Shown here piece after piece: positions 1-64,000 of a stretch of 64,000 nt of DNA (the first letter of the stretch is position 1; the number at the start of each line of letters is the position of its first letter). This DNA is from Nostoc sp. T09 (lineage in GTDB: Bacteria > Cyanobacteriota > Cyanobacteriia > Cyanobacteriales > Nostocaceae): NCBI RefSeq assembly GCF_002154695.1, contig NZ_MTAV01000078.1, positions 1 through 64,000 on the forward strand, in the 5' to 3' direction. Under the pieces are notes generated by a model. It had not been told where the DNA came from. It did no database searches and worked only from the letters and a program-made list of their open reading frames with translations. Both the position numbers and the translations under genes were made by a program.

Positions 1-4
1 ATAA

Positions 5-125
5 ACCGCCGTCACCCTGGAAGGGTGCGGCTAATTGAACAAAGCCCACCTGCGTGGGCTTAGAAAATTTAGCCCACGCAGGTGGGCTTTGTACGTTAGC
101 CCCAGGCTTACAGCCTGTGGGCGGT
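5..125. repeat. Multi-arm palindromic (cloverleaf-like) intergenic repeat
   Basis: Non-coding. ACCGCC (5-10) pairs with GGCGGT (120-125) and closes three hairpin arms. Arm 1 is CACCCT-gga-AGGGTG (13-27). Arm 2 is a long perfect 22-bp palindrome (39-60 with 71-92, 10-nt loop), with a further GGCTAA/TTAGCC pair outside it (29-34 with 96-101). Arm 3 is AGGCT-tac-AGCCT (104-116). A run of T follows at 127-130. All pairings are read directly. Function is unknown: it could be a REP/MITE-type mobile repeat, a terminator or a structured RNA. Confidence 0.75.
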
Positions 126-273
126 CTTTTGGGTAAGCCAGAGAAGTTAAGTTGACACCAATGAGCAATGCTAAACCCTTACCCACGTGAGCTTTTGGGT
201 ACTCCTTGAAACTCAGGTCGCTGGGTTTTGCCTGTGTAGCCGCGATTTCCCATCGCCCGGTGTTTTTAATACA

Positions 274-1422
274 TTACGGCAGATTATTTTTCACCCAATT
301 ATGAGCAATTTTAATTCCTCGGCTTTCCATTGTTTGGACAAATAAATCTGTTGGTAGTGCCGCTTCTACAGGTGCAACTCCTGGGTTTTTCAGTTTACCT
401 TCGAGCAACAATTGGGCGATACTACCTGTGCCACAACCAGAAGCTAAAGCGGTATTTTCATGTATTAAATCTGCATAATAAAGGGCTGTTTTCCCATCTT
501 TTTGCCCTGTGACTTCTGCACGCACTGCTACCCCAATTCCTGTAAAAGGATTGGTCACATCTGTCATAAAATGACTGACATGAGAGAGAAACTCAATCAT
601 AGCTCGACGCTGCATCAACCATTTAGGGAAAATATGCGCCGCTATCCAAGTCATGTGATTATAAAAGTCGGGTACTGAACCAAATTTTGTAATTACAGTT
701 TTCACTGAAGGGAAAGAATGCGGCATGGTGAAAGTTTCTGGCATATCAAACCAGTAAACCCCAGTACGTCCATAGGGAGATGCAAAATTAATCATTTCCC
801 TCTCACTATATGGTTTAACTACTTGCCAATTGCCATTAATCCAAGCTTCAAAAGGATATTGCAAACCTAAAAAAGTTGTCCGCATAACTGTGATGCCAGC
901 ACCACCAGAACCAGAGACTAAATAACTAAGATGAATTTTTTCTGGTTTGTCGAATTGCTCAACACATTGGCGTACCATGCTGTTAGAAATGCCTGGAAAA
1001 ATTCCAGTGTTAATAATTGCCGTGACATGAGCAGCGGCAGCTTGTTCGTTATACTTTAAAGCCTTACTAGTATAAGAACGATGATCGCTGACATCTAGAT
1101 AATTAACGCCTTGTTCAATGCAAATTTGTAAAACATTAGTGTCTCGGTAGTGAAAGGGACCAGCACAGTGGATGACTAAATCGGAATTAGCGATCGCCTC
1201 GCGCAGTTTGTCCACTTCTGCCAAGTCCAACACCAAAAACTGCACCTGCGTTCCTAAAGTCCAGTTGTTTTTAGTACTGAGCCACTTGGCATCTTCGTCC
1301 CCCTCAGCCACTGGGGAACGTCCGGTAATCGTAATTTGTGCTTGGGTGTGGGTGGCCAGATCCTGAGCAACACTGCTACCAATTCTCCCCCTGCCTCCAA
1401 GAATCAAAATGCGGTTTGTCAT
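274..1422 (-). CDS. Saccharopine dehydrogenase-like NAD(P)-binding oxidoreductase
   Basis: A 382-residue protein with an N-terminal Rossmann fold: the dinucleotide-binding glycine motif GGRGRIG lies at residues 9-15, and the segment DLVIHCAGPF at 81-90 is typical of the saccharopine dehydrogenase NADP-binding family. The C-terminal part fits the family's substrate/dimerisation region. No signal peptide is seen, so it should be cytoplasmic. Family members in cyanobacteria and plastids are mostly uncharacterised, and true lysine-pathway activity should not be assumed. It stands alone, divergent from the HEAT-repeat gene at 1738. Family assignment is firm; the substrate is unknown. Confidence 0.8.
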   Translation of the reverse strand: MTNRILILGGRGRIGSSVAQDLATHTQAQITITGRSPVAEGDEDAKWLSTKNNWTLGTQVQFLVLDLAEVDKLREAIANSDLVIHCAGPFHYRDTNVLQICIEQGVNYLDVSDHRSYTSKALKYNEQAAAAHVTAIINTGIFPGISNSMVRQCVEQFDKPEKIHLSYLVSGSGGAGITVMRTTFLGLQYPFEAWINGNWQVVKPYSEREMINFASPYGRTGVYWFDMPETFTMPHSFPSVKTVITKFGSVPDFYNHMTWIAAHIFPKWLMQRRAMIEFLSHVSHFMTDVTNPFTGIGVAVRAEVTGQKDGKTALYYADLIHENTALASGCGTGSIAQLLLEGKLKNPGVAPVEAALPTDLFVQTMESRGIKIAHNWVKNNLP

Positions 1423-1607
1423 GAGTAATGCTGGTCAAAACTAGATTTATTGCACCAATTTTCAGTTCTGCTTGTCATCAGCAACAAGTAAGACCTTGCC
1501 TATGAAACAGGTAATAGTCGAGGATCTCGAAGAGAGGGGAGTGTAGGAAAGGGTGGAGAGTATGGGGAGAAATGGGACAAGAGGCAGAAGATATAACTAT
1601 TTCTTCT

Positions 1608-1640
1608 TGACAAATGACCAATGACGAATGACAAATGACC
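1608..1640. repeat. Short tandem heptamer repeat (STRR type)
   Basis: Four degenerate heptamers, TGACAAA, TGACCAA, TGACGAA and TGACAAA, follow each other in the spacer upstream of the HEAT-repeat gene. The same unit recurs at 7594-7616, 15956-16003, 28678-28744 and 49386-49425. Such heptameric repeats are a known feature of heterocystous cyanobacterial genomes. Confidence 0.8.
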
Positions 1641-1737
1641 CTCCAATCAATATATGGTTAACCCCCCAAAAATCGGGTGCCTTTATTATGAGAATTTTTG
1701 TAAAGTAAAGATAAGTAAAGAAAGTGCTTTAACCAAA

Positions 1738-2418
1738 ATGGCTGCTTTAAGCTTAGAGGAAATTTCTGTTCAGCTAGAAAGTCCGAACCTGCGCGATCGC
1801 ATGGTAGCTCTTGCCAATCTGCGCGATGTTGCGTCTGAAGATGCCGTACCTTTAATCAAAAAGGTATTGGATGACGAATCTCTGCAACTGCGATCGATGG
1901 CAATTTTTGCTTTGGGAATTAAACAGACACCAGAATGTTATTCAATTTTGGTAAAAATTTTAGAAAATGACCCAGATTATGGTATGCGTGCTGATGCTGC
2001 TGGGGCATTGGGATATCTAGGTGATGCCAGAGCCTTTGAGGTGCTAGCACGGGCGTTTTATGAAGATACTGATTGGCTAGTACGCTTTAGTGTGGCAGTT
2101 TCTCTAGGCAATATTAAAGATCCGCGTGCCCATGCCATTCTGATTCAAGCATTGGATAGTGAGGAAGTCATCTTACATCAAGCTGCGATCGCCGCGCTAG
2201 GAGAGATTAAAGACATTGAGTCTGTAGATATGATCTTGCGCTTTGCCCAGTCAGATGATTGGTTAGTGCGGCAACGTCTTGCAGAAGCCTTAGGTAATCT
2301 TCCTACTCCTAAGAGCGTCTCAGCCTTGAAATACCTAGAAAAAGATAGCCATGCTCACGTTGCTGAAGCAGCAAGAATTTCTCTTAAAAGGCTCGAAGCT
2401 ATAGACAATCAAGCCTAA
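1738..2418 (+). CDS. HEAT-repeat protein (PBS-lyase/NblB-like)
   Basis: About 226 residues made almost entirely of roughly 31-residue HEAT-like repeats, with recurring patterns such as LRSMAIFALG, MRADAAGALGYLGD, VRFSVAVSLGNIKD and VRQRLAEALGNL. This repeat type is shared by the phycobilin lyases CpcE/CpeZ and the phycobilisome-degradation factor NblB. I chose the ATG at 1738, because the 28 codons before it (an in-frame ATG exists at 1654) do not look like HEAT sequence and lack a ribosome site. The next gene is an S-type phycobiliprotein lyase on the same strand, which supports a role in phycobilisome assembly or turnover. Exact role is inferred. Confidence 0.75.
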   Translation: MAALSLEEISVQLESPNLRDRMVALANLRDVASEDAVPLIKKVLDDESLQLRSMAIFALGIKQTPECYSILVKILENDPDYGMRADAAGALGYLGDARAFEVLARAFYEDTDWLVRFSVAVSLGNIKDPRAHAILIQALDSEEVILHQAAIAALGEIKDIESVDMILRFAQSDDWLVRQRLAEALGNLPTPKSVSALKYLEKDSHAHVAEAARISLKRLEAIDNQA

Positions 2419-2583
2419 GCGCAAATCAAGGCTAACAAAGTATAAACTATAAAGGATGAATATCCCTACCGATTTACCAAGTTCTGACTTCATCCTTTAA
2501 ACTTCAGACTGCTTTAGGCAACACCTCCTGCTACCTTTTAATAAGTGGGATTTTCAGAATTTTGATGCAGAGTAGTTTCAATC

Positions 2584-3150
2584 ATGAATATAGAAGAGTT
2601 TTTTGAGTTGAGCGCTGGTAAATGGTTTTCCCATCGCACCAGTCATCATTTGGCTTTTAAGCAATCCGAAGACGGTAAGTCGGATATTACCATTGAGATG
2701 CTGCCAGCAGATCATCCAGAGGTAATCAAGCTGTGCCAACAGTACGAAATTAACCCCAGTGGTGCTTCCTGTGGTGCGAGAGTTACCTGGAACGGCACTA
2801 TGGAATGGGATGAAGAAAAACACAGTGGCTCTACTGTGTTAGTTTCAGTACCTGATGAAGATAACCCCAACCAAGGCAAGTTACTGCGGGAAATGGGTTA
2901 TGCCGAAAAAGCTCCAGTCGCCGGAAGCTATAAGATGGGCAGTGATGGTGCTTTGACACTAACTACAGAGTATGAAACTATGTGGTCTGAGGAACGCCTA
3001 TGGTTTGCTAGCCCCAACTTGCGGATGCGAGTCAGTGTCCTGAAACGCTTCGGCGGCTTTAGTATGGCTTCCTTCACATCTGAGATTCGCATGGGTGGTG
3101 GTCCAGCAAATGTGAAAACATCAGAGGCGGCTAATACAGCATCAAGTTAG
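2584..3150 (+). CDS. cpcS: Phycobiliprotein chromophore lyase, CpcS/CpeS family
   Basis: A 188-residue protein matching the S-type lyase family from the start ([20 protein letters not shown]), including the [18 protein letters not shown] and [14 protein letters not shown] segments typical of this lipocalin-like fold. Family members attach phycocyanobilin to the conserved Cys-84 site of allophycocyanin, phycocyanin-beta and related subunits; an Anabaena homologue is described as a near-universal Cys-84 lyase. The protein is cytoplasmic and acts on apo-phycobiliproteins. It follows the HEAT-repeat gene by about 165 bases and ends before a clear terminator-like hairpin. The family call is strong; the precise subclass is inferred. 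Confidence 0.88.
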
Positions 3151-3181
3151 TTGTATTAACGGACTTGTAATTCAACAATAT

Positions 3182-3226
3182 CCAAATGGTAGGGGCAAAA
3201 TGTTATATTGTGCCCTTACCATTTGG
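3182..3226 (+). terminator. Hairpin terminator after cpcS
   Basis: A 16-bp stem (3182-3197 with 3211-3226, one G-U type pair) with a 13-nt loop is followed by a T-rich stretch at 3234-3240. It lies 32 bases after the lyase stop codon. Confidence 0.6.
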
Positions 3227-3383
3227 TCTACTGATTTTTTATTAACTAAGCGATCGCATACAATAATCTATTACAGTGCAGCAGAAATAAACATACAATT
3301 CACAACAGCTAAAAAGCCTGAAATATAATTCTTTTAACTTTTGACTTCCAAAAAGCAGTACTAGCCCCTACCATAAAAAAAGA

Positions 3384-4808
3384 ATGAACCCAGAGAGATT
3401 GGCAAGACTGCGGGATTTATGCCGGGATGAAGCGGCATTTGAACAAATCAAGCAGATCCTGGGCGATGAAGTCCTAAAATCAGAGCATAAAATCAATCAG
3501 GCAAATTTCCAGGTACAGCGGCAAAAAGCATTATTCCGTGTAGTTACCCGCCTGCGGGAACCAATAGACTTAGAAACTATTTTTCAAGCTACGGCTACTG
3601 AAGTGCGCCAACTTTTAGCCGCAGACCGAGTGGGTATGTTTCGCTTCTACCCAGATTCCGGTTGGAATGATGGGGAATTTGTTTCTGAGGATGTAGATCC
3701 TGCTTTTCCATCTGCCATAGCGCAAAGAATCCATGACCACTGCTTTGGGGAGCGGTTTGCAATCCATTATCAGCAGGGAAGAATTCAGGCAGTTGCAGAT
3801 ATTCACACTTACGGGCTGAGTGATTGTCACATTCAGGTTCTAGCTCAATTTGAAATCAGAGCTAACTTAGTGATACCCTTGTTACAAGGTAAGAATCTTT
3901 GGGGATTGCTGTGTATTAACCAATGTCGTGCTCCACGAGAATGGCAAGCCACAGAGATTGAGTTTGCTACCGAAATTGCCAGCCATCTAGCCGTAGCTCT
4001 CCAACATGCAGAACTTCTTGCCGATGTACAAGCAGAAGTAATAGAGCGTCAGCAGGCCGAACAAGCATTACATTCCTTAAACCAGGGAATGCAACGGGCA
4101 ATGATTGAACTACAGGCAGTAAATAGAGAACTAGAAGCTTTTAGCTACTCCGTCTCTCACGATTTACGTGCCCCCTTACGCAGTATTGATGGCTTCAGCC
4201 AGGCTCTACTGGAAGACTACCAAGAGCAGCTAGACGAAACAGGACAAAACTACCTCCGGCGAATTCGGTTAGCTACTCAGCGAATGGGGCAATTGATCGA
4301 TGATCTCCTGAATCTATCCCGGTTGATGCGTAGCGAGATGCAGCTAGAACCAGTAGATCTCAGTTTGTTAGCAAAAGTAATCTACGCAGAGCTACAGGAA
4401 AGTCAGCCAGAGCGACAGGTCGATTGTGTCATTGAACCAGGACTTATAGCTCAAGGAGATAGCCGACTGTTACAAATGATGTTGACGAACTTACTTGATA
4501 ATGCCTGGAAATTTACCTCCAAGCACACCCAAGCTAAAATTGAGTTCGGCACAATGTCTCAAGAAAGCGGCATTCCCATCTACTTTGTTCGAGATGATGG
4601 TGCTGGCTTTGATATGGCCTACGCCAACAAGTTATTTGGCCCCTTCCAGCGGCTACACAGAATAGATGAATTTCCTGGAACTGGAATTGGGCTAGCCATA
4701 GTCCAAAGAATTGTGCATCGGCATGGTGGGCGAGTGTGGGCAGAAGGAGTTGTAGAACAGGGAGCTACTTTTTACTTTACATTAGTAGCAGATGAGGCTG
4801 GAGCATGA
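3384..4808 (+). CDS. Cyanobacteriochrome (DXCF-type GAF) histidine kinase
   Basis: A 474-residue soluble sensor kinase. The GAF domain (about 55-210) carries both hallmark cysteines of dual-Cys cyanobacteriochromes: the DXCF motif D118-H-C120-F and the chromophore-binding C148-H149, 28 residues apart as in the known DXCF photoreceptors. The flanking FEIRANLVIPLL and APREWQ segments fit the same class. A coiled linker leads to HisKA (SVSHDLRAPL, H259) and an HATPase domain (N-box NLLDNAWKF, GTGIGLAIV). It should bind phycocyanobilin or phycoviolobilin and sense violet/blue against green/orange light; the colours are inferred. It overlaps the next receiver gene by ATGA, so the two are translationally coupled. 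Confidence 0.87.
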   Translation: MNPERLARLRDLCRDEAAFEQIKQILGDEVLKSEHKINQANFQVQRQKALFRVVTRLREPIDLETIFQATATEVRQLLAADRVGMFRFYPDSGWNDGEFVSEDVDPAFPSAIAQRIHDHCFGERFAIHYQQGRIQAVADIHTYGLSDCHIQVLAQFEIRANLVIPLLQGKNLWGLLCINQCRAPREWQATEIEFATEIASHLAVALQHAELLADVQAEVIERQQAEQALHSLNQGMQRAMIELQAVNRELEAFSYSVSHDLRAPLRSIDGFSQALLEDYQEQLDETGQNYLRRIRLATQRMGQLIDDLLNLSRLMRSEMQLEPVDLSLLAKVIYAELQESQPERQVDCVIEPGLIAQGDSRLLQMMLTNLLDNAWKFTSKHTQAKIEFGTMSQESGIPIYFVRDDGAGFDMAYANKLFGPFQRLHRIDEFPGTGIGLAIVQRIVHRHGGRVWAEGVVEQGATFYFTLVADEAGA

Positions 4809-5248
4809 GCGTGAGCAATAAAATGATTTTACTGGTAGAAGACAATCCTGATGACGAAGCTTTAGCTATCCGAGCACTCAGGCGCAATCATATCAGTAAT
4901 GAAATAGTAGTAGCTCGCGATGGTGTAGAAGCTCTTGATTACCTATTTGGCACTGGAGTTCATACTGGCCGGGATATCAACATTAAGCCCACTGTAATTT
5001 TGTTGGATCTTAAACTACCCCGCATCGATGGCATGGAAGTATTGCGTCGTTTGCGAGGAGACAAACGCACTAGCTTGCTACCTGTAGTGATCTTGACTAC
5101 TTCCAGCGAAGAAAAAGATTTACTTAATAGTTACAGTTTGGGGTGCAACAGTTATATCCGCAAACCCGTAGATTTTATTCAATTTACGGAAGCAGTCCGA
5201 CAGTTAGGAATGTACTGGTTACTAATGAACGAAGCACCGCCCATTTAG
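4805..5248 (+). CDS. Rcp1-like single-domain response regulator
   Basis: A 147-residue stand-alone receiver. It has the acidic pair in LLVEDNPDDE, the phospho-acceptor Asp in VILLDLKLP, the T/S site in ILTTSS and the Lys in YIRKPVDF. The insertion around DYLFGTGVHTGRD and the C-terminal extension are typical of the Rcp1 family that partners phytochrome-type kinases. Its start overlaps the stop of the cyanobacteriochrome kinase (ATGA), which makes it the likely direct phosphotransfer partner. The next gene begins only 13 bases downstream, so all three probably share a transcript. Confidence 0.88.
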   Translation: MSVSNKMILLVEDNPDDEALAIRALRRNHISNEIVVARDGVEALDYLFGTGVHTGRDINIKPTVILLDLKLPRIDGMEVLRRLRGDKRTSLLPVVILTTSSEEKDLLNSYSLGCNSYIRKPVDFIQFTEAVRQLGMYWLLMNEAPPI

Positions 5249-5261
5249 AGAGTTAGTCAAG

Positions 5262-7547
5262 ATGCTCCCCCACCTGCGTGTTTTGATTGTTGAAGATTCG
5301 GAAGATGATACCCTCCTACTTGTTAGGGAGTTGCATCGCAGTGGCTATACTCTGAACTATGTTCGAGTCGATACCGCAGAGACAATGCAAGCAGCCCTAG
5401 ATCAACAATCATGGGACATAGTGATTGCAGATTACAGTCTGCCTGCCTTCAGTGGTTTAGATGCCTTGAAACTCCTCCAAAGGCGAAAGCTGGATTTACC
5501 ATTTATCATTGTCTCCGGTACTATTGGTGAAGATATTGCTGTCGCTGTCATGAAAGCTGGCGCTCATGACTATCTAATTAAAGGTAACCTCACCCGCCTT
5601 GTACCTGCGGTCGAACGAGAGTTGCGGGAAGCTGAAGAACGCTACAAACGGCATAGTGCAGAACAGGCTTTTCAAGAAAGCGAAGACCGCTTCCGCACAC
5701 TCTGCTCCTCGGCTCCTCTGGCCATTTTCCAAACTGATTCCAAAGGGCGACTTACTTACAATAATCCGTTATGGTATGAAATTTCCGGCTTCAGCGAAGA
5801 GGAGAGTTTAGGCGACGGTTGGACTCAGGCAATTCACCCGGAAGATAGAACCAAGGTTTTTCAGGATTGGGAGCGGACAGTATCTGAACAAAGTACCTGG
5901 GTTCACGAATACAGACTCTTGACGCCCCAAGGTGAGGTCAGATGGGTGCGTGCGCTTGCCAGCCCGATGTACTCCACTGAAAGCCGATTTCTGGGTCATG
6001 TAGGGACAGTTGAAGACATTACCGATCGCAAACAAGCAGCACAGAAAATCTACGAACAAGCAGCGCTGTTGGATATTTCCATAGATGCGATCGCAGTTCG
6101 TGACCTAGAAAATCATTTTTTATTTTGGAATAAAGGTGCGGAGCGCCTTTATGGATGGACGACAGCAGAAGTTTTGGGCAGAAATGCTGCTCAATTTTTG
6201 TGTAAATATGCAGAAACTTCGCCACCGTTTCCGGAAATAAAGACAATATTAGCTAAGAATGGTAAATGGCAAGGCGAGTTACAGCAATTTACAAAATATG
6301 GTCAAGAAATCATCGTCGAAAGTCGCTGGTCACTGATGCGCGATGAAGCTGGTAACCCTAAATCTATTCTGACACTCACTACCGATATTACTCAAAAAAA
6401 GCAACTCGAAGAACAATTTCTCCGCGCTCAACGGCTGGAAAGTCTAGGTACTCTTGCAAGTGGTATTGCCCACGACTTCAACAATATCCTGACTCCCATT
6501 TTGGCAATTGCTCAACTGCTACCTCTCAAACTCCCCGACTTTGATGAGAGCACTGAGCAACTGCTGCGGATACTAGAAGGAAGCGCTAGGCGAGGAGCTG
6601 ATTTAGTCCAGCAAATTCTGTCTTTTACACGAGGTGTGGAAGGCCGTCGTTCTATCGTCCAAGTGCGACATTTGCTTTCAGATGTGGCGCAGGTGGCTCA
6701 ACGCACCTTCCCCAAATTTATTGAAACCAGAACTGACATCACCCCAGATCTGTGGACAGTTTTTGCAGATGCAACTCAACTTCATCAAGTGCTAATGAAC
6801 CTATGTGTTAATGCTCGTGATGCAATGCCCGATGGCGGTATTCTGAGGATTAGTGCGGAAAACCTTTGCATTGACGAAAACTACGCTAGTATGCATGTCG
6901 ATGCTCAAGAGGGTTTTTATGTTGTCATAACGATCGCTGATACTGGCACGGGTATTCCACCAGAAATTATGGGGCGGATTTTTGAACCCTTTTTTACTAC
7001 CAAAGAAGTCGGCAAAGGAACAGGTCTAGGGCTTTCTACTGTCATGAGTATTATTAAAAGCCACAGTGGTTTTGTGACAGTTTACAGCGAGATAGGACAG
7101 GGAAGCTGTTTTAAGGTTTACTTACCGAGTAGAGAAGCTACCGAGACTAAAGCAGTTACCAATACAGAATTGCCAAGCGGTAATGGTGAATTGATTTTGG
7201 TAGTAGATGACGAAGTCTCAATTTGCCAGATCGCTAAGACTACCTTAGAAAGCCATAATTACAGGATTTTAACTGCGAGTGATGGTATTGGGGCCCTTGC
7301 ACTTTACGCTCAGCATATGGATGACATCAGCGTAGTGTTAATAGACATGATGATGCCAGTCATGGATGGTGCTAGCACAATACTCATGTTGCAACGCATG
7401 AATCCAAAGACACAAATTATTGCCATGAGTGGAATCATGGCTTATGAGGCTGCTGCTCAAAAGAAGAGCCTTGGTATCCGAGAATTCTTGCCAAAACCCT
7501 TTACAGCCCAAGTACTACTTAATACGTTACATGAGGTTCTTTCGTAA
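5262..7547 (+). CDS. Hybrid sensor kinase: REC-PAS-PAS-HisKA-HATPase-REC
   Basis: A 761-residue soluble hybrid kinase. An N-terminal receiver (about 5-125, LIVEDSEDD and [11 protein letters not shown]) is followed by two PAS domains (about 140-265 and 265-385). Next come a HisKA domain of the HDFNN type (H404 in GIAHDFNN), an HATPase ([32 protein letters not shown]), and a C-terminal receiver (VVDDE, phospho-Asp D695 in [14 protein letters not shown]). There are no membrane segments. It is third in the cyanobacteriochrome operon, so it probably receives phosphate from, or integrates with, the light-sensing pair upstream. What the PAS domains bind cannot be told from sequence. Confidence 0.88.
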
Positions 7548-7593
7548 GCAGGGGTGTAGGGGAGATGAGGGGAGAATAGCAATTTTACTAATG

Positions 7594-7616
7594 CCCAATG
7601 ACAAATGACAAATGAC
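7594..7616. repeat. Heptamer repeat (STRR type)
   Basis: CCCAATG, ACAAATG, ACAAATG lie in the short spacer between the convergent hybrid kinase and antiporter genes. Same family as the repeat at 1608. Confidence 0.7.
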
Positions 7617-7624
7617 TCTTAATA

Positions 7625-8923
7625 CTATTCAAATTCATCAACTGTGGCAGGAATATGAGGCTTTGTATCGTGAGCAGTATTTCGCTCATACCACTTCATT
7701 AATGGAGTGGTGCTAATTCCATGCACAATCACAGAAACTACAATTGTAGTGTAAGTTATCCAAGCAATTTGCTCAGCGGTATCACCTTTTAAGCCATTAC
7801 CAAATGCATAGGCAAGATAATATAAAGAACCAACACCACGAATGCCAAACCAGCCAAATAACCAGCGAGTTACTGGATTCAAAGTTCGACGATAGGAATT
7901 TAGAGGACGTTTGCCTATTGTACTAATCCAAACACCCACAGGTCGGATTACAAAGAATAACAACACTATCACCAACAAAGATTGAGCCGCATAATTGAGC
8001 ATTGGCTGTAATAATAATATCGATCCCAATAGCAAAATTGTCCCGACTTCTAGGAGTTTTTCCAGTCGTTCAATAAATCCTAGTTGTGCAAGTGATTTGT
8101 CTGGATTATGGTAACTACGTTGAGTAACTAAACCAGCAACAAATACAGCCAAAAACCCATAGCCATTAACTATTTCTGTCAGAGAATAAGTCAAGAAAAT
8201 AATGCTGATGGCGATAAAATCTTCCATTACATTATCGGCAGGACGTTGCTTTTGAATCTTTTTATCAAGCCAAACTACTGCTTTAGCAACAATAATTCCC
8301 ATCACTATGCCAGCAGCGATCGCCCAAATTAAATCAACTAATAACCAACTTTTCAACCAATTATTCCAGTTGCTATCTTTTAGGGCATAAATCCCAAAAT
8401 AAACGAAAGGGAATGCTAAAGCGTCATTCAAACCACCTTCCGAAGTTAAACCAAAGCGCAACTCATCTTGATCGTTGGTATCGGTTAGTTGAACTTCTGA
8501 GGCTAGAACTGGATCGGTCGGTGCAAGAATTGCTCCCAATAAAATAGCTGCACCCCAATCCAGTCCCAGAAATAATTTGCCTACAACAGCCAGAGCCAAA
8601 ATTGAAATTGGCATCAAAAACCCGATGAGGCGAGCTGTAATATCCCAAATTCCTAATTTGAGAGGCCGCACTATTTTTAAGCCACAGCTAAATACAGAAG
8701 TAATTACTACAAGTTCGGTAATATGCTCTAGAACCTCAGCATTGAATACATCATTACGGCGCAATTGAATCAGCCCAAAGCCATAAGGACCTAATAAAAT
8801 ACCAACCACTAGATAGATGAGGGCGAAGGAAAGAGGTAAACGTGAAATCCATCCAGACCCTAATGTGACTATCAGCAAAAGTAGACCAATTACCAGCAGG
8901 TCAATAATATAAATATCTACCAT
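7625..8923 (-). CDS. Cation:proton antiporter (CPA1-type, NhaP/NhaS-like)
   Basis: A polytopic membrane protein of about 432 residues with 11-13 hydrophobic segments. Its core GAILAPTDPVLASEVQ contains the conserved Asp-Pro pair of CPA1 antiporters, and GGLNDALAFPF and the GWFGIRGVGSLYYLAYA segment also fit that family. It should exchange Na+ or K+ for H+ across the plasma membrane. The reading frame opens at 8953, but I prefer the ATG at 8923 (MVDIYIIDLLVIG), which starts the first membrane segment directly; neither start has a clear ribosome site. It is convergent with the hybrid kinase gene and has no obvious operon partner. Confidence 0.82.
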   Translation of the reverse strand: MVDIYIIDLLVIGLLLLIVTLGSGWISRLPLSFALIYLVVGILLGPYGFGLIQLRRNDVFNAEVLEHITELVVITSVFSCGLKIVRPLKLGIWDITARLIGFLMPISILALAVVGKLFLGLDWGAAILLGAILAPTDPVLASEVQLTDTNDQDELRFGLTSEGGLNDALAFPFVYFGIYALKDSNWNNWLKSWLLVDLIWAIAAGIVMGIIVAKAVVWLDKKIQKQRPADNVMEDFIAISIIFLTYSLTEIVNGYGFLAVFVAGLVTQRSYHNPDKSLAQLGFIERLEKLLEVGTILLLGSILLLQPMLNYAAQSLLVIVLLFFVIRPVGVWISTIGKRPLNSYRRTLNPVTRWLFGWFGIRGVGSLYYLAYAFGNGLKGDTAEQIAWITYTTIVVSVIVHGISTTPLMKWYERNTAHDTKPHIPATVDEFE

Positions 8924-8953
8924 AGATATGAGTATAAAAAATAAGTTTCGCAT

Positions 8954-9340
8954 TGCAAGTTTAGTAGTATTGCTGATACAGCTAAATCACCCTTGGGTTG
9001 ATTTTATTTTTCTAATTTTGCGTTTAGGGGTAGATTAATCTAGTTTTACCTTACTGGCTACTATTAGTTTTGCTTGAATTGCCATCGCAACTTAACCGAC
9101 TCTCGTGCACATTCAGCAACGCAGAGATCCGCTAATTTATTTCAAAGCGAAATACCCTTAAATAGATAAGGATGAATTATAGTGATATACAAAATCCCAA
9201 ATAGCAAAAATGTATTTCTCGTATTTTTTGGAAAATAACAACGCCTTTAATACCAAATGAGAAACTCGTTAACCCTAAATTTCAATGTTTTTTTAAAAAT
9301 AAATATCACTTTTATTATATTTAACTATAAATACTGAAAA
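8954..9340. other. Intergenic, no gene recognised
   Basis: AT-rich spacer between the antiporter (transcribed leftward from its right end) and the end of the FG-GAP gene. No ORF of convincing composition was seen. AGCAACGC at 9117 resembles the end of the 103-bp palindromic element at 40847, but alone it is too short to call. Confidence 0.5.
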
Positions 9341-9369
9341 CCCTACCACCGGACAAAGAGGAGGTAGGG
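9341..9369 (-). terminator. Terminator of the FG-GAP repeat gene
   Basis: On the minus strand, CCCTACC (9369-9363) and GGTAGGG (9347-9341) form a 7-bp stem followed by TTTTC. It lies 37 bases beyond the stop codon at 9406. Confidence 0.65.
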
Positions 9370-9405
9370 ATTAAATTATTCACAACCAAATTTTTTCAAA
9401 AATAC

Positions 9406-11805
9406 TTAGGTATTCACGCTATCCACAGTCAATTTAACTTGGACAATTAGATCGTTGTAATCCCAATCGCTGCCTGCTCCTGTTACATCCTCAAAGCCAA
9501 AACAGTTATTGCCTAGTAAGCGGACATGATTGTTTTTGTCAGAATTTGCGCCTAAGAATGGACTGTAAACTGCAAAGTCATTAGAATTGCTACTTAAAAT
9601 TGCCTCTACAGTGCTATTAGCAATCATAAAAGGTGCAAAGAGCCAACCTGATTCAAAACTGCCGGAGAAAGTAGCTTTACCTTGGTTATTCACCTTCAAG
9701 TCAATGCCGTCAACACGAGAGCGAAGCATAGCTTTAATGTAGCCTGCATCCCCTGGACGGAAATCAATTTTTCCGTCGTTATCACTATCAATGCCACCAT
9801 TCTCATCATTTACTTTACAGAAGCCAACTAAGTTGTCGTAAGCAGCTTCTCTGTTAATGACAAACTCCGCTTTAACCTTAGTTTTGGTTTCCCGTAAATC
9901 GATGAGTTCACCTTGATGCTTTCCTTGAAGACCTATCCCTAGAGGTATGTCTTGATTAGTTTCTTTAAATTTCACCACTAAATCGCTACCATTAATAGAT
10001 ACACCCTTCCAAGTTAGAGAAAAGCCTTCAATTTCTGAGCTTTCCACTTTGACATTAGTGGCGGAGGAAAAGACTACCTCAGAGAAAGAGGTTTGTCCAG
10101 ACAGCACAGCATCAGTGTTGCTGTTGCGTATCATATAAAATCTCAAGTTTGCACCTGAGTCGAATTCTAATAGCCTTGGTAGGTCAGCTGGATTAAAACC
10201 ATCAGGTGCATTGGCAATAGCAGAGCAAACTACCTTTGCTCGCTTGAGCGCTACTTCTGCATAACCTGCTGCACCAGGAGCAATACCATCAATCGTACCT
10301 TGGGCATCGTCAACAATAAATACACCTATTTCGTTGACTACTTTAGAAGTGCTGCCTTCAATTTTGATTGAGATTTTTGCTTTATCACCTTTAACTTTAC
10401 TTTTGACGGTAAAGATATTCTCCGTAATATTTATGAAATTGACAATCGTTGTTATTTGGTTAGTTGCAGACAACCCCAGTTCGTTAACATTAATAGCCAA
10501 TTCCTTTTCAAAGGAGAGTCCTCCACTGTCAGTAGTGCGGACGCGGATATTGTAGTTAGTTTTAGTTATTGAAGATTTAATTTTAAGGCTATCTTCCTCG
10601 ATCGTGAATGCATCATTATCAGTATCGCCAGTACCTTCAACTAAGGTATAAGTATACATGTCGTTTTTATCTGCATCAGTAGTGCTGAGGATACAGATAG
10701 CTTTTTCATCTTCACTAGTAGTATCATCTTCATCTTCGCTGATAGCACTAAATACTAAGTCTGTGGGAGCAGAGTTATAAACCAACACCGAGACTTTGCT
10801 ACTATCAGCATTCGCTACTACTAAGTCAGGTTTTTCATCACTGTTCAAATCTCCCACAGCCGCGTAAGCCGAAGATGTTTCGACTGTGAAATCGGTAGCA
10901 GTACCAAAACCACCATTACCATCGTTCAACAGCACTGAGACGTTGTTGGCGGTCGCATTTTTTGCCACCACTAAGTCAAGTTTGCCGTCACCGTCTATAT
11001 CTTCCAAGACGACAGAATTAGGACTTGTCCCGACTGTGAAATTGGTATAAGTGCCAAAACCACCATTACCATCATTCAACAGCACCGAGACATTGCTAGA
11101 AGCATAATTCGCCACTACCAAGTCGAGTTTGTTGTCACCATCTATGTCTCCGACTGCGATCGCATTCGGATTTGTCCCGACTGTGAAGTTGGCGGGAGTA
11201 CCAAAGCCGCCACCACCATCGTTCAACAACACTGAAATGTTGTTGTCATCAGCGTTCGCTACTACAAAGTCAAGCTTGTTATCACCATTTATGTTTAACA
11301 ATGCGATCGCATTCGGATTTGTCCCAACTGTGATATTTATGGGAGTATCAAAACCGCCACTACCATCGTTCAATAACACTGAAACGTTGTTGTCATCAGC
11401 GTTTGCTACTAGCAAGTCAAGTTTATTGTCACCGTCTATGTCTCCCACAGCAATGGAAGAAGGTTTTGTTCCGACTGTAAAGTTGATAGGAGTACCAAAA
11501 CCGCCACTACCATCGTTCAATAACACTGAAACATTGTTGTCATCAGCGTTCGCTATCACCAAGTCAAACTTGCTATCACCATCTATGTCTTCTGAGGTAA
11601 TGAAAACTGGATTGGTTCCAACTGCGAAGTTAATAGGAGTACCAAAGCCATCATTACCATCATTCAACAACACTGAAATGTTGTTATCAGCAGTGTTCGC
11701 TACCGCTAAGTCAAGTTTACCGTCTCCATCTAAGTCTTTCACTACCACAGAAGAGGGATTTGAACCGACAGGAAACTCGTTGGCGCTTGCAAATGATAGG
11801 CTCAT
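9406..11805 (-). CDS. FG-GAP/VCBS repeat protein with C-terminal DUF4114-like domain
   Basis: About 799 residues. The first ~350 consist of seven ~49-residue units, each with a calcium-loop motif of the DIDGDNKLDL type followed by NNVSVLLNDGNGGFGT. This is the FG-GAP/VCBS family, which folds as a beta-propeller. A cadherin-like stretch follows (around TDADKNDMYTYTLVEGTGD). The C-terminal segment with NNHVRLLGNNCFGFEDV and GSDWDYNDLIVQ matches DUF4114. I chose the ATG at 11805 (MSLSFASANEF), since the 23 codons before it do not belong to a repeat. There is no N-terminal signal peptide, so a leaderless type I-like export to the surface is inferred. Confidence 0.83.
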   Translation of the reverse strand: MSLSFASANEFPVGSNPSSVVVKDLDGDGKLDLAVANTADNNISVLLNDGNDGFGTPINFAVGTNPVFITSEDIDGDSKFDLVIANADDNNVSVLLNDGSGGFGTPINFTVGTKPSSIAVGDIDGDNKLDLLVANADDNNVSVLLNDGSGGFDTPINITVGTNPNAIALLNINGDNKLDFVVANADDNNISVLLNDGGGGFGTPANFTVGTNPNAIAVGDIDGDNKLDLVVANYASSNVSVLLNDGNGGFGTYTNFTVGTSPNSVVLEDIDGDGKLDLVVAKNATANNVSVLLNDGNGGFGTATDFTVETSSAYAAVGDLNSDEKPDLVVANADSSKVSVLVYNSAPTDLVFSAISEDEDDTTSEDEKAICILSTTDADKNDMYTYTLVEGTGDTDNDAFTIEEDSLKIKSSITKTNYNIRVRTTDSGGLSFEKELAINVNELGLSATNQITTIVNFINITENIFTVKSKVKGDKAKISIKIEGSTSKVVNEIGVFIVDDAQGTIDGIAPGAAGYAEVALKRAKVVCSAIANAPDGFNPADLPRLLEFDSGANLRFYMIRNSNTDAVLSGQTSFSEVVFSSATNVKVESSEIEGFSLTWKGVSINGSDLVVKFKETNQDIPLGIGLQGKHQGELIDLRETKTKVKAEFVINREAAYDNLVGFCKVNDENGGIDSDNDGKIDFRPGDAGYIKAMLRSRVDGIDLKVNNQGKATFSGSFESGWLFAPFMIANSTVEAILSSNSNDFAVYSPFLGANSDKNNHVRLLGNNCFGFEDVTGAGSDWDYNDLIVQVKLTVDSVNT
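10780..11790 (-). repeat. In-frame tandem repeats (about 147 bp) encoding FG-GAP units
   Basis: Seven diverged copies of a ~147-bp unit lie inside the FG-GAP gene. Several neighbouring copies are nearly identical over long stretches, for example the units covering 11280-11640, which suggests recent duplication or gene conversion. The repeats also create a long antisense open frame that I do not regard as a gene. Confidence 0.8.
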
Positions 11806-12220
11806 GATTGTTTTATTGAATAGTGTTTTGGCTTCCTCACCCTGTTTCTTTTCAGATCGCAAGATAATTAACAAAAGTAATATTCTTCATTGAAATGTGA
11901 GGAATATACCATTCAGATTATTTCGGAAATCATGAAAAATGCCTCAGTAAAGACACTATAAACTCTATATTGTAGAAATTACGCAAGACAATAGCATTTT
12001 TCTCCGAAATAGAGAATTGCAGAGTTGTATGTAAATTGTGTTGCCAAAAAGTTTCTAGAGACTAATGACTGGTAGCAATTTGACTGTTGCTGTTATCAAT
12101 AACACTAATATCTGGCTGTATCTGCATTGTGATGAGAATTATTATGCAGAGAATTGAGAGTGATATCTCTAGTCAAATAAACCTATTAAATGACTAATAT
12201 TTTGCAGATTCAGACAATAT
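11806..12220. other. Divergent intergenic region, promoters presumed
   Basis: AT-rich spacer between the divergently transcribed FG-GAP gene and the LuxR-type regulator. It must hold promoters for both, but I see no confident -10/-35 pair, operator or RNA gene. Confidence 0.4.
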
Positions 12221-12850
12221 ATGATAACCCTCAAAAATACTTCAGCAAAAACCGAAACTACAAACCAAAATTGCGATACATTGCATTATTGTGACTTGTT
12301 ACAACTCTATTTTTTACAATTGGTCATCGAAAACTTAGAAGATGGTATTTTAATTTTAAATGAGGCGGGAAATGTCTTTCATGCTAATGCATCTGCCTAT
12401 CAAATATCTACTCAATTAAAGTCAGAATATGGTAAGGAAAAATTTATCCATCCAGTCATATCGCAGCTTTGCCAGTCTTTAATTGATCATCAAAGTTGGA
12501 ATTCTGATAACCTAATGATTTTATCTGATGAAATTATAGTTAATCAGTCAAATATTTTTCGGATTCGGGTAAAATATCTGAGTTTTAAAATTACCCAGAT
12601 ACCTTATTTTTTAGTAACTATTGAAAATCGCTATGAAACTCTAAAAAATTTTGCGATCGCTGAAGTAAAAAAATATGAGTTGACACCACGAGAAGCAGAA
12701 ATTTGGTCTCTATATAGAGGCAATTATAGCTATAAAGATATCGCTGCTAAACTGTACATTACCATCAATACTGTGAAGAAGCATATGAAAAATATCCATG
12801 CTAAACGACAAGCATATCTAAAAACACAGCAGCATTATCAAATATTCTAA
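12221..12850 (+). CDS. LuxR-type transcriptional regulator with PAS-like N-terminus
   Basis: A 209-residue protein. Residues about 30-75 (LVIENLEDGILILNEAGNVFHANASAYQ, quoted in part) look like the start of a PAS domain. The C-terminus holds a clear LuxR/GerE helix-turn-helix: LTPREAEIWSLYRGNYSYKD and TINTVKKHMKNIHAK. There is no receiver domain, so activity would be set by the PAS-like sensor rather than phosphorylation. It is divergent from the FG-GAP gene and could control it, which is inference from position only. A terminator-like hairpin follows. Confidence 0.78.
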   Translation: MITLKNTSAKTETTNQNCDTLHYCDLLQLYFLQLVIENLEDGILILNEAGNVFHANASAYQISTQLKSEYGKEKFIHPVISQLCQSLIDHQSWNSDNLMILSDEIIVNQSNIFRIRVKYLSFKITQIPYFLVTIENRYETLKNFAIAEVKKYELTPREAEIWSLYRGNYSYKDIAAKLYITINTVKKHMKNIHAKRQAYLKTQQHYQIF

Positions 12851-12918
12851 TTATTTGCTTTAGAGAATTTAAATGTAGATCCCTGGTACAAAATTTTCTT
12901 AGGTAATTTTATTGGAGG

Positions 12919-12942
12919 CTTAAGAGTTACCTAGCTCTTAAG
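12919..12942 (+). terminator. Hairpin terminator after LuxR-type gene
   Basis: CTTAAGAG and CTCTTAAG form a perfect 8-bp stem with an 8-nt loop, followed by AATTTTAATT, about 70 bases after the stop. Confidence 0.5.
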
Positions 12943-13125
12943 AATTTTAATTCAAAATTGATATGAGCCACTAAAGGGAGCCGCAAACGCGCAAATTGGT
13001 GAGCATAAATTTAAACAATTGTACTGTTTGCTTTGATAATGTATGGGCATTTTTCATTTCAGCAGATTAGTGTGAATACACTAAATTTTGATTTTAGGAA
13101 TTCCTAAACTTTTATTGATTTCCAT

Positions 13126-13605
13126 TTAAGGATTTTTAGCAGGATTTTGGATGCGTATTAATGTATTGGAAATCTGTCGTTTCAAGTTATCATCACTTTG
13201 TATGTCTACAGTAATCTTATTGAATTGCTCAATAGTAAGACCGTTATCTTCTACTATTTTTTGAGAGCGTTGGCAGTAATTGACTGCAATATCTTGAGCT
13301 TTTTTTGGTAGACTACCAATGCTTTTAGAGTCATTACAAACTATCTTAGGAATTTCTCGCTCACCCATCAGTTTTTTAATTTCGTCAAAGGCTTGTTGAC
13401 GTGCTGGCTCCATTGCTAATACGGCTTGAGCATAGCTAGTGATTTGATTAGCGTTAAGTGGTTGTGGGTTTTGAGCACTAGCTTTACCACTAACTATCAG
13501 AGCGCTGGCAACTAAACCAACAGTAGCGAGAGCACTGTAAGATAAACTTTGCGAAAGCATTTTTTGTAAGCTTCGTTGGAAAAACAAATCAGCCATTTTT
13601 TTCAT
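13126..13605 (-). CDS. DUF4168 domain protein, exported
   Basis: A 159-residue protein with an N-terminal hydrophobic segment (about residues 20-45, ending SGKASAQN), consistent with a cleaved signal peptide after AxA. The rest matches DUF4168: NANQITSYAQAVLAMEPARQQAF and the C-terminal LTIEQFNKITVDIQSD, rich in charged helices. Members are common in cyanobacteria and of unknown function, presumably in the periplasm or thylakoid lumen. The start may be the first or the fourth codon (13605 or 13596). It is not clearly part of an operon. Confidence 0.72.
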   Translation of the reverse strand: MKKMADLFFQRSLQKMLSQSLSYSALATVGLVASALIVSGKASAQNPQPLNANQITSYAQAVLAMEPARQQAFDEIKKLMGEREIPKIVCNDSKSIGSLPKKAQDIAVNYCQRSQKIVEDNGLTIEQFNKITVDIQSDDNLKRQISNTLIRIQNPAKNP

Positions 13606-13733
13606 ATAGTGTGTGACACAGAACTACAGTAGGGATATGTTATTGGCTTTGAATTATTTTAGGAGTAAGAAGTTCCACAAACTCACCAATCCATGAAATT
13701 TTTATATAATCCATCAAATTTTTAGATTTGGTG

Positions 13734-14723
13734 TTAGCTTCCTCTGGACACTTGACAAAGTTCTATCACTTTCGTCTGGAGAGTGGCTATATCTGAATAT
13801 CCTTGCTTAAGACTAACTTCTAACTCCAGCAACAGAGGTAAAGTGGAGATTAGTTGCTGTACAGAAAGTGATTTGACTTCTTGTTGTAAAAAGTAAATAC
13901 GTTTAGGGTTACCTATCTCAGCAGCTTGAGCGATCGCTTGGGGATTTCGCTCACCACTTTCCATCATAATTTTTACCCATAACCAGGTGCGAAATTGACC
14001 AATCAATGTAGCAACTATCCGTAAACCAGGCTCAGAAGCATTGATCAGATCGCTTAAGGTCGTCAAAGCTTTAGCTGTGTCTCCAGTTCTTATTGCTGCT
14101 GCTAATTGTAAACTATTTTGGGTAGTATTCCTGACTAGCTTAGTAATTATATCAACATCTAAAGGCTGAGTACTACTAGCCGTATAGAGGCGCAACTTCT
14201 CCATTTCATTATAGAGAAGCCGTGTATCGTTACCTACAGATTCTGCTATTAGTTCTGCTGTCTTGGGTGTCAATTTTACGCCTACGGTTTGAGCAGCTTG
14301 ATTCACAGCTTGTACAAGCAACTCGGTTTTCCAGGGTGGTATCAGCGGAAATTCTCGGAACTCCGTAGCATATTGCTTCAAGATTTTCGTTGATTTTAAG
14401 CGTTCATCGGGTTTGTTGCGACTGGTGATCAATAAAAATGAGTTCTCCGGAATTACAGGTAAGGTTCGCCCAAGTTCTGCTAACACATTATCTGGGCAAT
14501 GTTGACACAGAGTAGTATTGACTAACCATACCAACCTTCCACCAGCACCAAAACTTGGTGTCATGACTTGATTTAACCCTTGAATCGCCGCATCAGGTTG
14601 ATCTGGAAGCAAGGAAGTGTAGTTAAAACTTGTCCATTGGGGATCGAGGACGCGATCGCATAAAACAGCCACCGCTTTTTCTATAGCAAAATCATCTTCG
14701 CCCCAGTAAACATGAATGGGCAT
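13734..14723 (-). CDS. holA: DNA polymerase III delta subunit
   Basis: About 329 residues, matching HolA over its length. The N-terminal segment (MPIHVYWGEDDFAIEKAV) and the central LLITSRNKPDERLKSTKIL fit the degenerate AAA+ fold of the clamp-loader delta subunit. The C-terminal helices (LRIVATLIGQFRTWLWVKIM and EVSLKQGYSDIATLQ) are also typical. Delta opens the beta sliding clamp during loading. The frame opens at 14753, but family members begin at MPIHVYWG, so I use the ATG at 14723. The gene stands alone on the minus strand. Confidence 0.87.
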   Translation of the reverse strand: MPIHVYWGEDDFAIEKAVAVLCDRVLDPQWTSFNYTSLLPDQPDAAIQGLNQVMTPSFGAGGRLVWLVNTTLCQHCPDNVLAELGRTLPVIPENSFLLITSRNKPDERLKSTKILKQYATEFREFPLIPPWKTELLVQAVNQAAQTVGVKLTPKTAELIAESVGNDTRLLYNEMEKLRLYTASSTQPLDVDIITKLVRNTTQNSLQLAAAIRTGDTAKALTTLSDLINASEPGLRIVATLIGQFRTWLWVKIMMESGERNPQAIAQAAEIGNPKRIYFLQQEVKSLSVQQLISTLPLLLELEVSLKQGYSDIATLQTKVIELCQVSRGS

Positions 14724-14838
14724 AGAAAAACCTCTGTTCTCCTCTTGTTTCACCCTACCACTACAAAGGAAATTGAGGGCTGAGAACTGACAACTAGATT
14801 TTTAATGGTCAACAGTCAAGGGTCAACATTAGTTCTTT

Positions 14839-14880
14839 TGTCCCCCTTGCCCTCCTTGTCCTCCTTGTCCCCCTTTCCCA
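14839..14880. repeat. CCCTTGT-type pyrimidine tandem repeat
   Basis: Repeated TGTCCCCCT/TGTCCTCCT units lie between holA and the ABC permease gene. A longer copy of the same kind is found at 49434-49502. It is preceded by a degenerate GTCAACAGTCAAGGGTCAAC run. Confidence 0.65.
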
Positions 14881-14900
14881 ATTTGGACTGGCTTTTTGCA

Positions 14901-15926
14901 CTAATAGCGAATTCGAGGATCTACGTAAGCGTTTAAAATATCAATCAAAATACTAGCGCTAACAACGATCGCCCCGAAAAATACTAGTACTCCCTGTACT
15001 ATTGGATAATCGCGATCGGAAATCGCTTGGTACAGTCGGTTGGCTAATCCAGGCCAAGAAAACGTTACCTCAGTTAGAATTGCTCCACCCAGCAGAGAAG
15101 CAAAGGTTAGCCCCAAAACTGTAATTACTGGAATTAGAGCATTTTTTAAAGCATGGGAAACTAAAATCTTACTTTCTGGAATACCTCTGGCTCTGGCAGC
15201 TTCTATATAATCTGCTTGTAGAGTTTGCTTTAAATTGACGCGCACAATCCGCTCAAAAATTCCACTCAGTAAAATACCTAGAGTCAAGCTAGGAAGGGCA
15301 ATATGATGCAATGATGTTAAAAATTGGCTGAAGTTACCCGCAAGTAAGCTATCAATAGTATACAAACCAGTCATATGAGCCGGGGCTGGAAGATTTGGGG
15401 GAAACCTGTTGGAATTGGGAAACCAACCCAATTGTACCGAGAAAATTAACTGGAGAATCATTCCCGCCCAAAACATGGGAAGTGCATAGGTAATAATTCC
15501 AAATAAGCGCCCCCCTGCATCCACAGCTGTCCCAGGACGAGAAGCCGAAAGCGTCCCAACCAAAATTCCGACAATAAGTGCAACAGCCATACTACATACT
15601 GCTAACTCTACTGTCGCAGGAAAATATTGTCCAATTATGTCCCCGACATGCTGTCCCCGACTCGTCAAAGAGGTTCCCAAATCAAAGTGCAGCAAGTTTC
15701 CCAAATAATTTAAATACTGTAACCACAAAGGTAGGTCTAAACCGAGTTGTTTGCGCAATTCCGCCTTTGCACTTTCTGGCGCACGTCCACCTAAAATCGC
15801 ATCTGCTGGATCTCCAGGTGTTGCTCTGAGTAACAGAAAGACAATGGTGATGATAGTAAATAGCTGAAGTGGGGCTAAGAGTAAACGGGAGGCAATGTAA
15901 TATTGTAGTGCTTTGGATCGCGACAT
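14901..15926 (-). CDS. ABC transporter permease, DppB/OppB type
   Basis: A 341-residue inner-membrane permease of the binding-protein-dependent type. It has an N-terminal membrane helix followed by TPGDPADAILGG, and the EAA loop is seen at EAARARGIPESKILVSHALKN; about six hydrophobic segments are present. It should import oligopeptides or a related solute such as nickel chelates or glutathione. The lipoprotein gene upstream (16013-17662) ends 87 bases before its start and is the matching binding protein. The second permease and the ATPases of such systems are not in this window. Confidence 0.85.
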   Translation of the reverse strand: MSRSKALQYYIASRLLLAPLQLFTIITIVFLLLRATPGDPADAILGGRAPESAKAELRKQLGLDLPLWLQYLNYLGNLLHFDLGTSLTSRGQHVGDIIGQYFPATVELAVCSMAVALIVGILVGTLSASRPGTAVDAGGRLFGIITYALPMFWAGMILQLIFSVQLGWFPNSNRFPPNLPAPAHMTGLYTIDSLLAGNFSQFLTSLHHIALPSLTLGILLSGIFERIVRVNLKQTLQADYIEAARARGIPESKILVSHALKNALIPVITVLGLTFASLLGGAILTEVTFSWPGLANRLYQAISDRDYPIVQGVLVFFGAIVVSASILIDILNAYVDPRIRY

Positions 15927-15955
15927 ATATTATTGAGTCAAGAGTCATTGGGTTA

Positions 15956-16003
15956 TTAGTCATTAGCCATCTACACAACTCAGGACAAATGACTAATGAC
16001 TAA
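15956..16003. repeat. Inverted STRR heptamers between transporter genes
   Basis: TTAGTCATTAG (15956-15966) and its complement CTAATGACTAA (15993-16003) form an 11-bp stem made from the heptamer repeat unit. It lies between the binding-protein gene and the permease gene on the minus strand. Confidence 0.6.
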
Positions 16004-16012
16004 GGAAAAAAA

Positions 16013-17662
16013 TTACTTTTTAATTGGCTTATAAACTAAATTTTGAGTGGGATCAAGTTGGACGTTGCTGACACCTTTTTGGGCAAAGACATAATCTTTG
16101 TTTTGCCATAAGGGAACGTAAGGCACATCATTCGTTACTTGGGTTTGAATCTGAGCAAATATCTGCTTCCGCGCTTCCGGATTTTGTTCTTTGCGTTGCC
16201 GATCAATTAGCTTATTGACAGCTTCGTTGTAATAGAAAGAACCTTGAGTTTGACTCCCGCCGTCTTCGCATCCTTTGGCAACAGAACCCTTCTGACAAGC
16301 CAAAAACGGTTGCACGTAATTATCAGGATCTAAAAAGTCTGGATACCAATCAAGCAAAGCCGCCGGATACAAACCTTTAGTAATCTCTTTATAAAAGGTA
16401 GCACCTTCGACAGTACTGACTTCAAATTGCAGTATGCCATCCATCTTCTGATCGACCAGTGATTTCAGTGTCTGCGCTACCAAACTGCGAGTTGCAGAAC
16501 TAGCAGGATACCAAACTTGAACTTTTGCGGGATTGTCTTTAGAGAAACCAACGCTAGTTAATAGTTGTTTAGCCTTATCAAAGCTAGCATCACCATATTT
16601 ATCTTTAAATAAAGGCTGAGAAACATCAAATGTAGTAGGAATCATGCTGTACAGTGCATCAGCTTGATTAAACAAAACTCGCTGATTTAAAAGTGGACGA
16701 TCAATTAAAGAAGCGATCGCTTGTCTTACCTCTGGTTTATCCAAAGGTTTTTGATTCTGGTTCAACACCATGTAACTTACTACACTACCTTGAGCGCTAA
16801 TCGCTTGCCAATCTCCTTTTTTTGCACCTTCTTCTAAGCTGCGAATTTGATCTGGTTGCAAAGAAAGGTAGGCTACATCCACTGCACCAGTGCGGAAGGC
16901 ATTAAATAGATTTACCGGACTAGTTTGAATTTGGACGTTAATACCTTTATTAGCTGGTTTTTCTCCCCAATATTTATCAAACGCATCCAATCGCAATGAA
17001 TCAGTACCATAAGCAGCTAATTTGTAAGGGCCAGTTCCCACAAATGTCTCTGGCTTAAATTTCCCCGCACCCAATTCATAAGCTTTCGGCGAAACTGGAC
17101 AAACTCCAGAAAACGCCAGTAGTGAAGGAAAAGCCGCAAAAGGTTTTTTCAGTTTGATACTTAACTCGTACTCACCCGTAGCTTTCACCGAGTCTACAGT
17201 ATCGGCTAGTAAGAAGGAGGGTTTGCCCTTATTTTCAATAAAGCGCTTGATAGTAAATGCCATCGCTTCCGCATTAAAGGGAGTTCCATCGTGAAAAACT
17301 ACTCCCTGACGTAAAGGAATGGTGTAAGTTAAACCATCTGAACTGACTTTGGGTAATGCTGTCGCCAGTTGGGGCTTAATTTCTGTACTACCTGGCTCAT
17401 AAGTATAGAGGCGATCGCTCATATTAAACACCAAACCCAACGATGCCAACTCATAAGCATCAGCAGGATCTAGAGTTCTCGGCTTTGCTGTCGTCCCTAC
17501 AGTAATGCGACCATCACCTGTAGAAGTATTGGTAGAACTAGTTGATGTATTTGTCTGTGGACGAGAAGCGCAACTTACAACCAAAAATAAACATACGCAG
17601 AATAAGGAGAGGAATTGTGTCATCCGTCTCCATTTTCTAACCGATAAAGAAAACCAGCTCAT
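16013..17662 (-). CDS. Peptide/nickel-type ABC transporter substrate-binding lipoprotein
   Basis: A 549-residue SBP_bac_5 (DppA/OppA cluster C) protein. A lipoprotein signal ends at C31 (LVVSC), so it is anchored on the periplasmic side of the membrane. Family marks include GRITVGTTAKPRTLDPADAY, VFHDGTPFNAEAMAFTIKR, FVGTGPYKL and YPDFLDPDNYVQPF. It delivers peptides or similar solutes to the permease encoded next on the same strand. Two internal cysteines lie in an insertion (CQKGSVAKGC). The substrate cannot be told from sequence. Confidence 0.85.
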   Translation of the reverse strand: MSWFSLSVRKWRRMTQFLSLFCVCLFLVVSCASRPQTNTSTSSTNTSTGDGRITVGTTAKPRTLDPADAYELASLGLVFNMSDRLYTYEPGSTEIKPQLATALPKVSSDGLTYTIPLRQGVVFHDGTPFNAEAMAFTIKRFIENKGKPSFLLADTVDSVKATGEYELSIKLKKPFAAFPSLLAFSGVCPVSPKAYELGAGKFKPETFVGTGPYKLAAYGTDSLRLDAFDKYWGEKPANKGINVQIQTSPVNLFNAFRTGAVDVAYLSLQPDQIRSLEEGAKKGDWQAISAQGSVVSYMVLNQNQKPLDKPEVRQAIASLIDRPLLNQRVLFNQADALYSMIPTTFDVSQPLFKDKYGDASFDKAKQLLTSVGFSKDNPAKVQVWYPASSATRSLVAQTLKSLVDQKMDGILQFEVSTVEGATFYKEITKGLYPAALLDWYPDFLDPDNYVQPFLACQKGSVAKGCEDGGSQTQGSFYYNEAVNKLIDRQRKEQNPEARKQIFAQIQTQVTNDVPYVPLWQNKDYVFAQKGVSNVQLDPTQNLVYKPIKK

Positions 17663-18293
17663 AAAATTAAGATTATTAAGGTTAGCGGTGAGTCATTTTA
17701 CTATAGGTTAGTTAATTTTCTCTAGAATAATCAGACTTCTACACCAACGATACATCAGTGATCCTTTATTAGTTGTTTGCCTAAATGCATAGGATATGGA
17801 AAGAGAATATTACCCATAGATTATGCTGGTGAGCATCGTAAAACTACCCCAGCTCGCCTCAACAGATAAATTTATTAACCGAAGCGTATTGCTAGTGGGG
17901 GGATGTGTTCTCCTATCCAAGCCAACCACAAAGGTTTTGACACCCTCAAGTTGCCAAGCTCATCAAGAGGCTCAACCCGAATCAGGGACATTGGGGGCGT
18001 AGCGGTTTGGCGAAAGTGTAAATTTGATCACAAGCTGATCTCGATCCGTCCTAGCTTGGGATGGTTTACTTCTATACTTTGAGTGACTTCACTTCATGTA
18101 GACGGTTGATTCAGTTTGAATTTATCACCATGTTTGCTGGGTCGCCCTTTCCCTGAATATACTGGCAGTGCGCTCAGTTGTAGGTATAATCATTAGGTGT
18201 AATTATGAATTAAATTTCATATGAACGATTATTTCTTACTAACCGCACACATAAATCTTCAACGTGATTGGATACACAGGATGGAAAGAAATC
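17663..18293. other. Intergenic region between two transport loci
   Basis: About 630 bases with no confident gene. A 59-codon open frame (17823-18002, plus strand, ending ESGTLGA) has no recognisable domain or ribosome site, and could be a decayed gene or transposon remnant. The right part is AT-rich and carries AGGTATAAT (18183-18191) and AGGTGTAAT (18196-18204) as a direct repeat, followed by the palindrome at 18205. Confidence 0.45.
18205..18220. promoter_or_regulatory. Candidate ArsR-type operator
   Basis: ATGAATTAAATTTCAT is an imperfect dyad (ATGAA...TTCAT) 74 bases before the ArsR-like start. ArsR/SmtB proteins bind similar AT-rich dyads at their own promoters. This assignment rests on position and shape only. 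Confidence 0.3.
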
Positions 18294-18587
18294 ATGAGCA
18301 CAATCCAAGAGTTTGAATGCGTAGAAAGACTGAAAGTACTGGCAGATCAAACCCGTCTATCCGTGTTAAAAATTCTGCTGCATAGTCCCATGCAAGTAGG
18401 GGAGATGAACAAGATTCTGGGTTTAGAACAAAGTCTGCTTTCTCATCATTTGCAAGTTCTGCGTCGCGCAAAATTTGTGGTTCGGGAACGCAATGGTAAA
18501 GCCTTTCTCTACCGCCTAGCTCCAGAGATGGAAGTAACTACAGGTAGCGCCCTGAACCTTGGCTGTTGTGTTCTCTCGTTTAATTAA
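18294..18587 (+). CDS. ArsR/SmtB-family transcriptional regulator
   Basis: A 97-residue winged-helix protein: VERLKVLADQTRLSVLKILL, recognition helix EQSLLSHHLQVLRRAKFVV, and wing RNGKAFLYRLAPE. The classical ELCVCDL metal site is replaced by MQVGEMNKILG, so it is not a standard arsenite sensor. A Cys pair near the C-terminus (LGCCVLSF) could bind metal. I chose the ATG at 18294, since GGAAAGAA lies just upstream and the frame before it (from 18264) is not family-like. It precedes the pstS-like gene by 24 bases, so it probably regulates that operon. Confidence 0.8.
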   Translation: MSTIQEFECVERLKVLADQTRLSVLKILLHSPMQVGEMNKILGLEQSLLSHHLQVLRRAKFVVRERNGKAFLYRLAPEMEVTTGSALNLGCCVLSFN

Positions 18588-18611
18588 AAATTTGGATTGA
18601 GATATAAATAG

Positions 18612-19469
18612 ATGACGAAACGTCCAGAAATGATGATTCCTGTTGCTGTGGGATTGATTACTTGCTTGTGGTTGCAAGGTTGCTCTTCACCTCAGCAAAA
18701 TGTAAATAACAATCCAGGTAAATCTCAAGGGAAACTAGTACTAACTGGCTCTAGTACCGTTGCGCCATTAGCAGCAGAAATTGGTAAACGCTTTGAATCT
18801 GCACATCCTGGTGTGCGAATTGATGTGCAATCAGGAGGATCTTCTCGTGGTATTACTGATGCTCGTCAAGGTGTGGCAGATGTTGGCATGGTTTCTCGTG
18901 CCTTAAAGCCGGATGAAAAAGATTTAACAGCATTTACTATTGCTCGTGATGGAGTAACGGTGATTTTGCACAAAAATAATCCCGTGAAATCTCTAACTGA
19001 CAAGCAGGTTGTAGATATCTATACTGGCAAAGTAACAAACTGGAAGCAGGTGGGAGGTCAAGATGGAACGATTACTGTTGTGAATAAAGCCGAAGGCCGT
19101 TCCACTCTCGAATTGTTTACCCATTACTTCAAGCTGAAGAATACCGATATCAAAGCGCAAGTAGTAATTGGTGACAATGAACAGGGGATAAAAACTGTAG
19201 CTGGAAACCCCAACGCTATTGGCTATGTTTCTATCGGTTCGGCAGAAAATAGCGAGGCAAATAAAGTACCTATCAAACTCCTACCTGTAGATGCTATAGC
19301 AGCAACAACTGCCAATGTGCAGAATAACACCTTTCCCATTGCTCGCCCATTGAACTTGGTAACGAAAACCCAACCCCAAGGCCTAGCAAAAGAATTCATT
19401 GATTACGCACAATCACAACAGGTAAGTGACATTGTTAAAAAGCAAAACTTTGTCCTCGTCGCTAAATAG
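18612..19469 (+). CDS. pstS: Phosphate-type ABC transporter substrate-binding lipoprotein (PstS-like)
   Basis: A 285-residue protein with a lipoprotein signal ending at C24 (LQGC) and a PstS-like core. LTGSSTVAPLAAEIGKRF and GSSRGITDARQGVADVGMVS provide the Ser/Gly/Asp loop that holds phosphate, followed by IYTGKVTNWKQVGGQDGT and EGRSTLELFTHYF. This is the short phosphate-binding-protein class, acting in the periplasm. It is preceded by an ArsR-like regulator and overlaps the pstC frame. Phosphate is the likely ligand; arsenate or another oxyanion cannot be excluded given the ArsR neighbour. Confidence 0.85.
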   Translation: MTKRPEMMIPVAVGLITCLWLQGCSSPQQNVNNNPGKSQGKLVLTGSSTVAPLAAEIGKRFESAHPGVRIDVQSGGSSRGITDARQGVADVGMVSRALKPDEKDLTAFTIARDGVTVILHKNNPVKSLTDKQVVDIYTGKVTNWKQVGGQDGTITVVNKAEGRSTLELFTHYFKLKNTDIKAQVVIGDNEQGIKTVAGNPNAIGYVSIGSAENSEANKVPIKLLPVDAIAATTANVQNNTFPIARPLNLVTKTQPQGLAKEFIDYAQSQQVSDIVKKQNFVLVAK

Positions 19470-20295
19470 TGACCTGTGGTTAATTTGGATACTGCGGGGA
19501 TTGGCAGCGATGGCGGGTGCGATCGCACTTTTAATTATTTTCTTTTTGATTCTCGAATCTCTACCAGTTCTTCAACGCGTGGGAATCACCCACTTTTTTA
19601 GCGACTCCTCCTGGAATCCAACTGCCGGATTTTATAACCTCCTGCCGATGCTGTGGGGAACGCTGCTAGCAATGTTTGGCTCGGTGCTAATTGCTACTCC
19701 TATCGGCATTCTCTCCGCAGTCTTTTGTCAATTTTACGCCCCACCCACATTAGCTAAAATCTACCGCAGCCTAATTGAATTACTAGCAGGAATCCCTTCT
19801 GTAGTCTATGGCTTTTGGGGATTAGTGGTGTTAGTTCCCCTAATTGGCAGAATACATCCGCCAGGGCCAAGCTTATTAGCTGGGATTGCCATTCTCACCA
19901 TCATGATTTTGCCAACAATCGCACTGGTAGCCGATGCCAGTCTAGCGAAAGTCCCGTTATCTTATCACCAAGGATCTGCCGCCTTAGGATTATCGCGGTG
20001 GGCAACTATTTCTAAAGTGGTCTTTCCGGCTGCCAAATCGGGATTATTCACAGGCATGATTTTAGAAACAGGTCGTGCAATTGGCGAAACAATGGCAATT
20101 TTAATGGTGTGTGGCAATGTCGTACAAACACCTAAATCTCTGTTTGATCCGATTCGTACCCTCACAGCTAATATTGCTTTAGAAATGGCATACGCCACGG
20201 GAGATCACCGTTCTGCACTCTTTGTTAGCGGGTTGGTGTTGATGGGGCTGATTGTACTGTTAGTTGCTGTTGCTGAAGTGGTTAGTTATGAGTAA
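19426..20295 (+). CDS. pstC: Phosphate ABC transporter permease PstC
   Basis: A 289-residue membrane permease with six hydrophobic segments and the PstC pattern: ELLAGIPSVVYGFWGLVVLVPLI, the EAA-like loop LGLSRWATISKVVFPAAKSG, and GRAIGETMAILMVCGN. It forms the membrane channel together with PstA. The frame overlaps the end of pstS by 44 bases with a GTG start at 19426; a slightly later non-ATG start is possible, since no ATG precedes the first membrane helix. Unusually, pstA does not follow: a NERD-helicase gene lies between them. Confidence 0.82.
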   Translation: MTLLKSKTLSSSLNSDLWLIWILRGLAAMAGAIALLIIFFLILESLPVLQRVGITHFFSDSSWNPTAGFYNLLPMLWGTLLAMFGSVLIATPIGILSAVFCQFYAPPTLAKIYRSLIELLAGIPSVVYGFWGLVVLVPLIGRIHPPGPSLLAGIAILTIMILPTIALVADASLAKVPLSYHQGSAALGLSRWATISKVVFPAAKSGLFTGMILETGRAIGETMAILMVCGNVVQTPKSLFDPIRTLTANIALEMAYATGDHRSALFVSGLVLMGLIVLLVAVAEVVSYE

Positions 20296-20327
20296 GTTTA
20301 GTGTTGTGGATGGTCGTCAAGTCAAGG

Positions 20328-20342
20328 GCGGGGAAACCCCGC
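20328..20342. repeat. GC-rich hairpin in the pstC-helicase spacer
   Basis: GCGGGG-aaa-CCCCGC is a perfect 6-bp hairpin 33 bases after pstC. It is followed by polypyrimidine sequence (CTTCTGCC repeats) of the kind found between unrelated genes in these genomes. It may terminate the pstSC transcript, though no T-run follows directly. Confidence 0.5.
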
Positions 20343-20527
20343 GCCTACGGTAACATTCTTTCTTAAACCTTCTGCCCTCTGCCTTCTGCCTAAACCAGCC
20401 CACTATTGATCACCAAAAGCTGACAAGACCCAAAATTTTTCGCTCTCTTGTAGACACTTGTGTAACTTTGCCATAAAAATTGGCATACTAGTAAGGTTTT
20501 GATGCCTCTATTACAAGGAGAGAATAC

Positions 20528-22756
20528 ATGGAATTTATATGGACTGATTCTGGTGATAAGAATGCAGCTGAAAAAATGATTTGGAACGCACTCAAAGAAG
20601 CTTTAGCTCAAGATGAGGGGATTTGTTATCACCGCTATCCTATTTTTTCAGCTGACAGATCCAGAAGAGAACCAGATATTCTTTTACTTCATAAACATTG
20701 GGGATTATATGTTATTGAATGTAAGGGATGCAAAATTAATAATATTGAGAGAATTGATGGTCAAGTCTGGATAATGAATGATTGGCACTCTAGCCAAGAA
20801 ACCCCCTATGCCCAAGCGGAAGACCAAATGTTTTCAGTAAGTAACAAATTTAAGAATGAAAGAGGGCTACGTAAGGGGAAAAGTGAACTAATTCAAGGAC
20901 ACGTATTTATCGGACTACCTTTTATATCTAAAACCGAATGGAGAGAAAAAGGACTGGATCTATCTCCAGCTTCTCCGCCTACCATTATCTTTGCAGATGA
21001 TTTAGAAGCTGAAGCTTTGAGAAGAAGGTTACAGAATGTACCAGCAGAAGAAAAGCAAGAACCTATTACAGATGAACAATTTCAACTTGCAGTTAGTGTT
21101 CTTCAAGGCGCACCAACTTTACGCCGTGAACTTAGACCAGAAGCAAAGAAGCCTAACTCAAAAGCAGCTCTCCTCAGACAAGTTGAAGAACAGATGATGG
21201 CTCTTGATAAAGAGCAAGAAAGAGTTGCAATTCAAATCCCAAGTGGCCCTCAAAGAATTAGAGGTTTAGCCGGTTCGGGTAAAACTGTAGTTATGTGTAT
21301 GAAAGCAGCTTGGATGCACCTAAAACACCCTGAGTGGACTATTGCCTATACTTTCTATACAAGAAGTCTGTATGCACAGATAAAAAGTCTTATAACCCGC
21401 TTTTATCGTTGGTGGACTGATGGAGATCCGGATTGGAGTAAAATTAAAATACTTCATGGCTGGGGTGGTCAAGACCTTCAAGGTTTGTATCGTTTAGTTG
21501 CGCATACAATGCGGCGAAACTCACGCACATACAGTGAGGCCAAGAATATTTATACTTATAAGCAATACAGTGAGATTTTAGGTAATTGTTGCAGAGAATT
21601 ACGGGAAAGTGGTGATGAAGTTCCCCAATTGTTCGATGCCATTTTAATTGATGAAGCTCAAGACTTCCATTTTGAATTTTACAAATTGTGCCATAGTATT
21701 CTAAGAGAACCCAAGAGATTGATATGGGCATACGATGAGGTTCAAAGCTTGGAAAGTCTTGCTATTCCAACTACTGTTGAAATATTTGGAACTTATGCAG
21801 ATGGCTCACCTATTGTGAACCTTGAAGGGAACTATCCAGATAGTGAAATAGATAAGGATTTAATTCTTTATCATTGCTATCGTACCCCTCGCCCAATTTT
21901 GGTCACTGCTCATATTTTTGGAATGGGTCTACTTAGACCACAAGGAGCTGTTCAGTTTATTCCAACATCTGGTGGATGGGAAGACATTGGATACGAAATA
22001 GTTTCTGGCAATTTTCAGCCTGGGCACAAAATTACTATTAGAAGACCAGAGGAAAACTCTCCTAACGCTCTAGAAAAGTTAACACAAGGACAAAACCTCA
22101 TTCAATGCCAAAAATTTGAAACAACTGAACAAGAAATAAATTGGGTAGTAGAACAAATTTATAAAAATATATACGAAGATGAATTAAAGCCAGATGAAAT
22201 CGTTGTTATTACTCTTGACCCACGGCGGATGGCTCAAGATTTTAACAGATTGCAAACACAGCTAACAAAACTAAAAATTGACTCTGCCAGAGTAGGACTT
22301 GATACGGACGGGTCAGTGTTTCGGAAATCAAATCATGTTACCTTAACTGGCATTTTTAGAGCAAAGGGAAATGAGGCTTCTGTAATTTATGTGATTGGCT
22401 TTGAGGAAGTTGGAGCCAACTCTAATCTAGTTGTTCAACAACGAAATCAAGCTTTTACCGCTATGACACGCGCGCGTGGTTGGTGTATCTTGACAGGTAT
22501 AGGACAGATAGCTGCAATTTTATTTCGAGAAATTGAGGAAATACTTGCTAATTATCAGCAAATTGCTTTCACCGTTCCTCATCCACAAACCATTCAGCGA
22601 AATCTTGATAATTTAGAGTACGAAAAACGCCGTAACAGGATTAAAAAAGCCAAGGAGCTTGCTAATAAATTAGCGCAGGTTCTGGCTGAGATAGATGATC
22701 CTGAATTGAGAAAGGAAGTGATTGAGAAACTGGCAGGTAGCAACCTTGAAACTTGA
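20528..22756 (+). CDS. NERD-domain UvrD-like (SF1) helicase
   Basis: A 742-residue protein. An N-terminal NERD nuclease-related domain (about 10-135) shows REPDILLL and VIECKG, the usual D...ExK arrangement. Then comes an SF1 helicase core: Walker A GLAGSGKT at about 245-252, Walker B ILIDEAQDF at about 370-378, FRAKGNEASVIYVIG, and motif VI FTAMTRARGW near 642-651. The C-terminus is a charged helix. It likely cleaves or remodels DNA; such fusions occur in DNA repair and are suspected in anti-phage defence. It begins after an AAGGAG site at 20515-20520 and splits pstC from pstA, suggesting insertion of a cargo gene. Function in vivo is unknown. Confidence 0.85.
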   Translation: MEFIWTDSGDKNAAEKMIWNALKEALAQDEGICYHRYPIFSADRSRREPDILLLHKHWGLYVIECKGCKINNIERIDGQVWIMNDWHSSQETPYAQAEDQMFSVSNKFKNERGLRKGKSELIQGHVFIGLPFISKTEWREKGLDLSPASPPTIIFADDLEAEALRRRLQNVPAEEKQEPITDEQFQLAVSVLQGAPTLRRELRPEAKKPNSKAALLRQVEEQMMALDKEQERVAIQIPSGPQRIRGLAGSGKTVVMCMKAAWMHLKHPEWTIAYTFYTRSLYAQIKSLITRFYRWWTDGDPDWSKIKILHGWGGQDLQGLYRLVAHTMRRNSRTYSEAKNIYTYKQYSEILGNCCRELRESGDEVPQLFDAILIDEAQDFHFEFYKLCHSILREPKRLIWAYDEVQSLESLAIPTTVEIFGTYADGSPIVNLEGNYPDSEIDKDLILYHCYRTPRPILVTAHIFGMGLLRPQGAVQFIPTSGGWEDIGYEIVSGNFQPGHKITIRRPEENSPNALEKLTQGQNLIQCQKFETTEQEINWVVEQIYKNIYEDELKPDEIVVITLDPRRMAQDFNRLQTQLTKLKIDSARVGLDTDGSVFRKSNHVTLTGIFRAKGNEASVIYVIGFEEVGANSNLVVQQRNQAFTAMTRARGWCILTGIGQIAAILFREIEEILANYQQIAFTVPHPQTIQRNLDNLEYEKRRNRIKKAKELANKLAQVLAEIDDPELRKEVIEKLAGSNLET

Positions 22757-22809
22757 TTGGGAGGTTTGGTTAGCAACTAAAGCATTAAAAGCGTGAAAAA
22801 TAATGACCC

Positions 22810-23691
22810 ATGATTTTTTCAATGCCAAATCTCAAAGCTAAAATCAAAACTCTGAGCATTCCTCAAGATTGGCTACCAACAATGATTGTTTGGATGACTG
22901 CTGTGCTGGTAACTGCCATATTCCTGTGGATACTCAACGATATTTTCTGGCATGGCATCGGCCACTTATCTTGGCAGTTTATCACCACGGAACCTGTGAA
23001 CGCTGGCAGAGAAGGAGGAATTGCACCGATTTTGGTTTCCACTCTGATGATTATGATGGTGTGTATGGCAGTTTCCATTCCTATTGGTGTGGGTACAGCC
23101 GTATTGCTGGCAGAATTCACTCCAATTGATAGTATCTTTGGAGGATTGGTGCGTCGCAGTTTAGATGTTTTAGCTGGTGTCCCTTCAATAGTCTTTGGGT
23201 TATTTGGTAACGTCTTCTTTTGCAAAATTCTCGGATTGGGATTTTCCATCCTGTCGGGAGGGCTAACCTTGGCGTGTATGGTGTTGCCAATCTTGATTCG
23301 CTCGACAGAAGAAGGATTTCGGGCTGTTCCCCAGGAGTATAGATTAGGAGCCGCATCTCTTGGTTTTTCCCGTACAACTACGCTATTTAAATTATTGTTA
23401 CCCGCCGCTGTACCTGGTTTAGTGGTGGGATTAGTGCTGGGGATTGGCAGAGCGATCGCAGAAACTGCTGCTTTAATTTTTACTAGTGGCTATGTAGATA
23501 GAATGCCAGAATCATTATTAGATTCTGGACGTGCGCTTTCGATTCATATTTTTGATTTATCGATGAATGTGTCTGGTGGCGATGGTAATGCTTACGCCTC
23601 AGCATTGGTTTTACTTTTATTGCTGCTGTTAATTAATGGCACAGCAGCTTGGATTGCCGAAAATTGGTTGCACAGGAGAATTATTAACTGA
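22810..23691 (+). CDS. pstA: Phosphate ABC transporter permease PstA
   Basis: A 293-residue membrane permease with six hydrophobic segments and PstA marks: PVNAGREGGIAPILVSTLMI, RSLDVLAGVPSIVFGLFG, EGFRAVPQEYRLGAASLGFSR and GIGRAIAETAALIFTSGYV. It pairs with PstC. The start is the ATG at 22810, with an alternative four codons later. It begins 53 bases after the helicase gene and its stop overlaps the pstB start (TGATG), so pstA and pstB are coupled even though pstA is separated from pstC. Confidence 0.87.
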   Translation: MIFSMPNLKAKIKTLSIPQDWLPTMIVWMTAVLVTAIFLWILNDIFWHGIGHLSWQFITTEPVNAGREGGIAPILVSTLMIMMVCMAVSIPIGVGTAVLLAEFTPIDSIFGGLVRRSLDVLAGVPSIVFGLFGNVFFCKILGLGFSILSGGLTLACMVLPILIRSTEEGFRAVPQEYRLGAASLGFSRTTTLFKLLLPAAVPGLVVGLVLGIGRAIAETAALIFTSGYVDRMPESLLDSGRALSIHIFDLSMNVSGGDGNAYASALVLLLLLLLINGTAAWIAENWLHRRIIN

Positions 23692-24497
23692 TGAAACTGC
23701 CAGAATCCGATCGCAACCCTACTGGAACTACTCAACCATTGATTCAAACAGAAAACTTGACGTTGCAATATGGGCAAAAAACAGCCTTTGCTAATGTTAA
23801 TCTTGGCATCAATGCAGGTGAAATCGCTGCTTTAGTTGGTCCTTCCGGTTGTGGGAAAACCAGTTTTCTCAGTTGTCTCAATCGCTTGACTGATTTGATT
23901 CCCCAGTGTCGAGTCAAAGGACGAATTCAGATTGGTACTTTAGATGTGCTCAATACCAAGATAGATGCGATCGCGCTGCGGCGTAAAGTTGGCATGATCT
24001 TCCAAAAACCGAATCCTTTTCCTTTATCTATCTGGAAGAATCTGGAATTACCTTTGCGAGAACATGGGATCAAAAACCGCGAAAAAATTGATGCGATCGT
24101 AGAGACAACCCTCACCGATGTGGGATTGTGGGATGAAGTCAAAGACCGATTGCATACTTCGGCTTTAGCACTTTCCGGCGGACAACAGCAACGCTTATGC
24201 ATAGCCAGAGCTTTAGGTTTGCAACCAGAAGTTTTACTATTGGATGAACCTTGTAGTGCTCTCGACCCGATTTCTAGTGGTGTGGTTGAAGATTTAATTA
24301 CCAGCCTGCGGGGGCGTTATACCTTGCTAATTGTCACTCATAACCTCGCACAAGCCAAGCGAATTGCCGATCAAGTAGCCCTGTTTTGGGTACAGGATGG
24401 AATAGGTCAACTAATTGAATCGGGAACAGTAGCCCAAATCTTTGAATCACCTCAACATCCTCTAACAGCTGCTTATGTCACAGGTGCAAGGGGCTAA
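23691..24497 (+). CDS. pstB: Phosphate ABC transporter ATP-binding protein PstB
   Basis: A 268-residue ABC ATPase: Walker A GPSGCGKT at 50-57, Q-loop in MIFQKPNPFPLSIW, signature LSGGQQQR at 161-168, Walker B LLLDEP ending about 187, and switch His in LIVTHNL. FQKPNPFP and DVLNTK are typical of PstB. It energises uptake through PstC/PstA on the cytoplasmic face. It starts on the last base of the pstA stop codon. The C-terminus is normal for the family (TGARG). Confidence 0.9.
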   Translation: MKLPESDRNPTGTTQPLIQTENLTLQYGQKTAFANVNLGINAGEIAALVGPSGCGKTSFLSCLNRLTDLIPQCRVKGRIQIGTLDVLNTKIDAIALRRKVGMIFQKPNPFPLSIWKNLELPLREHGIKNREKIDAIVETTLTDVGLWDEVKDRLHTSALALSGGQQQRLCIARALGLQPEVLLLDEPCSALDPISSGVVEDLITSLRGRYTLLIVTHNLAQAKRIADQVALFWVQDGIGQLIESGTVAQIFESPQHPLTAAYVTGARG

Positions 24498-24534
24498 AAT
24501 ATCAACAATCCCAATTTTGTCCTCAGAAACAACA

Positions 24535-24915
24535 ATGAACAATGTTCAAAGTGAAGATCTACCAATAGAGAACAAAAGACCATCAGTTCAAGAGGAATAT
24601 TCTGCTGTAAAAAATGAACAGCAGCCCAAGGAAAATTCCCTATCAGCTCGCCCTTGGACAGGAATTAGGCAATATACAAATCAATTATCGCCAAAATTAG
24701 CTAACCCAGGATATATCAAAAGTGCGCGTCAAATATACGATCTTTTGAGTTCTGAATTAATCAATAATTATTCCGGCTGGTATGTTGCCATTGAACCCAA
24801 TAGCGGTGATTATTTTCTCAATGCCATTAAAGCTTTAGCCCAACAGCAAGCGAGACAACAACATCCTTATAGACTAATTTGTACCTTCAAATTAATTGGC
24901 ACAAGAGCATCGTAA
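24535..24915 (+). CDS. Small protein of unknown function, paired with aspartic protease
   Basis: About 127 residues. The N-terminal third is polar and probably disordered (EDLPIENKRPSVQEEYSAVKN, quoted in part). The C-terminal part (about 70-125) has GWYVAIEPNSGDYFLNAIKAL and ends HPYRLICTFKLIGTRAS. I use the ATG at 24535; an upstream in-frame ATG at 24475 overlaps pstB by 23 bases. Six bases separate it from the retropepsin-like protease gene, so the two are probably co-translated. Similar small-protein/protease pairs occur in cyanobacteria and their role is not established. It may be a partner or antitoxin-like companion, which is speculative. Confidence 0.65.
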   Translation: MNNVQSEDLPIENKRPSVQEEYSAVKNEQQPKENSLSARPWTGIRQYTNQLSPKLANPGYIKSARQIYDLLSSELINNYSGWYVAIEPNSGDYFLNAIKALAQQQARQQHPYRLICTFKLIGTRAS

Positions 24916-24921
24916 AATAAC

Positions 24922-25287
24922 TTGATTCTAGGAAAGTTTAGCAATCAAGGCAAGTTGATTTTTGAAATTGACCTCGTAGCATCCGACGGGCTAATTATCA
25001 CAGTTGATACACTGCTCGATACAGGTTTTAGTGACTGGTTAGCAATTAATACCCAAGATGCTCTTGCCTTGGGATGGGAACTAGTGGATAGTGAAGAAAC
25101 TCGTCTGACCGCTCTGAGAAAAGCCCAGTTTACGATTTACACTGGTACAGTTAGTTTAGATACTCAAGAATTTAATATTCCTGTAATTGTAGGAGATGAA
25201 ATTGCAGAATTACTCCTGGGTATACCTTGGCTGTTTACCAGAAGATTAGTAGTTGATTTTCCACAAGGTTTATTAAATTTAGGGTAA
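24922..25287 (+). CDS. Retropepsin-like (clan AA) aspartic protease
   Basis: A 121-residue single-lobe aspartic protease. The catalytic triplet D33-T-G lies in TLLDTGFSDWL, and the second conserved hydrophobic-hydrophobic-G segment is ELLLGIPWLF. As in retropepsins it must dimerise to form the active site. The start is a TTG at 24922, giving MILGKFSNQGKLIFEIDL, a common family N-terminus; no ATG is available upstream in frame. It sits six bases after the small protein gene. No signal peptide or membrane segment is seen, so it is cytoplasmic. The substrate is unknown. Confidence 0.78.
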   Translation: MILGKFSNQGKLIFEIDLVASDGLIITVDTLLDTGFSDWLAINTQDALALGWELVDSEETRLTALRKAQFTIYTGTVSLDTQEFNIPVIVGDEIAELLLGIPWLFTRRLVVDFPQGLLNLG

Positions 25288-26346
25288 AATTTCTGGTTCA
25301 GATTCTCTTACAGATAAAGTTACAGAATTGACTTTCTTCGCACTAGATGGTTCTAAAATAGGTTGCTGATTTGTAGCTGTATCACCCGCAGTAACCGTTT
25401 TGTTTGCTGCCAAGTTATCGCGCTGATTGATGAGATAGATACTAATTAAAGTTAGGCAAACTCCAATCCATTGCAAGGGACTCAGAACTTCTGAGAGGAA
25501 GAGATTACCGAATAGCAGAGCAAAAACTGGCGTCAGGAAGGTGAGAGAACTGAGACTGGTGAGATTGCCACTAGAAGCAAAGTAGAAAAATAATCCATAG
25601 GCGATCGCACTGCCAAATATTGTGGCATAACCTAAAGCCACCCAATCAGATGGTACAAGATTCTGCCATTGCTGGGATTCTACAACTGACGACATTCCCC
25701 ATAATGGCAATCCACCGATAATCATGTGCCATCCCGTAGCAGCTACCGGATCGGCATGTCGACAAACAAACCGAATCAACACTGTTCCCACTGCCATTGA
25801 CAGCGCTGCTAACAGCATTAACCACTCACCACTGGCAAATAACTGTTGCCAGTTACCAAGGGTGATATTTACACCTGAACCGAGAGCCTGAAAAATCCAC
25901 TCATCAGGTAAGCCAATTAAACTGATCCCAGAAACCCCTAATCCTAGTCCCAGCCATCCCCAAACACCGATACGTTCCTGAAATAGCCACAACGATAGCA
26001 AGGCCACAGCCAAGGGTTGAGAATCAATCATCACAGATCCTAGCCCGGCACTAGTTCTCACTAATCCTTCTGCTAAGAAGCCTTGAAAAAGAGTTCCATC
26101 TACAAGCGCAAATAAGGCAATCCATAGCCATGCACCCCATCCCTTGGGTTGGGGTCTATCCATCAATGCTGCTGCTATGAGAATTAACACCCCAGCTGGT
26201 AGCAACCGAACTCCTGCCATAAATAATGGTGTGGTGTGGGGTATCACTCCTTTCATTGCCACCATTGCGGTACCCCACAAGAAAAAGGGGGCGATTAGCA
26301 GTAGAGGAGCGATGGGAAGACGAGATGCACTGAATTTCAGCTGCAT
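25279..26346 (-). CDS. EamA/DMT-family transporter
   Basis: About 355 residues with ten hydrophobic segments arranged as two EamA repeats: FFLWGTAMVAMKGVIPHTTP opens the first, and LLAALSMAVGTVLIRFVCRH opens the second. FLTPVFALLFGNLFLSE and LGVSGISLIGLP fit the family. It lies in the plasma membrane and probably exports metabolites or amino acids. I prefer the ATG at 26346 (MQLKFSASRLP) over the frame opening at 26379. The 50-residue C-terminal tail is polar. Its stop overlaps the convergent protease gene by nine bases. Confidence 0.83.
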   Translation of the reverse strand: MQLKFSASRLPIAPLLLIAPFFLWGTAMVAMKGVIPHTTPLFMAGVRLLPAGVLILIAAALMDRPQPKGWGAWLWIALFALVDGTLFQGFLAEGLVRTSAGLGSVMIDSQPLAVALLSLWLFQERIGVWGWLGLGLGVSGISLIGLPDEWIFQALGSGVNITLGNWQQLFASGEWLMLLAALSMAVGTVLIRFVCRHADPVAATGWHMIIGGLPLWGMSSVVESQQWQNLVPSDWVALGYATIFGSAIAYGLFFYFASSGNLTSLSSLTFLTPVFALLFGNLFLSEVLSPLQWIGVCLTLISIYLINQRDNLAANKTVTAGDTATNQQPILEPSSAKKVNSVTLSVRESEPEILP

Positions 26347-26503
26347 GGGTTTGCTGATGCCTTGGGTTATTAGGTGCAAAAATTGCTTTACCTAATTTTA
26401 CCTAAATATGTTGTTTTGTGAAGGAAAGAATACTTACTAGTAGCTAAATTGGCCTGATTATCACTGGTGTAACGAGCTGGGCATTGAAAAACTTCTAACA
26501 TTT

Positions 26504-27235
26504 TCATTGTGAATTGCTTTTAACTGTGCCGTTTTCTGGTGGTTCAAACTTATAACCATAGCCCCGAACAGTTTTAATATACTCTGGCACATTGGTATCT
26601 AGTTCCATCTTTTTGCGTAGCTGACCAATATGCACATCAACTACTCGTCCATCTCCCACATAGTCACAACCCCAAATTTTTTGGATGAGCTGGGGGCGGC
26701 TCCAAGCTTGACCCGGATGGCTGGCCAGAAAATGTAAAATATTAAATTCTAGGGCGGTTAGTGATAGAGGTTTATCGTTAAGTGTCACTTCTCTTCCTTC
26801 TGGGTTAATTGCTAGCTGATGAAAGACGAGACGTTGTGTAGTTGAGGGGTTGATCGTGCGGACACGCCGCAATAAAGCTTGGATTCTCAGTTCTACTTCC
26901 GCTAGGCTAAAGGGTTTGCTCATAAAATCATCAGCACCTGCGCCCAGAATCTTGATTTTATCGGCTTCGTCAGTTCGGCTAGTCAGGATCATCACTAACA
27001 CATTGGTACGACGTTGCATTTCTTGGCAGAGGTTATAGCCAGTAGTATCTGGCAAATTCCAATCCAAAATTACTAACTCTGGATTAAATTGCTCGAATAA
27101 ATTCAGCGCTGTCTTCCCGTCGGCCGCAGACTCTATGTGATATTTTCGGCTTAAAAAACGATATATAAGATTGCGGACGCCATAGTCGTCATCTACAACA
27201 AGAATTTTGGGATTAGTAGCAGGAACCATCACCAT
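26504..27235 (-). CDS. OmpR/PhoB-type response regulator
   Basis: A 243-residue two-domain regulator. The receiver (about 10-125) has VDDDY, phospho-Asp in VILDWNLPDTTG, ILTSRTDE and MSKPFSLAE. The DNA-binding winged helix (about 145-235) has LTALEFNILHFLASHPGQAWSR, VVDVHIGQLRKKM and YIKTVRGYGYKF. No sensor kinase gene adjoins it, so it is an orphan here. The start may be at codon 1 or 3 (MVMVPATN). The target genes are unknown. Confidence 0.88.
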   Translation of the reverse strand: MVMVPATNPKILVVDDDYGVRNLIYRFLSRKYHIESAADGKTALNLFEQFNPELVILDWNLPDTTGYNLCQEMQRRTNVLVMILTSRTDEADKIKILGAGADDFMSKPFSLAEVELRIQALLRRVRTINPSTTQRLVFHQLAINPEGREVTLNDKPLSLTALEFNILHFLASHPGQAWSRPQLIQKIWGCDYVGDGRVVDVHIGQLRKKMELDTNVPEYIKTVRGYGYKFEPPENGTVKSNSQ

Positions 27236-27240
27236 AAATC

Positions 27241-28208
27241 TCTAGCCTATTGTTTATGTGGCAATTCGCTATGCGCCTTGAGAGCTTCTGTGTATGCTTT
27301 CAGACCTTTATCTTTGGGGAGAGTATCTCCTTTACTTCGGCTGCTGATATATCAACCTCATGATTATTTTAAAGTCGCTGCTGCTCACCAAGCATAACTA
27401 CTGTATGACTTAGCTATACTTAATTTCTGAATAAATTTCTGGAAGCTTTGACTGTTATAGTTTTTCCTAAATCTATAGATTTTTTTATGGATTTGGTAAT
27501 TTTATATTACTATCACGATTATCCTTGGATATGTGTTTTAAATTTGAGTATTGAATATGACACTCTTCTATAGTTACCTAGTAATTTATAATTATTCATC
27601 AATTAAAATTTTCTCAAAAACAAAGAGTTAGTTTAATAATCTGATTTCTCTATTTCTCAAAGTTACAACCAAAATTACAAAGTCAATATACTTATTAAAA
27701 TTGTAATAAATTTTACTTTTATTTAACTGTTGTATTTATCTCCTATTTGTGTATTTGAAAATTTATCTTAGTAATTCTAAGTTTAAATAATAATAGGTAG
27801 AAATAGACAGTATTTAAGACTACAATTTTCCAAATAAGCTGATAAATCGCCAAATACTGTGGTGTCAGGTTCAAGCATGATTACAGGATAAACACGTCAC
27901 CTCACAAAACTTGCTGTCAGCAAAAATTAGTATAAGCTCAGGCTTTACATAGCAGAAAATTGCCAATTTGTTCAGTGCTGAGCTAACGCCAGAAGGCAGT
28001 TCGACGTATTCGTTTCCCCAAAAAACACAGCGTTAAAGCTGATATTGCCAGGAATTCAAAATTTTTGGACTTGTTCTAAGTGGATTTTCAATAATAAATG
28101 AACTAGTCTATCCTAAGAGAGAGGTTAATAATCTTCATACCAGGGAAAGAGCAAATAACGCTATATTTTTCGATAAATTGCTGTTAATGTAATCAGCAAG
28201 AGATAATT
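27241..28208. other. Long AT-rich intergenic region
   Basis: Nearly 970 bases between the OmpR-type regulator and the rhodanese-like gene, divergently placed. I see no ORF with coding character. AGCTCAG (27934-27940) could pair with CTGAGCT (27978-27984) around a 37-nt loop, which hints at a structured leader or small RNA, but there is no supporting T-run. The last 60 bases should hold the promoter of the rhodanese-like gene. Confidence 0.45.
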
Positions 28209-28664
28209 ATGTCTAACAATCTAGTAGATAATATCATTCCACAACAGCCACCCATAGAACCCCAATCTGATGTTCATGTACTTAAAGCTCGTTTAGAGTG
28301 GGGTGAACCAGCTTTCACAATACTTGATGTGCGCGATCGCGATACCTATAATGAAGGTCACATTATGGGTGCAATGTCAATGCCCACAGAGGACCTGGTA
28401 AATCGAGCAACATCATCTTTGGCTAAAAGCCGTGATATTTATATTTACGGTGCCAATGAAGATGAAACTAGCCAAGCTGTACAATCTCTTCGTTCTGCTG
28501 GGTTTGAGCATGTATCTCAGCTAAAAGGTGGTCTTGCTGCATGGAAGGCTATTGGTGGACCAACAGAAGGGATTGTGGAAGCACTCACTCCTCCTGGTCC
28601 TGGTGACTATAATGTTGTCTCTCGGATGCAAGAACACACAGAAACTCAGAAAAAACAAGTATAA
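28209..28664 (+). CDS. Rhodanese-like domain protein lacking the catalytic Cys
   Basis: A 151-residue single rhodanese domain: FTILDVRDRDTYNEGHIMGAMSMP (quoted in part) is the CH2A-type motif around residues 37-59, and SLRSAGFEHVSQLKGGLAAWK follows. The loop that normally carries the catalytic Cys (usually CxxGxRS) reads YGANEDETS at 80-88 with no cysteine, so sulfurtransferase activity is not expected. It may bind a partner or act as a sensor. It is convergent with the RNase D gene, with a perfect palindrome between. Confidence 0.83.
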   Translation: MSNNLVDNIIPQQPPIEPQSDVHVLKARLEWGEPAFTILDVRDRDTYNEGHIMGAMSMPTEDLVNRATSSLAKSRDIYIYGANEDETSQAVQSLRSAGFEHVSQLKGGLAAWKAIGGPTEGIVEALTPPGPGDYNVVSRMQEHTETQKKQV

Positions 28665-28677
28665 ATTAAACTTTTTC

Positions 28678-28744
28678 AGGAGTCATTAGTCAGGAGTCAT
28701 TAGTCATTAATCTTGAGGTTACAATTAATGACTAATGACTCCTG
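28678..28744. terminator. Palindromic STRR cluster acting as bidirectional terminator
   Basis: A perfect 21-bp inverted repeat (28691-28711 with 28724-28744, 12-nt loop) is built from AGTCATT heptamers, with an extra direct copy at 28678-28690. It lies between the convergent rhodanese and RNase D genes, so a bidirectional terminator role is plausible. There is no strong T-run. Confidence 0.6.
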
Positions 28745-28759
28745 TTTGAGCACAAATAA

Positions 28760-29389
28760 TTAGTGTTCAAATAAATCCTTAAATTGCAATAAGTCTAAAG
28801 ATACAATTGTTGGCAGAACTTGAAAACATTCTTGAGCAATTTGCCAACGTTCTTCTCTTTTTAGCATGGCAATCAGCTTCTGTTGCACGCTGAGTAAATA
28901 GCGAACATCGTTAGCAGCGTAACTTAGCTGTTCCACTGATAAATTATCGGCGTTACCCCAATCAGAACTTTGAGCACTTTTATCCAGCTCTACTTTTTCC
29001 AACTCTTGCACGACATCCTTCAATCCGTGACGATTTGTATAAGTACGAGCTAATTTACTAGCTATCTTGGTACAAAAAATAGGCTGAACGGTAATTCCTA
29101 GGTTGTAGCGCAAGGTAGCAATGTCAAAACGCGCAAAGTGAAATACTTTCAAGACATTTACAGCTTCCAAAAGTTTTTTTAAGTTTGGTGCTTCGGTTTG
29201 GCCTTTGGCGATGCGGATTGCAGTTACTTCACCCTCTTGGTTGCACAGTTGCACGAGACAAAGGCGATCGCGCTGCGGTAACAATCCCATTGTTTCTGTA
29301 TCAACCGCGATCGCCTCTGATTTTAAATACTGGGATAGGGCAACGTCACTAAGGTCGCGATCGCTTACCTGAAAATCTTGTAATGTCAT
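28760..29389 (-). CDS. Ribonuclease D-like 3'-5' exonuclease
   Basis: A 209-residue DEDDy exonuclease domain: D30 and E32 in AVDTETMG, D89 in FHFARFDIATL, and Y157/D161 in SYAANDVRYLL. It has only the exonuclease domain and no C-terminal HRDC domain, as is usual for the short cyanobacterial form. It should trim RNA 3' ends, for example tRNA precursors. It is convergent with the rhodanese-like gene and has no clear operon partner. Confidence 0.86.
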   Translation of the reverse strand: MTLQDFQVSDRDLSDVALSQYLKSEAIAVDTETMGLLPQRDRLCLVQLCNQEGEVTAIRIAKGQTEAPNLKKLLEAVNVLKVFHFARFDIATLRYNLGITVQPIFCTKIASKLARTYTNRHGLKDVVQELEKVELDKSAQSSDWGNADNLSVEQLSYAANDVRYLLSVQQKLIAMLKREERWQIAQECFQVLPTIVSLDLLQFKDLFEH

Positions 29390-29573
29390 GAATCACTCAA
29401 GAATAAATGCAGTATCCAACAGAAGAAGTTTCTATTAGACACTACATTATTATTGTGCAAAAAAATCAGAAATTCTAGCCATTTTTAATTGCGGGGAGTA
29501 CAGATTTTTTGTCAAGGCACAAAATTTTTGTAACTCTACCGCATATTGCATCCAAAGAATAACCGCTAAAAAT

Positions 29574-30122
29574 CTAGTTTGTTTGCAAGAAAATTTGCGT
29601 GAGGTAGACTTCACCTTGTTTATTGGCAGCGACACCAATTCCTGTGAGGTTATACTTTCCTTTGATGTTTTTTAAATGACCGGGACTATTAAGCCAACCA
29701 GTAACAGCTTCTGATGCGGGATCGCTATATCCTTGGTTAAAAGCAACATTTTCTCCAGCACTGTTGTAGATAATTGGGAGAGCAGTTACTCGCTGTTTAA
29801 ATCCCTGATGGCTAAATGGAACTTTACCATTAGCCATGTTTTGACTATGAATTCTTGCCTGCCGAGTGATAGTTGCATTGATGCTCAACTTTGACAAACC
29901 TTTAGAAACACGATATCGATTAATTTTGTCAAAAACTGATTTTTCTAGAGCAGTAGTGTTAAAAGCAGTAGTTGATGCTGCAACCTGATTTGAGGGAATC
30001 GATAACGGTTTATTATGAGTAGGTTTGTTTGTAGAACTGTGACCTGGCACAGGAACAGTTGTTAACCCACTGGCAAGGACAAGCGTACTTAAAGCTATGC
30101 CAAAAGCAGTTTGTCGGAACAT
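29574..30122 (-). CDS. CAP/SCP-domain (YkwD-like) secreted protein
   Basis: A 182-residue protein. An N-terminal hydrophobic segment (about 5-25, ALSTLVLASGLTTVPVPGHS) looks like a signal peptide, followed by a Ser/Thr/Asn-rich linker. The CAP domain spans about 58-180, with VFDKINRYRVSKGL, ATITRQARIHSQNMA, VPFSHQGFKQR, SAGENVAFNQGY and VTGWLNSPGHLKNIKG. The HSQNMA...FSH and GENV/SPGH motifs carry the usual His/Glu/His set. It should be exported to the periplasm or outside. Bacterial members are poorly understood. Confidence 0.84.
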   Translation of the reverse strand: MFRQTAFGIALSTLVLASGLTTVPVPGHSSTNKPTHNKPLSIPSNQVAASTTAFNTTALEKSVFDKINRYRVSKGLSKLSINATITRQARIHSQNMANGKVPFSHQGFKQRVTALPIIYNSAGENVAFNQGYSDPASEAVTGWLNSPGHLKNIKGKYNLTGIGVAANKQGEVYLTQIFLQTN

Positions 30123-30406
30123 GGAAATTACTTAAGTATAGAGTTATAAGACTTTTACTCTACCGTATTCTTCTAAGAAGAAATACTAGGATACTATTAA
30201 AGATTGATGAACTTAAAAAACTTTTGCAAATACTTTACAGTAAATATAAGTAATCACCTCCAAGATTAAATGCTAGGACAGATTCAATTGATCTCAAGAT
30301 ACGTTTGCTTATCCTCCTAATATGAAAATTCTTTGAATATTTCAAAAAGATAATGTAGTATCCCCTAGACAAATGTCACGGGCACTACATTTTTAATTAA
30401 AAAAAT
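30123..30406. other. Intergenic region upstream of the CAP gene
   Basis: AT-rich spacer with no gene recognised. It should contain the CAP gene promoter on the minus strand. GTAGT-at-CCC (30356-30365) and GGG-c-ACTAC (30380-30388) can pair imperfectly. Confidence 0.4.
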
Positions 30407-30430
30407 TGGCATACACATTTATGTATGCCA
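30407..30430 (-). terminator. Rho-independent terminator left of the IS element
   Basis: On the minus strand TGGCATACA and TGTATGCCA form a perfect 9-bp stem with a 6-nt loop followed by ATTTTTTTAATT. It lies outside the insertion sequence and would stop transcripts running leftward from the transposase, or from trpB before the insertion occurred. Confidence 0.7.
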
Positions 30431-30472
30431 GTGATGTTACTAAGTATTTCCCTAAAAACTTAATTTATTGAT

Positions 30473-31762
30473 GATTTTAATCTGAAGGGGTGACAAAGAA
30501 GTTATAAAGCAGACTGGACAAGAGTCATAGCCCGTAGACCTTGCTGAAAATAGGGCAGTTTGCTGGGCTTCAAACGCATCAATTCATGAGCTAAATCAGC
30601 CCAAAATTCCATTGCTCCTACCCATAACTGACCATACAAACCAATCCAGAAAGCACTATGTCGGCGGTGCAATCGTTGTAAATCCTTGAGACGGCCAACA
30701 TATTTTTGTAGCCCAGAGGAGCGAGAATTACGACCAACTAAAACAGCACAAGTATAAGCAATAGCAATTAATAAAATCAGTGCTATCAAACGTTGACCAT
30801 CAGCATAAGTAGATTCGAGATTATACCCCCCAGTCTTACAATCACGGAACATTGCTTCAATACCACTCCGTAACTTAAATGCTTTAATGGCATCTTTGAG
30901 ACTATCAAGGTTAGTTAATAAAAACCAGCCAGCAGGCTCAACAACTCCACGATACTTACGTTTGTAATATCCAGCAAGATTAAACTTATCAAAGCCTTTT
31001 TGTTTAGTCGCTTGAATGCCCGTCAAGAAGAAGGAGATACCAGGATTTAACCCCAAAGATTGTAAGCGTTGGTGTGATTGGTTTTCTTGCCGAATATAGG
31101 TGCCTTGTTTCTGACGTAATACAAAGTCAATGCCCTTGCTATGTAACCAATTTGCTAGTTTTATACTGTGGAATTCTCTATCTCCCAGTACCAGCATTTG
31201 ATATCCCTTAAATAACTGCAATAGTGGCCGAATTAATTTTTTCTGTTCTGCCAAATTGCTACATCCTTTTTTAGGTAACAATAGCCAGTACACAGGTATT
31301 GCTCTTTTTTGTTCAATTAAACTAATAACAAATACATTTTGTGAACGCCATTGGGTTCTATCAATCGCAAATATTAGCCGTTTATCTCCTACTTTAAGAC
31401 TATTTTTTACCCATCGTTTGAGCAGGGGAAACCACAGATATGGAATCGACAACTGCGGTAGCAGTAAAAATCTTTGTATACTCCGCCGCCGGCTTTCAAA
31501 TCTTATCGGTTGTGGAAATACTGTTGCTAGTTTCTCAATCGTCACTGTTTTATGAAATTGCAATAGCATCAGCAAGATTTCTAGCATCTTGTACTGCGCG
31601 GGTGTTAGTAGATTTTGAAAGCAGTTTTGGTAGAATTTAGGTAACATTATCATTTGATAGGTCTTGTTGAGAATACCTGACCTATCTTTTTTTACCCCAA
31701 AACGGTCACACTTCTCTATTTTCTTGGTTTCAGCCGCTTTGTCACCCCTTCAGGATTTTAAT
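30473..31762. mobile_element. IS4-family insertion sequence with 9-bp target duplication
   Basis: The element spans 30482-31753 (1,272 bp) and has perfect 17-bp inverted ends, CTGAAGGGGTGACAAAG at 30482-30498 and its complement at 31737-31753. Both sides are flanked by the direct repeat GATTTTAAT (30473-30481 and 31754-31762), a 9-bp target-site duplication. The ends and the duplication are identical, so insertion is probably recent and the copy potentially active. It lies between the CAP gene and trpB and interrupts no recognisable gene. Confidence 0.92.
30502..31653 (-). CDS. IS4-family DDE transposase
   Basis: A 383-residue intact transposase. The catalytic triad is D98 (FAIDRTQW), D158 (LVLGDREFHS) and E266, and the IS4-type R-x3-E-x6-K signature is visible in LRSGIEAMFRDCKTGG. 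The N-terminal region is helical and basic, as expected for end binding. The gene fills most of the element and runs leftward; no frameshift or stop interrupts it. It should catalyse cut-and-paste movement of the 1,272-bp unit. Confidence 0.92.
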   Translation of the reverse strand: MIMLPKFYQNCFQNLLTPAQYKMLEILLMLLQFHKTVTIEKLATVFPQPIRFESRRRSIQRFLLLPQLSIPYLWFPLLKRWVKNSLKVGDKRLIFAIDRTQWRSQNVFVISLIEQKRAIPVYWLLLPKKGCSNLAEQKKLIRPLLQLFKGYQMLVLGDREFHSIKLANWLHSKGIDFVLRQKQGTYIRQENQSHQRLQSLGLNPGISFFLTGIQATKQKGFDKFNLAGYYKRKYRGVVEPAGWFLLTNLDSLKDAIKAFKLRSGIEAMFRDCKTGGYNLESTYADGQRLIALILLIAIAYTCAVLVGRNSRSSGLQKYVGRLKDLQRLHRRHSAFWIGLYGQLWVGAMEFWADLAHELMRLKPSKLPYFQQGLRAMTLVQSAL

Positions 31763-32203
31763 TAAAAGTTATTGGTAATTTCCCTTATCCCTTTTGTCTT
31801 CCTCTCACAGGTGTAGTTTTTTCATTTAAGGGTGAGTTAGAACTCTCATTTGAACGCAGCCTCTCTTATTCCCTTTCTAACTTTGTTAAAGCCTATATCC
31901 GCCAAGAGGCAATACTATTTTTGATCGTGCTGAATTCCATCATGAATCCATGAGATAGATGTATTATCTGTCCTCATAGTTCATCAAATATAAATTTTCT
32001 CTGCAAAAGTCTCAGTAATTCCATCTAGCTTTAGTTGAGACTGCTAAGACGGATACAAATTATTTTTGAAACCCGTAAGTATAAATAAGTAGCACTTGCG
32101 ATAAGTTATCAATTGGATTGGCGATCGCAAGCATTTAGGACGGTTTTGGGAACTGGAAGGAGAAAATGACCAATCCCCAATCTCCAATTCCCAGTTCAAC
32201 CAA
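31763..32203. other. Intergenic region between IS and trpB
   Basis: About 440 bases without a recognisable gene. It is downstream of trpB and outside the right end of the insertion sequence. HIP1 (GCGATCGC) occurs at 32121. Confidence 0.45.
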
Positions 32204-33445
32204 CTAGGCAGGATTTAAAAACTTAGCTACAGTTTGTACATCCTTATCACCACGTCCGGAGCAGTTAATCACAATGCGGGGGCTACCAGTAAGTTGGGGG
32301 CAAAGGGTTTCTAAGTAGGCGATCGCATGAGATGTTTCCAGTGCTGGGATAATTCCTTCTAACTGGGACAATCGTTTAAATGCTGCCAAAGCATCGGCAT
32401 CTGTCACACTGTAATACTCAGCGCGAGCAGCATCTTTCAAATAGCTGTGTTCCGGGCCTACACCGGGATAATCTAACCCCGCACTAATTGAGTGGGCTTC
32501 AATTACTTGCCCATCTTCATCTTGCAGCAGATAACTCATCGCTCCGTGCAAAACACCAACCTGTCCTTTTGTCAAGGTTGCTGCGTGTTTATTAGTATTG
32601 ACGCCTTCTCCCGCCGCCTCAATTCCAATTAACCGTACAGACGGCTCATTGATAAACTCATAGAATAGCCCCATTGCATTGGAACCACCACCCACACAAG
32701 CCATGAGAATATCTGGCAAACCGCCCCATTTTTCTTGGGCTTGGGCGCGAGTTTCTTGCCCAATCACGGCATGGAAATCACGTACCATCATTGGGTAAGG
32801 ATGGGGACCCGCTACCGAACCCAGGATGTAGTGAGTTGTTTCTACATTTGTCACCCAATCCCGGATAGCCTCAGAAGTGGCATCCTTGAGAGTTCCGGTT
32901 CCCGCAGCCACAGGACGCACTTCGGCTCCCATTAATTTCATCCGGAACACATTCAAAGCTTGGCGTTCCATATCATGAACGCCCATATAAATTATGCACT
33001 CCAGCCCAAAACGAGCGCAGACAGTAGCCGTGGCTACTCCATGTTGTCCAGCACCAGTTTCTGCAATAATCCGCTGCTTACCCATGCGCTTTGCCAACAA
33101 CACTTGACCAAGGGCATTATTAATTTTGTGAGCGCCAGTGTGGTTTAAATCTTCTCGTTTTAAATAAATTTGCGGGCCAGTACCATCTGGGCGAGCATAG
33201 TGAGCAGTCAGACGTTCCGCAAAATACAAAGGCGTAGCACGTCCTACATAGTCTCGTAGCAGTTGTTGGAGTTCTGTTAGAAATTCAGGCTCATTGCGAT
33301 ATTGCTGATAAGCTGTTTCTAGTTCAGCAAGCGCAGGCATCAATGTTTCCGGGACGTACTTACCGCCAAAGCGTCCAAAGCGTCCTTGTGTATCGGGAAC
33401 TTGAGCAGTAGATTGGGAACTTGGAGAGATGGGTGTGGTAGTCAC
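32204..33445 (-). CDS. trpB: Tryptophan synthase beta chain
   Basis: A 413-residue PLP enzyme that joins indole and L-serine to form tryptophan. The PLP lysine is K107 in [11 protein letters not shown], and the phosphate-binding GGGSNAMG loop lies around 252-260. [19 protein letters not shown] and [19 protein letters not shown] are strongly conserved family segments. It works as an alpha2-beta2 complex with TrpA in the cytoplasm; trpA is not in the window. It is divergent from the SUI1 gene. The first ~18 residues are a variable, Ser/Thr-rich extension. Confidence 0.95.
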
Positions 33446-33602
33446 GGACTGATTTCTATGACGGGACGAACTTAATTATAGAAAAGTCTGAGCCGTATAG
33501 GATACGAAGTGCGATCGCAAAACCTAGGCATTTACTCTAGAATCCCTATCCAAGTTGACACTTTAGCCTTAACCCTTGACCCTAGACTCTTAATTAAAGT
33601 TT

Positions 33603-33944
33603 ATGTCTTCTTCCAATTCTTCCGACAAACGTTTTATCTATCGCGAATTTGGCAACGATAACTCGCCTGCTTTGGAAAGACCCAATCTCGAATTACCACC
33701 GCAACAGCAAAATCTCAAAGTGCAAGCTACCCGCAAAGGACGTAAAGGTAAAACTGTCACTGTAATTAGTGGTTTTCAGTCTAAACCCGAAACCTTAGAC
33801 GATTTAGTCAAACAGCTAAAAACCCAATGCGGTACGGGTGGCACAGTTAAAGAAAATGAAATTGAAATTCAAGGCGATCATAAGCAAAAAATTGTCGAGA
33901 TTTTGACTAAGCTTGGTTATAAAGCCAAAATCAGTGGCGGTTAG
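33603..33944 (+). CDS. SUI1/eIF1-family translation factor (YciH-like)
   Basis: A 113-residue protein with a SUI1 fold in its second half: VQATRKGRKGKTVTVISGF, LKTQCGTGGTVKENEIEIQGDHKQ (quoted in part), and VEILTKLGYKAKISGG. It is related to the eukaryotic start-site factor eIF1 and the bacterial YciH, which affects initiation fidelity. The N-terminal ~40 residues are polar. It is divergent from trpB. The Pmp3-type gene follows after 138 bases. Confidence 0.88.
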   Translation: MSSSNSSDKRFIYREFGNDNSPALERPNLELPPQQQNLKVQATRKGRKGKTVTVISGFQSKPETLDDLVKQLKTQCGTGGTVKENEIEIQGDHKQKIVEILTKLGYKAKISGG

Positions 33945-33996
33945 TGACTAAATTTGCCTGGAACCACGAGCAGCACTGAGCAAATGAGCTAATGTT

Positions 33997-34017
33997 ATCT
34001 TTGAGATGTTCAAAGAT
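33997..34017 (+). terminator. Hairpin after the SUI1 gene
   Basis: ATCTTTGA and TCAAAGAT form a perfect 8-bp stem with a 5-nt loop 52 bases after the stop. The T-rich tail is weak (GTTTTAAATT 15 bases further on). Confidence 0.4.
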
Positions 34018-34082
34018 ATCTGAGCAGTTTTAAATTAATTCATTAAAAGTCTGCTCACTATTAAGATTAACAGGAGGTTTAC

Positions 34083-34241
34083 ATGGATTTAATTCGTCTT
34101 TTAGCTGCCATTTTTCTACCGCCTTTAGGTGTATTTTTGCAAGTAGGTATAGGCAAAGATTTTTGGATTAATATCATCTTGACCTTTTTCGGTTATCTTC
34201 CCGGAATTATTCACGCAGTTTGGGTAATTGCTAGGAAATAA
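34083..34241 (+). CDS. Pmp3/YqaE-family small membrane protein
   Basis: A 52-residue gene read directly from sequence. The protein starts MDLIRLLAAIFLPPLGVFLQ and ends GYLPGIIHAVWVIARK, the two-helix pattern of the UPF0057/Pmp3 family. In other organisms this family is linked to salt, cold and membrane-potential stress. A strong ribosome site AGGAGG (34072-34077) sits five bases before the ATG, which confirms the start. It would lie in the plasma membrane. It is probably monocistronic. Confidence 0.88.
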   Translation: MDLIRLLAAIFLPPLGVFLQVGIGKDFWINIILTFFGYLPGIIHAVWVIARK

Positions 34242-34375
34242 TTGTTCAAAAAGTTCACATTGGATGTGCGATCGGCAATTAAATATATTGATGCCGATCG
34301 CTCTTGGTATAATCGTAGGCCTCTGAAACGCCAGTTCAGTATGTGCGCTCCAGACTGCTCTAATTTTAGAAAAGC

Positions 34376-34870
34376 TTACGATCGCGGTGATAAACTAGCC
34401 GCTGGTTTTGAACGCTGCTGCTGGTACAAGTTGAGAACTTTTTGGACATAGGTAGCAGTGAAGCCGCTATCACAGCCTTTATAACTTCCAGTCATCCACC
34501 AACAAGCTACGCCGCGCACAGCCGCAGTTTCATTATTTTTGGTAGCTAGAAACTGCTGGTTTAACTCACGGCGCGTGATACAAGACACAACATAGCGTGC
34601 TGTCACGGGGCTGTTTTCAAACTGTGTCGGTGTAAGTTCTTTTTTGAGACAATATTTTGACCACCCTTTGAGGGTTTCTGGTTTTACTTGCCATTGGCTA
34701 TAAAATCCATCGTTTTGAGAGCCTGTTTGCGGTGCAGCTTGTCGCAGCGCCTCTACCATCGCCGCAACTTGGGCATCAGAAATTTGCTGTTGTGCTTGAA
34801 CTAACAATGGCGACAGTCCTAAGCTGACAACAACTCCGCCAAGTAGTAATCCTATGAAGTTTTTTCTCAT
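34376..34870 (-). CDS. Exported protein of unknown function
   Basis: A 164-residue protein with a typical signal peptide: MRKNFIGLLLGGVVVSLGL, then LLVQAQQQ, so cleavage is likely after VQA. The mature part has four cysteines (in KYCLKK, VSCITR, VACWWM and KGCDSG), which could form disulfides in the periplasm. I do not recognise the family. Codon use looks genuine and a clear upstream region exists. No operon partner is seen. Confidence 0.7.
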   Translation of the reverse strand: MRKNFIGLLLGGVVVSLGLSPLLVQAQQQISDAQVAAMVEALRQAAPQTGSQNDGFYSQWQVKPETLKGWSKYCLKKELTPTQFENSPVTARYVVSCITRRELNQQFLATKNNETAAVRGVACWWMTGSYKGCDSGFTATYVQKVLNLYQQQRSKPAASLSPRS

Positions 34871-35137
34871 AACTTTGGACTTATTCTAGAGACCAAAATG
34901 TAGCATACTACGTCTTTACATTTGTTAATAAGATGAGGCGATCGCTATTTAGGTTTTGCTAAAAGTTAATGAGCGCTCTGCTTGGTTAAGAGCGTAAAAT
35001 TTTTCATCAGTTAAATTTTAGAATACCAATAACTTGTATTTATCAGTTTGAAAAAAATGAGTATTTGCTACTATCATGCGGAATGCATAGAGTAGAAGTA
35101 GAAGCTTGATATATATTTAACGGATGGATTTATTTAT

Positions 35138-35344
35138 ATGCTTAATCATTTAAGAGAAATTCGTTATCAACAAGGTTGTCGAGATCGCGATGCTGGGTTT
35201 TTGCCCAAAATGCAGGATTCTATTTATTTAGAGGCTTATCTCCAGGGGAGACCGGAAGGATTAGATGGCATCATTCAATATTTCCCTTCAATTGAGGCAT
35301 ACATGAAATGGAAACTTAAAAATCTGGGACATTCACTGTTTTGA
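35138..35344 (+). CDS. Small protein of unknown function
   Basis: A 68-residue acidic/basic soluble protein: MLNHLREIRYQQGCRDRDAG, then IYLEAYLQGRPEGLDGIIQY. No membrane segment or known motif. The composition is protein-like and the frame is compact, but the ribosome site is weak. It sits alone in a ~770-base region between larger genes. It might be a conserved cyanobacterial hypothetical. Confidence 0.5.
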   Translation: MLNHLREIRYQQGCRDRDAGFLPKMQDSIYLEAYLQGRPEGLDGIIQYFPSIEAYMKWKLKNLGHSLF

Positions 35345-35538
35345 AACTTTATAGATGCACACAATTTATCTACCTATTGATGCGAGACGTTGATTTAGTA
35401 GATCATAAACCTATTACTAAAGCAGAGAGAACAGATGCGTGCGATCGCTTCCACAATAACTTCAGTTGTGCTGGAGTATGTGCGTGTTGGTGGGATCAAC
35501 TACACTACCAATGTATTGTGCAACCCTTTATATACAGT

Positions 35539-35622
35539 CTATTCCACGACTCCTAACAAAAACTCAGCAAATGCAGCAATAATTAGATCAACGGCTAAGA
35601 AAATTGCAGTAGCACCGACCAT
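35539..35622 (-). CDS. Possible 27-residue membrane micropeptide
   Basis: An open frame of 27 codons begins 18 bases after the first methyltransferase's stop codon, in the same frame. It encodes MVGATAIFLAVDLIIAAFAE plus seven further mostly hydrophobic residues. It would form a single membrane helix carrying acidic residues. No clear ribosome site is visible, so translation is uncertain. It could also be the decayed 3' extension of the methyltransferase gene. Confidence 0.25.
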   Translation of the reverse strand: MVGATAIFLAVDLIIAAFAEFLLGVVE

Positions 35623-35640
35623 ACTATCAGCTTCAAGAAT

Positions 35641-36696
35641 TTATTTAGGTTTTTGACCAGTCACAATGCTCCAATAGCCAAAAGTTGGTAGAACTTGAAT
35701 ATCAACAAAACCAGCCTCTGCCAGCATAGTAGATAGTTCCAACCCAGAATATTGCTGTCCTCCGGCACACCAAAGGAGCATGATTAGGTTATATGCTGCT
35801 GTAGAAAGTGGTTGTGTCCGCTCATCATTAAATAGCCATTCATGAATAATCAAGCGTCCACCAGGCTTCAAACTATCAAAGCTTTTTTTTGTCAAGAAGC
35901 GGCATTGATCGGGCGTCCAATCATGGTAAATCAGAGAATAAAAATGTAAATCAGCTTCAGGGAAAGAGTCTTTCCACATATTGCCAACCTGGGTACCGAT
36001 TCGACTTTGTAACCCCTGTTGCATCACAAACTCTTGCGCCACTTCACATATAGGTGCTAAGTCTAAAACAGTAGCTTTGAGATCTGGATACTTTGAGGTT
36101 GCACCAATAGAATGAGCACCAGAACCACCAGCAATATCTAGCATCTGTCTATAGCCACTCAGGTTGATAGTTTCAGGCCATGCTAAAGCAGCAGAAATGC
36201 TGGCAGAGTGCATTGCTCGTGTAAAACTCCTTGCTATTTCATCTTTTTGTTCGTGAACCTCAAAAATATCCTCACCATTGTAAACTTGTGTTTTATCCGA
36301 CAAAATAGCTTTTTTAATGCCCTCATAAGAGAATGAAGCTGCATTAGCAATCATTAGATCAAAATAGCCACAAAAAGAAGTTGGGCTAGTTTCCAGTAAG
36401 TACTCACGAGCTACAGTGGTAAGACTATAGTAGTTATTTTTAAATTCAATCAATCCCAAAGATGTACATATAGATAAAACTGCACTAGCAGACCGATTGG
36501 TAAGGTTGAGGCTTTCGCAAATATTTTCTAGAGTAAGCTCCTTACCTGCCAAGAGTGAGAACAGTTTTAGCTCATGGGCCGCCAGGACAGTTGGATATGT
36601 GTGTAAACCAATAATCACATCCCAAACTGGCTTACCGTCTGTTTTAGGTCTGCTCATAGAGCTAAATAAGAGAGGTTGAGCAATTTTTTGGATCAT
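35641..36696 (-). CDS. SAM-dependent O-methyltransferase (first of pair)
   Basis: A 351-residue class I methyltransferase of the plant-COMT/hydroxyindole-O-methyltransferase type. The N-terminal winged-helix dimerisation part (about 15-105) is followed by the SAM-binding motif MLDIAGGSGAHSIGATSKYP. YSLIYHDWTPDQC supplies the conserved His-Asp of the catalytic region, and LKPGGRLIIHEWLFND follows. It should methylate a hydroxyl on a small molecule. It is the last gene of a tight minus-strand operon, 29 bases after a second methyltransferase of the same family. The start may be at codon 1 or 14. Confidence 0.83.
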   Translation of the reverse strand: MIQKIAQPLLFSSMSRPKTDGKPVWDVIIGLHTYPTVLAAHELKLFSLLAGKELTLENICESLNLTNRSASAVLSICTSLGLIEFKNNYYSLTTVAREYLLETSPTSFCGYFDLMIANAASFSYEGIKKAILSDKTQVYNGEDIFEVHEQKDEIARSFTRAMHSASISAALAWPETINLSGYRQMLDIAGGSGAHSIGATSKYPDLKATVLDLAPICEVAQEFVMQQGLQSRIGTQVGNMWKDSFPEADLHFYSLIYHDWTPDQCRFLTKKSFDSLKPGGRLIIHEWLFNDERTQPLSTAAYNLIMLLWCAGGQQYSGLELSTMLAEAGFVDIQVLPTFGYWSIVTGQKPK

Positions 36697-36725
36697 TTTG
36701 TTTGAGAAATTTAATAAATTAACTA

Positions 36726-37766
36726 TTAAACACGAACACCTTCAATCACGCTTACTAAAGCCTCTGTTCTAAAAATATGCGTTAGCTGAAAACCCGCTTT
36801 AGCAAATAACTTTTGATATTCATTAGCAGTACGTTCCTTGCCCGAATATCCCACTAGCATTTCAATATCAAGAAATTTGCCATAGAAAGGTGTATTACCA
36901 TCAGGAATTACCATCTCAACAACTAACAACTTACCATCTTCAGACATAGCTTTATGGCAATTTCTGAGGATTTTAACTGAACCTTCGTCATCCCAATCAT
37001 GAATAATATGCTTAAGGATGTATGCATCTCCTCCTGTCGGTACAGAATCAAAGAAATCACCTGCAACAAGTTCACACCTTTTGTAAACAGTTTTATTTTT
37101 AAAGAGTGGAGTAGCTTTTTCAATCACTGAAGGTTGATCAAAAAGTACACCCTGAATTCCTGGATTTGTCTCAAGTATCCCACTTAGTAAACTGCCCTGT
37201 CCACCACCAATATCAACAATTTTCCGAATTGATGAAAAATCGTAGTTAGTAACAATTTGAGAATTAACAATTTGGGTAAGACCACTTAAAGCTAACTGAA
37301 AAGTCTGGCCGGCTTCTGGCTTTTGGTTATAATACTCAAACGGCCCCATCCCAAAAACATGATCAAAAGCAGGTTTACCTGTTTGTACACTGTGAAGTAA
37401 CTCTCCCCAAGGCTGCCAATGGTGTTCTCCACCTACCATCATTGCCCAAGCACGCATCGAACCAGGAACATCGCTACGTAGCGATTGCCCTAAAGGTGTT
37501 AATTCAAATAAATCATGCTCAACTTCTTGAAAAATTCCTATACTGGCAAGGGCACGGAGAATTCGGTAGAGAGCAGAAGCATTAGTAGCAGTTTCATTTG
37601 CTAATTCTTGACTGCTCTTTGCTGCATTTTTGAGTAAATCCGCTATTCCTAACTTGGCAGCAACATGAATTGTTTGGGTTACTCGATAACTAGTAATTAA
37701 ATTTAGCATCTCTAAAGATGCCAGATTGACAGAGGGTAATGTTGATTTATCTTCTTGAAAAACCAT
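36726..37766 (-). CDS. SAM-dependent O-methyltransferase (second of pair)
   Basis: A 346-residue protein of the same family as its neighbour. The dimerisation domain (TSYRVTQTIHVAAKLGIADL) leads to the SAM site (IRKIVDIGGGQGSLLSGIL) and the catalytic His-Asp motif (YILKHIIHDWDDEGS). The two methyltransferases differ widely, so they probably act on different positions or intermediates rather than being a recent duplicate. It follows the GMC oxidoreductase gene by 43 bases on the same strand. Confidence 0.85.
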   Translation of the reverse strand: MVFQEDKSTLPSVNLASLEMLNLITSYRVTQTIHVAAKLGIADLLKNAAKSSQELANETATNASALYRILRALASIGIFQEVEHDLFELTPLGQSLRSDVPGSMRAWAMMVGGEHHWQPWGELLHSVQTGKPAFDHVFGMGPFEYYNQKPEAGQTFQLALSGLTQIVNSQIVTNYDFSSIRKIVDIGGGQGSLLSGILETNPGIQGVLFDQPSVIEKATPLFKNKTVYKRCELVAGDFFDSVPTGGDAYILKHIIHDWDDEGSVKILRNCHKAMSEDGKLLVVEMVIPDGNTPFYGKFLDIEMLVGYSGKERTANEYQKLFAKAGFQLTHIFRTEALVSVIEGVRV

Positions 37767-37809
37767 ATTTATATCACTGGTAGAAGCAATAATCTAAGTA
37801 TTTTGCTGC

Positions 37810-39357
37810 TTATTGCAAGCGATCTTTTAAATGGTCGGCAACACGTAAGGCATTAGCAATAATAGTTAATGCTGGATTAACTGCTGCGCTAGAAACGAAG
37901 AAACTAGCATCAACTACATAAAGATTATCTAGTTCATGGGCTTTGCAGTTAATATCAAGTGCTGAAGTCTGGGAATCATTGCCAAAGCGGATTGTACCGC
38001 ATTGATGGTTGATACCTGCTAGAGAAACTTTTTTACCAACATATAATGAAGAAGGTATGAGATAATCTTCACATCCAATTTGGCTTAACATACCTTCAAA
38101 TTTGTTAATTAACTGTTTATGTGCTGTTAAGTTATTAACAGCATATCTCAGAGTAATCTCTCCTTTACTATTTAAAGTCACCCGATTGTCTGGTTCTGGT
38201 AAATCTTCTGTTACCAAGCAGAAATCAATCCCATTTTTAGCAATAGTATCTTCTGTAATTCCTAGCATTGAAGGCAGTAATTCAGCTTCTAGTAGCTCTG
38301 GAGTAGATTTGCCAAGTAATTGAATATTACCCATAGGGTATTTCCAATCATCAGTGCCAAAGTAAAAGTCGTTTAATCCAAAAGTTTTTTGAAATACTGT
38401 AGGATTAGGTTCACGAGAAATTGCGATAAAGGAAGAATTAGTGTGGCGCATATAGTGACGACCTACAACACCCGAACCATTAGCTAAACCATGAGGATGT
38501 TTCTCGTTTGCCGAGCGTAATAATAATGCCGCTGAGTTAATAGCACCACAGGCAACTACTACAATGGCAGCTGAATACTCCTCTAAAATACCGTTGCGTT
38601 CTACATGGATTTTGGTCACTTCACGACCAGAAGCATTGGTTTCTAAGCGCTGTACAAATGCATCAGTAATCAGCGTCACATTAGCATTTTGTAATGCTGG
38701 TTGCACGCAAACAGTATGAGCATCAGCTTTAGCTGCTAATAAGCAAGGAAATCCACCACAAGTATTGCAGCGAATGCAAGAGCTAGTTTGTAAATCTGCT
38801 TCGTTTAGCATGATTCCCAATGGTAAAGGAAATGGTTGATAGCCAAGCTGACAGAAATCATCAAAAAGTTTTTGTATCCGAGGTTCATGGCTTACCATCG
38901 GATATGGATAAGGCGAACTCGCAGGTGGTTCTGTAGGGTCAACACCACGCAGTCCATGTACGTGATAAAGATACTCAGCTTGCGTATAATAAGGCTCAAA
39001 GTCTTCATAGCTGAGTGGCCAAGCTAGGGAAATACCATCGTGATGTACGAGTTTACCAAAATCTTCGGCACGAAAGCGCATTAAGGCTGAACCGTAAAAC
39101 TTAGTGTTGCCACCAACACAGTAGTTAGTAGGTGAACTATGAGCCTGACCTTTCTCGTCGTACCAGGTTTCTTGAGATCTATATTTCTTATCAATGAAAA
39201 CTGCACGGGTATCCCAATTATCTTTTTCTCGTGGCAAGTATCCACCTCGTTCTATCAGTAATATATCCTTACCCAGAAGAGATAAAGCGTAAGCAAGTGT
39301 CCCGCCACCTGCACCTGTACCAATAATAATTACATCAAAATGCTTTACTTGTGGCAT
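37810..39357 (-). CDS. GMC-family FAD oxidoreductase
   Basis: A 515-residue flavoenzyme. The FAD-binding motif is IIGTGAGGGTLAYALSLLGK (residues 11-30), and NYCVGGNTKFYG is the family's second signature. The C-terminal catalytic part has GINHQCGTIRFG with the active-site His, and AAVNPALTIIANALRVADHL with the paired Asn. An unusual insertion carries C194, C197, C200 and C205 (CX2CX2CX4C), a possible metal or disulfide site. It should oxidise an alcohol or sugar-like hydroxyl. Co-location with two O-methyltransferases and a MocA-type dehydrogenase suggests a tailoring pathway. Confidence 0.87.
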   Translation of the reverse strand: MPQVKHFDVIIIGTGAGGGTLAYALSLLGKDILLIERGGYLPREKDNWDTRAVFIDKKYRSQETWYDEKGQAHSSPTNYCVGGNTKFYGSALMRFRAEDFGKLVHHDGISLAWPLSYEDFEPYYTQAEYLYHVHGLRGVDPTEPPASSPYPYPMVSHEPRIQKLFDDFCQLGYQPFPLPLGIMLNEADLQTSSCIRCNTCGGFPCLLAAKADAHTVCVQPALQNANVTLITDAFVQRLETNASGREVTKIHVERNGILEEYSAAIVVVACGAINSAALLLRSANEKHPHGLANGSGVVGRHYMRHTNSSFIAISREPNPTVFQKTFGLNDFYFGTDDWKYPMGNIQLLGKSTPELLEAELLPSMLGITEDTIAKNGIDFCLVTEDLPEPDNRVTLNSKGEITLRYAVNNLTAHKQLINKFEGMLSQIGCEDYLIPSSLYVGKKVSLAGINHQCGTIRFGNDSQTSALDINCKAHELDNLYVVDASFFVSSAAVNPALTIIANALRVADHLKDRLQ

Positions 39358-39518
39358 GAAGTCTGAGCTACTAAAGTTTTAGAAAATGTTTATAAACTTT
39401 GTCAGGTAAATATGTACAGAAAGAAGCATCTAAGTAAAAATTGTGAGGAGTTTAAGGAGGCTTTTTAGACCTTTGATTTCATACTAAAAATAACTATTTG
39501 TCATGCCTTTATATAGCC

Positions 39519-40604
39519 TTAACTTGCTACAAGATACTTAGAATTACGCATATTAGTAGTTAAAGAATGTAAGATTTGCACAATTTTTATTCCCATTTCG
39601 GCTGAGTAAGGATTTTCTGCTTTACCTTGAAAATAGCTCAGAGTTTTCTGAAAATGTAGCATCATTGTGTCATCACAAATAGGAGCAATAATTTTTTCTA
39701 TCTTGCCATTTTTACTAACATAAACTGCTCCCTGACAACGATTGAAATAATTAATAGGCTCTAAAAAACCTACAACGCAATATTGATCGTTGTGACAATC
39801 ACTTCCATGTAAAGCAAGCATTCTATATTTAGATTCTTGATCTTGATGAGGAATGTCATCAGTAAAAAATAGAGGATAGTTATATTTGATTTTACCCATC
39901 ATGGAAGTATATAATTCTATTTCTACTCCTGAAGATGATTTATAGCGAATGTAAGCACTGCCTTGATTATCTAGATACTGCTGAGAATCTTGAAAAACAA
40001 AATCATTAAATTCAGTTTCCAAAATATTATGGGGCATATCTTCTGCAAGCAGAGCAGATACAAGTGCTACCATGTGAGAACCTTCATAGCCTAGAGCTCC
40101 TAGGTCGTTGTCGATAAATCGACCTTTTATGAAATCTAATTCTCGGTTTTTGGTAAATTCAACAACTATTTTTTTGGGAGTAATATGCAAATCTTGAATA
40201 GCACTTTTCTTCACAATATCTTTAATAATGGATGAGGCATAATTCTCATTTACTGTGATTTTCCCCTGAAAATCTAACAATTTTTTCTTAAAATCGGATA
40301 TTTCTGAAAATAAACAGATAGGCTTTTCTACAAGAATATTTGCTTTTGGCGCAACTTTGATAATCTCTTTTACTATTTCAAAGTGTTGGTCTGTACTAAC
40401 GCAAATGTCCCAAAAACCTGGGTTAAGTTTTGCTGCTTCTAAGCAGGTATTAAATACTATAAATCCCTTTTGTTGGGCCTGTAATGCTTTTTGCTCATTT
40501 GTTTCAACAATAGCAACGGTTTTAACCCCATACTCTTGCATTTTGCTTTCATGTATTTGAGCAACACGACCGTATCCCACCCTGATACATGTAATTTCTT
40601 GCAT
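39519..40604 (-). CDS. Gfo/Idh/MocA-family oxidoreductase
   Basis: A 361-residue NAD(P)-dependent oxidoreductase. The Rossmann start is ITCIRVGYGRVAQIHESKMQ, where the usual GxGxxG is GYGRVA. ILVEKPICL provides the EKP motif, and GYEGSHMVALVSALL probably carries the catalytic His. Family members oxidise or reduce sugars, inositols and amino-cyclitols. It is the first gene of the operon that continues with the GMC oxidoreductase and the methyltransferases, 161 bases downstream. The substrate is unknown. Confidence 0.8.
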   Translation of the reverse strand: MQEITCIRVGYGRVAQIHESKMQEYGVKTVAIVETNEQKALQAQQKGFIVFNTCLEAAKLNPGFWDICVSTDQHFEIVKEIIKVAPKANILVEKPICLFSEISDFKKKLLDFQGKITVNENYASSIIKDIVKKSAIQDLHITPKKIVVEFTKNRELDFIKGRFIDNDLGALGYEGSHMVALVSALLAEDMPHNILETEFNDFVFQDSQQYLDNQGSAYIRYKSSSGVEIELYTSMMGKIKYNYPLFFTDDIPHQDQESKYRMLALHGSDCHNDQYCVVGFLEPINYFNRCQGAVYVSKNGKIEKIIAPICDDTMMLHFQKTLSYFQGKAENPYSAEMGIKIVQILHSLTTNMRNSKYLVAS

Positions 40605-40846
40605 AATTTGTTTGGTGACTTAATTTTTCCAAAGCTCAACAGAATTGAACAGAAACTGCTGTTACAATAAGCATTCAAGACAATGTATGAAAATTCATAA
40701 CTGGAAATTTTATAAAAATGCATATTTTCATTGGGTCTTAGTTACGAGCTAACTAAGACACTATTTTGGGTTTTCACAATGTTTGCATTAGAATGCAGAA
40801 TTATAAGATACTCCAATACAATTTCGATACGAAGGGCCGAAAAACT
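40605..40846. other. Upstream region of the tailoring operon
   Basis: AT-rich sequence upstream of the MocA-type gene. It should hold the operon's promoter on the minus strand; no motif could be assigned. Confidence 0.35.
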
Positions 40847-40949
40847 GGCGTTGCTTAATATGAGTATTAAATTTAAAAATTTAATCTCTCAGACTCTTAT
40901 TCTCTGCGCCTCTGCATGAGGCTAATTAATACTTGCAATCAGCAACGCC
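40847..40949. mobile_element. Candidate MITE, 103 bp
   Basis: GGCGTTGCT (40847-40855) and its exact complement AGCAACGCC (40941-40949) bound a 103-bp AT-rich segment. Seven bases further in, AGTATTAA and its complement pair again, so the terminal inverted repeats extend over 24 positions with a mismatched middle. There is no coding capacity. This fits a miniature inverted-repeat element mobilised by an unlinked transposase. No clear target duplication is visible. Confidence 0.55.
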
Positions 40950-41653
40950 TAAAACATAGTTATATGTTGGTTGCGATTGAAGTATTTATGAATAATTAAT
41001 TTAACAAGAATTTCTACATCAATATAGTTGCATACAGATTTTTATAAGTCAACAGAATTTTTTAATATTCTTTGAATAGGTAGGAACCTTTGCTCATTCT
41101 TAAAAGGGATATTGTTGTGTGAGCGTGGGAGGTTTACTGAATATATAGATGAAGGGCTACCTTTTAGGCACACCATGCTGTTTTAATCTATAGATTATTT
41201 TCTAAGCATTTATGCTCAGTTATTTACTTTTAAGTAATGAAGTAATAACCAAGTAAGTCAGCAAATATTACTTACTAAATTCCTGTAATTATTACTAAGC
41301 AAAGATTTTAAGAGCCATGATCGCGCATTTCAAAAATGGGAATGCCAACAAAAGAGGTAGAAAGTATTGAAGGCGTGAATAAATCGCCGTCATAGCTTTT
41401 GGGGATGGTTGCGTCGGTTATGGCGTTGGGTATGTGGTTGGCTTCGGCGTTGATTTTTTTGTCTCGCGCAGAGACGCAAAGAAGATTTGAGACAGGGTTT
41501 TATTGTTGCAACAGCTAATAATAAAACTATTTTGACTTTTGTGCGGCGATACTAGCCATTTTTCTAGGGTAGATTCTCCCCAATTTTCCGATGCCAGGTA
41601 TCAGCAAAACAAGGCAGGATATGAGCATCTCAGAAAATTTGTGGAGAAATTGA
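40950..41653. other. Intergenic region upstream of the HtrA-like operon
   Basis: About 700 bases without a convincing gene. GTCTCGCGCAGAGACGCAAAG at 41461-41481 contains the GTCTC/GAGAC inverted repeat often scattered in these genomes. The final ~100 bases should hold the promoter of the HtrA-like operon. Confidence 0.4.
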
Positions 41654-42652
41654 ATGTCTTCGTTACTAGAATTGTCTAACAGTTTAGCCGATACCGTAGA
41701 ACAAGCTGGAAGTGCTGTGGTTGCAGTGAATGCTGGTACACGCATCTCCCCAAGTGGGATTCTCTGGCGTCATGGTATCGTTGTTACTTCCGATGAGTCG
41801 CTTCAGCGTTATGACGAAATCACCGTCACTTTATCAGATGGGCGTTCTGTCGCTGCTACACATTTGGGGCATGACTCTAGCACTGATATAGCTGTTTTCC
41901 AACTCCCAGATGTAGAAACCCCTGTGGCGAAAATTGGCGATGCGACAACACTGAAAGTCGGTAATTTAGTACTAGGAATAGCTAGAAGCAACGAAGGCGA
42001 GTTGCGGGCGGCTATGGGTGCTGTGAGTGCGATCAGTGGTGCTTGGCGGAGTATGAGTGGTGGTAATATCGACCAATTCATCCGCCCAGATATTAACCTT
42101 TACCCAGGCTTTGCAGGTGGTCCGCTTGTAGATGCGGCTGGTTATGTGGTAGGCATGAACACATCAGGAAGGCGCGGTACAGCTTTAACTATTCCAGCGG
42201 CTACAGTCAATCGTGTAATCGATCAATTGATAGCAAAAGGACACATTGCCCGGGGTTATCTAGGTGTGGGAATGCAACCTGTACGCTTGCCGGATAACCT
42301 TAAAACAGCGTTGAATTTAACTGCTGCTACTGGTGTGATTGTTGTCAATGTCGAGTCTGCTGGCCCAGCGGACAATGCAGGTGTGCAGCTTGGGGATGTG
42401 TTGGTCACATTCGATGGCACAACTGTGAGTGATACAGCTGATGTGATGGCGCTGCTTAATAGTAGCGATCGCGTCGGTAAAACTGTTCCCATGCAAGTAG
42501 TGCGGGGTGGAGTGTTAGTTGAGTTAGCGATCGCAGTTGGCGAACGACCATTTGAGCAGTCCCCACGTCCAGAACGTGCGGAAAAAGCCAATGATTTCTC
42601 TCATCACAGAAGAGGGAGACATGGTAGGAGAGGTTCATCCCATTCACGTTAA
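41654..42652 (+). CDS. HtrA/Deg-like PDZ protein with lost catalytic residues
   Basis: A 332-residue protein with an S1C chymotrypsin-like fold (about 10-195) and a PDZ domain (about 195-295; GYLGVGMQPVRLPD, GPADNAGVQLGDVLVTFDG). The usual TNAHV is TSDES, so the catalytic His is E48, and GNSGGPL is GFAGGPL, so the catalytic Ser is A154. Only the Asp (D78) remains. It should not cleave peptide bonds and may be a scaffold or decoy. The C-terminus is rich in His, Arg and Ser. There is no signal peptide, so it is cytoplasmic. It is first in an operon with an intact homologue. Confidence 0.83.
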   Translation: MSSLLELSNSLADTVEQAGSAVVAVNAGTRISPSGILWRHGIVVTSDESLQRYDEITVTLSDGRSVAATHLGHDSSTDIAVFQLPDVETPVAKIGDATTLKVGNLVLGIARSNEGELRAAMGAVSAISGAWRSMSGGNIDQFIRPDINLYPGFAGGPLVDAAGYVVGMNTSGRRGTALTIPAATVNRVIDQLIAKGHIARGYLGVGMQPVRLPDNLKTALNLTAATGVIVVNVESAGPADNAGVQLGDVLVTFDGTTVSDTADVMALLNSSDRVGKTVPMQVVRGGVLVELAIAVGERPFEQSPRPERAEKANDFSHHRRGRHGRRGSSHSR

Positions 42653-42716
42653 CTAATTAAGGCAGAAGGAAGCAGGCTGTGTTTCGACTACGCTCAACAA
42701 CCGGGCAGAAGGGAAT

Positions 42717-43556
42717 ATGACTACAAAAATTACATACCTCACCGATGAATTGGCAACTTTAGCTGCTAAGTTACGCCACAGCACGGTCAAAGTTCAAAGC
42801 AATTCTCAAGGAGTTGGTTCTGGTGTAATCTGGCAAAATGATGGGTTAATTATCACCAACGCTCATGTTGCAATTAACAACAAAGCAAAGGTGGAATTGG
42901 CCGATGGACGAGTGTTTGATGCTGTGCGCACCCACTTCGACCCACAGCAAGATTTAGCTGCTCTGAAAATTACTGCCACTGACTTAAACACTGCAACTAT
43001 TGGTGATTCTGATGCACTGCGTGTAGGTGAGTTAGTCTTGGCGGTGGGTAATCCGTTTGCTGATACTGGAGCAGTTACCGCAGGGATTATCCATACTCGT
43101 CATCAGGGAGCAGTTATGGCAGATATCCGACTGTATCCTGGCAATTCTGGGGGACCGCTAGCCGACTGTCTCGGTCGAGTTGTAGGGATTAACACAATGG
43201 TTGTTAACGGTTTGGCTGTAGCCATCCCCAGTTTAGCTGTGAATCGCTTTCTGCTTGCTCCTAGTCGTCCGCAACTGGGAGTAACATTGCAACCTGTGCT
43301 AATAGGTCAACGCAACTTTGGTTTATTAGTGTTGTCTGTCCTTGGTGACAGTGCGGCTGCGAAGGCTGGTGTAAAAATTGGTGATGTCTTAATTGGCGTA
43401 TCGGGTCAATTATTCACTAAAAGCGATGACCTGGGCAAATATCTGCAACAAAGCCAAGATCGGGAATCATTACCGTTACAACTCTGGCGTGGCGGTCAGC
43501 AACTTGTTGTTTATGTTGAATTGCAGAGTGGGAAAACTGCGGTGGAGGCAACATGA
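42717..43556 (+). CDS. HtrA/Deg-like serine protease with intact triad, cytoplasmic
   Basis: A 279-residue protein with an S1C protease domain (about 10-185) and a C-terminal PDZ domain (about 187-270). The triad is complete: H50 (TNAHV), D79 (DPQQDLAALKI) and S144 (GNSGGPL). No signal peptide or membrane helix precedes the protease domain, unlike the usual exported Deg/HtrA proteins. It follows the inactive homologue by 64 bases and overlaps the regulator gene by ATGA, so the three genes are co-transcribed. A regulated intracellular protease, possibly controlled by its inactive partner, is the simplest reading. Confidence 0.86.
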   Translation: MTTKITYLTDELATLAAKLRHSTVKVQSNSQGVGSGVIWQNDGLIITNAHVAINNKAKVELADGRVFDAVRTHFDPQQDLAALKITATDLNTATIGDSDALRVGELVLAVGNPFADTGAVTAGIIHTRHQGAVMADIRLYPGNSGGPLADCLGRVVGINTMVVNGLAVAIPSLAVNRFLLAPSRPQLGVTLQPVLIGQRNFGLLVLSVLGDSAAAKAGVKIGDVLIGVSGQLFTKSDDLGKYLQQSQDRESLPLQLWRGGQQLVVYVELQSGKTAVEAT

Positions 43557-44185
43557 TCCGGGTGATGGTAGTTGCTACTTCTCCTGTGGTGCGAGCAGGT
43601 TTATCAGCTGTTGTGAATAGCAATTCCCAGATGAATGTTGTCGGGAGTGCATCCAACTTGGATACCTTGATCGGGGAAGTTGGGCAATTACAACCTGATG
43701 TAGTGCTGCTAGATTTAGGTAGCAATTCGCAATCATCAATCTGGGAAAAATTGCTACTTTTTCAAGAGGAGCAATACCCTGTAGGATTTCTTGTGATTGC
43801 AGAGGAACCAGAAAGCATCAATTTAGAAACGGCTATACGTTCTAGTGTTCGGGGTATATTACCTGGTGACAGTACAGAGTCAGAAATTATCGCTGCTGTC
43901 ATAGCGATCGCAGATGGTTTAGTAGTGCTACATCCGGATTTTTTGGAGTTACTGCCGATGCGGGAAAAAGTAGTGGCTCCTGCCGTACAAACTCTGACAC
44001 CAAGAGAAATTGAAGTATTAGAAATGCTCGGTTCTGGTTTAGGTAATAAAGCGATCGCTAAACACTTGCAGATTTCTGAGCATACTGTAAAGTTTCATAT
44101 CTCATCTATTTTCCAAAAGCTTGCTGTCTCTACGCGTACTGAGGCTGTAACTGTTGGTGTCAGGCTGGGTTTGATTATGCTCTAA
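43553..44185 (+). CDS. NarL/LuxR-type regulator with degenerate receiver
   Basis: A 210-residue protein. The receiver-like domain (1-120) keeps D54 (VVLLDLGSN), but the acidic pair is replaced (MVVATSPVV) and the conserved Lys is missing (RGILPGDST). Normal phosphorylation is therefore doubtful. The C-terminal LuxR domain is standard: LTPREIEVLEMLGSGLGNKA and ISEHTVKFHISSIFQKL. Its start overlaps the stop of the active HtrA-like protease. The pair may couple proteolysis to transcription, for example by the regulator being cleaved or bound, which is inference. Confidence 0.85.
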   Translation: MIRVMVVATSPVVRAGLSAVVNSNSQMNVVGSASNLDTLIGEVGQLQPDVVLLDLGSNSQSSIWEKLLLFQEEQYPVGFLVIAEEPESINLETAIRSSVRGILPGDSTESEIIAAVIAIADGLVVLHPDFLELLPMREKVVAPAVQTLTPREIEVLEMLGSGLGNKAIAKHLQISEHTVKFHISSIFQKLAVSTRTEAVTVGVRLGLIML

Positions 44186-44208
44186 TAATTAAGAAGTTTG
44201 TAGTAAAA

Positions 44209-44237
44209 ACTTTAGTCCTGTTATTGAGGACTAAAGT
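44209..44237. terminator. Bidirectional terminator hairpin
   Basis: ACTTTAGTCCT (44209-44219) and AGGACTAAAGT (44227-44237) form a perfect 11-bp stem with a 7-nt loop, and GTAGTA/TACTAC pair further out. It lies between the convergent regulator and the repeat-protein gene. Confidence 0.65.
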
Positions 44238-44268
44238 CCTTACTACGAGAGATTTTTATTAAGCTTAA

Positions 44269-45027
44269 TTACTCGGCTAATGATTGACCAGCTTTGCTCA
44301 GTAATTTACCTAGCTTTTTAAGTGGTCCTTTAAATCCTCTTGCTGCTTCAGCACCAGCTTGTTCGGTTTGTTCGCTTAGTTTCGTCAGCACTTGTGCAAA
44401 GTCTGCACCTTTAGCAGTTTTGCGCTTCAACAGTTGCTTAAGTTCTTTCAATCCATTGGCGATTTCTTGGAGATTTTCATTCTCAGACTTGTGCAGTAAG
44501 GTGTACCACGTATCGATTGCACCTTGCGCTGCTTCTGGCTCAATCTCTGTCAAGTCTCCTTCAAGAGTTTCTAACAACGAGTCTATTTGTTCAATTTGCT
44601 CGCGGTCTTCTTGTTTACCCAAGGAAACACCGATTTTGCTGAGTTGCTTACCCAATCTCTGCAAAGGAGTTTTCAGTTCCTTATCAGCCTCAGAACCCAA
44701 GTCGCTAGTTTGTTCGCCAATTTCGATGAGTACTTCTCCAATCTCATGACCTGTGGCTTTACCACTTTTCACAAGTTGCTTGAGGTTTTTGAGACTATTA
44801 GCAATTTCTTTGATTTCTGGTTCTTTGGCTTTGTGCAAAGAACTATACCACTGGTCAATTAAACTAACAGCAGCTTCATTATCTAGAGAAGTTAAATCTC
44901 CCTCCAGAGCCTCAAAAAGTGAATCTAGCTCCAAGTTATTGTTTTCATTGGTTTTTGTTGCTGTTGTACCTTCTTTTTTAGAGGCAGTTTCACTTTGTTT
45001 GTTCTTGCTTCCTTGTTGAGAAGTCAT
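44269..45027 (-). CDS. Unknown protein with two ~97-residue internal repeats
   Basis: About 252 residues. After a polar, low-complexity N-terminus (~35 residues) come two homologous units. Unit 1 begins LDSLFEALEGDLTSLDNEAA and unit 2 begins IDSLLETLEGDLTEIEPEAA. Both continue with D-x-WY-x2-LHK, a LKxLKQLxK helix, a DLGSEADKEL or AGAEAARGF segment and LGKxLSK. They are predicted all-helical. I chose the ATG at 45027 (MTSQQG); the frame opens at 45099 but the extra 24 codons look non-coding. No known family recognised. A helical adaptor or regulator is possible. Confidence 0.72.
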   Translation of the reverse strand: MTSQQGSKNKQSETASKKEGTTATKTNENNNLELDSLFEALEGDLTSLDNEAAVSLIDQWYSSLHKAKEPEIKEIANSLKNLKQLVKSGKATGHEIGEVLIEIGEQTSDLGSEADKELKTPLQRLGKQLSKIGVSLGKQEDREQIEQIDSLLETLEGDLTEIEPEAAQGAIDTWYTLLHKSENENLQEIANGLKELKQLLKRKTAKGADFAQVLTKLSEQTEQAGAEAARGFKGPLKKLGKLLSKAGQSLAE

Positions 45028-45310
45028 CTGTAAATTCCGTAACTCGCTATGTACAGGTAACACTTTATAAAGTTTCTGAAAGCTTTCCCTCATTCTCAAG
45101 AGTCAATATTCTGCCACTTGTATATAGACCCTGGGATAGAAACTACTTCCCAAGATGATGCGCTAAGAATTTGCGGAAATTTTTTTGAAGAGATGGCTTT
45201 ACTGTTTGGGCAGAAGGGAAGCATTCTATGAAAAAGATTGATTTACATAAACCAAGAGAACTGAAGTAGTACTTTCTACTTTTCCCAACCTTCTCGAAAA
45301 TAATTTAGCT

Positions 45311-45341
45311 AATAGCCATAGGGTTTTAATCTATGGCTATT
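45311..45341 (-). terminator. Hairpin downstream of murJ
   Basis: AATAGCCATA (45311-45320) and TATGGCTATT (45332-45341) form a perfect 10-bp stem with an 11-nt loop, 21 bases beyond the murJ stop codon. No strong T-run is present on the minus strand. Confidence 0.45.
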
Positions 45342-45361
45342 AATAGCAATTATCACAACAC

Positions 45362-46966
45362 CTATTTCTTCAAAAAGCGCTGACGCATACGAGATATAAA
45401 AGTATTTATCTCCGGTATCTTCAGCCATGAGGCAAAGATAGCAAAAACACCAATTCCTACTAAGCCAGCAATAGATAACTCTAACAGCAGAATCAGTAAA
45501 TTTTCTTTACCTAACACCTGGCGACAACCTACCAAAGCAGCATAGCTAGCCACTCCAGACACTATGCTACCAGCAGTTAAACCGATAATTGGCAGACTCC
45601 ACTCACGCCAAGGTAAACCATTGAGTTTGCGATCGAGCAACCATAACAGCATTAACAAGGAGCTACAATTAACGCCTACTGTTGCTAATACCAAACCAGG
45701 AGCGCCAAAAGGTTTAACGAAAAACCAATCTAGTACAATATTCAAAATGATATTAAAAGTACTAATGCGAAAAGGTGTTTGACCGTCGCCCAAAGCATAA
45801 AATACCCTGACTAAAACATCACGCCCTAAATAAGCAAACATCCCAATACCATAAGCAATCAGTAACGAAGAAACTAGCTCTGTAGCCTCTTGCTTGAAAG
45901 CACCGCGCTCATACACTACTTGGACGATGGGGACAGATAAAGCTACCATCAACGCTCCTAGAGGTAGCATAGTAAAGGCAGTTAGTAGCAATCCTTGGCG
46001 AATGCGTAATTTGAGATCGTGCCAATTTTCTGGAGCAGCAAGTTTGGCAAACATCGGTAATAGGGGCAACAAAATAATATTAGAAATAATCCCTAAAGGA
46101 GTTTGCACTAGAAGATTGGCATAGTTAAATCCAGCCGCTGCACCGGGAATAGGACTGGCAAAGTAAAGATCTGTGGCAACATTAATTGGCATCATTCCAG
46201 AAGAAATGGTTGCCGGAGTCATAATTTTAATTACTTCTTGAACGCCAGGAGATTTAAAATCAAACCGCAGCTTTAATGTGCCTAACCCTAACCGCCATTG
46301 CACAATTAACTGCACCAACCATTGGAGAATCGCTCCTGCTAGAGTTCCCCAAGCTAACATCATGCCACCGATGTAAGCATATTCTGGCAGAATAATGTCT
46401 TTGCCATATTGCAGAGCTAAAATTCCAATGCCTGCAACAACGGTAATACTGGATAGTAATGGGCTAATGGAGAGTAACCAATACTGATTGGCCGCATTGA
46501 GCGTACCAAAGCCAATACCGATTAAACCAGAAAATAAAGCCATTGGAGCCATGATGCGGATCTGTTGAATAGCGATCGCTCTGGTGGTTTCTTTTAAACC
46601 ATGACCGACGAAATCTACAATCGTATCCGCAAACACAACTTGCGCCACCGTCACTAGTAACAGCACTCCAGCAACTAAGGTTGTCACTGTTTCCACAAGA
46701 GGCGCTGCTTCTTCTTGCTTGCGCTTGGCTAATACACTAACAATGGCACTGTGTAATGGTCCATTTACACCGCCGAGTAAGATTAATAAAAAACCAGGAA
46801 TAATGTAGGCATAACTATAGGCAGTGGCAGCAGCACCAACACCAAAAGCCGCAGCGATCGCTTGCTGCCGTACTAAACCAAAGATTTTACTAATTAAGGT
46901 AGCTACGGCAACAATGCCAGCAATTCCAGCGAAAGAACGAGAAGGTTTTTGGTCTTGTTTGGTCAC
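45362..46966 (-). CDS. murJ: Lipid II flippase MurJ (MviN)
   Basis: A 534-residue MOP-superfamily protein with about 14 hydrophobic segments. SRSFAGIAGIVAVATLISKI and FGLVRQQAIAAAFGVGAAA are the characteristic N-terminal MurJ segments with conserved Arg. YERGAFKQE and YALGDGQTPFRI recur in the second half. It moves lipid-linked peptidoglycan precursor across the plasma membrane. It runs leftward and has no tight operon neighbours. Confidence 0.92.
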   Translation of the reverse strand: MTKQDQKPSRSFAGIAGIVAVATLISKIFGLVRQQAIAAAFGVGAAATAYSYAYIIPGFLLILLGGVNGPLHSAIVSVLAKRKQEEAAPLVETVTTLVAGVLLLVTVAQVVFADTIVDFVGHGLKETTRAIAIQQIRIMAPMALFSGLIGIGFGTLNAANQYWLLSISPLLSSITVVAGIGILALQYGKDIILPEYAYIGGMMLAWGTLAGAILQWLVQLIVQWRLGLGTLKLRFDFKSPGVQEVIKIMTPATISSGMMPINVATDLYFASPIPGAAAGFNYANLLVQTPLGIISNIILLPLLPMFAKLAAPENWHDLKLRIRQGLLLTAFTMLPLGALMVALSVPIVQVVYERGAFKQEATELVSSLLIAYGIGMFAYLGRDVLVRVFYALGDGQTPFRISTFNIILNIVLDWFFVKPFGAPGLVLATVGVNCSSLLMLLWLLDRKLNGLPWREWSLPIIGLTAGSIVSGVASYAALVGCRQVLGKENLLILLLELSIAGLVGIGVFAIFASWLKIPEINTFISRMRQRFLKK

Positions 46967-47220
46967 GAATAATACCCGAAAACTCTTACTGAGTCGATAT
47001 CTGAAAACATTAACCTGAAATTGTAGAGTGTGTCAGGCAAATTTTCACTCATCAACAATTAAATATTGTCGAACAAACGGATCAACTTGATTATAAAACT
47101 CGCGCATCTCAGGTAGTGATACCAATTTTGGATTTTAGATTTTGGATTAAAAGCCAAAGTGATACAAAACTCGCTAAGAATTGCCCTAGAACACCCACAC
47201 TCTACTAAACGCGAAGTACT

Positions 47221-47352
47221 CTAAGGTGTTTGCGTGGGTGTCGATGTCGGTGTCGGTGTCGGCGTAGTTGTTGGTGATGGTGATGGCGTTGTTGTCACCG
47301 TAGGTGTAGGTGTAGGTATAGGAGTTTCGGTGACAGTTGGTGTCGGCGAGGG
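47221..47352 (-). repeat. Low-complexity coding repeat (Pro-Thr tail)
   Basis: GGTGTC/GGCGTA-type short repeats encode the TPTPTPTVTTTPSPSPTT-like tail of the kinase. Slippage here would change tail length without breaking the frame. Confidence 0.7.
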
Positions 47353-49377
47353 TGGGGCAGGCGTTTGGGCTACAATGCTCAGTTGATAATCTGCTGCTTG
47401 TGATGCTGTGGAAACAACAACAAATTCATAAAATCCATTTTCAGGTAGTTTGGTTGACAAACTGCGTTTAGTAGAATCTTCCAAAAATGTGATTTTGCCA
47501 GAAGGCGAATAAATTGACAGCAAAACTTTAGAATTGGCTTTGAGATTTACTTCTAAAGATTGCTCTTTGGCAAGTCCAGCAATAAAAACTTTGCCATTAC
47601 CAGGGCTGAGAGTACCACTGACTGTTTTACTTGTAGCACCTTGGTCAAAGACGATTTTTTGAAAAGCACTACCAGCCAAAATCGCACTCAGTTTGTCGCT
47701 GACAAACCCGTACCATACTTGTCCAATGGGTTGATTGGCAAAATCCTTGTTACGCTGGGTGGGAAATGCGGCGAAGAAAGCAGCATCTCCCAGATCGTAT
47801 AAAGAACGACTACCGACATTAATTTGGTTAACTTCAACTTTCCAGCGATCGCGTTCTGCTGATGTGTAAGTTCCAAGTTGCTGACGTGCTTTTGTACTGA
47901 GTAGTGCCAGTTTGTCTAATACTTCTGCTGCTTCTTGATCCCATTTTGCTCGCAAACTTTCATCTTCGGGGCGATCGCTGAGAGTCCGTCCTTTTAAACT
48001 GGGATTTTTTTCCCAGAAGAGTTGATTTACCAAGTTAATATAAAAGTTATAATCTATACCCAACTGTTGACGGCGAGCGCTCAATCTGTCTTTGCGTTGC
48101 TGTTCTGCTGGGGAATACTGAGGTGCGGTAGTGGTGGGAGTAGGTGTTGGTGAGGGTGAAATTCCGCCATCGTCTCCACCAGAACGTGATTGAATTACAT
48201 TATTTATTCCCCACAAGCCTACTCCTGCAATTCCCGCCGTTACTAGTACAACTAGGAAGGTTTTGGTTGGTGTCCAAGAATTTATGGGTTGAGGCGGAGG
48301 GGGAGCGATCGCAACTGGGGGAGATGGATAACGGGGGGAAGCGATCGCAATAGTTTCAGATGTGGTGGGAGGAGTCGGAGCTTGAGTAGGCGCTTGCGTA
48401 GGTACATGACCTACAGTCTCTGGCTGGTTGAGCGCTTCTAGAACTTGGCGCACCGATTGGTAGCGATCGCCCGGTCTTGGCGATAGCATTTTATTTAATA
48501 TTTGCCCCAAAGCTGGACTCAAAGTAACTTCTTGTTGCCATTGCCAACTGAGAGTGTAAGTATCAATTAATTCTTGCGGCTGCTTTCCTGTCAGTAAAAC
48601 TAACATGGTTGCCGCTAAAGCATATAAGTCGCTGTGGGGAGATACCAAACCAGTTTGCATCTGTTCTGGAGGTGCAAATCCCACCTTACCAAGTAGAGTT
48701 GGAGCTGGTGGCGCTCCAACTACACCAGGTTCGTAATATTGAGAAGCTACCGTTGCTACTACTTGTTTGACACCGCCAAAATCGATTAATACTGGTAGTT
48801 GATCGAGCTTGCGGAGAATTAAATTGTCTGGAGAAATATCCCGATGAATTACTCCTAGAGAGTGGATATAGTCCAAAACAGGAAGAATTTGCTGTAATAA
48901 CTGCCTGATTTCCGCCTCTGTAAACCGCGAACCTTGCAGTCGGCGGGTATTTAATAAAGAGTTGTAAGTTTGCCCTTCCACATAATCTTGCACCAAAAAC
49001 AGGTATTCCTTACCATCCAAGTTGATGCGGAAATTTTCGCGAAAGCGCGGAATTTGGGGATGTTGCAACTTGTAGAGAACACTAGCTTCTCGCTGAAACA
49101 GTTCTTCAGCTTTTTGTAAAACGTAAGCTGTTTGAACTTGGGGAGAAAATTCTTTTAAAACACAAAGTTCGCGGAAACGGTTGATATCTTCAGCTAAATA
49201 AGTCCGCCCAAAACCACCTTGCCCAATTTGACGCACAATTAAATAGCGATCGCCTAAAATTTGGCCTGGTTGGATACTGTAACTTACAGGCGTATCTAAT
49301 AATTTCTCACCGCAATTCAGGCAAAAGCGACTACCTGCGGGATTTTCGTGTTTTTTGGAGCAATAGACAGGATGCAT
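47221..49377 (-). CDS. Ser/Thr protein kinase with zinc-ribbon N-terminus and PPC-like C-terminus
   Basis: A 718-residue membrane kinase. The N-terminus has a Cys/His cluster (C6, H10, C19, C22). The kinase domain (about 44-310) has GQGGFG, K75, HRDISPDN (D180) and DFGG (D199). A Pro/Thr linker leads to one membrane helix (about 370-392). The outer part holds a helical domain (about 420-560) shared with the neighbouring kinase, then a PPC-like beta domain (about 580-675) and a Pro/Thr/Ser-rich tail. It resembles a transmembrane sensor kinase of the PknB type. It is followed by a paralogue upstream on the same strand. Confidence 0.87.
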   Translation of the reverse strand: MHPVYCSKKHENPAGSRFCLNCGEKLLDTPVSYSIQPGQILGDRYLIVRQIGQGGFGRTYLAEDINRFRELCVLKEFSPQVQTAYVLQKAEELFQREASVLYKLQHPQIPRFRENFRINLDGKEYLFLVQDYVEGQTYNSLLNTRRLQGSRFTEAEIRQLLQQILPVLDYIHSLGVIHRDISPDNLILRKLDQLPVLIDFGGVKQVVATVASQYYEPGVVGAPPAPTLLGKVGFAPPEQMQTGLVSPHSDLYALAATMLVLLTGKQPQELIDTYTLSWQWQQEVTLSPALGQILNKMLSPRPGDRYQSVRQVLEALNQPETVGHVPTQAPTQAPTPPTTSETIAIASPRYPSPPVAIAPPPPQPINSWTPTKTFLVVLVTAGIAGVGLWGINNVIQSRSGGDDGGISPSPTPTPTTTAPQYSPAEQQRKDRLSARRQQLGIDYNFYINLVNQLFWEKNPSLKGRTLSDRPEDESLRAKWDQEAAEVLDKLALLSTKARQQLGTYTSAERDRWKVEVNQINVGSRSLYDLGDAAFFAAFPTQRNKDFANQPIGQVWYGFVSDKLSAILAGSAFQKIVFDQGATSKTVSGTLSPGNGKVFIAGLAKEQSLEVNLKANSKVLLSIYSPSGKITFLEDSTKRSLSTKLPENGFYEFVVVSTASQAADYQLSIVAQTPAPPSPTPTVTETPIPTPTPTVTTTPSPSPTTTPTPTPTSTPTQTP

Positions 49378-49385
49378 ATTAATTA

Positions 49386-49502
49386 GTTAATAGTCATTAG
49401 TCATTTGTCATTAGTCAAGGGTCAAAAGTTTTCTTCCTTGTCCCCCTTGTCCCCCTTGTCTCCCTTGTCCCTTGTCTCCCCTGCTCCCCATCTCCCTTGC
49501 TC
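49386..49502. repeat. STRR heptamers followed by CCCTTGT tandem repeats
   Basis: The spacer between the two kinase genes has degenerate TAGTCAT/TTGTCAT heptamers (49386-49425), then about nine TGTCCCCCT/TGTCTCCCT-type units (49434-49502). The two repeat types also occur together at 14810-14880. Confidence 0.75.
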
Positions 49503-49503
49503 C

Positions 49504-51183
49504 TTAGTTGCCAGATTGTACCTTACTTACTTGATCGGCTGCGATCGCATACCAAATCTGACCGTAAGTTTGTTGATTCAGTTTCCCATGCGGCTGCCCG
49601 GGAAACAAGCGATCAAATTTTTCGTATGTATCTTTTGTTAATTGGTTTAGCGTATATTTACCAAACTGTCCAGATTGTGCTTGTCGCCTCCAGGTATCAT
49701 AATCTCTCTGAGAGTAGCTTCCTAGTTTACGACGAGCCGCTGGGCTAAGATTAGCCTGTTCCAATTTCTGTAACAAGTTTTCGGCAATAACAGACCATTC
49801 GTCCCGTAATCCTGCATCTTCTGCTTTGGAGGTAAGGCTGCGTCCTTGTAATTCTGGTTTTTGTGTATAAAACAAATTATCTACCATACGGATGAAAAAT
49901 CCCTCCGGAATTTCCAGTTGTTGGCGGCGACTTAAAATTTGGGTGATGCGACTTGTTCCTTTGTCGCTAACTGGTTTACTTGTAGGAATTGATATTGATG
50001 GGATTTTTGGTAGAGAAATTGTCGATACACCGCGAATAATACCATTTACCACAGCAAAACTACCTGCGCCAATTAAAACTACTACAGCCGTTCCCCCCAA
50101 ACTGACAGCAAAAGGACGCATCCAAGCAGGAAGAGGTATTTTGTTAGCTATCAATTGCGTCTTACTGTGGATTTTACTGATAATTTGATGAGTCTGTTTG
50201 CGTCCTGGGGCAACCACCATTGTTTTGATTTTGGTAATGTAAGGATTTGGGGGTTGAGTAGAGATTGTTGACGGTAGCTCCTTCAAAACTTGATTAGCAC
50301 TTTGGTAGCGAGCATTAGGTTGATAAGCCAACATCTTTTTTAAGACTGCTTCAAGTTTGGTACTGATTTTTATTTCTTTTCCCCAAAGCCAAATTCCTTG
50401 GTAACTGTCATAAAGCGCTTGCGGTTCCTTACCTGTTAGCAGCACCAAAGCTGTTACCGCTAAAGAATATAAATCGCTATTAAAAAAAACTTTACCTTGG
50501 CGTAGTTGCTCCTCGGGAGCATAGCCTTTTTTCCCCAACAAAGTATGATTTACAGCCAACTGGGTAAACCAAAAACCTTGAGAAGCCGGTAATTGCTTCA
50601 CGCCACCAAAGTCAATCAATACTGGTAGATTATCAGAACGCCGCCAAATCAAATTCTCGGGAGAGATGTCGCGGTGAACTACATCTTTAGAATGCAGGTA
50701 TGACAGTACAGGTAGGATTTTTTCCAATAATGCCAGTACTTCTTCTTCACTAAAAGTCTGCCCTTGACTTTGACGCTGTTCTAATAACTGACGATAATTA
50801 TCACCATCTATATAGTCTTGTACTAAAAAGAAAAAATCTCTACCCCCTAACTTTTCTTGTAGCGAGGCGTGAAACTGGGGGATTTGGGAATGTTGGAGTT
50901 TTTTGAGCACATTTGCTTCTCGCTCAAATAACTCTTTAGCTTTTTGTAAATCTTGCTGTTCTTGTACTTGAGGTGCAAATTCTTTCAATACGCATTGTTG
51001 GCTGGATTTATTTTTATCCTCTGCCAAATAAGTACGACCAAAACCACCCTGACCTAATTGACGTATAATTCGGTAGCGTTTATCCACAAGCTGCCCTACA
51101 GAAAGAGGCAAGGGTTCACCGCAGTGAGTACAAAAACGGTTACTGCCATTATTTACGTGTTGTTTAGTGCAATAGACCTGCAT
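49504..51183 (-). CDS. Ser/Thr protein kinase, paralogue with zinc-ribbon N-terminus
   Basis: A 559-residue kinase with the same plan as its neighbour. The Cys/His cluster is C5, H9, C18 and C21. The kinase domain (about 35-295) shows GQGGFG, K67, HRDISPEN (D172) and DFGG (D191). One membrane helix (around 365-390) separates it from the outer helical domain (about 420-555), which aligns with the neighbour's around RRQQLEIPEGFFIRMVDNLF and YGQIWYAIAADQVSKV. It lacks the PPC-like domain and Pro/Thr tail. It is upstream of the other kinase by 126 bases and both face the same way, but the repeat-filled spacer makes co-transcription uncertain. Confidence 0.86.
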   Translation of the reverse strand: MQVYCTKQHVNNGSNRFCTHCGEPLPLSVGQLVDKRYRIIRQLGQGGFGRTYLAEDKNKSSQQCVLKEFAPQVQEQQDLQKAKELFEREANVLKKLQHSQIPQFHASLQEKLGGRDFFFLVQDYIDGDNYRQLLEQRQSQGQTFSEEEVLALLEKILPVLSYLHSKDVVHRDISPENLIWRRSDNLPVLIDFGGVKQLPASQGFWFTQLAVNHTLLGKKGYAPEEQLRQGKVFFNSDLYSLAVTALVLLTGKEPQALYDSYQGIWLWGKEIKISTKLEAVLKKMLAYQPNARYQSANQVLKELPSTISTQPPNPYITKIKTMVVAPGRKQTHQIISKIHSKTQLIANKIPLPAWMRPFAVSLGGTAVVVLIGAGSFAVVNGIIRGVSTISLPKIPSISIPTSKPVSDKGTSRITQILSRRQQLEIPEGFFIRMVDNLFYTQKPELQGRSLTSKAEDAGLRDEWSVIAENLLQKLEQANLSPAARRKLGSYSQRDYDTWRRQAQSGQFGKYTLNQLTKDTYEKFDRLFPGQPHGKLNQQTYGQIWYAIAADQVSKVQSGN

Positions 51184-51448
51184 GGCGGTGAAGGATAAAC
51201 TAGGTTTTTAGAAATTGCTACAAGAGCTAAAGTTCCATTTACAGAAATTTTTGCAATTTTTACCTTTGTCTAGCAACAGACTTTAGCATTATTACTGACC
51301 TCGCTCGTCCTCGGAATCTAGTCTTAGATTATTCTTATTGTGCCAATTTTGAATACTTTGGGTATGCTGAACAATTTGAGTTGGGAAGATAATTTTTCGA
51401 TATAGTGACTACTCGATCGCAATTTGCCGCATTCTGGGAAAAAGTATT

Positions 51449-52969
51449 ATGAACTGGAAATCACAACAGCAAAGAGCAATTACAGCGTTTGGTGATTTTT
51501 TGTCTACCCCTCTAGAAACGCTACTACAACAGCATCTAGAAACTTCAACGGCATCAGCAGCTTTGGCTTTATTTCATGATGTGGCTGCTAATGTCCCAGC
51601 TTATAAAGCTTTTCTGGCAGAACAGAAAATCGATCCGGCGGCTATCCAGAGTTTAGCGGATTTTCAAAATTTACCAGCGATCGCCAAAGATAATTATATC
51701 TCGCGTTATCCTTTAGCTGATTTGTGCCGCAATGGGCAGTTATCAGAATGCGACATGATAGCGGCTTCCTCCGGTTCTACAGGTAAACCCACATTTTGGC
51801 CCCGTTTCTTCGCAGATGAACTCCAAATTGCTACACGCTTTGAGCAGATTTTTCACGATAGTTTTTATGCAGATACCAGACGCACTTTAGCAGTGATTTG
51901 CTTTACTTTGGGTACATGGGTAGGTGGAATGTTTACTACCAATTGCTGTCGCTATCTTGCCAGCAAAGGTTACCCGATTACTGTCATTACTCCTGGTAAT
52001 AATAAAGCAGAAATATTGCGTGCGGTACAGGAACTTGGTTTAGGATTTGACCAAGTTGTCTTGTTGGGATACCCGCCTTTTCTCAAAGATGTAATTGATA
52101 CAGGAATTGCTCGTGGTGTGCAGTGGCAGCAATATCATATCAAGTTAGTGATGGCGGGAGAGGTATTTAGTGAAGAATGGCGGAGTTTGGTTGGTGAAAG
52201 GATGGGTTCGCAAAATCCTTGCTACGACTTTGCATCACTTTATGGAACTGCTGATGCGGGTGTATTGGGTAATGAAACACCTTTAAGTATCTGCATTCGC
52301 CGTTTTTTAGCACAACATCCTGATGCAGCTAGAGCTTTATTTGGGGAATCTCGCTTACCAACACTGGTACAGTACGATCCCATCAGTCGGTTTTTTGAAG
52401 TGCAGGATGGCACATTGCTGTTTTCAGGAAACAATGGCATCCCCTTGGTACGTTACAACATCTTAGATACAGGCGGGATCGTTAGTTACGATGCCATGCT
52501 TCAGTTTTTGGCAGAATGGGGATTCGACCCACTCAAAGATGAACATATCTGCGTTGACACTCAGCCCACTAGAGGAATTCGTCCACTACCTTTTGTTTAT
52601 ATCTTCGGACGTTCTAACTTTACAGTTTCTTACTTTGGTGCAAATATCTATCCAGAAAATGTGACGGTAGGACTAGAGCGATCGCCAATTCCCGAATGGG
52701 TAACAGGTAAATTTGTTTTACAAGTCAAAGAAGATGCAGACAAGAACCGATTATTATCTGTAGTTGTGGAGTTAGCACCTGGGGTAGAAGCAAGCGAAGA
52801 TAAAAGAGTTGCGATCGCATCTTCGATTCTCTCGCAACTTCTACGTCTGAATAGCGAATTTGCTAACTACGTTCCAAGAGAATATCAAATGCCACAGATT
52901 GCCTTAGCTCCATCTGGTGATGCAGAATATTTTCCCATTGGGGTGAAGCATCGTTATACCCGCAAGTAG
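51449..52969 (+). CDS. PaaK-like adenylate-forming enzyme
   Basis: A 506-residue protein of the phenylacetate-CoA ligase/coenzyme F390 synthetase-related group. The ATP-binding P-loop is AASSGSTGKPTFWPRF (around 105-120). SLYGTADAGVLGNETP is the A5-type motif, and PLVRYNILDTGG is the A7-type motif with the conserved Asp. It should activate a carboxylate as an AMP ester, possibly for CoA transfer. No carrier protein or PaaK partner lies nearby, so the substrate is unknown. It begins after a 265-base spacer and ends before the exopolysaccharide leader. Confidence 0.82.
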   Translation: MNWKSQQQRAITAFGDFLSTPLETLLQQHLETSTASAALALFHDVAANVPAYKAFLAEQKIDPAAIQSLADFQNLPAIAKDNYISRYPLADLCRNGQLSECDMIAASSGSTGKPTFWPRFFADELQIATRFEQIFHDSFYADTRRTLAVICFTLGTWVGGMFTTNCCRYLASKGYPITVITPGNNKAEILRAVQELGLGFDQVVLLGYPPFLKDVIDTGIARGVQWQQYHIKLVMAGEVFSEEWRSLVGERMGSQNPCYDFASLYGTADAGVLGNETPLSICIRRFLAQHPDAARALFGESRLPTLVQYDPISRFFEVQDGTLLFSGNNGIPLVRYNILDTGGIVSYDAMLQFLAEWGFDPLKDEHICVDTQPTRGIRPLPFVYIFGRSNFTVSYFGANIYPENVTVGLERSPIPEWVTGKFVLQVKEDADKNRLLSVVVELAPGVEASEDKRVAIASSILSQLLRLNSEFANYVPREYQMPQIALAPSGDAEYFPIGVKHRYTRK

Positions 52970-52982
52970 CAGGTACGCACCT

Positions 52983-53111
52983 GCACGCTACATCCAAGCG
53001 GATATCTGAGTGGATAATTTTATCTTCCACCTGGGATGTAGTCTGTATTAGACGTGGTTTTAACCATTAGGTAGTGTTTCGTATTCTGTCTCTGTAGGAA
53101 ACTGTACTAAG
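52983..53111 (+). promoter_or_regulatory. EPS leader element, copy A
   Basis: Non-coding leader 86 bases before the Wzz-like gene. Its first 39 bases (GCACGCTAC...AAGCGG...GTGGATAATTTT) share 30 identities, with no gaps, with copy B at 61882. Both copies share ACTGTACTAA at nearly the same distance (118 and 116 bases from the start). The region can hold a promoter or a transcribed leader. Being found twice in one exopolysaccharide locus and nowhere else I noticed suggests a locus-specific control element. Confidence 0.6.
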
Positions 53112-53197
53112 GATTGCAAATAAAGTCTTAGGTCGCTCAAGCCACGAGTTACTTAAGCTTTGTAATTTCCGCCAGTTCCCGAGTTAAAGGATTTTTA

Positions 53198-54625
53198 ATG
53201 ACTAATTGGATAGAAATCTCTGCTGAATACTCTGGCAAATCAGGAAAATTATCAGCAACACGAGGACGTTGGCAACGTTACTTTTTTCTGGGTTTAGCAA
53301 CCAATTTAGTCTTTTGGGCTTCAGCTTTTCTTTATTTAAAAGTTACACCACCAACCTATACCAGTTCTTCAGCTATTAATCTGCCAGGAGCATGGACAAA
53401 TGCCAATGTTAATTTACCAAACATTGGTCAAGCTAATTATGAAAATGTGTCTCCATACGCTGCTCTTTCTACTCAAGATCCAAGAGAAATTTATAAATTT
53501 ATTGCTGAAAGCGAACCTGTATTGAAGGCAGCAGCATCTCAGCTTAATATGTCTTTAGAAGAGTTTGGCAACCCTCGGCTCAAGCTAATAGTTAATACTT
53601 CGCTCATGAGCGTGGAGTTCCAAGCCGCCAGTCCCGAGAAAGCTCGAATTAAATCTATAGCTTTTTATCAAGCATTGCAAGCAAGACTCAATGAGCTTAG
53701 AAATCAAGAAGCGAGTCAAAGAGATATAGGTTACCAAAGCGCCCTGACTTCTTCACAAAAAAAATTGGCAATCGTTCAGAAGCGTCTTTCAAATTACAAA
53801 GCAAGTTCAGGTTTGAGTTCTGACAATCAAATTACTGACCTGACAACCAACATTGAACAGCTACGTAGACAAAGAGCCGAAATACTCGCTCAACAACAAC
53901 AGGCTAGTACTCGTCTGGCACAATTATCGGCCAATTTAAAACTATCTGCTGGACAAGCTACAGATGCTTTTACCCTTCAAAGCGACCAGATATTTCAACA
54001 GAACTTAAAAAACTATAGTGATGCTAGCGCTGCTGTAGTTGTTTTAGAATCCAAATTTTTGCCTAACCATCCTACACTAGTAACAGAGAAAGCCAAGCGA
54101 GACGCTGCTCAACAGGCTTTGCTAGACCGAGGTCAGTCTCTTTTAGGACGACCAGTCAGTTTGGCAACTCTAAAGCAGTTAAACCTTAGTAGCAACAACT
54201 TTAGTAACACTGCTCCTCGAGACACTCTTTTCCAAGAACTAGTTAAAGTTCAAGCAGACCAAAAGGGACTCACAACCCAAGCTCAAGCACTGGACCAACA
54301 GATTGCCCAACTTGAGAGTAGACTCAAGATTTTAACACAGCAACAGACCACCTTGGATTCCCTGAAGCGAGATACGCAAATTGCTGAAGCAGTCTTTTCC
54401 TCCACTTTGACCAGACTGGATATTAGCAAGTCGAATACATTTGGCTCTTATCCACTTATTCAGCTTGTTTCACAGCCCACCTTACCCAAGAATCCGAGTT
54501 CACCAAATAAGAAATTGGTATTACTAGGCGCAGCTTCAGGTTCTCTTTTTGTATCCCTTGGGCTAGTGTTACTTTGGTGGCGCGAACGTAAAAATTCTAT
54601 ATCTGATAAAACTGTGAATACATAG
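53198..54625 (+). CDS. Polysaccharide chain-length/export protein (Wzz/GumC-like)
   Basis: A 475-residue polysaccharide co-polymerase. A membrane helix near residues 29-50 (YFFLGLATNLVFWASAFLYL) precedes a periplasmic Wzz domain. Long coiled-coil segments follow (about 180-380). A second helix near 440-462 (LVLLGAASGSLFVSLGLVLL) is preceded by QPTLPKNPSSPNK, the typical Pro-rich Wzz signature. There is no C-terminal tyrosine-kinase domain, unlike many cyanobacterial relatives. It sets chain length or links the polymerase to export. It is first in the exopolysaccharide operon and is preceded by leader copy A. Confidence 0.85.
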   Translation: MTNWIEISAEYSGKSGKLSATRGRWQRYFFLGLATNLVFWASAFLYLKVTPPTYTSSSAINLPGAWTNANVNLPNIGQANYENVSPYAALSTQDPREIYKFIAESEPVLKAAASQLNMSLEEFGNPRLKLIVNTSLMSVEFQAASPEKARIKSIAFYQALQARLNELRNQEASQRDIGYQSALTSSQKKLAIVQKRLSNYKASSGLSSDNQITDLTTNIEQLRRQRAEILAQQQQASTRLAQLSANLKLSAGQATDAFTLQSDQIFQQNLKNYSDASAAVVVLESKFLPNHPTLVTEKAKRDAAQQALLDRGQSLLGRPVSLATLKQLNLSSNNFSNTAPRDTLFQELVKVQADQKGLTTQAQALDQQIAQLESRLKILTQQQTTLDSLKRDTQIAEAVFSSTLTRLDISKSNTFGSYPLIQLVSQPTLPKNPSSPNKKLVLLGAASGSLFVSLGLVLLWWRERKNSISDKTVNT

Positions 54626-54642
54626 AAAAAGATATTGGGATA

Positions 54643-55935
54643 ATGAAACCTCAAAACTTTGAAGAACGTCTGATTTGGTATTGTATAATCGGCACCTATG
54701 GATTTTATTTTGCTGGTCTCTTTTTTGTTGTAAATTTTACATTAGGCTGGATACTATTTTTTTTCCTATGTAAGCGACTTTGGAACCAAACAAAGCATAC
54801 TCCTCTTGAAAAAAGAATCAACGTTCCTTGGATACATTGGCTATGGCTTGTCTGTATCATCGTTATAGCAATTGCTAGGTTTGTAGGTAGCATTAACAAC
54901 GATCTGGACACCAATCAAACTATTAGAGGAATAATAAGCTGGTCTACAGATTGGGCATTGATAGCACTATTTCTCTTAGCCGGTTGTCTCAAGATTCGAC
55001 CGCAGTTAATTTATCGATCTGTCTGTATATTGTGCCTTCAAAGTTTGATTTTAATTCCGTTTTTTTATTCAGCTTTGATATTACATTTACCTGCACACCT
55101 CTATTTTTCCCCTATAGAAAGGCTATTACAGAACGGAGAGGTTTTTTATAGCGTAAATCTTTACGCCATTGAATATGGGACTAATGAGACACGTCTATTT
55201 CTATTCGCCCCTTGGGGACCTGCCCTTGGTCTGATTGGGAATGTCTACTTCTTCCTTGCCCTTGCAGAGCCTAGCAAAAAGTGGCGCGGGATTGGTGTAG
55301 TAGGCTCCCTGGCTATGACTGTTGTCTCGGTTTCTCGGTTGTCTTTGATAGCTATTCCGATAGTGTTCTTAATAGTTTTGTTTCTATCAAAAATTACTAA
55401 GCCTACAACGCAAATTGTAATAGGGGTAGCTAGCTTTTTGTTCGGTATTTTTAGCACAGTAATTCTCGGTGCTGCGAGAGAAGGTAAGGACAAGTTTTAT
55501 AGTGCTAGACCAGACTCTTCACGAGTGCATCATGCCTTAGCCGAAATAGCCTCAGAACGGTGGAAAGAGACTCCCATATGGGGTCACGGTGCTCCGGAGG
55601 TACCAGGACCCCAGATAGTGGCAGGAATGCCCATTGGCTCTCACCATACCTGGTTGGGTCTGTTGTTTATAAATGGGCTAGTTGGCTTTACTGCTTTTTT
55701 AGTGCCAATGGTATTAACATTTATAAGTTTGGCTATCAAGGCATACAAAAGCGCAACTGCCAGAGTAGCATTGTCTTTTTTTCTGATTCTATTTCTCTTT
55801 ACATTTAATGATAGTCAACAGACTTTGGCTCATTTATACTGGCCTGGTTTAATCATCATGGCAATTGCACTCAAAGGAGAAGTTCAAAATACCAGTAATC
55901 GTCAAGTTAGTAATCTTGAAAATACTTATATATAG
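54643..55935 (+). CDS. O-antigen ligase/polymerase-like membrane protein (Wzy/WaaL)
   Basis: A 430-residue protein with 10-12 hydrophobic segments. The late region IWGHGAPEVPGPQIVAGMPI is followed by GSHHTWLGLLFINGLVGF, which matches the Wzy_C pattern of a large periplasmic loop with conserved His and Gly. It should join polysaccharide repeat units or ligate the chain. It starts 17 bases after the Wzz-like gene, so the two are co-transcribed. The precise role (polymerase or ligase) cannot be settled. Confidence 0.82.
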   Translation: MKPQNFEERLIWYCIIGTYGFYFAGLFFVVNFTLGWILFFFLCKRLWNQTKHTPLEKRINVPWIHWLWLVCIIVIAIARFVGSINNDLDTNQTIRGIISWSTDWALIALFLLAGCLKIRPQLIYRSVCILCLQSLILIPFFYSALILHLPAHLYFSPIERLLQNGEVFYSVNLYAIEYGTNETRLFLFAPWGPALGLIGNVYFFLALAEPSKKWRGIGVVGSLAMTVVSVSRLSLIAIPIVFLIVLFLSKITKPTTQIVIGVASFLFGIFSTVILGAAREGKDKFYSARPDSSRVHHALAEIASERWKETPIWGHGAPEVPGPQIVAGMPIGSHHTWLGLLFINGLVGFTAFLVPMVLTFISLAIKAYKSATARVALSFFLILFLFTFNDSQQTLAHLYWPGLIIMAIALKGEVQNTSNRQVSNLENTYI

Positions 55936-55983
55936 AGGTCGATTTTACAGTAAACAGATGTGTTATCTTTTAAGGACGACCTA

Positions 55984-57249
55984 ATGATAATTAATAAGCT
56001 TAAGCATAAATTATCCAATCAATTTATTCGTAATCTAGGTTCGCTAGGGGGGGCGGAGTTAGCGAATCGTATTTTCCGCTTGGCAACAACAGTAACGTTA
56101 GCTCGTCTACTAAGTCCTTACGATTATGGTCTAGCAGCAGTTGTTCTCACCACAAGAGATTTTGCAGATGTTTTTAGCCTGAAAGCTGGGATTGGAGCTA
56201 AACTTATTCAAGCTGATGAACGGGATGTAGAAGTTCTATCTAATACATCGTACTGGCTTAATTGGATTTTATGCGGAACACTTTTTATTATTCAGTGTAT
56301 CGCTGCCTTTCCTATTGCTTGGTTTTATGGAAATACGCAAGTCATTTTGCCTATTTGTATAGTTGCCACCGTCTACTTAATGTTGCCAACTTATATGATT
56401 CAATGTGCATTGATTCAGCGAGAGAATCGATTAAATGTATTAGCACTATGTACTGCTACCCAATCCCTACTTAGCAATCTTCTTACCATAGGTTTGGCAT
56501 TATTAGGTCTGGGAATGTGGGCTATAGTATTACCGATTGTCTTGACATCTCCAGTGTGGATTGTCATCAATCGTATGAACCATCCTTGGAGGGTTAATAA
56601 GCCCTTTACTCTTTATCGATGGCAGGAAATCGCTAATTTTGCTAAAAACGTTCTTGGAAGTGAACTACTCAATAAGCTAAGAAGTAACTTAGATTACTTA
56701 TTAGTCGGGCGTTTTCTTGGAATTGATGCCCTAGGACTTTACTATTTTGCCTTTAATGCTGGGCTAGGGATAAGCCTCAATGTTATGAATTCATTTATTT
56801 GGGCGATGTACCCTCATCTTTGTTCAGCTCGTGGAGACCTAAAGCAGCTTAAAACTCGATTTTTTAGTGGTTTCAAAACGATTGCTTTGGTTATAGTTCC
56901 ACTAGTTCTTCTACAGTCGAGTTTAGCACCCTTTTATGTGCCAATTGTTTTTGGGCAAAAGTGGTTGACGGCAATTCCAATATTAGTATTGATATGTCTT
57001 TCAGCGCTACCACGTCCCTTTGCTATCGCTGCTTCTCTACTACTCCAAGCTAAGGATAAAACCCATATCAACCTTTACTGGGATTTGATTTTCACTGTAA
57101 TATTTGCAATTTCCTTACTGGTTGCTGTGAAATGGGGAATATTTTGGGTAGCCGCAGCAGTACTGATTACTCATGGGCTAGCCCTGCCTCTGTTTACTAT
57201 TTGGACTATTAGATATGTTTTCGGTAAAAAATTGCCTTCACCAATTTGA
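55984..57249 (+). CDS. Polysaccharide flippase (Wzx-like, MOP superfamily)
   Basis: About 421 residues with roughly 12 membrane helices. RNLGSLGGAELANRIFRLAT and ARLLSPYDYGLAAVVLTTRDF are the family's N-terminal marks, and the inner region LRSNLDYLLVGRFLGIDALG fits too. It should flip lipid-linked repeat units outward. I use the ATG at 55984, with AAGGA at 55972-55976; a GTG at 55960 is possible. It follows the ligase-like gene by 48 bases, in the usual wzz-wzy-wzx order. Confidence 0.87.
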   Translation: MIINKLKHKLSNQFIRNLGSLGGAELANRIFRLATTVTLARLLSPYDYGLAAVVLTTRDFADVFSLKAGIGAKLIQADERDVEVLSNTSYWLNWILCGTLFIIQCIAAFPIAWFYGNTQVILPICIVATVYLMLPTYMIQCALIQRENRLNVLALCTATQSLLSNLLTIGLALLGLGMWAIVLPIVLTSPVWIVINRMNHPWRVNKPFTLYRWQEIANFAKNVLGSELLNKLRSNLDYLLVGRFLGIDALGLYYFAFNAGLGISLNVMNSFIWAMYPHLCSARGDLKQLKTRFFSGFKTIALVIVPLVLLQSSLAPFYVPIVFGQKWLTAIPILVLICLSALPRPFAIAASLLLQAKDKTHINLYWDLIFTVIFAISLLVAVKWGIFWVAAAVLITHGLALPLFTIWTIRYVFGKKLPSPI

Positions 57250-57365
57250 ATAATTCTACTTTTAATCAGTAGAAAATTTAAGTAGCCTTGAGTTTAGGCG
57301 AGATTAACTTGAGCAAAAAACTAACAACAAATATAACTGTTTCTAATACATTAAGGTGAATTCCT

Positions 57366-58355
57366 GTGCCAACTATATCCATCATCATCCCTGCCTATAA
57401 CGCTGAACAGACTATCTTAGAGACCATCAACTCTGTTCAACAACAAACATTTTCAGATTTTGAAATAATAGTAATTAATGATGGTTCAACTGATCGAACT
57501 TTAGAAATACTTGATACGATCGCAGATTCCCGTCTCAAGATTTTTTCCTATAATAACGGTGGTTTACCAGTAGCTCGTAATCGTGGAATTGCTCATGCCA
57601 CTGGAGAATTTATTGCATTCCTTGATGCCGACGATTTATGGACACCTGATAAGTTAGAACTGCAACTTGCAGCTTTACAACAGCATCCAGAAGCAGGTGT
57701 TGTTTATAGCTGGACGCTATTCATGGATGAACAAGGAAAATCGTTTCATCCAGATAAACCTATATTTTTTTCAGGAAATGTTTACGGTAATCTATTAGTC
57801 AAAAATTTCCTTGCCAGTGGCTCAAATCCCCTGATTCGTAAGCAAGCAGTTGATTCTGTGGGAGAGTTTTATCCACCAGCAGGAGGCTCTGCTGATTGGG
57901 ATTATTGGTTAAGGTTAGCAGCTCGCTGGCATTTTGTTGTTGTTCCAAAACCACAAATTTTCTATCGTCAGTCTTCAAGCTCAATGTCATCTAAAATTGA
58001 GTTTATGGAAGAATGCAAATCGATTGTGCTTGAACGAGCGTTTGAATCGGCTCCACCCGAATTACAAGCCCTGAAAAACCAAAGCTTGGCTAATACATAT
58101 CAGTATTCAGCCCATTTATGCTTAACGCGTATTTCTGGAATTGATGGAGTTAGGCAAGCTGGTCAAAAGTTGATGATGGCAATCCGAGTCTATCCGAAGA
58201 CTTTACTAGATAGGCAAACTCAGAAATTATTGTTTAAGGTTCTCTTAAAGCGAGTACTTTCACCAAAAGTTGCTAATAATTTTCTCCAAGGAATTAGTAA
58301 AATTCGTGCTACTCGTCTCAAAAACTCTGGCAATAGAGAAAACTTTTCTATCTAA
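57366..58355 (+). CDS. Family 2 glycosyltransferase
   Basis: A 329-residue GT-A enzyme. It starts with a GTG at 57366, with AAGGTG (57353-57358) as ribosome site. TISIIIPAYNAEQTILETIN leads to INDGSTDRT, and the metal-binding AFLDADDLW is the DXD motif (about residues 86-94). GGSADWDYWLRLA is the acceptor-side ED/WDY motif. It transfers a sugar from a nucleotide donor in the cytoplasm to a lipid-linked chain. It is related to the two later glycosyltransferases. The donor sugar is unknown. Confidence 0.87.
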   Translation: MPTISIIIPAYNAEQTILETINSVQQQTFSDFEIIVINDGSTDRTLEILDTIADSRLKIFSYNNGGLPVARNRGIAHATGEFIAFLDADDLWTPDKLELQLAALQQHPEAGVVYSWTLFMDEQGKSFHPDKPIFFSGNVYGNLLVKNFLASGSNPLIRKQAVDSVGEFYPPAGGSADWDYWLRLAARWHFVVVPKPQIFYRQSSSSMSSKIEFMEECKSIVLERAFESAPPELQALKNQSLANTYQYSAHLCLTRISGIDGVRQAGQKLMMAIRVYPKTLLDRQTQKLLFKVLLKRVLSPKVANNFLQGISKIRATRLKNSGNRENFSI

Positions 58356-58443
58356 GAATACTTTCTCAGAATTGTAGAGATAGCAGATAGATTTGCGTTA
58401 ACTTTAGAATTGTCAAGCATAGAGCAAGCATTAAGGATTTATT

Positions 58444-59709
58444 ATGAATATTCAATCTAACGATACCATCTTCCAAGCAAACAACAGCTTAGAGAATCAG
58501 AATAAACAAGAAATTTTTTTTACTACCAAACTGGTCAAATCTGGATTGGCAGATATGCTGTGGCAGCTATCTCTGCTATATAGAATTGGTCAATTATTCG
58601 ATTACACTTATGTACACACACTAATTTCCCATGATAAACGGCACAGGTTAAGTTTATTTGGAAAGATTACCAAAAAACTTGAAAATGTTATAGCCAAGTT
58701 TCTTAAGATTGATAGATATTCTTATAAAATTAGTAATTTCATGGGTCTTGATACGATAGGACCTAATATAAATGACAAAAATTTTATTGACTATAAAGTT
58801 ATTGAAATACCCATTGATAAAATTTATCAAGAATCTGAAATTTCAGATATTGCTCAGCTAAAAAAACGTCTTAAAAAATTTATCGACGAGATAACTCCAT
58901 CCTCAAAAAAAGTTATTTATCGTTTAGCATTTACACCTGAATTATATAAATCATTACGTGCTTATCAGCTAGATGAATTACTCAAAAGTGCAGATCCAGA
59001 GGCAATCCAGCTTAAACCCCTTAAGTTAAAACTATCCGAAGGTTACCGCAAAGCAAGAGAAAATAGACCTATCAATATACCTTTTGATGCTCAAAAAGTT
59101 AAGATTGTAGTGCATTTGAGGAAAGGTGATAGGGTCCGGCTCAATATAAATAAAAAAATCCTTGGAGTTTTTAGCACAAGAGTTAAAGTATTTGAGAATA
59201 CAAGTGACTTGAATGAATGGGAAAGTACTAACTACTCAAGTTCTAATGATACCTATAGTGCTTATAATCTTATTCAAAGAATATTTGATAAATATGGCAA
59301 GGAAAATTTCTCTGTGATAGTAATTTCAGATGGCTATGAGAGGACATTTCAAAATATTAGACATGCTATGTCTAAGGGGGAGATAGAACTGAGTCAAAAC
59401 GAAAAAAATAAATTAGATGAAATTGAAAAAATAGCAAATAAAGAATTTGATATTTTTGCTAAATATTCAAATATTTTTACTATGATTGGTGAATCAGAAC
59501 AAAATACATTTCCAAGTATCCATGCGGTCATTAGTGCTGATATCGTAATCAAGACAACAGGGGGCTTTGCTTGGGTCTTGCATAGCCTATTCAAAAATCA
59601 AAATCGCCCTTCAACCATAATTCAATTGGAACAAGATGAAGACAAGAGTATTGAGAATATTGGACTGTTTTTAGCAGGAAATGTTTCAGGCAATAAAAAA
59701 TATAAATAA
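58444..59709 (+). CDS. Putative fucosyltransferase-like enzyme
   Basis: A 421-residue protein. KIVVHLRKGDR (H224, R226, G228, D229) matches the HxRxGD motif I that binds GDP-fucose in the alpha-1,2/1,6- and protein-O-fucosyltransferase superfamily. Near the C-terminus, SIHAVISADIVIKTTGGFAW matches the motif with a conserved Ser/Thr/Gly-rich loop. It begins with AAGGA (58433-58437) at proper spacing. Codon use is AT-richer than that of its neighbours. The two following genes make GDP-L-fucose, which supports the assignment. Overall similarity is low, so this stays a prediction. Confidence 0.62.
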   Translation: MNIQSNDTIFQANNSLENQNKQEIFFTTKLVKSGLADMLWQLSLLYRIGQLFDYTYVHTLISHDKRHRLSLFGKITKKLENVIAKFLKIDRYSYKISNFMGLDTIGPNINDKNFIDYKVIEIPIDKIYQESEISDIAQLKKRLKKFIDEITPSSKKVIYRLAFTPELYKSLRAYQLDELLKSADPEAIQLKPLKLKLSEGYRKARENRPINIPFDAQKVKIVVHLRKGDRVRLNINKKILGVFSTRVKVFENTSDLNEWESTNYSSSNDTYSAYNLIQRIFDKYGKENFSVIVISDGYERTFQNIRHAMSKGEIELSQNEKNKLDEIEKIANKEFDIFAKYSNIFTMIGESEQNTFPSIHAVISADIVIKTTGGFAWVLHSLFKNQNRPSTIIQLEQDEDKSIENIGLFLAGNVSGNKKYK

Positions 59710-59799
59710 TTTTTATTGCCTGCTCTACTAAAACAGTAGCTTTAACTCCTACGCATTAATCAAACATCTTTTTCACATTTAAACTTAGGAGCATTAAGC

Positions 59800-60879
59800 A
59801 TGACACAACAGAAGCGAGCGTTAATCACTGGAATTACAGGACAAGATGGCTCCTACTTAAGTGAGTTTTTGCTGGGGCAAGGTTATGAGGTACATGGCAT
59901 TATCCGACGCACTTCCACATTCAATACAGATCGGATTGACCATATTTATGAAGATCCTCATAACGAAGGAGCGCGCTTGTTTCTTCACTACGGAGATTTA
60001 ACTGATGGCACTACTTTGCGCCGGATTTTAGAAGAAGTCCAGCCGACAGAAATTTATAATCTGGGATCTCAGTCCCATGTGCGAGTAAGTTTTGACTCGC
60101 CAGAATACACTGTAGACTCTGTAGGTATGGGAACCCTCCGTCTACTAGAAGCCATTCGAGACTACCAGCAGCGCACAGGAATTGAAGTCCGATTTTACCA
60201 AGCTGGTTCTTCTGAGATGTTCGGTCTGGTGCAGGAAGTACCCCAAAAGGAAACAACACCGTTTTATCCCCGCAGTCCATACGCTTGTGCCAAAGTTTAT
60301 GCTCATTGGCAGACAGTAAATTATCGAGAATCTTACGGTTTATTTGCATGTAATGGCATACTTTTTAACCACGAAAGTCCACGTAGAGGCGAAACATTTG
60401 TAACGCGCAAAATTACACGAGCAGTCGCTCGCATAGTTGCTGGAAAACAGAAAAATCTTTACATGGGCAATCTAGATGCTAAACGAGACTGGGGATATGC
60501 CAAAGACTATGTAAGAGCAATGTGGTTAATGCTACAGCAAGCCCAACCTGATGATTATGTCATTGCCACTGGTGAAACTCATTCAGTAAGCAAGTTTCTG
60601 GAACTAGCTTTTAATTATGTCAATCTCAATTGGCAGGACTATGTAGAGTTTGATGAGCGCTATCTCAGACCAGCAGAAGTGGAATTGTTAATTGGCGACC
60701 CCAGCAAGGCACGGCAGAAGTTGGGCTGGGAACCTTCAGTTACGTTTGAGCAATTGGTCGCCTTGATGGTAGAAGCAGATTTACAAGCACTGGGTTGCAC
60801 TTCATCGAATGGTAATGGTTCACAAGTAATTCAGGATATTGCTACTATTCGGCAAGAATTGGGCAGTTTGCACTTCTAA
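59800..60879 (+). CDS. gmd: GDP-mannose 4,6-dehydratase
   Basis: A 359-residue short-chain dehydrogenase. [20 protein letters not shown] carries the NADP motif (G11-G17), and the catalytic set is S137 (AGSSEMFG), Y161 and K165 (SPYACAK). [20 protein letters not shown] is a highly conserved Gmd segment. It converts GDP-D-mannose to GDP-4-keto-6-deoxymannose, the first step to GDP-L-fucose. A clear ribosome site TAGGAG (59786-59791) precedes the ATG. The fcl gene follows after 33 bases. Confidence 0.95.
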
Positions 60880-60912
60880 TCAGCGAACAGCAAACAGTTA
60901 TTAGTTGAAAAC

Positions 60913-61857
60913 ATGACTACTACTGATCTGAAAAACAAAAGAATTCTCGTCACTGGTGGAGCTGGATTTCTGGGCCGTCAGGTGATAAACAAACTCTGTA
61001 AGGCTGGGACAGATTTAGCAAAAATTACAATGCCGCGATCGCGTGAATGTGATTTGCGTATCTTAACAAACTGCCAGCGAGCAGTCGATCAACAAGACAT
61101 TGTCATTCACCTGGCAGCCCACGTCGGCGGTATTGGACTTAATCAAGTCAAGCCAGCCGAGCTGTTCTACGACAACTTGATGATGGGCACTCAATTGATT
61201 CACGCTGCCTATCAAGCCGGAGTGGAAAAATTTGTTTGTGTTGGCACTATTTGCGCTTATCCCAAGTTCACCCCAGTGCCATTTAAAGAAGACGATCTCT
61301 GGAATGGCTATCCAGAGGAAACCAATGCTCCCTATGGAATTGCCAAAAAAGCTCTATTAGTTCAACTCCAAGCTTATCGGCAGCAATATGGCTTTAATGG
61401 CATTTACTTATTGCCAGTGAATTTATACGGGCCGGAGGATAACTTTGACTCCAGTAGTTCCCACGTCATACCTGCTTTAATTCGCAAAGTACACGAGGCT
61501 CAAATTAAGGGAGAAAAGAAACTGAGAGTTTGGGGTGACGGCAGTCCCACCCGTGAGTTTCTCTACTCAGAAGATGCGGCGCAGGGAATTGTTATGGGTA
61601 CTCAATTCTATCAAGAGTCTGAACCCGTTAACTTGGGAACGGGGTATGAAATCTCGATCCGGAACTTGATTACCTTAATTTGTGAACTGATGGAGTTTGA
61701 CGGCGAAATTGTCTATGAAACTGACAAACCTAACGGTCAACCGCGTCGTTGCTTAGATACAGAACGGGCAAAAAAAGCTTTTGGTTTTGTCGCTCAGGTG
61801 GACTTCAAACAGGGATTGCGGAACACGATTGACTGGTATCGGCAGCACGCTGCATAG
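60913..61857 (+). CDS. fcl: GDP-L-fucose synthase
   Basis: A 314-residue bifunctional epimerase-reductase. The NADP motif is GGAGFLG (15-21). The catalytic Tyr/Lys pair is Y141/K145 (APYGIAKK), and [21 protein letters not shown] and [18 protein letters not shown] are conserved family segments. It turns GDP-4-keto-6-deoxymannose into GDP-L-fucose. It is directly downstream of gmd, so the two complete the pathway for a fucosyltransferase nearby. Confidence 0.95.
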
Positions 61858-61881
61858 GTGTAGTGATTGTTTGGAAGGTTT

Positions 61882-62008
61882 GCACACTACGACTAAGCGG
61901 TTAACCAGGTGGATAATTTTCGTATTTCCTTGGATGATATCAGCTTCATGTGCGATCGTAGCCAGCAGATAGTATTTCTATTGCTATCTCAGAGATTACT
62001 GTACTAAC
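61882..62008 (+). promoter_or_regulatory. EPS leader element, copy B
   Basis: Non-coding leader between fcl and the next glycosyltransferase gene. It shares 30 of 39 positions with copy A at 52983, including AAGCGG and GTGGATAATTTT, and carries ACTGTACTAA near its end (61998-62007). It ends about 45 bases before the ATG at 62052. It probably starts or controls a second transcription unit of the exopolysaccharide locus. Confidence 0.6.
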
Positions 62009-62051
62009 AGTACAACCTGAGAAGGTGACTGAAACAAAGTCAGTCTGAAAG

Positions 62052-63077
62052 ATGAAAAAAGTTTCTGTAATTATTCCAGTTTATGGAGTCGAGAAGTACA
62101 TAGCAGCTACGGTACAATCCGTTCTTGATCAAACTTATAAAAATTTTGAGCTTCTGATTATTGATGATGCTTCTCCTGATAGGAGTATAGAGATTTGTCA
62201 GCAATTTACAGATTCTAGAATTAAAATCATTCATCAGGCAAATCGAGGACTGGCTGGAGCTAGAAATACCGGTATTCGCCATGCCCAAGGGGAATATTTA
62301 GCTTTTTTAGACGCAGATGACCTTTGGTTACCAGAAAAGCTAGAACAGCACATTAGTCACTTAGAAAACTCACCAGCTGTCGGTGTTAGCTTTAGCCGCT
62401 CTGCTTTTATTGACGAAACTGGAAAATCCTTAGGTACGTATCAGATGCCTAAGCTTAAAGAAATTACCACACCTTATTTACTATGCCGTAATCCCGTTGG
62501 TAATGGCTCGGCGGCGGTGATTCGCACAGAAGTTTTTGAAGCAATTAAATTCCAAGATAATCTGCACGGTACTATCGAGGATTTTTATTTTGACGAACAC
62601 TTTCGCCGAACAGAAGATTTGGAATGTTGGATTCGCATTTCCATTAAGACGGATTGGCAAATAGAAGGTATTCCCGAAGCCCTGACTCTATACCGAGTTA
62701 ATTCAGATGGGCTTTCTGCAAACTTGCTTCAGCAGTTAGATTCTTGGGAAAAAGTAATTGAAAAAACACGCTCCTACGCTCCAGGAATAGTTACTCAATC
62801 GGAAAAACTAGCCAGAGCCTACCAGTTGCAGTATTTAGCTCGCAATGCAGTTCGTCTGCAAGCTGGTGCAATGGCTGTGAAACTCATCAATCAAGCTTTA
62901 GTAAGCAACTGGCGTATTCTGCTGGAAATTCCACGCCCTACAATTTTGACCTTGGTTGCAGCCTATTTTCTTTGGCTCCTACCTCAGTCTCTTTACAGTT
63001 CTATTGAGACAGTTGCTTTAAAGAGCACAGGAGCTAGCCAAAAACGCCGCATTCTGCAAGAGCAGCTGGCTCGTTAA
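62052..63077 (+). CDS. Family 2 glycosyltransferase (tandem copy 1)
   Basis: A 341-residue GT-A enzyme. VSVIIPVYGVEKYIAATVQS and IIDDASPDRS are followed by LAFLDADDLWLPEKLEQH with the DXD motif. EDLECWIRISIKTDWQIEG is the acceptor-site ED motif. A hydrophobic segment near the C-terminus (PTILTLVAAYFLWLLPQSLY) may touch the membrane. The next gene starts 74 bases downstream and is a close paralogue. It is preceded by leader copy B. Confidence 0.87.
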   Translation: MKKVSVIIPVYGVEKYIAATVQSVLDQTYKNFELLIIDDASPDRSIEICQQFTDSRIKIIHQANRGLAGARNTGIRHAQGEYLAFLDADDLWLPEKLEQHISHLENSPAVGVSFSRSAFIDETGKSLGTYQMPKLKEITTPYLLCRNPVGNGSAAVIRTEVFEAIKFQDNLHGTIEDFYFDEHFRRTEDLECWIRISIKTDWQIEGIPEALTLYRVNSDGLSANLLQQLDSWEKVIEKTRSYAPGIVTQSEKLARAYQLQYLARNAVRLQAGAMAVKLINQALVSNWRILLEIPRPTILTLVAAYFLWLLPQSLYSSIETVALKSTGASQKRRILQEQLAR

Positions 63078-63150
63078 GAAGTTTGCATATACAGAGCCTA
63101 ATCAAATCTCTTAGATGTTAATTCACTCAAATTAGTAGGAATAATCACAA

Positions 63151-64000
63151 ATGAACAAAGTTTCTATCATTATTCCGGTGTACAAAGCCGAGAAATATAT
63201 AGCTGCTACATTGCAATCCGCTCTTGACCAAACTTACAAAAATATTGAAATTTTAATTATTGATGATGGCTCTCCCGATCGGAGTATAGAAATTTGTCAG
63301 CAATTTACAGACTCTAGAATTAGAATTATTCGGCAGGAAAATCGTGGATTAGCTGGCGCTAGAAATACTGGTATTCGCCAGGCCCAAGGAGAATTTTTAG
63401 CTTTGATAGATGCCGATGATTTGTGGCTACCAGGAAAATTAGAAAAACATATTGCTCATTTAGAAAAATCACCAGAGGTGGGAGTTAGCTTTAGCCGTTC
63501 AGCTTTTATTGATGAAGCAGGGCAACCTTTAGGAACTTACCATATGCCTAAACTCACTGGCATCACCCCACCTTATTTACTTTGCCACGATCCAGTAGGA
63601 AATGGCTCAGCAGGTGTATTCCGGCGAGAGGTGTTTGAAGGCATTCGGTTCCAAGATAATCTTCGTGGTTATCTAGAAGATTTTTATTTTGAAGAACGGT
63701 TCCGGATGTCACAGGATATGGAACTTTTGCTGCGGATTGCGCTTCAAACCCCTTGGCAAATTGAGGGCATTCCTGAAGCTTTAACGCTTTATCGAGTTAC
63801 TAGTGGAACAATTTCAACTAACTGGTTTAAGAAAATAGAGGCTTGGGAAAAGGTAATTGAGCGAGTACGCACCTATGCACCCGAACTGATTGCCCAATGC
63901 GCAAACCAATCTAGAGCCTATCAACTTCGTCATTTAGCTCGCAGAGCAGTACGTCTGCAAGCTCAGGGAAATATAGCTATGCAATTAATTAATCGGACTT
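63151..64000 (+). CDS. Family 2 glycosyltransferase (tandem copy 2, cut by window edge)
   Basis: A partial gene: 283 full codons are visible with no stop before the edge. It starts MNKVSIIIPVYKAEKYIAAT after AGGA at 63137-63140. The DXD motif is LALIDADDLWLPG and the ED motif QDMELLLRIALQTPWQIEG. Most residues match the preceding gene at the same position (for example RGLAGARNTGIR and FSRSAFIDE), so it is a tandem duplicate that has since diverged, mainly in the acceptor part. The end of the gene lies outside this window. Confidence 0.87.
   Translation, partial: MNKVSIIIPVYKAEKYIAATLQSALDQTYKNIEILIIDDGSPDRSIEICQQFTDSRIRIIRQENRGLAGARNTGIRQAQGEFLALIDADDLWLPGKLEKHIAHLEKSPEVGVSFSRSAFIDEAGQPLGTYHMPKLTGITPPYLLCHDPVGNGSAGVFRREVFEGIRFQDNLRGYLEDFYFEERFRMSQDMELLLRIALQTPWQIEGIPEALTLYRVTSGTISTNWFKKIEAWEKVIERVRTYAPELIAQCANQSRAYQLRHLARRAVRLQAQGNIAMQLINRT

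Follow-up and report, generated by a model that had tools for sequence, protein, structure and literature searches.

Related Systems

HtrA proteins that control a transcription program are known from DegS and AlgW, in which the PDZ domain reads hydrophobic C-termini. Both are exported and act by proteolysis of an anti-sigma factor. In CiaRH, CssRS, and similar systems, a response regulator controls htrA expression. The locus described here encodes an HtrA-like pseudoprotease (P), an HtrA-like protease (H), and a NarL/FixJ-type transcription factor (R). It resembles the first group in the role proposed below for the PDZ domain of P, but P lacks an export signal and, in most loci, a catalytic site, and its partner R is a NarL-type protein. 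It resembles the second group in pairing a regulator with htrA genes, but those systems have a histidine kinase, a canonical receiver, and an exported HtrA.

The MamE/MamO pair is also similar. According to the available text of PMC4794232, one gene cluster encodes a dead and an active HtrA side by side, and in MamO, as in P, catalytic loss arose more than once while other functions were retained. That text mentions no transcription-factor partner, whereas R is the constant partner here. It describes MamO as binding metal via surface histidines, carrying a TauE domain, and working with an active partner; P has trypsin and PDZ domains only and is kept in 17 of 118 loci that have no H. P adds to MamO a second natural example of a conserved HtrA gene that has repeatedly lost catalysis.

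R resembles the pseudo-receiver regulators in having a receiver fold without the acidic (DD) pair and Lys. Regulators of this kind are described as phosphorylation-independent for this reason, and some have a NarL-type output (PMC12632262, available sections). The words "protease" and "proteolysis" are absent from the main text of that review, which holds no protease-linked case in those words. Proteolytically inactive Degs have been noted in N. punctiforme ATCC 29133 and A. variabilis ATCC 29413 (PMC4877387, available sections), and these are perhaps P-type. The term "response regulator" is absent from the main text of this review of cyanobacterial Deg/HtrA proteins, and its available sections contain no operon like P-H-R. 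The literature search, in sources available in part, returned no published description of the operon.

The 2025 review calls the switching of pseudo-receiver transcription factors a mystery (PMC12632262, available sections). R combines a near-obligate genetic partner, P, with a promoter element that is strongly conserved and occurs once per genome; input and target are therefore both testable in ordinary laboratory cyanobacteria.

Locus Layout and Distribution

The window is the whole 64,000-nucleotide stretch of Nostoc sp. T09 that was analyzed. The three ORFs are as follows.

41654..42652, + strand: P, HtrA-like pseudoprotease, 332 aa; Trypsin_2 (E48/D78/A154) and intact PDZ
42717..43556, + strand: H, HtrA-like protease, 279 aa; H50/D79/S144 and PDZ
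43553..44185, + strand: R, NarL/FixJ-type transcription factor, 210 aa; pseudo-receiver A8/T9, D54, P104; C-terminus GLIML

The ORFs agree with the original prediction, as does the ATGA overlap of H and R. The gene order P-H-R recurs across loci holding 121 distinct P genes, 118 of which have sequence downstream of P and form the denominator for neighbor counts. Loci from different genome collections overlap, and distinct sequences are counted where so stated. R adjoins P in 113 of the 118 distinct loci and H is beside P in 101. The three genes had been predicted to belong together, a view that could not stand if they were seldom neighbors; all three are present together in 98 of the 118. P, H, and R are a conserved unit, carried side by side by many filamentous cyanobacteria, mostly behind an operon-specific promoter sequence, an arrangement that points to a control circuit inside the cell of a kind not yet described. 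The flanking genes vary outside the genus of the window.

Among 388 genomes of the order, P is present in 49, R in 49, and both in 47. The two P-only genomes both end at a contig edge, and one retains approximately the first 30 residues of R. The two R-only genomes have fragments of H remaining beside R. Five of the 118 P loci lack an adjoining R. In four of these, an R ortholog with an open frame lies at another place in the genome (280-291 bits); in the fifth, Fischerella muscicola PCC 7414, R was found as a 40-residue remnant only.

Paraburkholderia has a P-R pair without H, and its R carries the same receiver changes. These loci are from a plasmid collection and comprise two records, one of which is decayed. 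Spread outside the cyanobacteria is poorly known, since the contig scan covered the best 80 of 540 relatives.

The Pseudoprotease P

P and H belong to the HtrA/Deg (S1C) fold, with a trypsin-like domain followed by a PDZ domain. P matches Trypsin_2 and PDZ_2 above the Pfam cut-offs, and its AlphaFold2 model (mean pLDDT 82) has MucD, DegQ, AlgW, and DegS as its top PDB matches. Neither P nor H can be placed in a named subfamily (DegP, DegQ, DegS, or HhoA/HhoB/HtrA); their best NCBIfam scores are 182-184 bits, against cut-offs of at least 408 for the named HtrA subfamily models.

As predicted, P has Glu (E48) in place of His and Ala (A154) in place of Ser and retains its PDZ domain; it also retains D78. 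The His-Asp-Ser triad of an active HtrA/Deg is incomplete in the P of the window and in 115 of the 121 distinct P. The Asp is kept in all 121 and the His position is Glu in 108. A complete triad is present in 6 of the 121, and also in loci L205 and L189, so catalysis is compatible with the module. In the P tree, the complete-triad P are basal and there are at least four changes to incomplete triads. This gradient from complete-triad to dead P in one gene neighborhood lets one ask what replaced catalysis.

The PDZ loop residues G201, Y202, G204, M207, and Q208 are each present in 135 of 135 aligned rows, which were not deduplicated. Mean column identity is 0.78 for the PDZ domain vs 0.80 for the protease domain, so the PDZ is not the more conserved of the two. 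The dN/dS of P is 0.10-0.14 (four pairs). Four pairs show purifying selection on P, H, and R, where the frames of H and R run stop-to-stop and include up to 20 pre-start codons. The invariant PDZ loop and dN/dS show P to be under strong constraint. P fits the definition of a pseudoprotease, its catalytic residues being lost and the protein kept by selection.

Neither P nor H has a signal-peptide-like N-terminus. The maximum 17-residue hydropathy (Kyte-Doolittle scale, no trained predictor) is 1.06 for P and 0.44 for H in the first 40 residues, and 1.67-2.27 for five other HtrAs of the same genome in the first 60.

P cannot be treated as a mere inactive copy of H. The two form separate clades, the complete-triad P are basal, and the P-R pair of Paraburkholderia lacks H. 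A recent tandem duplication of P and H is likewise not supported, since a tree of 32 rows that included nine further HtrAs keeps the two apart; the trees were built by a quick method with SH-aLRT support only.

A chance neighborhood, or decaying duplicates of periplasmic HtrAs, is barely conceivable as an explanation of the locus. Decayed copies do occur (the G023 locus, P. phymatum, and the truncated P in G226). This reading is already contradicted by the adjacency of P and R in 113 of 118 loci with changing flanks, by a dN/dS of about 0.1, and by the operon-specific promoter element described below.

The Protease H

H was predicted to have a full triad and no export signal, and both hold: the triad is H50/D79/S144, no export-like signal is present, and the protein has Trypsin_2 and PDZ domains. 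Of 102 distinct H, 101 have the complete triad. Seventeen of the 118 loci have no H, and in 16 it is too short for a PDZ domain, where "PDZ-less" denotes an open frame of less than 250 codons. H shows 22 state changes on the tree. It is the dispensable member and the least constant part of the module, which makes cleavage of the regulator by the protease unlikely as the core of the circuit.

A rival reading in line with the original prediction is regulated proteolysis. P would serve H as an adaptor or regulatory subunit, stress would lead H to cleave R (or P), and R would be controlled through its level. The near-universal triad of H and the 98 of 118 loci with all three genes are in its favor, as is the activation of MamE-dependent proteolysis by MamO in magnetotactic bacteria (PMC4794232, available text). 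It is unlikely, given that P stays where H is missing (17 of 118) or PDZ-short (16 of 118), that Paraburkholderia has P-R without H, and that P and H are not sister clades. The conserved unit and the pseudo-receiver of R survive from the proposed intracellular proteolytic circuit; the active protease is unlikely to be its core, as H is dispensable.

The Regulator R

R has a receiver fold and a GerE helix-turn-helix, which places it in the NarL/FixJ family. GerE scores 73 bits, and Response_reg scores 23.2, below the cut-off of 30.2. Its AlphaFold2 model has a pLDDT of 87.8 and a pTM of 0.60, with an unsure domain arrangement. The first PDB matches are VraR, LiaR, ChrA, and DesR, with NarL at rank 13. 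R match scores are bimodal, at least 234 or at most 162 bits.

The receiver lacks the acidic pair (A8, T9) and the Lys (P104), as had been noted. Of 113 distinct R, 106 have Ala and 2 an acidic residue at the first position of the pair, and 1 keeps the Lys. Position 54, the phospho-acceptor position, is Asp in 87, Glu in 16, and Val in 7. In the window it is D54, which the earlier account did not mention. R is not a canonical receiver, having lost the DD pair and Lys and kept the Asp in 87 of 113. The alignment shows R to lack the residues that would be needed for metal-dependent phosphotransfer, and R falls under the definition of a pseudo-receiver (PsR) in the available sections of PMC12632262, a receiver fold without phosphotransfer residues. 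Nearly all 113 distinct R are pseudo-receivers, which supports the predicted phosphorylation-independent type of regulator.

Cyanobacteria have many unlinked kinases and regulators, and R could still be phosphorylated by an unlinked histidine kinase, with the HtrA genes as its targets. The Asp at position 54 in 87 of 113 R fits this. The Ala or otherwise non-acidic pair position (acidic in 2), the near-total loss of Lys, and the Glu (16) and Val (7) at position 54 make it very unlikely, and a Pfam scan found no histidine kinase domain among six recurrent neighbors.

The last residue of R is Leu in 125 of 127 loci. GerE paralogs in the same genome have GLI or GLV near the C-terminus in 6 of 11 (the C-terminus being readable in 11 of 24). 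These endings are common enough that the fixed terminal Leu of R may serve folding and not PDZ docking.

The Two-Box Promoter Element

An element missed by the original prediction lies upstream of P at 41551-41593. Its parts are as follows.

41551..41568, + strand: promoter box 1, ACTAGCCATTTTTCTAGG; CTAG-N8-CTAG partial dyad, conserved before P across families
41575..41593, + strand: promoter box 2, TCTCCCCAATTTTCCGATG; direct-repeat-like to box 1, near-constant spacing
41615..41620, + strand: possible -10 hexamer CAGGAT, proposed from the conserved GGCAcGATa downstream of box 2

Relative to the putative start, box 2 would lie near -43 and box 1 near -67. The box spacing is 26-28 bp in the 112 measurable of 135 upstream regions, and 27 in 104 of them.

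This is the only full two-box match in the window and in the whole of its own genome. A wide R regulon was rejected on this single occurrence and on the box 1 counts given below. A 37-bp pattern gave 31 matches in 388 genomes, one per genome (reversed control, 0), with 30 before P and one before a truncated P. Allowing up to three mismatches, it covers no more than 30 of the order's 49 P-positive genomes. Of 134 upstream regions, 125 reach a position weight matrix (PWM) score of 9.9 or more, and none of 3.84 million background positions exceeds -10.9. The remaining nine regions score below zero. Seven of these form a Calothrix-like group in which both boxes can be seen, closer together by one base in six and farther apart by one base in L120 (counted by eye); the other two (L167 and L168) are diverged. 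Outside the training set, 35 of 47 loci score at least 15, some of the 47 being re-fetched copies of training genomes. For loci of other families (L153-L179), 22 of 27 score at least 15 and the remaining five are one clade.

The box stays at P in all five loci without an adjoining R, and no box lies within 12 kb of the four relocated R genes. The two-box element is specific to the P operon and stays with the P promoter when R moves. In one of the R-only genomes (G342, L203), P is deleted and the box still precedes the H remnant and R; the second (G262) has no box. In F. muscicola PCC 7414 the box is kept at P with only the R remnant; a different factor may bind there, or R may have been lost recently.

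Box 1 alone is not exclusive to the P promoter. At up to one mismatch, 58 relatives have 30 sites, 15 of them away from P (control, 2). Twelve of these 15 were inspected, and five are inside ORFs of one family that we take to resemble magnesium chelatase subunit H; coding similarity accounts for box 1 inside this one family. In the window's own genome, the 18-bp box at up to three mismatches has 47 sites, compared with 21 when the box is reversed as a control. The best site apart from the one at P (C59) is without box 2.

Two exact boxes precede a gene encoding an ABM domain (in G044 and G011), which is a lead only. At up to four mismatches, no box was found at its 84% identical ortholog in the P-positive genome G018 or at three distant homologs in P-positive genomes. 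In two P-negative genomes there is no box at the start of the gene.

The operon-specific element, one per genome, would suit a dedicated local activator in a quality-control locus. Here P would be a holdase and H a protease, both cytosolic, and R a ligand- or level-controlled activator without a physical link to P. HtrAs also act as chaperones (PMC12826053, available text), and purifying selection on all three genes is consistent with such roles. We consider this rather improbable; it leaves unexplained the retention of R beside P in the 15 of 118 loci without H, and the repeated loss of catalysis in P with an invariant PDZ loop, though neither point is decisive against it.

A Proposed P-R Module

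The reading we prefer, to which we give an even chance of being correct, is a cytosolic, phosphorylation-independent P-R core module in which R activates the P promoter and H is an accessory effector. The co-retention and usual adjacency of P and R, the repeated catalytic loss of P, and the kept triad of H support it. R would bind both boxes and, with box 2 near -43, activate transcription of the operon in a class II-like arrangement. This positional likeness to LuxR-type class II autoactivation, in which the site is centered near -42, depends on the putative start. The circuit would then control its own expression wherever R lies in the operon. P would have become a binding protein that carries the input. 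Its PDZ domain probably binds the hydrophobic C-termini of damaged proteins and possibly also the Leu-ending C-terminus of R, and P would set R activity through titration. H would degrade clients and help to reset the system. The binding of R to the boxes, the P-R contact, and the signal are inferred.

A more specific form of the P-R module is a kinase-free "two-component" system, which we hold to be doubtful. P would be the sensor, with its PDZ domain holding R via the fixed hydrophobic tail GLIxL-COOH; hydrophobic C-termini that become exposed on damaged proteins of the cytosol would displace R, and freed R would fire the two-box promoter. If true, it would explain the switching of a bacterial pseudo-receiver in one family.

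Other Observations

A defense system was rejected, as the PADLOC matches are weak trypsin and HTH cross-matches only. A conserved RNA was rejected as well, as no Rfam family reaches the gathering score in 41400-44400. The same holds for spread by viruses or phages: a single-protein pattern scan found no P relative in viral contigs, and the Paraburkholderia R has no phage match at E 1e-20. A Ser/Thr kinase gene lies approximately 3 kb from the locus, present only in the window and a sister genome.

Proteins Encoded by the Operon

The original prediction described a pseudo-HtrA, an active HtrA, and a pseudo-receiver regulator in one operon, and all three ORFs are present:

41654-42652 (+), pseudo-HtrA (P)
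42717-43556 (+), HtrA with an intact triad (H)
43553-44185 (+), NarL-type regulator with a pseudo-receiver (R), overlapping H by ATGA

P is 332 aa in length and contains Trypsin_2 and PDZ domains (Pfam). It has Glu48 at the His site and Ala154 at the Ser site, with Asp78 retained. H (279 aa) contains a complete His50-Asp79-Ser144 triad and a PDZ domain. General HtrA models match both proteins, and no NCBIfam cut-off is reached by P (14 models matched) or H (15 models matched). A tree with nine further HtrAs falls into three distinct groups: P, H, and the others. A hydrophobic N-terminus is seen in five further HtrAs encoded in this genome but not in P or H, which should therefore be cytosolic. 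R (210 aa) combines a receiver-like domain, scoring under the Pfam cut-off, with a GerE HTH.

The AlphaFold model of P (pLDDT 82) has the HtrA fold, and its best PDB matches are MucD, DegQ, AlgW, and DegS. The model of R (pLDDT 88, pTM 0.60) shows a complete receiver and a NarL HTH, with VraR, LiaR, ChrA, and DesR as best matches.

Distribution and Gene Order

P orthologs are separated by score from other HtrAs in one search (at least 304 bits against at most 148) and are present in 49 of the 388 genomes of the order. The 386 genomes of the phylum searched yielded one P genome (G532), which belongs to another order of the same class and has the full P-H-R. A Paraburkholderia sprentiae plasmid carries P followed by R, without H. 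What 18 neighbourhoods have in common with the window is the P-H-R trio or the P-R pair. Some flanking genes are common within the genus; they differ beyond it.

There are 121 distinct P over all loci, three of them at a contig edge and 118 with downstream sequence. R lies downstream of P in 113 of these 118, while H is full-length in 85, short in 16, and missing in 17. The R profile identifies 49 genomes of the order at 234 bits or more (next score 162 bits), and 47 of these are P genomes. In the two P-only genomes the locus stops at a contig edge, one showing approximately the first 30 residues of R. Both R-only genomes have pieces of H directly 5’ of R, and P has therefore been deleted there. 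Five P loci with sequence lack an adjacent R; in four of these genomes R survives as an open ortholog at another site (280-291 bits). In Fischerella muscicola PCC 7414, where P has no adjacent R, only a 40-residue R remnant was found.

Nostoc flagelliforme FACHB-838 carries P at two loci, L067 and, without H, L117. The operon of Nostoc carneum NIES-2107 (L055/L032) is on plasmid1, and the Paraburkholderia P-R pair (L189) is likewise on a large plasmid. Loci L047, L212, and L258 hold decayed copies. Genome G023 has P fragments, and Paraburkholderia phymatum has P split over two frames and an R fragment.

Catalytic State of P and H

The triad of the 121 distinct P is E-D-A in 87, E-D-G in 9, and H-D-S in 6, the rest being various; Asp78 is present in all 121. 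H-D-S is likewise found in locus L205 and in the Paraburkholderia P. A quick-method tree of 67 P rows, with Paraburkholderia as the root, requires at least four switches between complete and incomplete triads: one where a clade of 57 rows begins (SH-aLRT 98) and three elsewhere. The dN/dS values between the window and four relatives are 0.10-0.14 for P, 0.12-0.16 for H, and 0.12-0.20 for R. Five residues of the PDZ ligand loop of P (G201, Y202, G204, M207, and Q208) are identical in 135 of 135 rows; taken as a whole, the PDZ and the protease domain show similar conservation. Catalytic residues have been lost from P, but not its function.

The triad of H is kept in 101 of 102 distinct sequences, the sole exception being a fragment. 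Mapping H onto this 67-row tree takes 22 or more changes of state (full, short, or absent).

Receiver and C-Terminus of R

The predicted pseudo-receiver holds in nearly all of the 113 distinct R. The first position of the acidic pair is Ala in 106, and one retains the receiver Lys. At position 54, 87 have Asp, 16 have Glu, and 7 have Val. These losses are shared by the Paraburkholderia R. The P-R pair therefore probably worked without a kinase before the split of the two lineages, or else it was already in that condition when it was transferred.

The C-terminal residue of R is Leu in 125 of 127 loci; the C-termini of P and H are variable. The genome of the window encodes 24 GerE paralogs, 11 with a readable end, and one of these 11 ends in Leu. 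GLI or GLV near the C-terminus is common in the readable paralogs, so only the fixed last residue of R is unusual.

Two-Box Promoter Element

41551-41568 (+), box 1, ACTAGCCATTTTTCTAGG, upstream of P
41575-41593 (+), box 2, TCTCCCCAATTTTCCGATG, upstream of P

A conserved GGCAcGATa motif downstream of the boxes may contain the -10. With the -10 placed there, the centre of box 2 would fall near -43, where class II activators usually bind. Two genomes have R with P deleted: in G342 the box still precedes the H remnant and R, and in G262 it is absent. No box was located within 12 kb of four relocated R genes, and the box at P is retained in those genomes; R, if it is the binder, therefore acts in trans there.

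A 54-column weight matrix built on 48 sequences, mostly from Nostoc and relatives, scores at least 9.9 in 125 of 134 regions upstream of P and at most -10.9 across 3.84 million further positions in these loci. It scores at least 15 in 22 of 27 loci of other families and 48.9 in G532. A 37-bp pattern (up to three mismatches) occurs once each in 31 of the 388 genomes, 30 times before P and once before a truncated P, downstream of an intact box (G226); the reversed control gave 0. At this threshold the pattern misses 19 of the 49 P genomes. Single near-exact box 1 sites in 58 relatives lie away from P in 15 of 30 cases (control, 2). By sequence, the two-box element is operon-specific, and the single box 1 is less exclusive.

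Exact or one-mismatch box 1 copies occur at loci L274 (near 2427), L275 (near 2423), and L282 (near 2752), with an ABM-domain gene downstream (G044 and G011) or an oxidoreductase nearby that we take to be OYE-like (G017). These genes are a possible second target of R. Box 1 was absent both near the G018 ortholog of the ABM gene (84% identical) and at the start of the ABM gene in two P-negative genomes. Box-1-like 17-mers at L273, L276, L279, L280, and L281 lie on the opposite strand within a 1233-1258-codon ORF, presumably magnesium chelatase subunit H-like, and are probably coding similarity.

Proposed Mechanism and Known Systems

The gene arrangement of the original prediction is real and better supported than from sequence alone, with its centre moved from the protease to the P-R pair and its promoter. 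The comparisons establish that the unit is conserved, that its genes are retained together, that P has lost catalysis, that R is a pseudo-receiver protein, and that the promoter element is specific; we infer R-box binding, P-R contact, the signal, and the role of H as follows. P and R would be the core pair and H an accessory. The most likely role of R is to bind the boxes and so drive the operon. The input is best assigned to P, whose protease domain is usually dead but whose PDZ loop is guarded: it could attach to the hydrophobic C-termini of damaged proteins, and perhaps to that of R, keeping R inactive until P is titrated away. H would then remove the clients and reset the system. The main rival explanations are that H controls R by proteolysis, and that R simply activates, as a local factor, two proteins of quality control.

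P, H, and R are each of a known kind. Inactive Degs as such, perhaps of the P type, are already known from N. punctiforme and A. variabilis, with neofunctionalisation suggested, in a 2016 cyanobacterial Deg review (PMC4877387); “response regulator” is absent from its main text. The nearest pseudo-HtrA/HtrA pair is MamE/MamO (PMC4794232). The switching of pseudo-receivers is called a mystery in a 2025 review (PMC12632262), whose main text contains neither “protease” nor “proteolysis”. No HtrA-pseudo-receiver operon appears among the literature matches listed (titles and abstract openings, subscription journals mostly outside). The combination of these parts, its constancy, and its promoter are undescribed as far as the literature was searched.

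Neighbouring Genes

Upstream in the window are GMC oxidoreductase and Gfo/Idh/MocA-type genes (37810-40604, -), with no relative in the 19 other compared neighbourhoods. Adjoining R is a 276-aa protein (44269-45099, -) whose two halves look alike by eye; Pfam and NCBIfam gave no match to it, and 4 of 20 compared neighbourhoods have it next to the operon. On the other flank, beyond P, six same-genus loci have an MCP/HAMP/GAF chemotaxis-type protein and five a TPR protein (locus L031, 11103-14069 and 14669-17626, +). In five same-genus loci, R is followed further out by two GNAT proteins.
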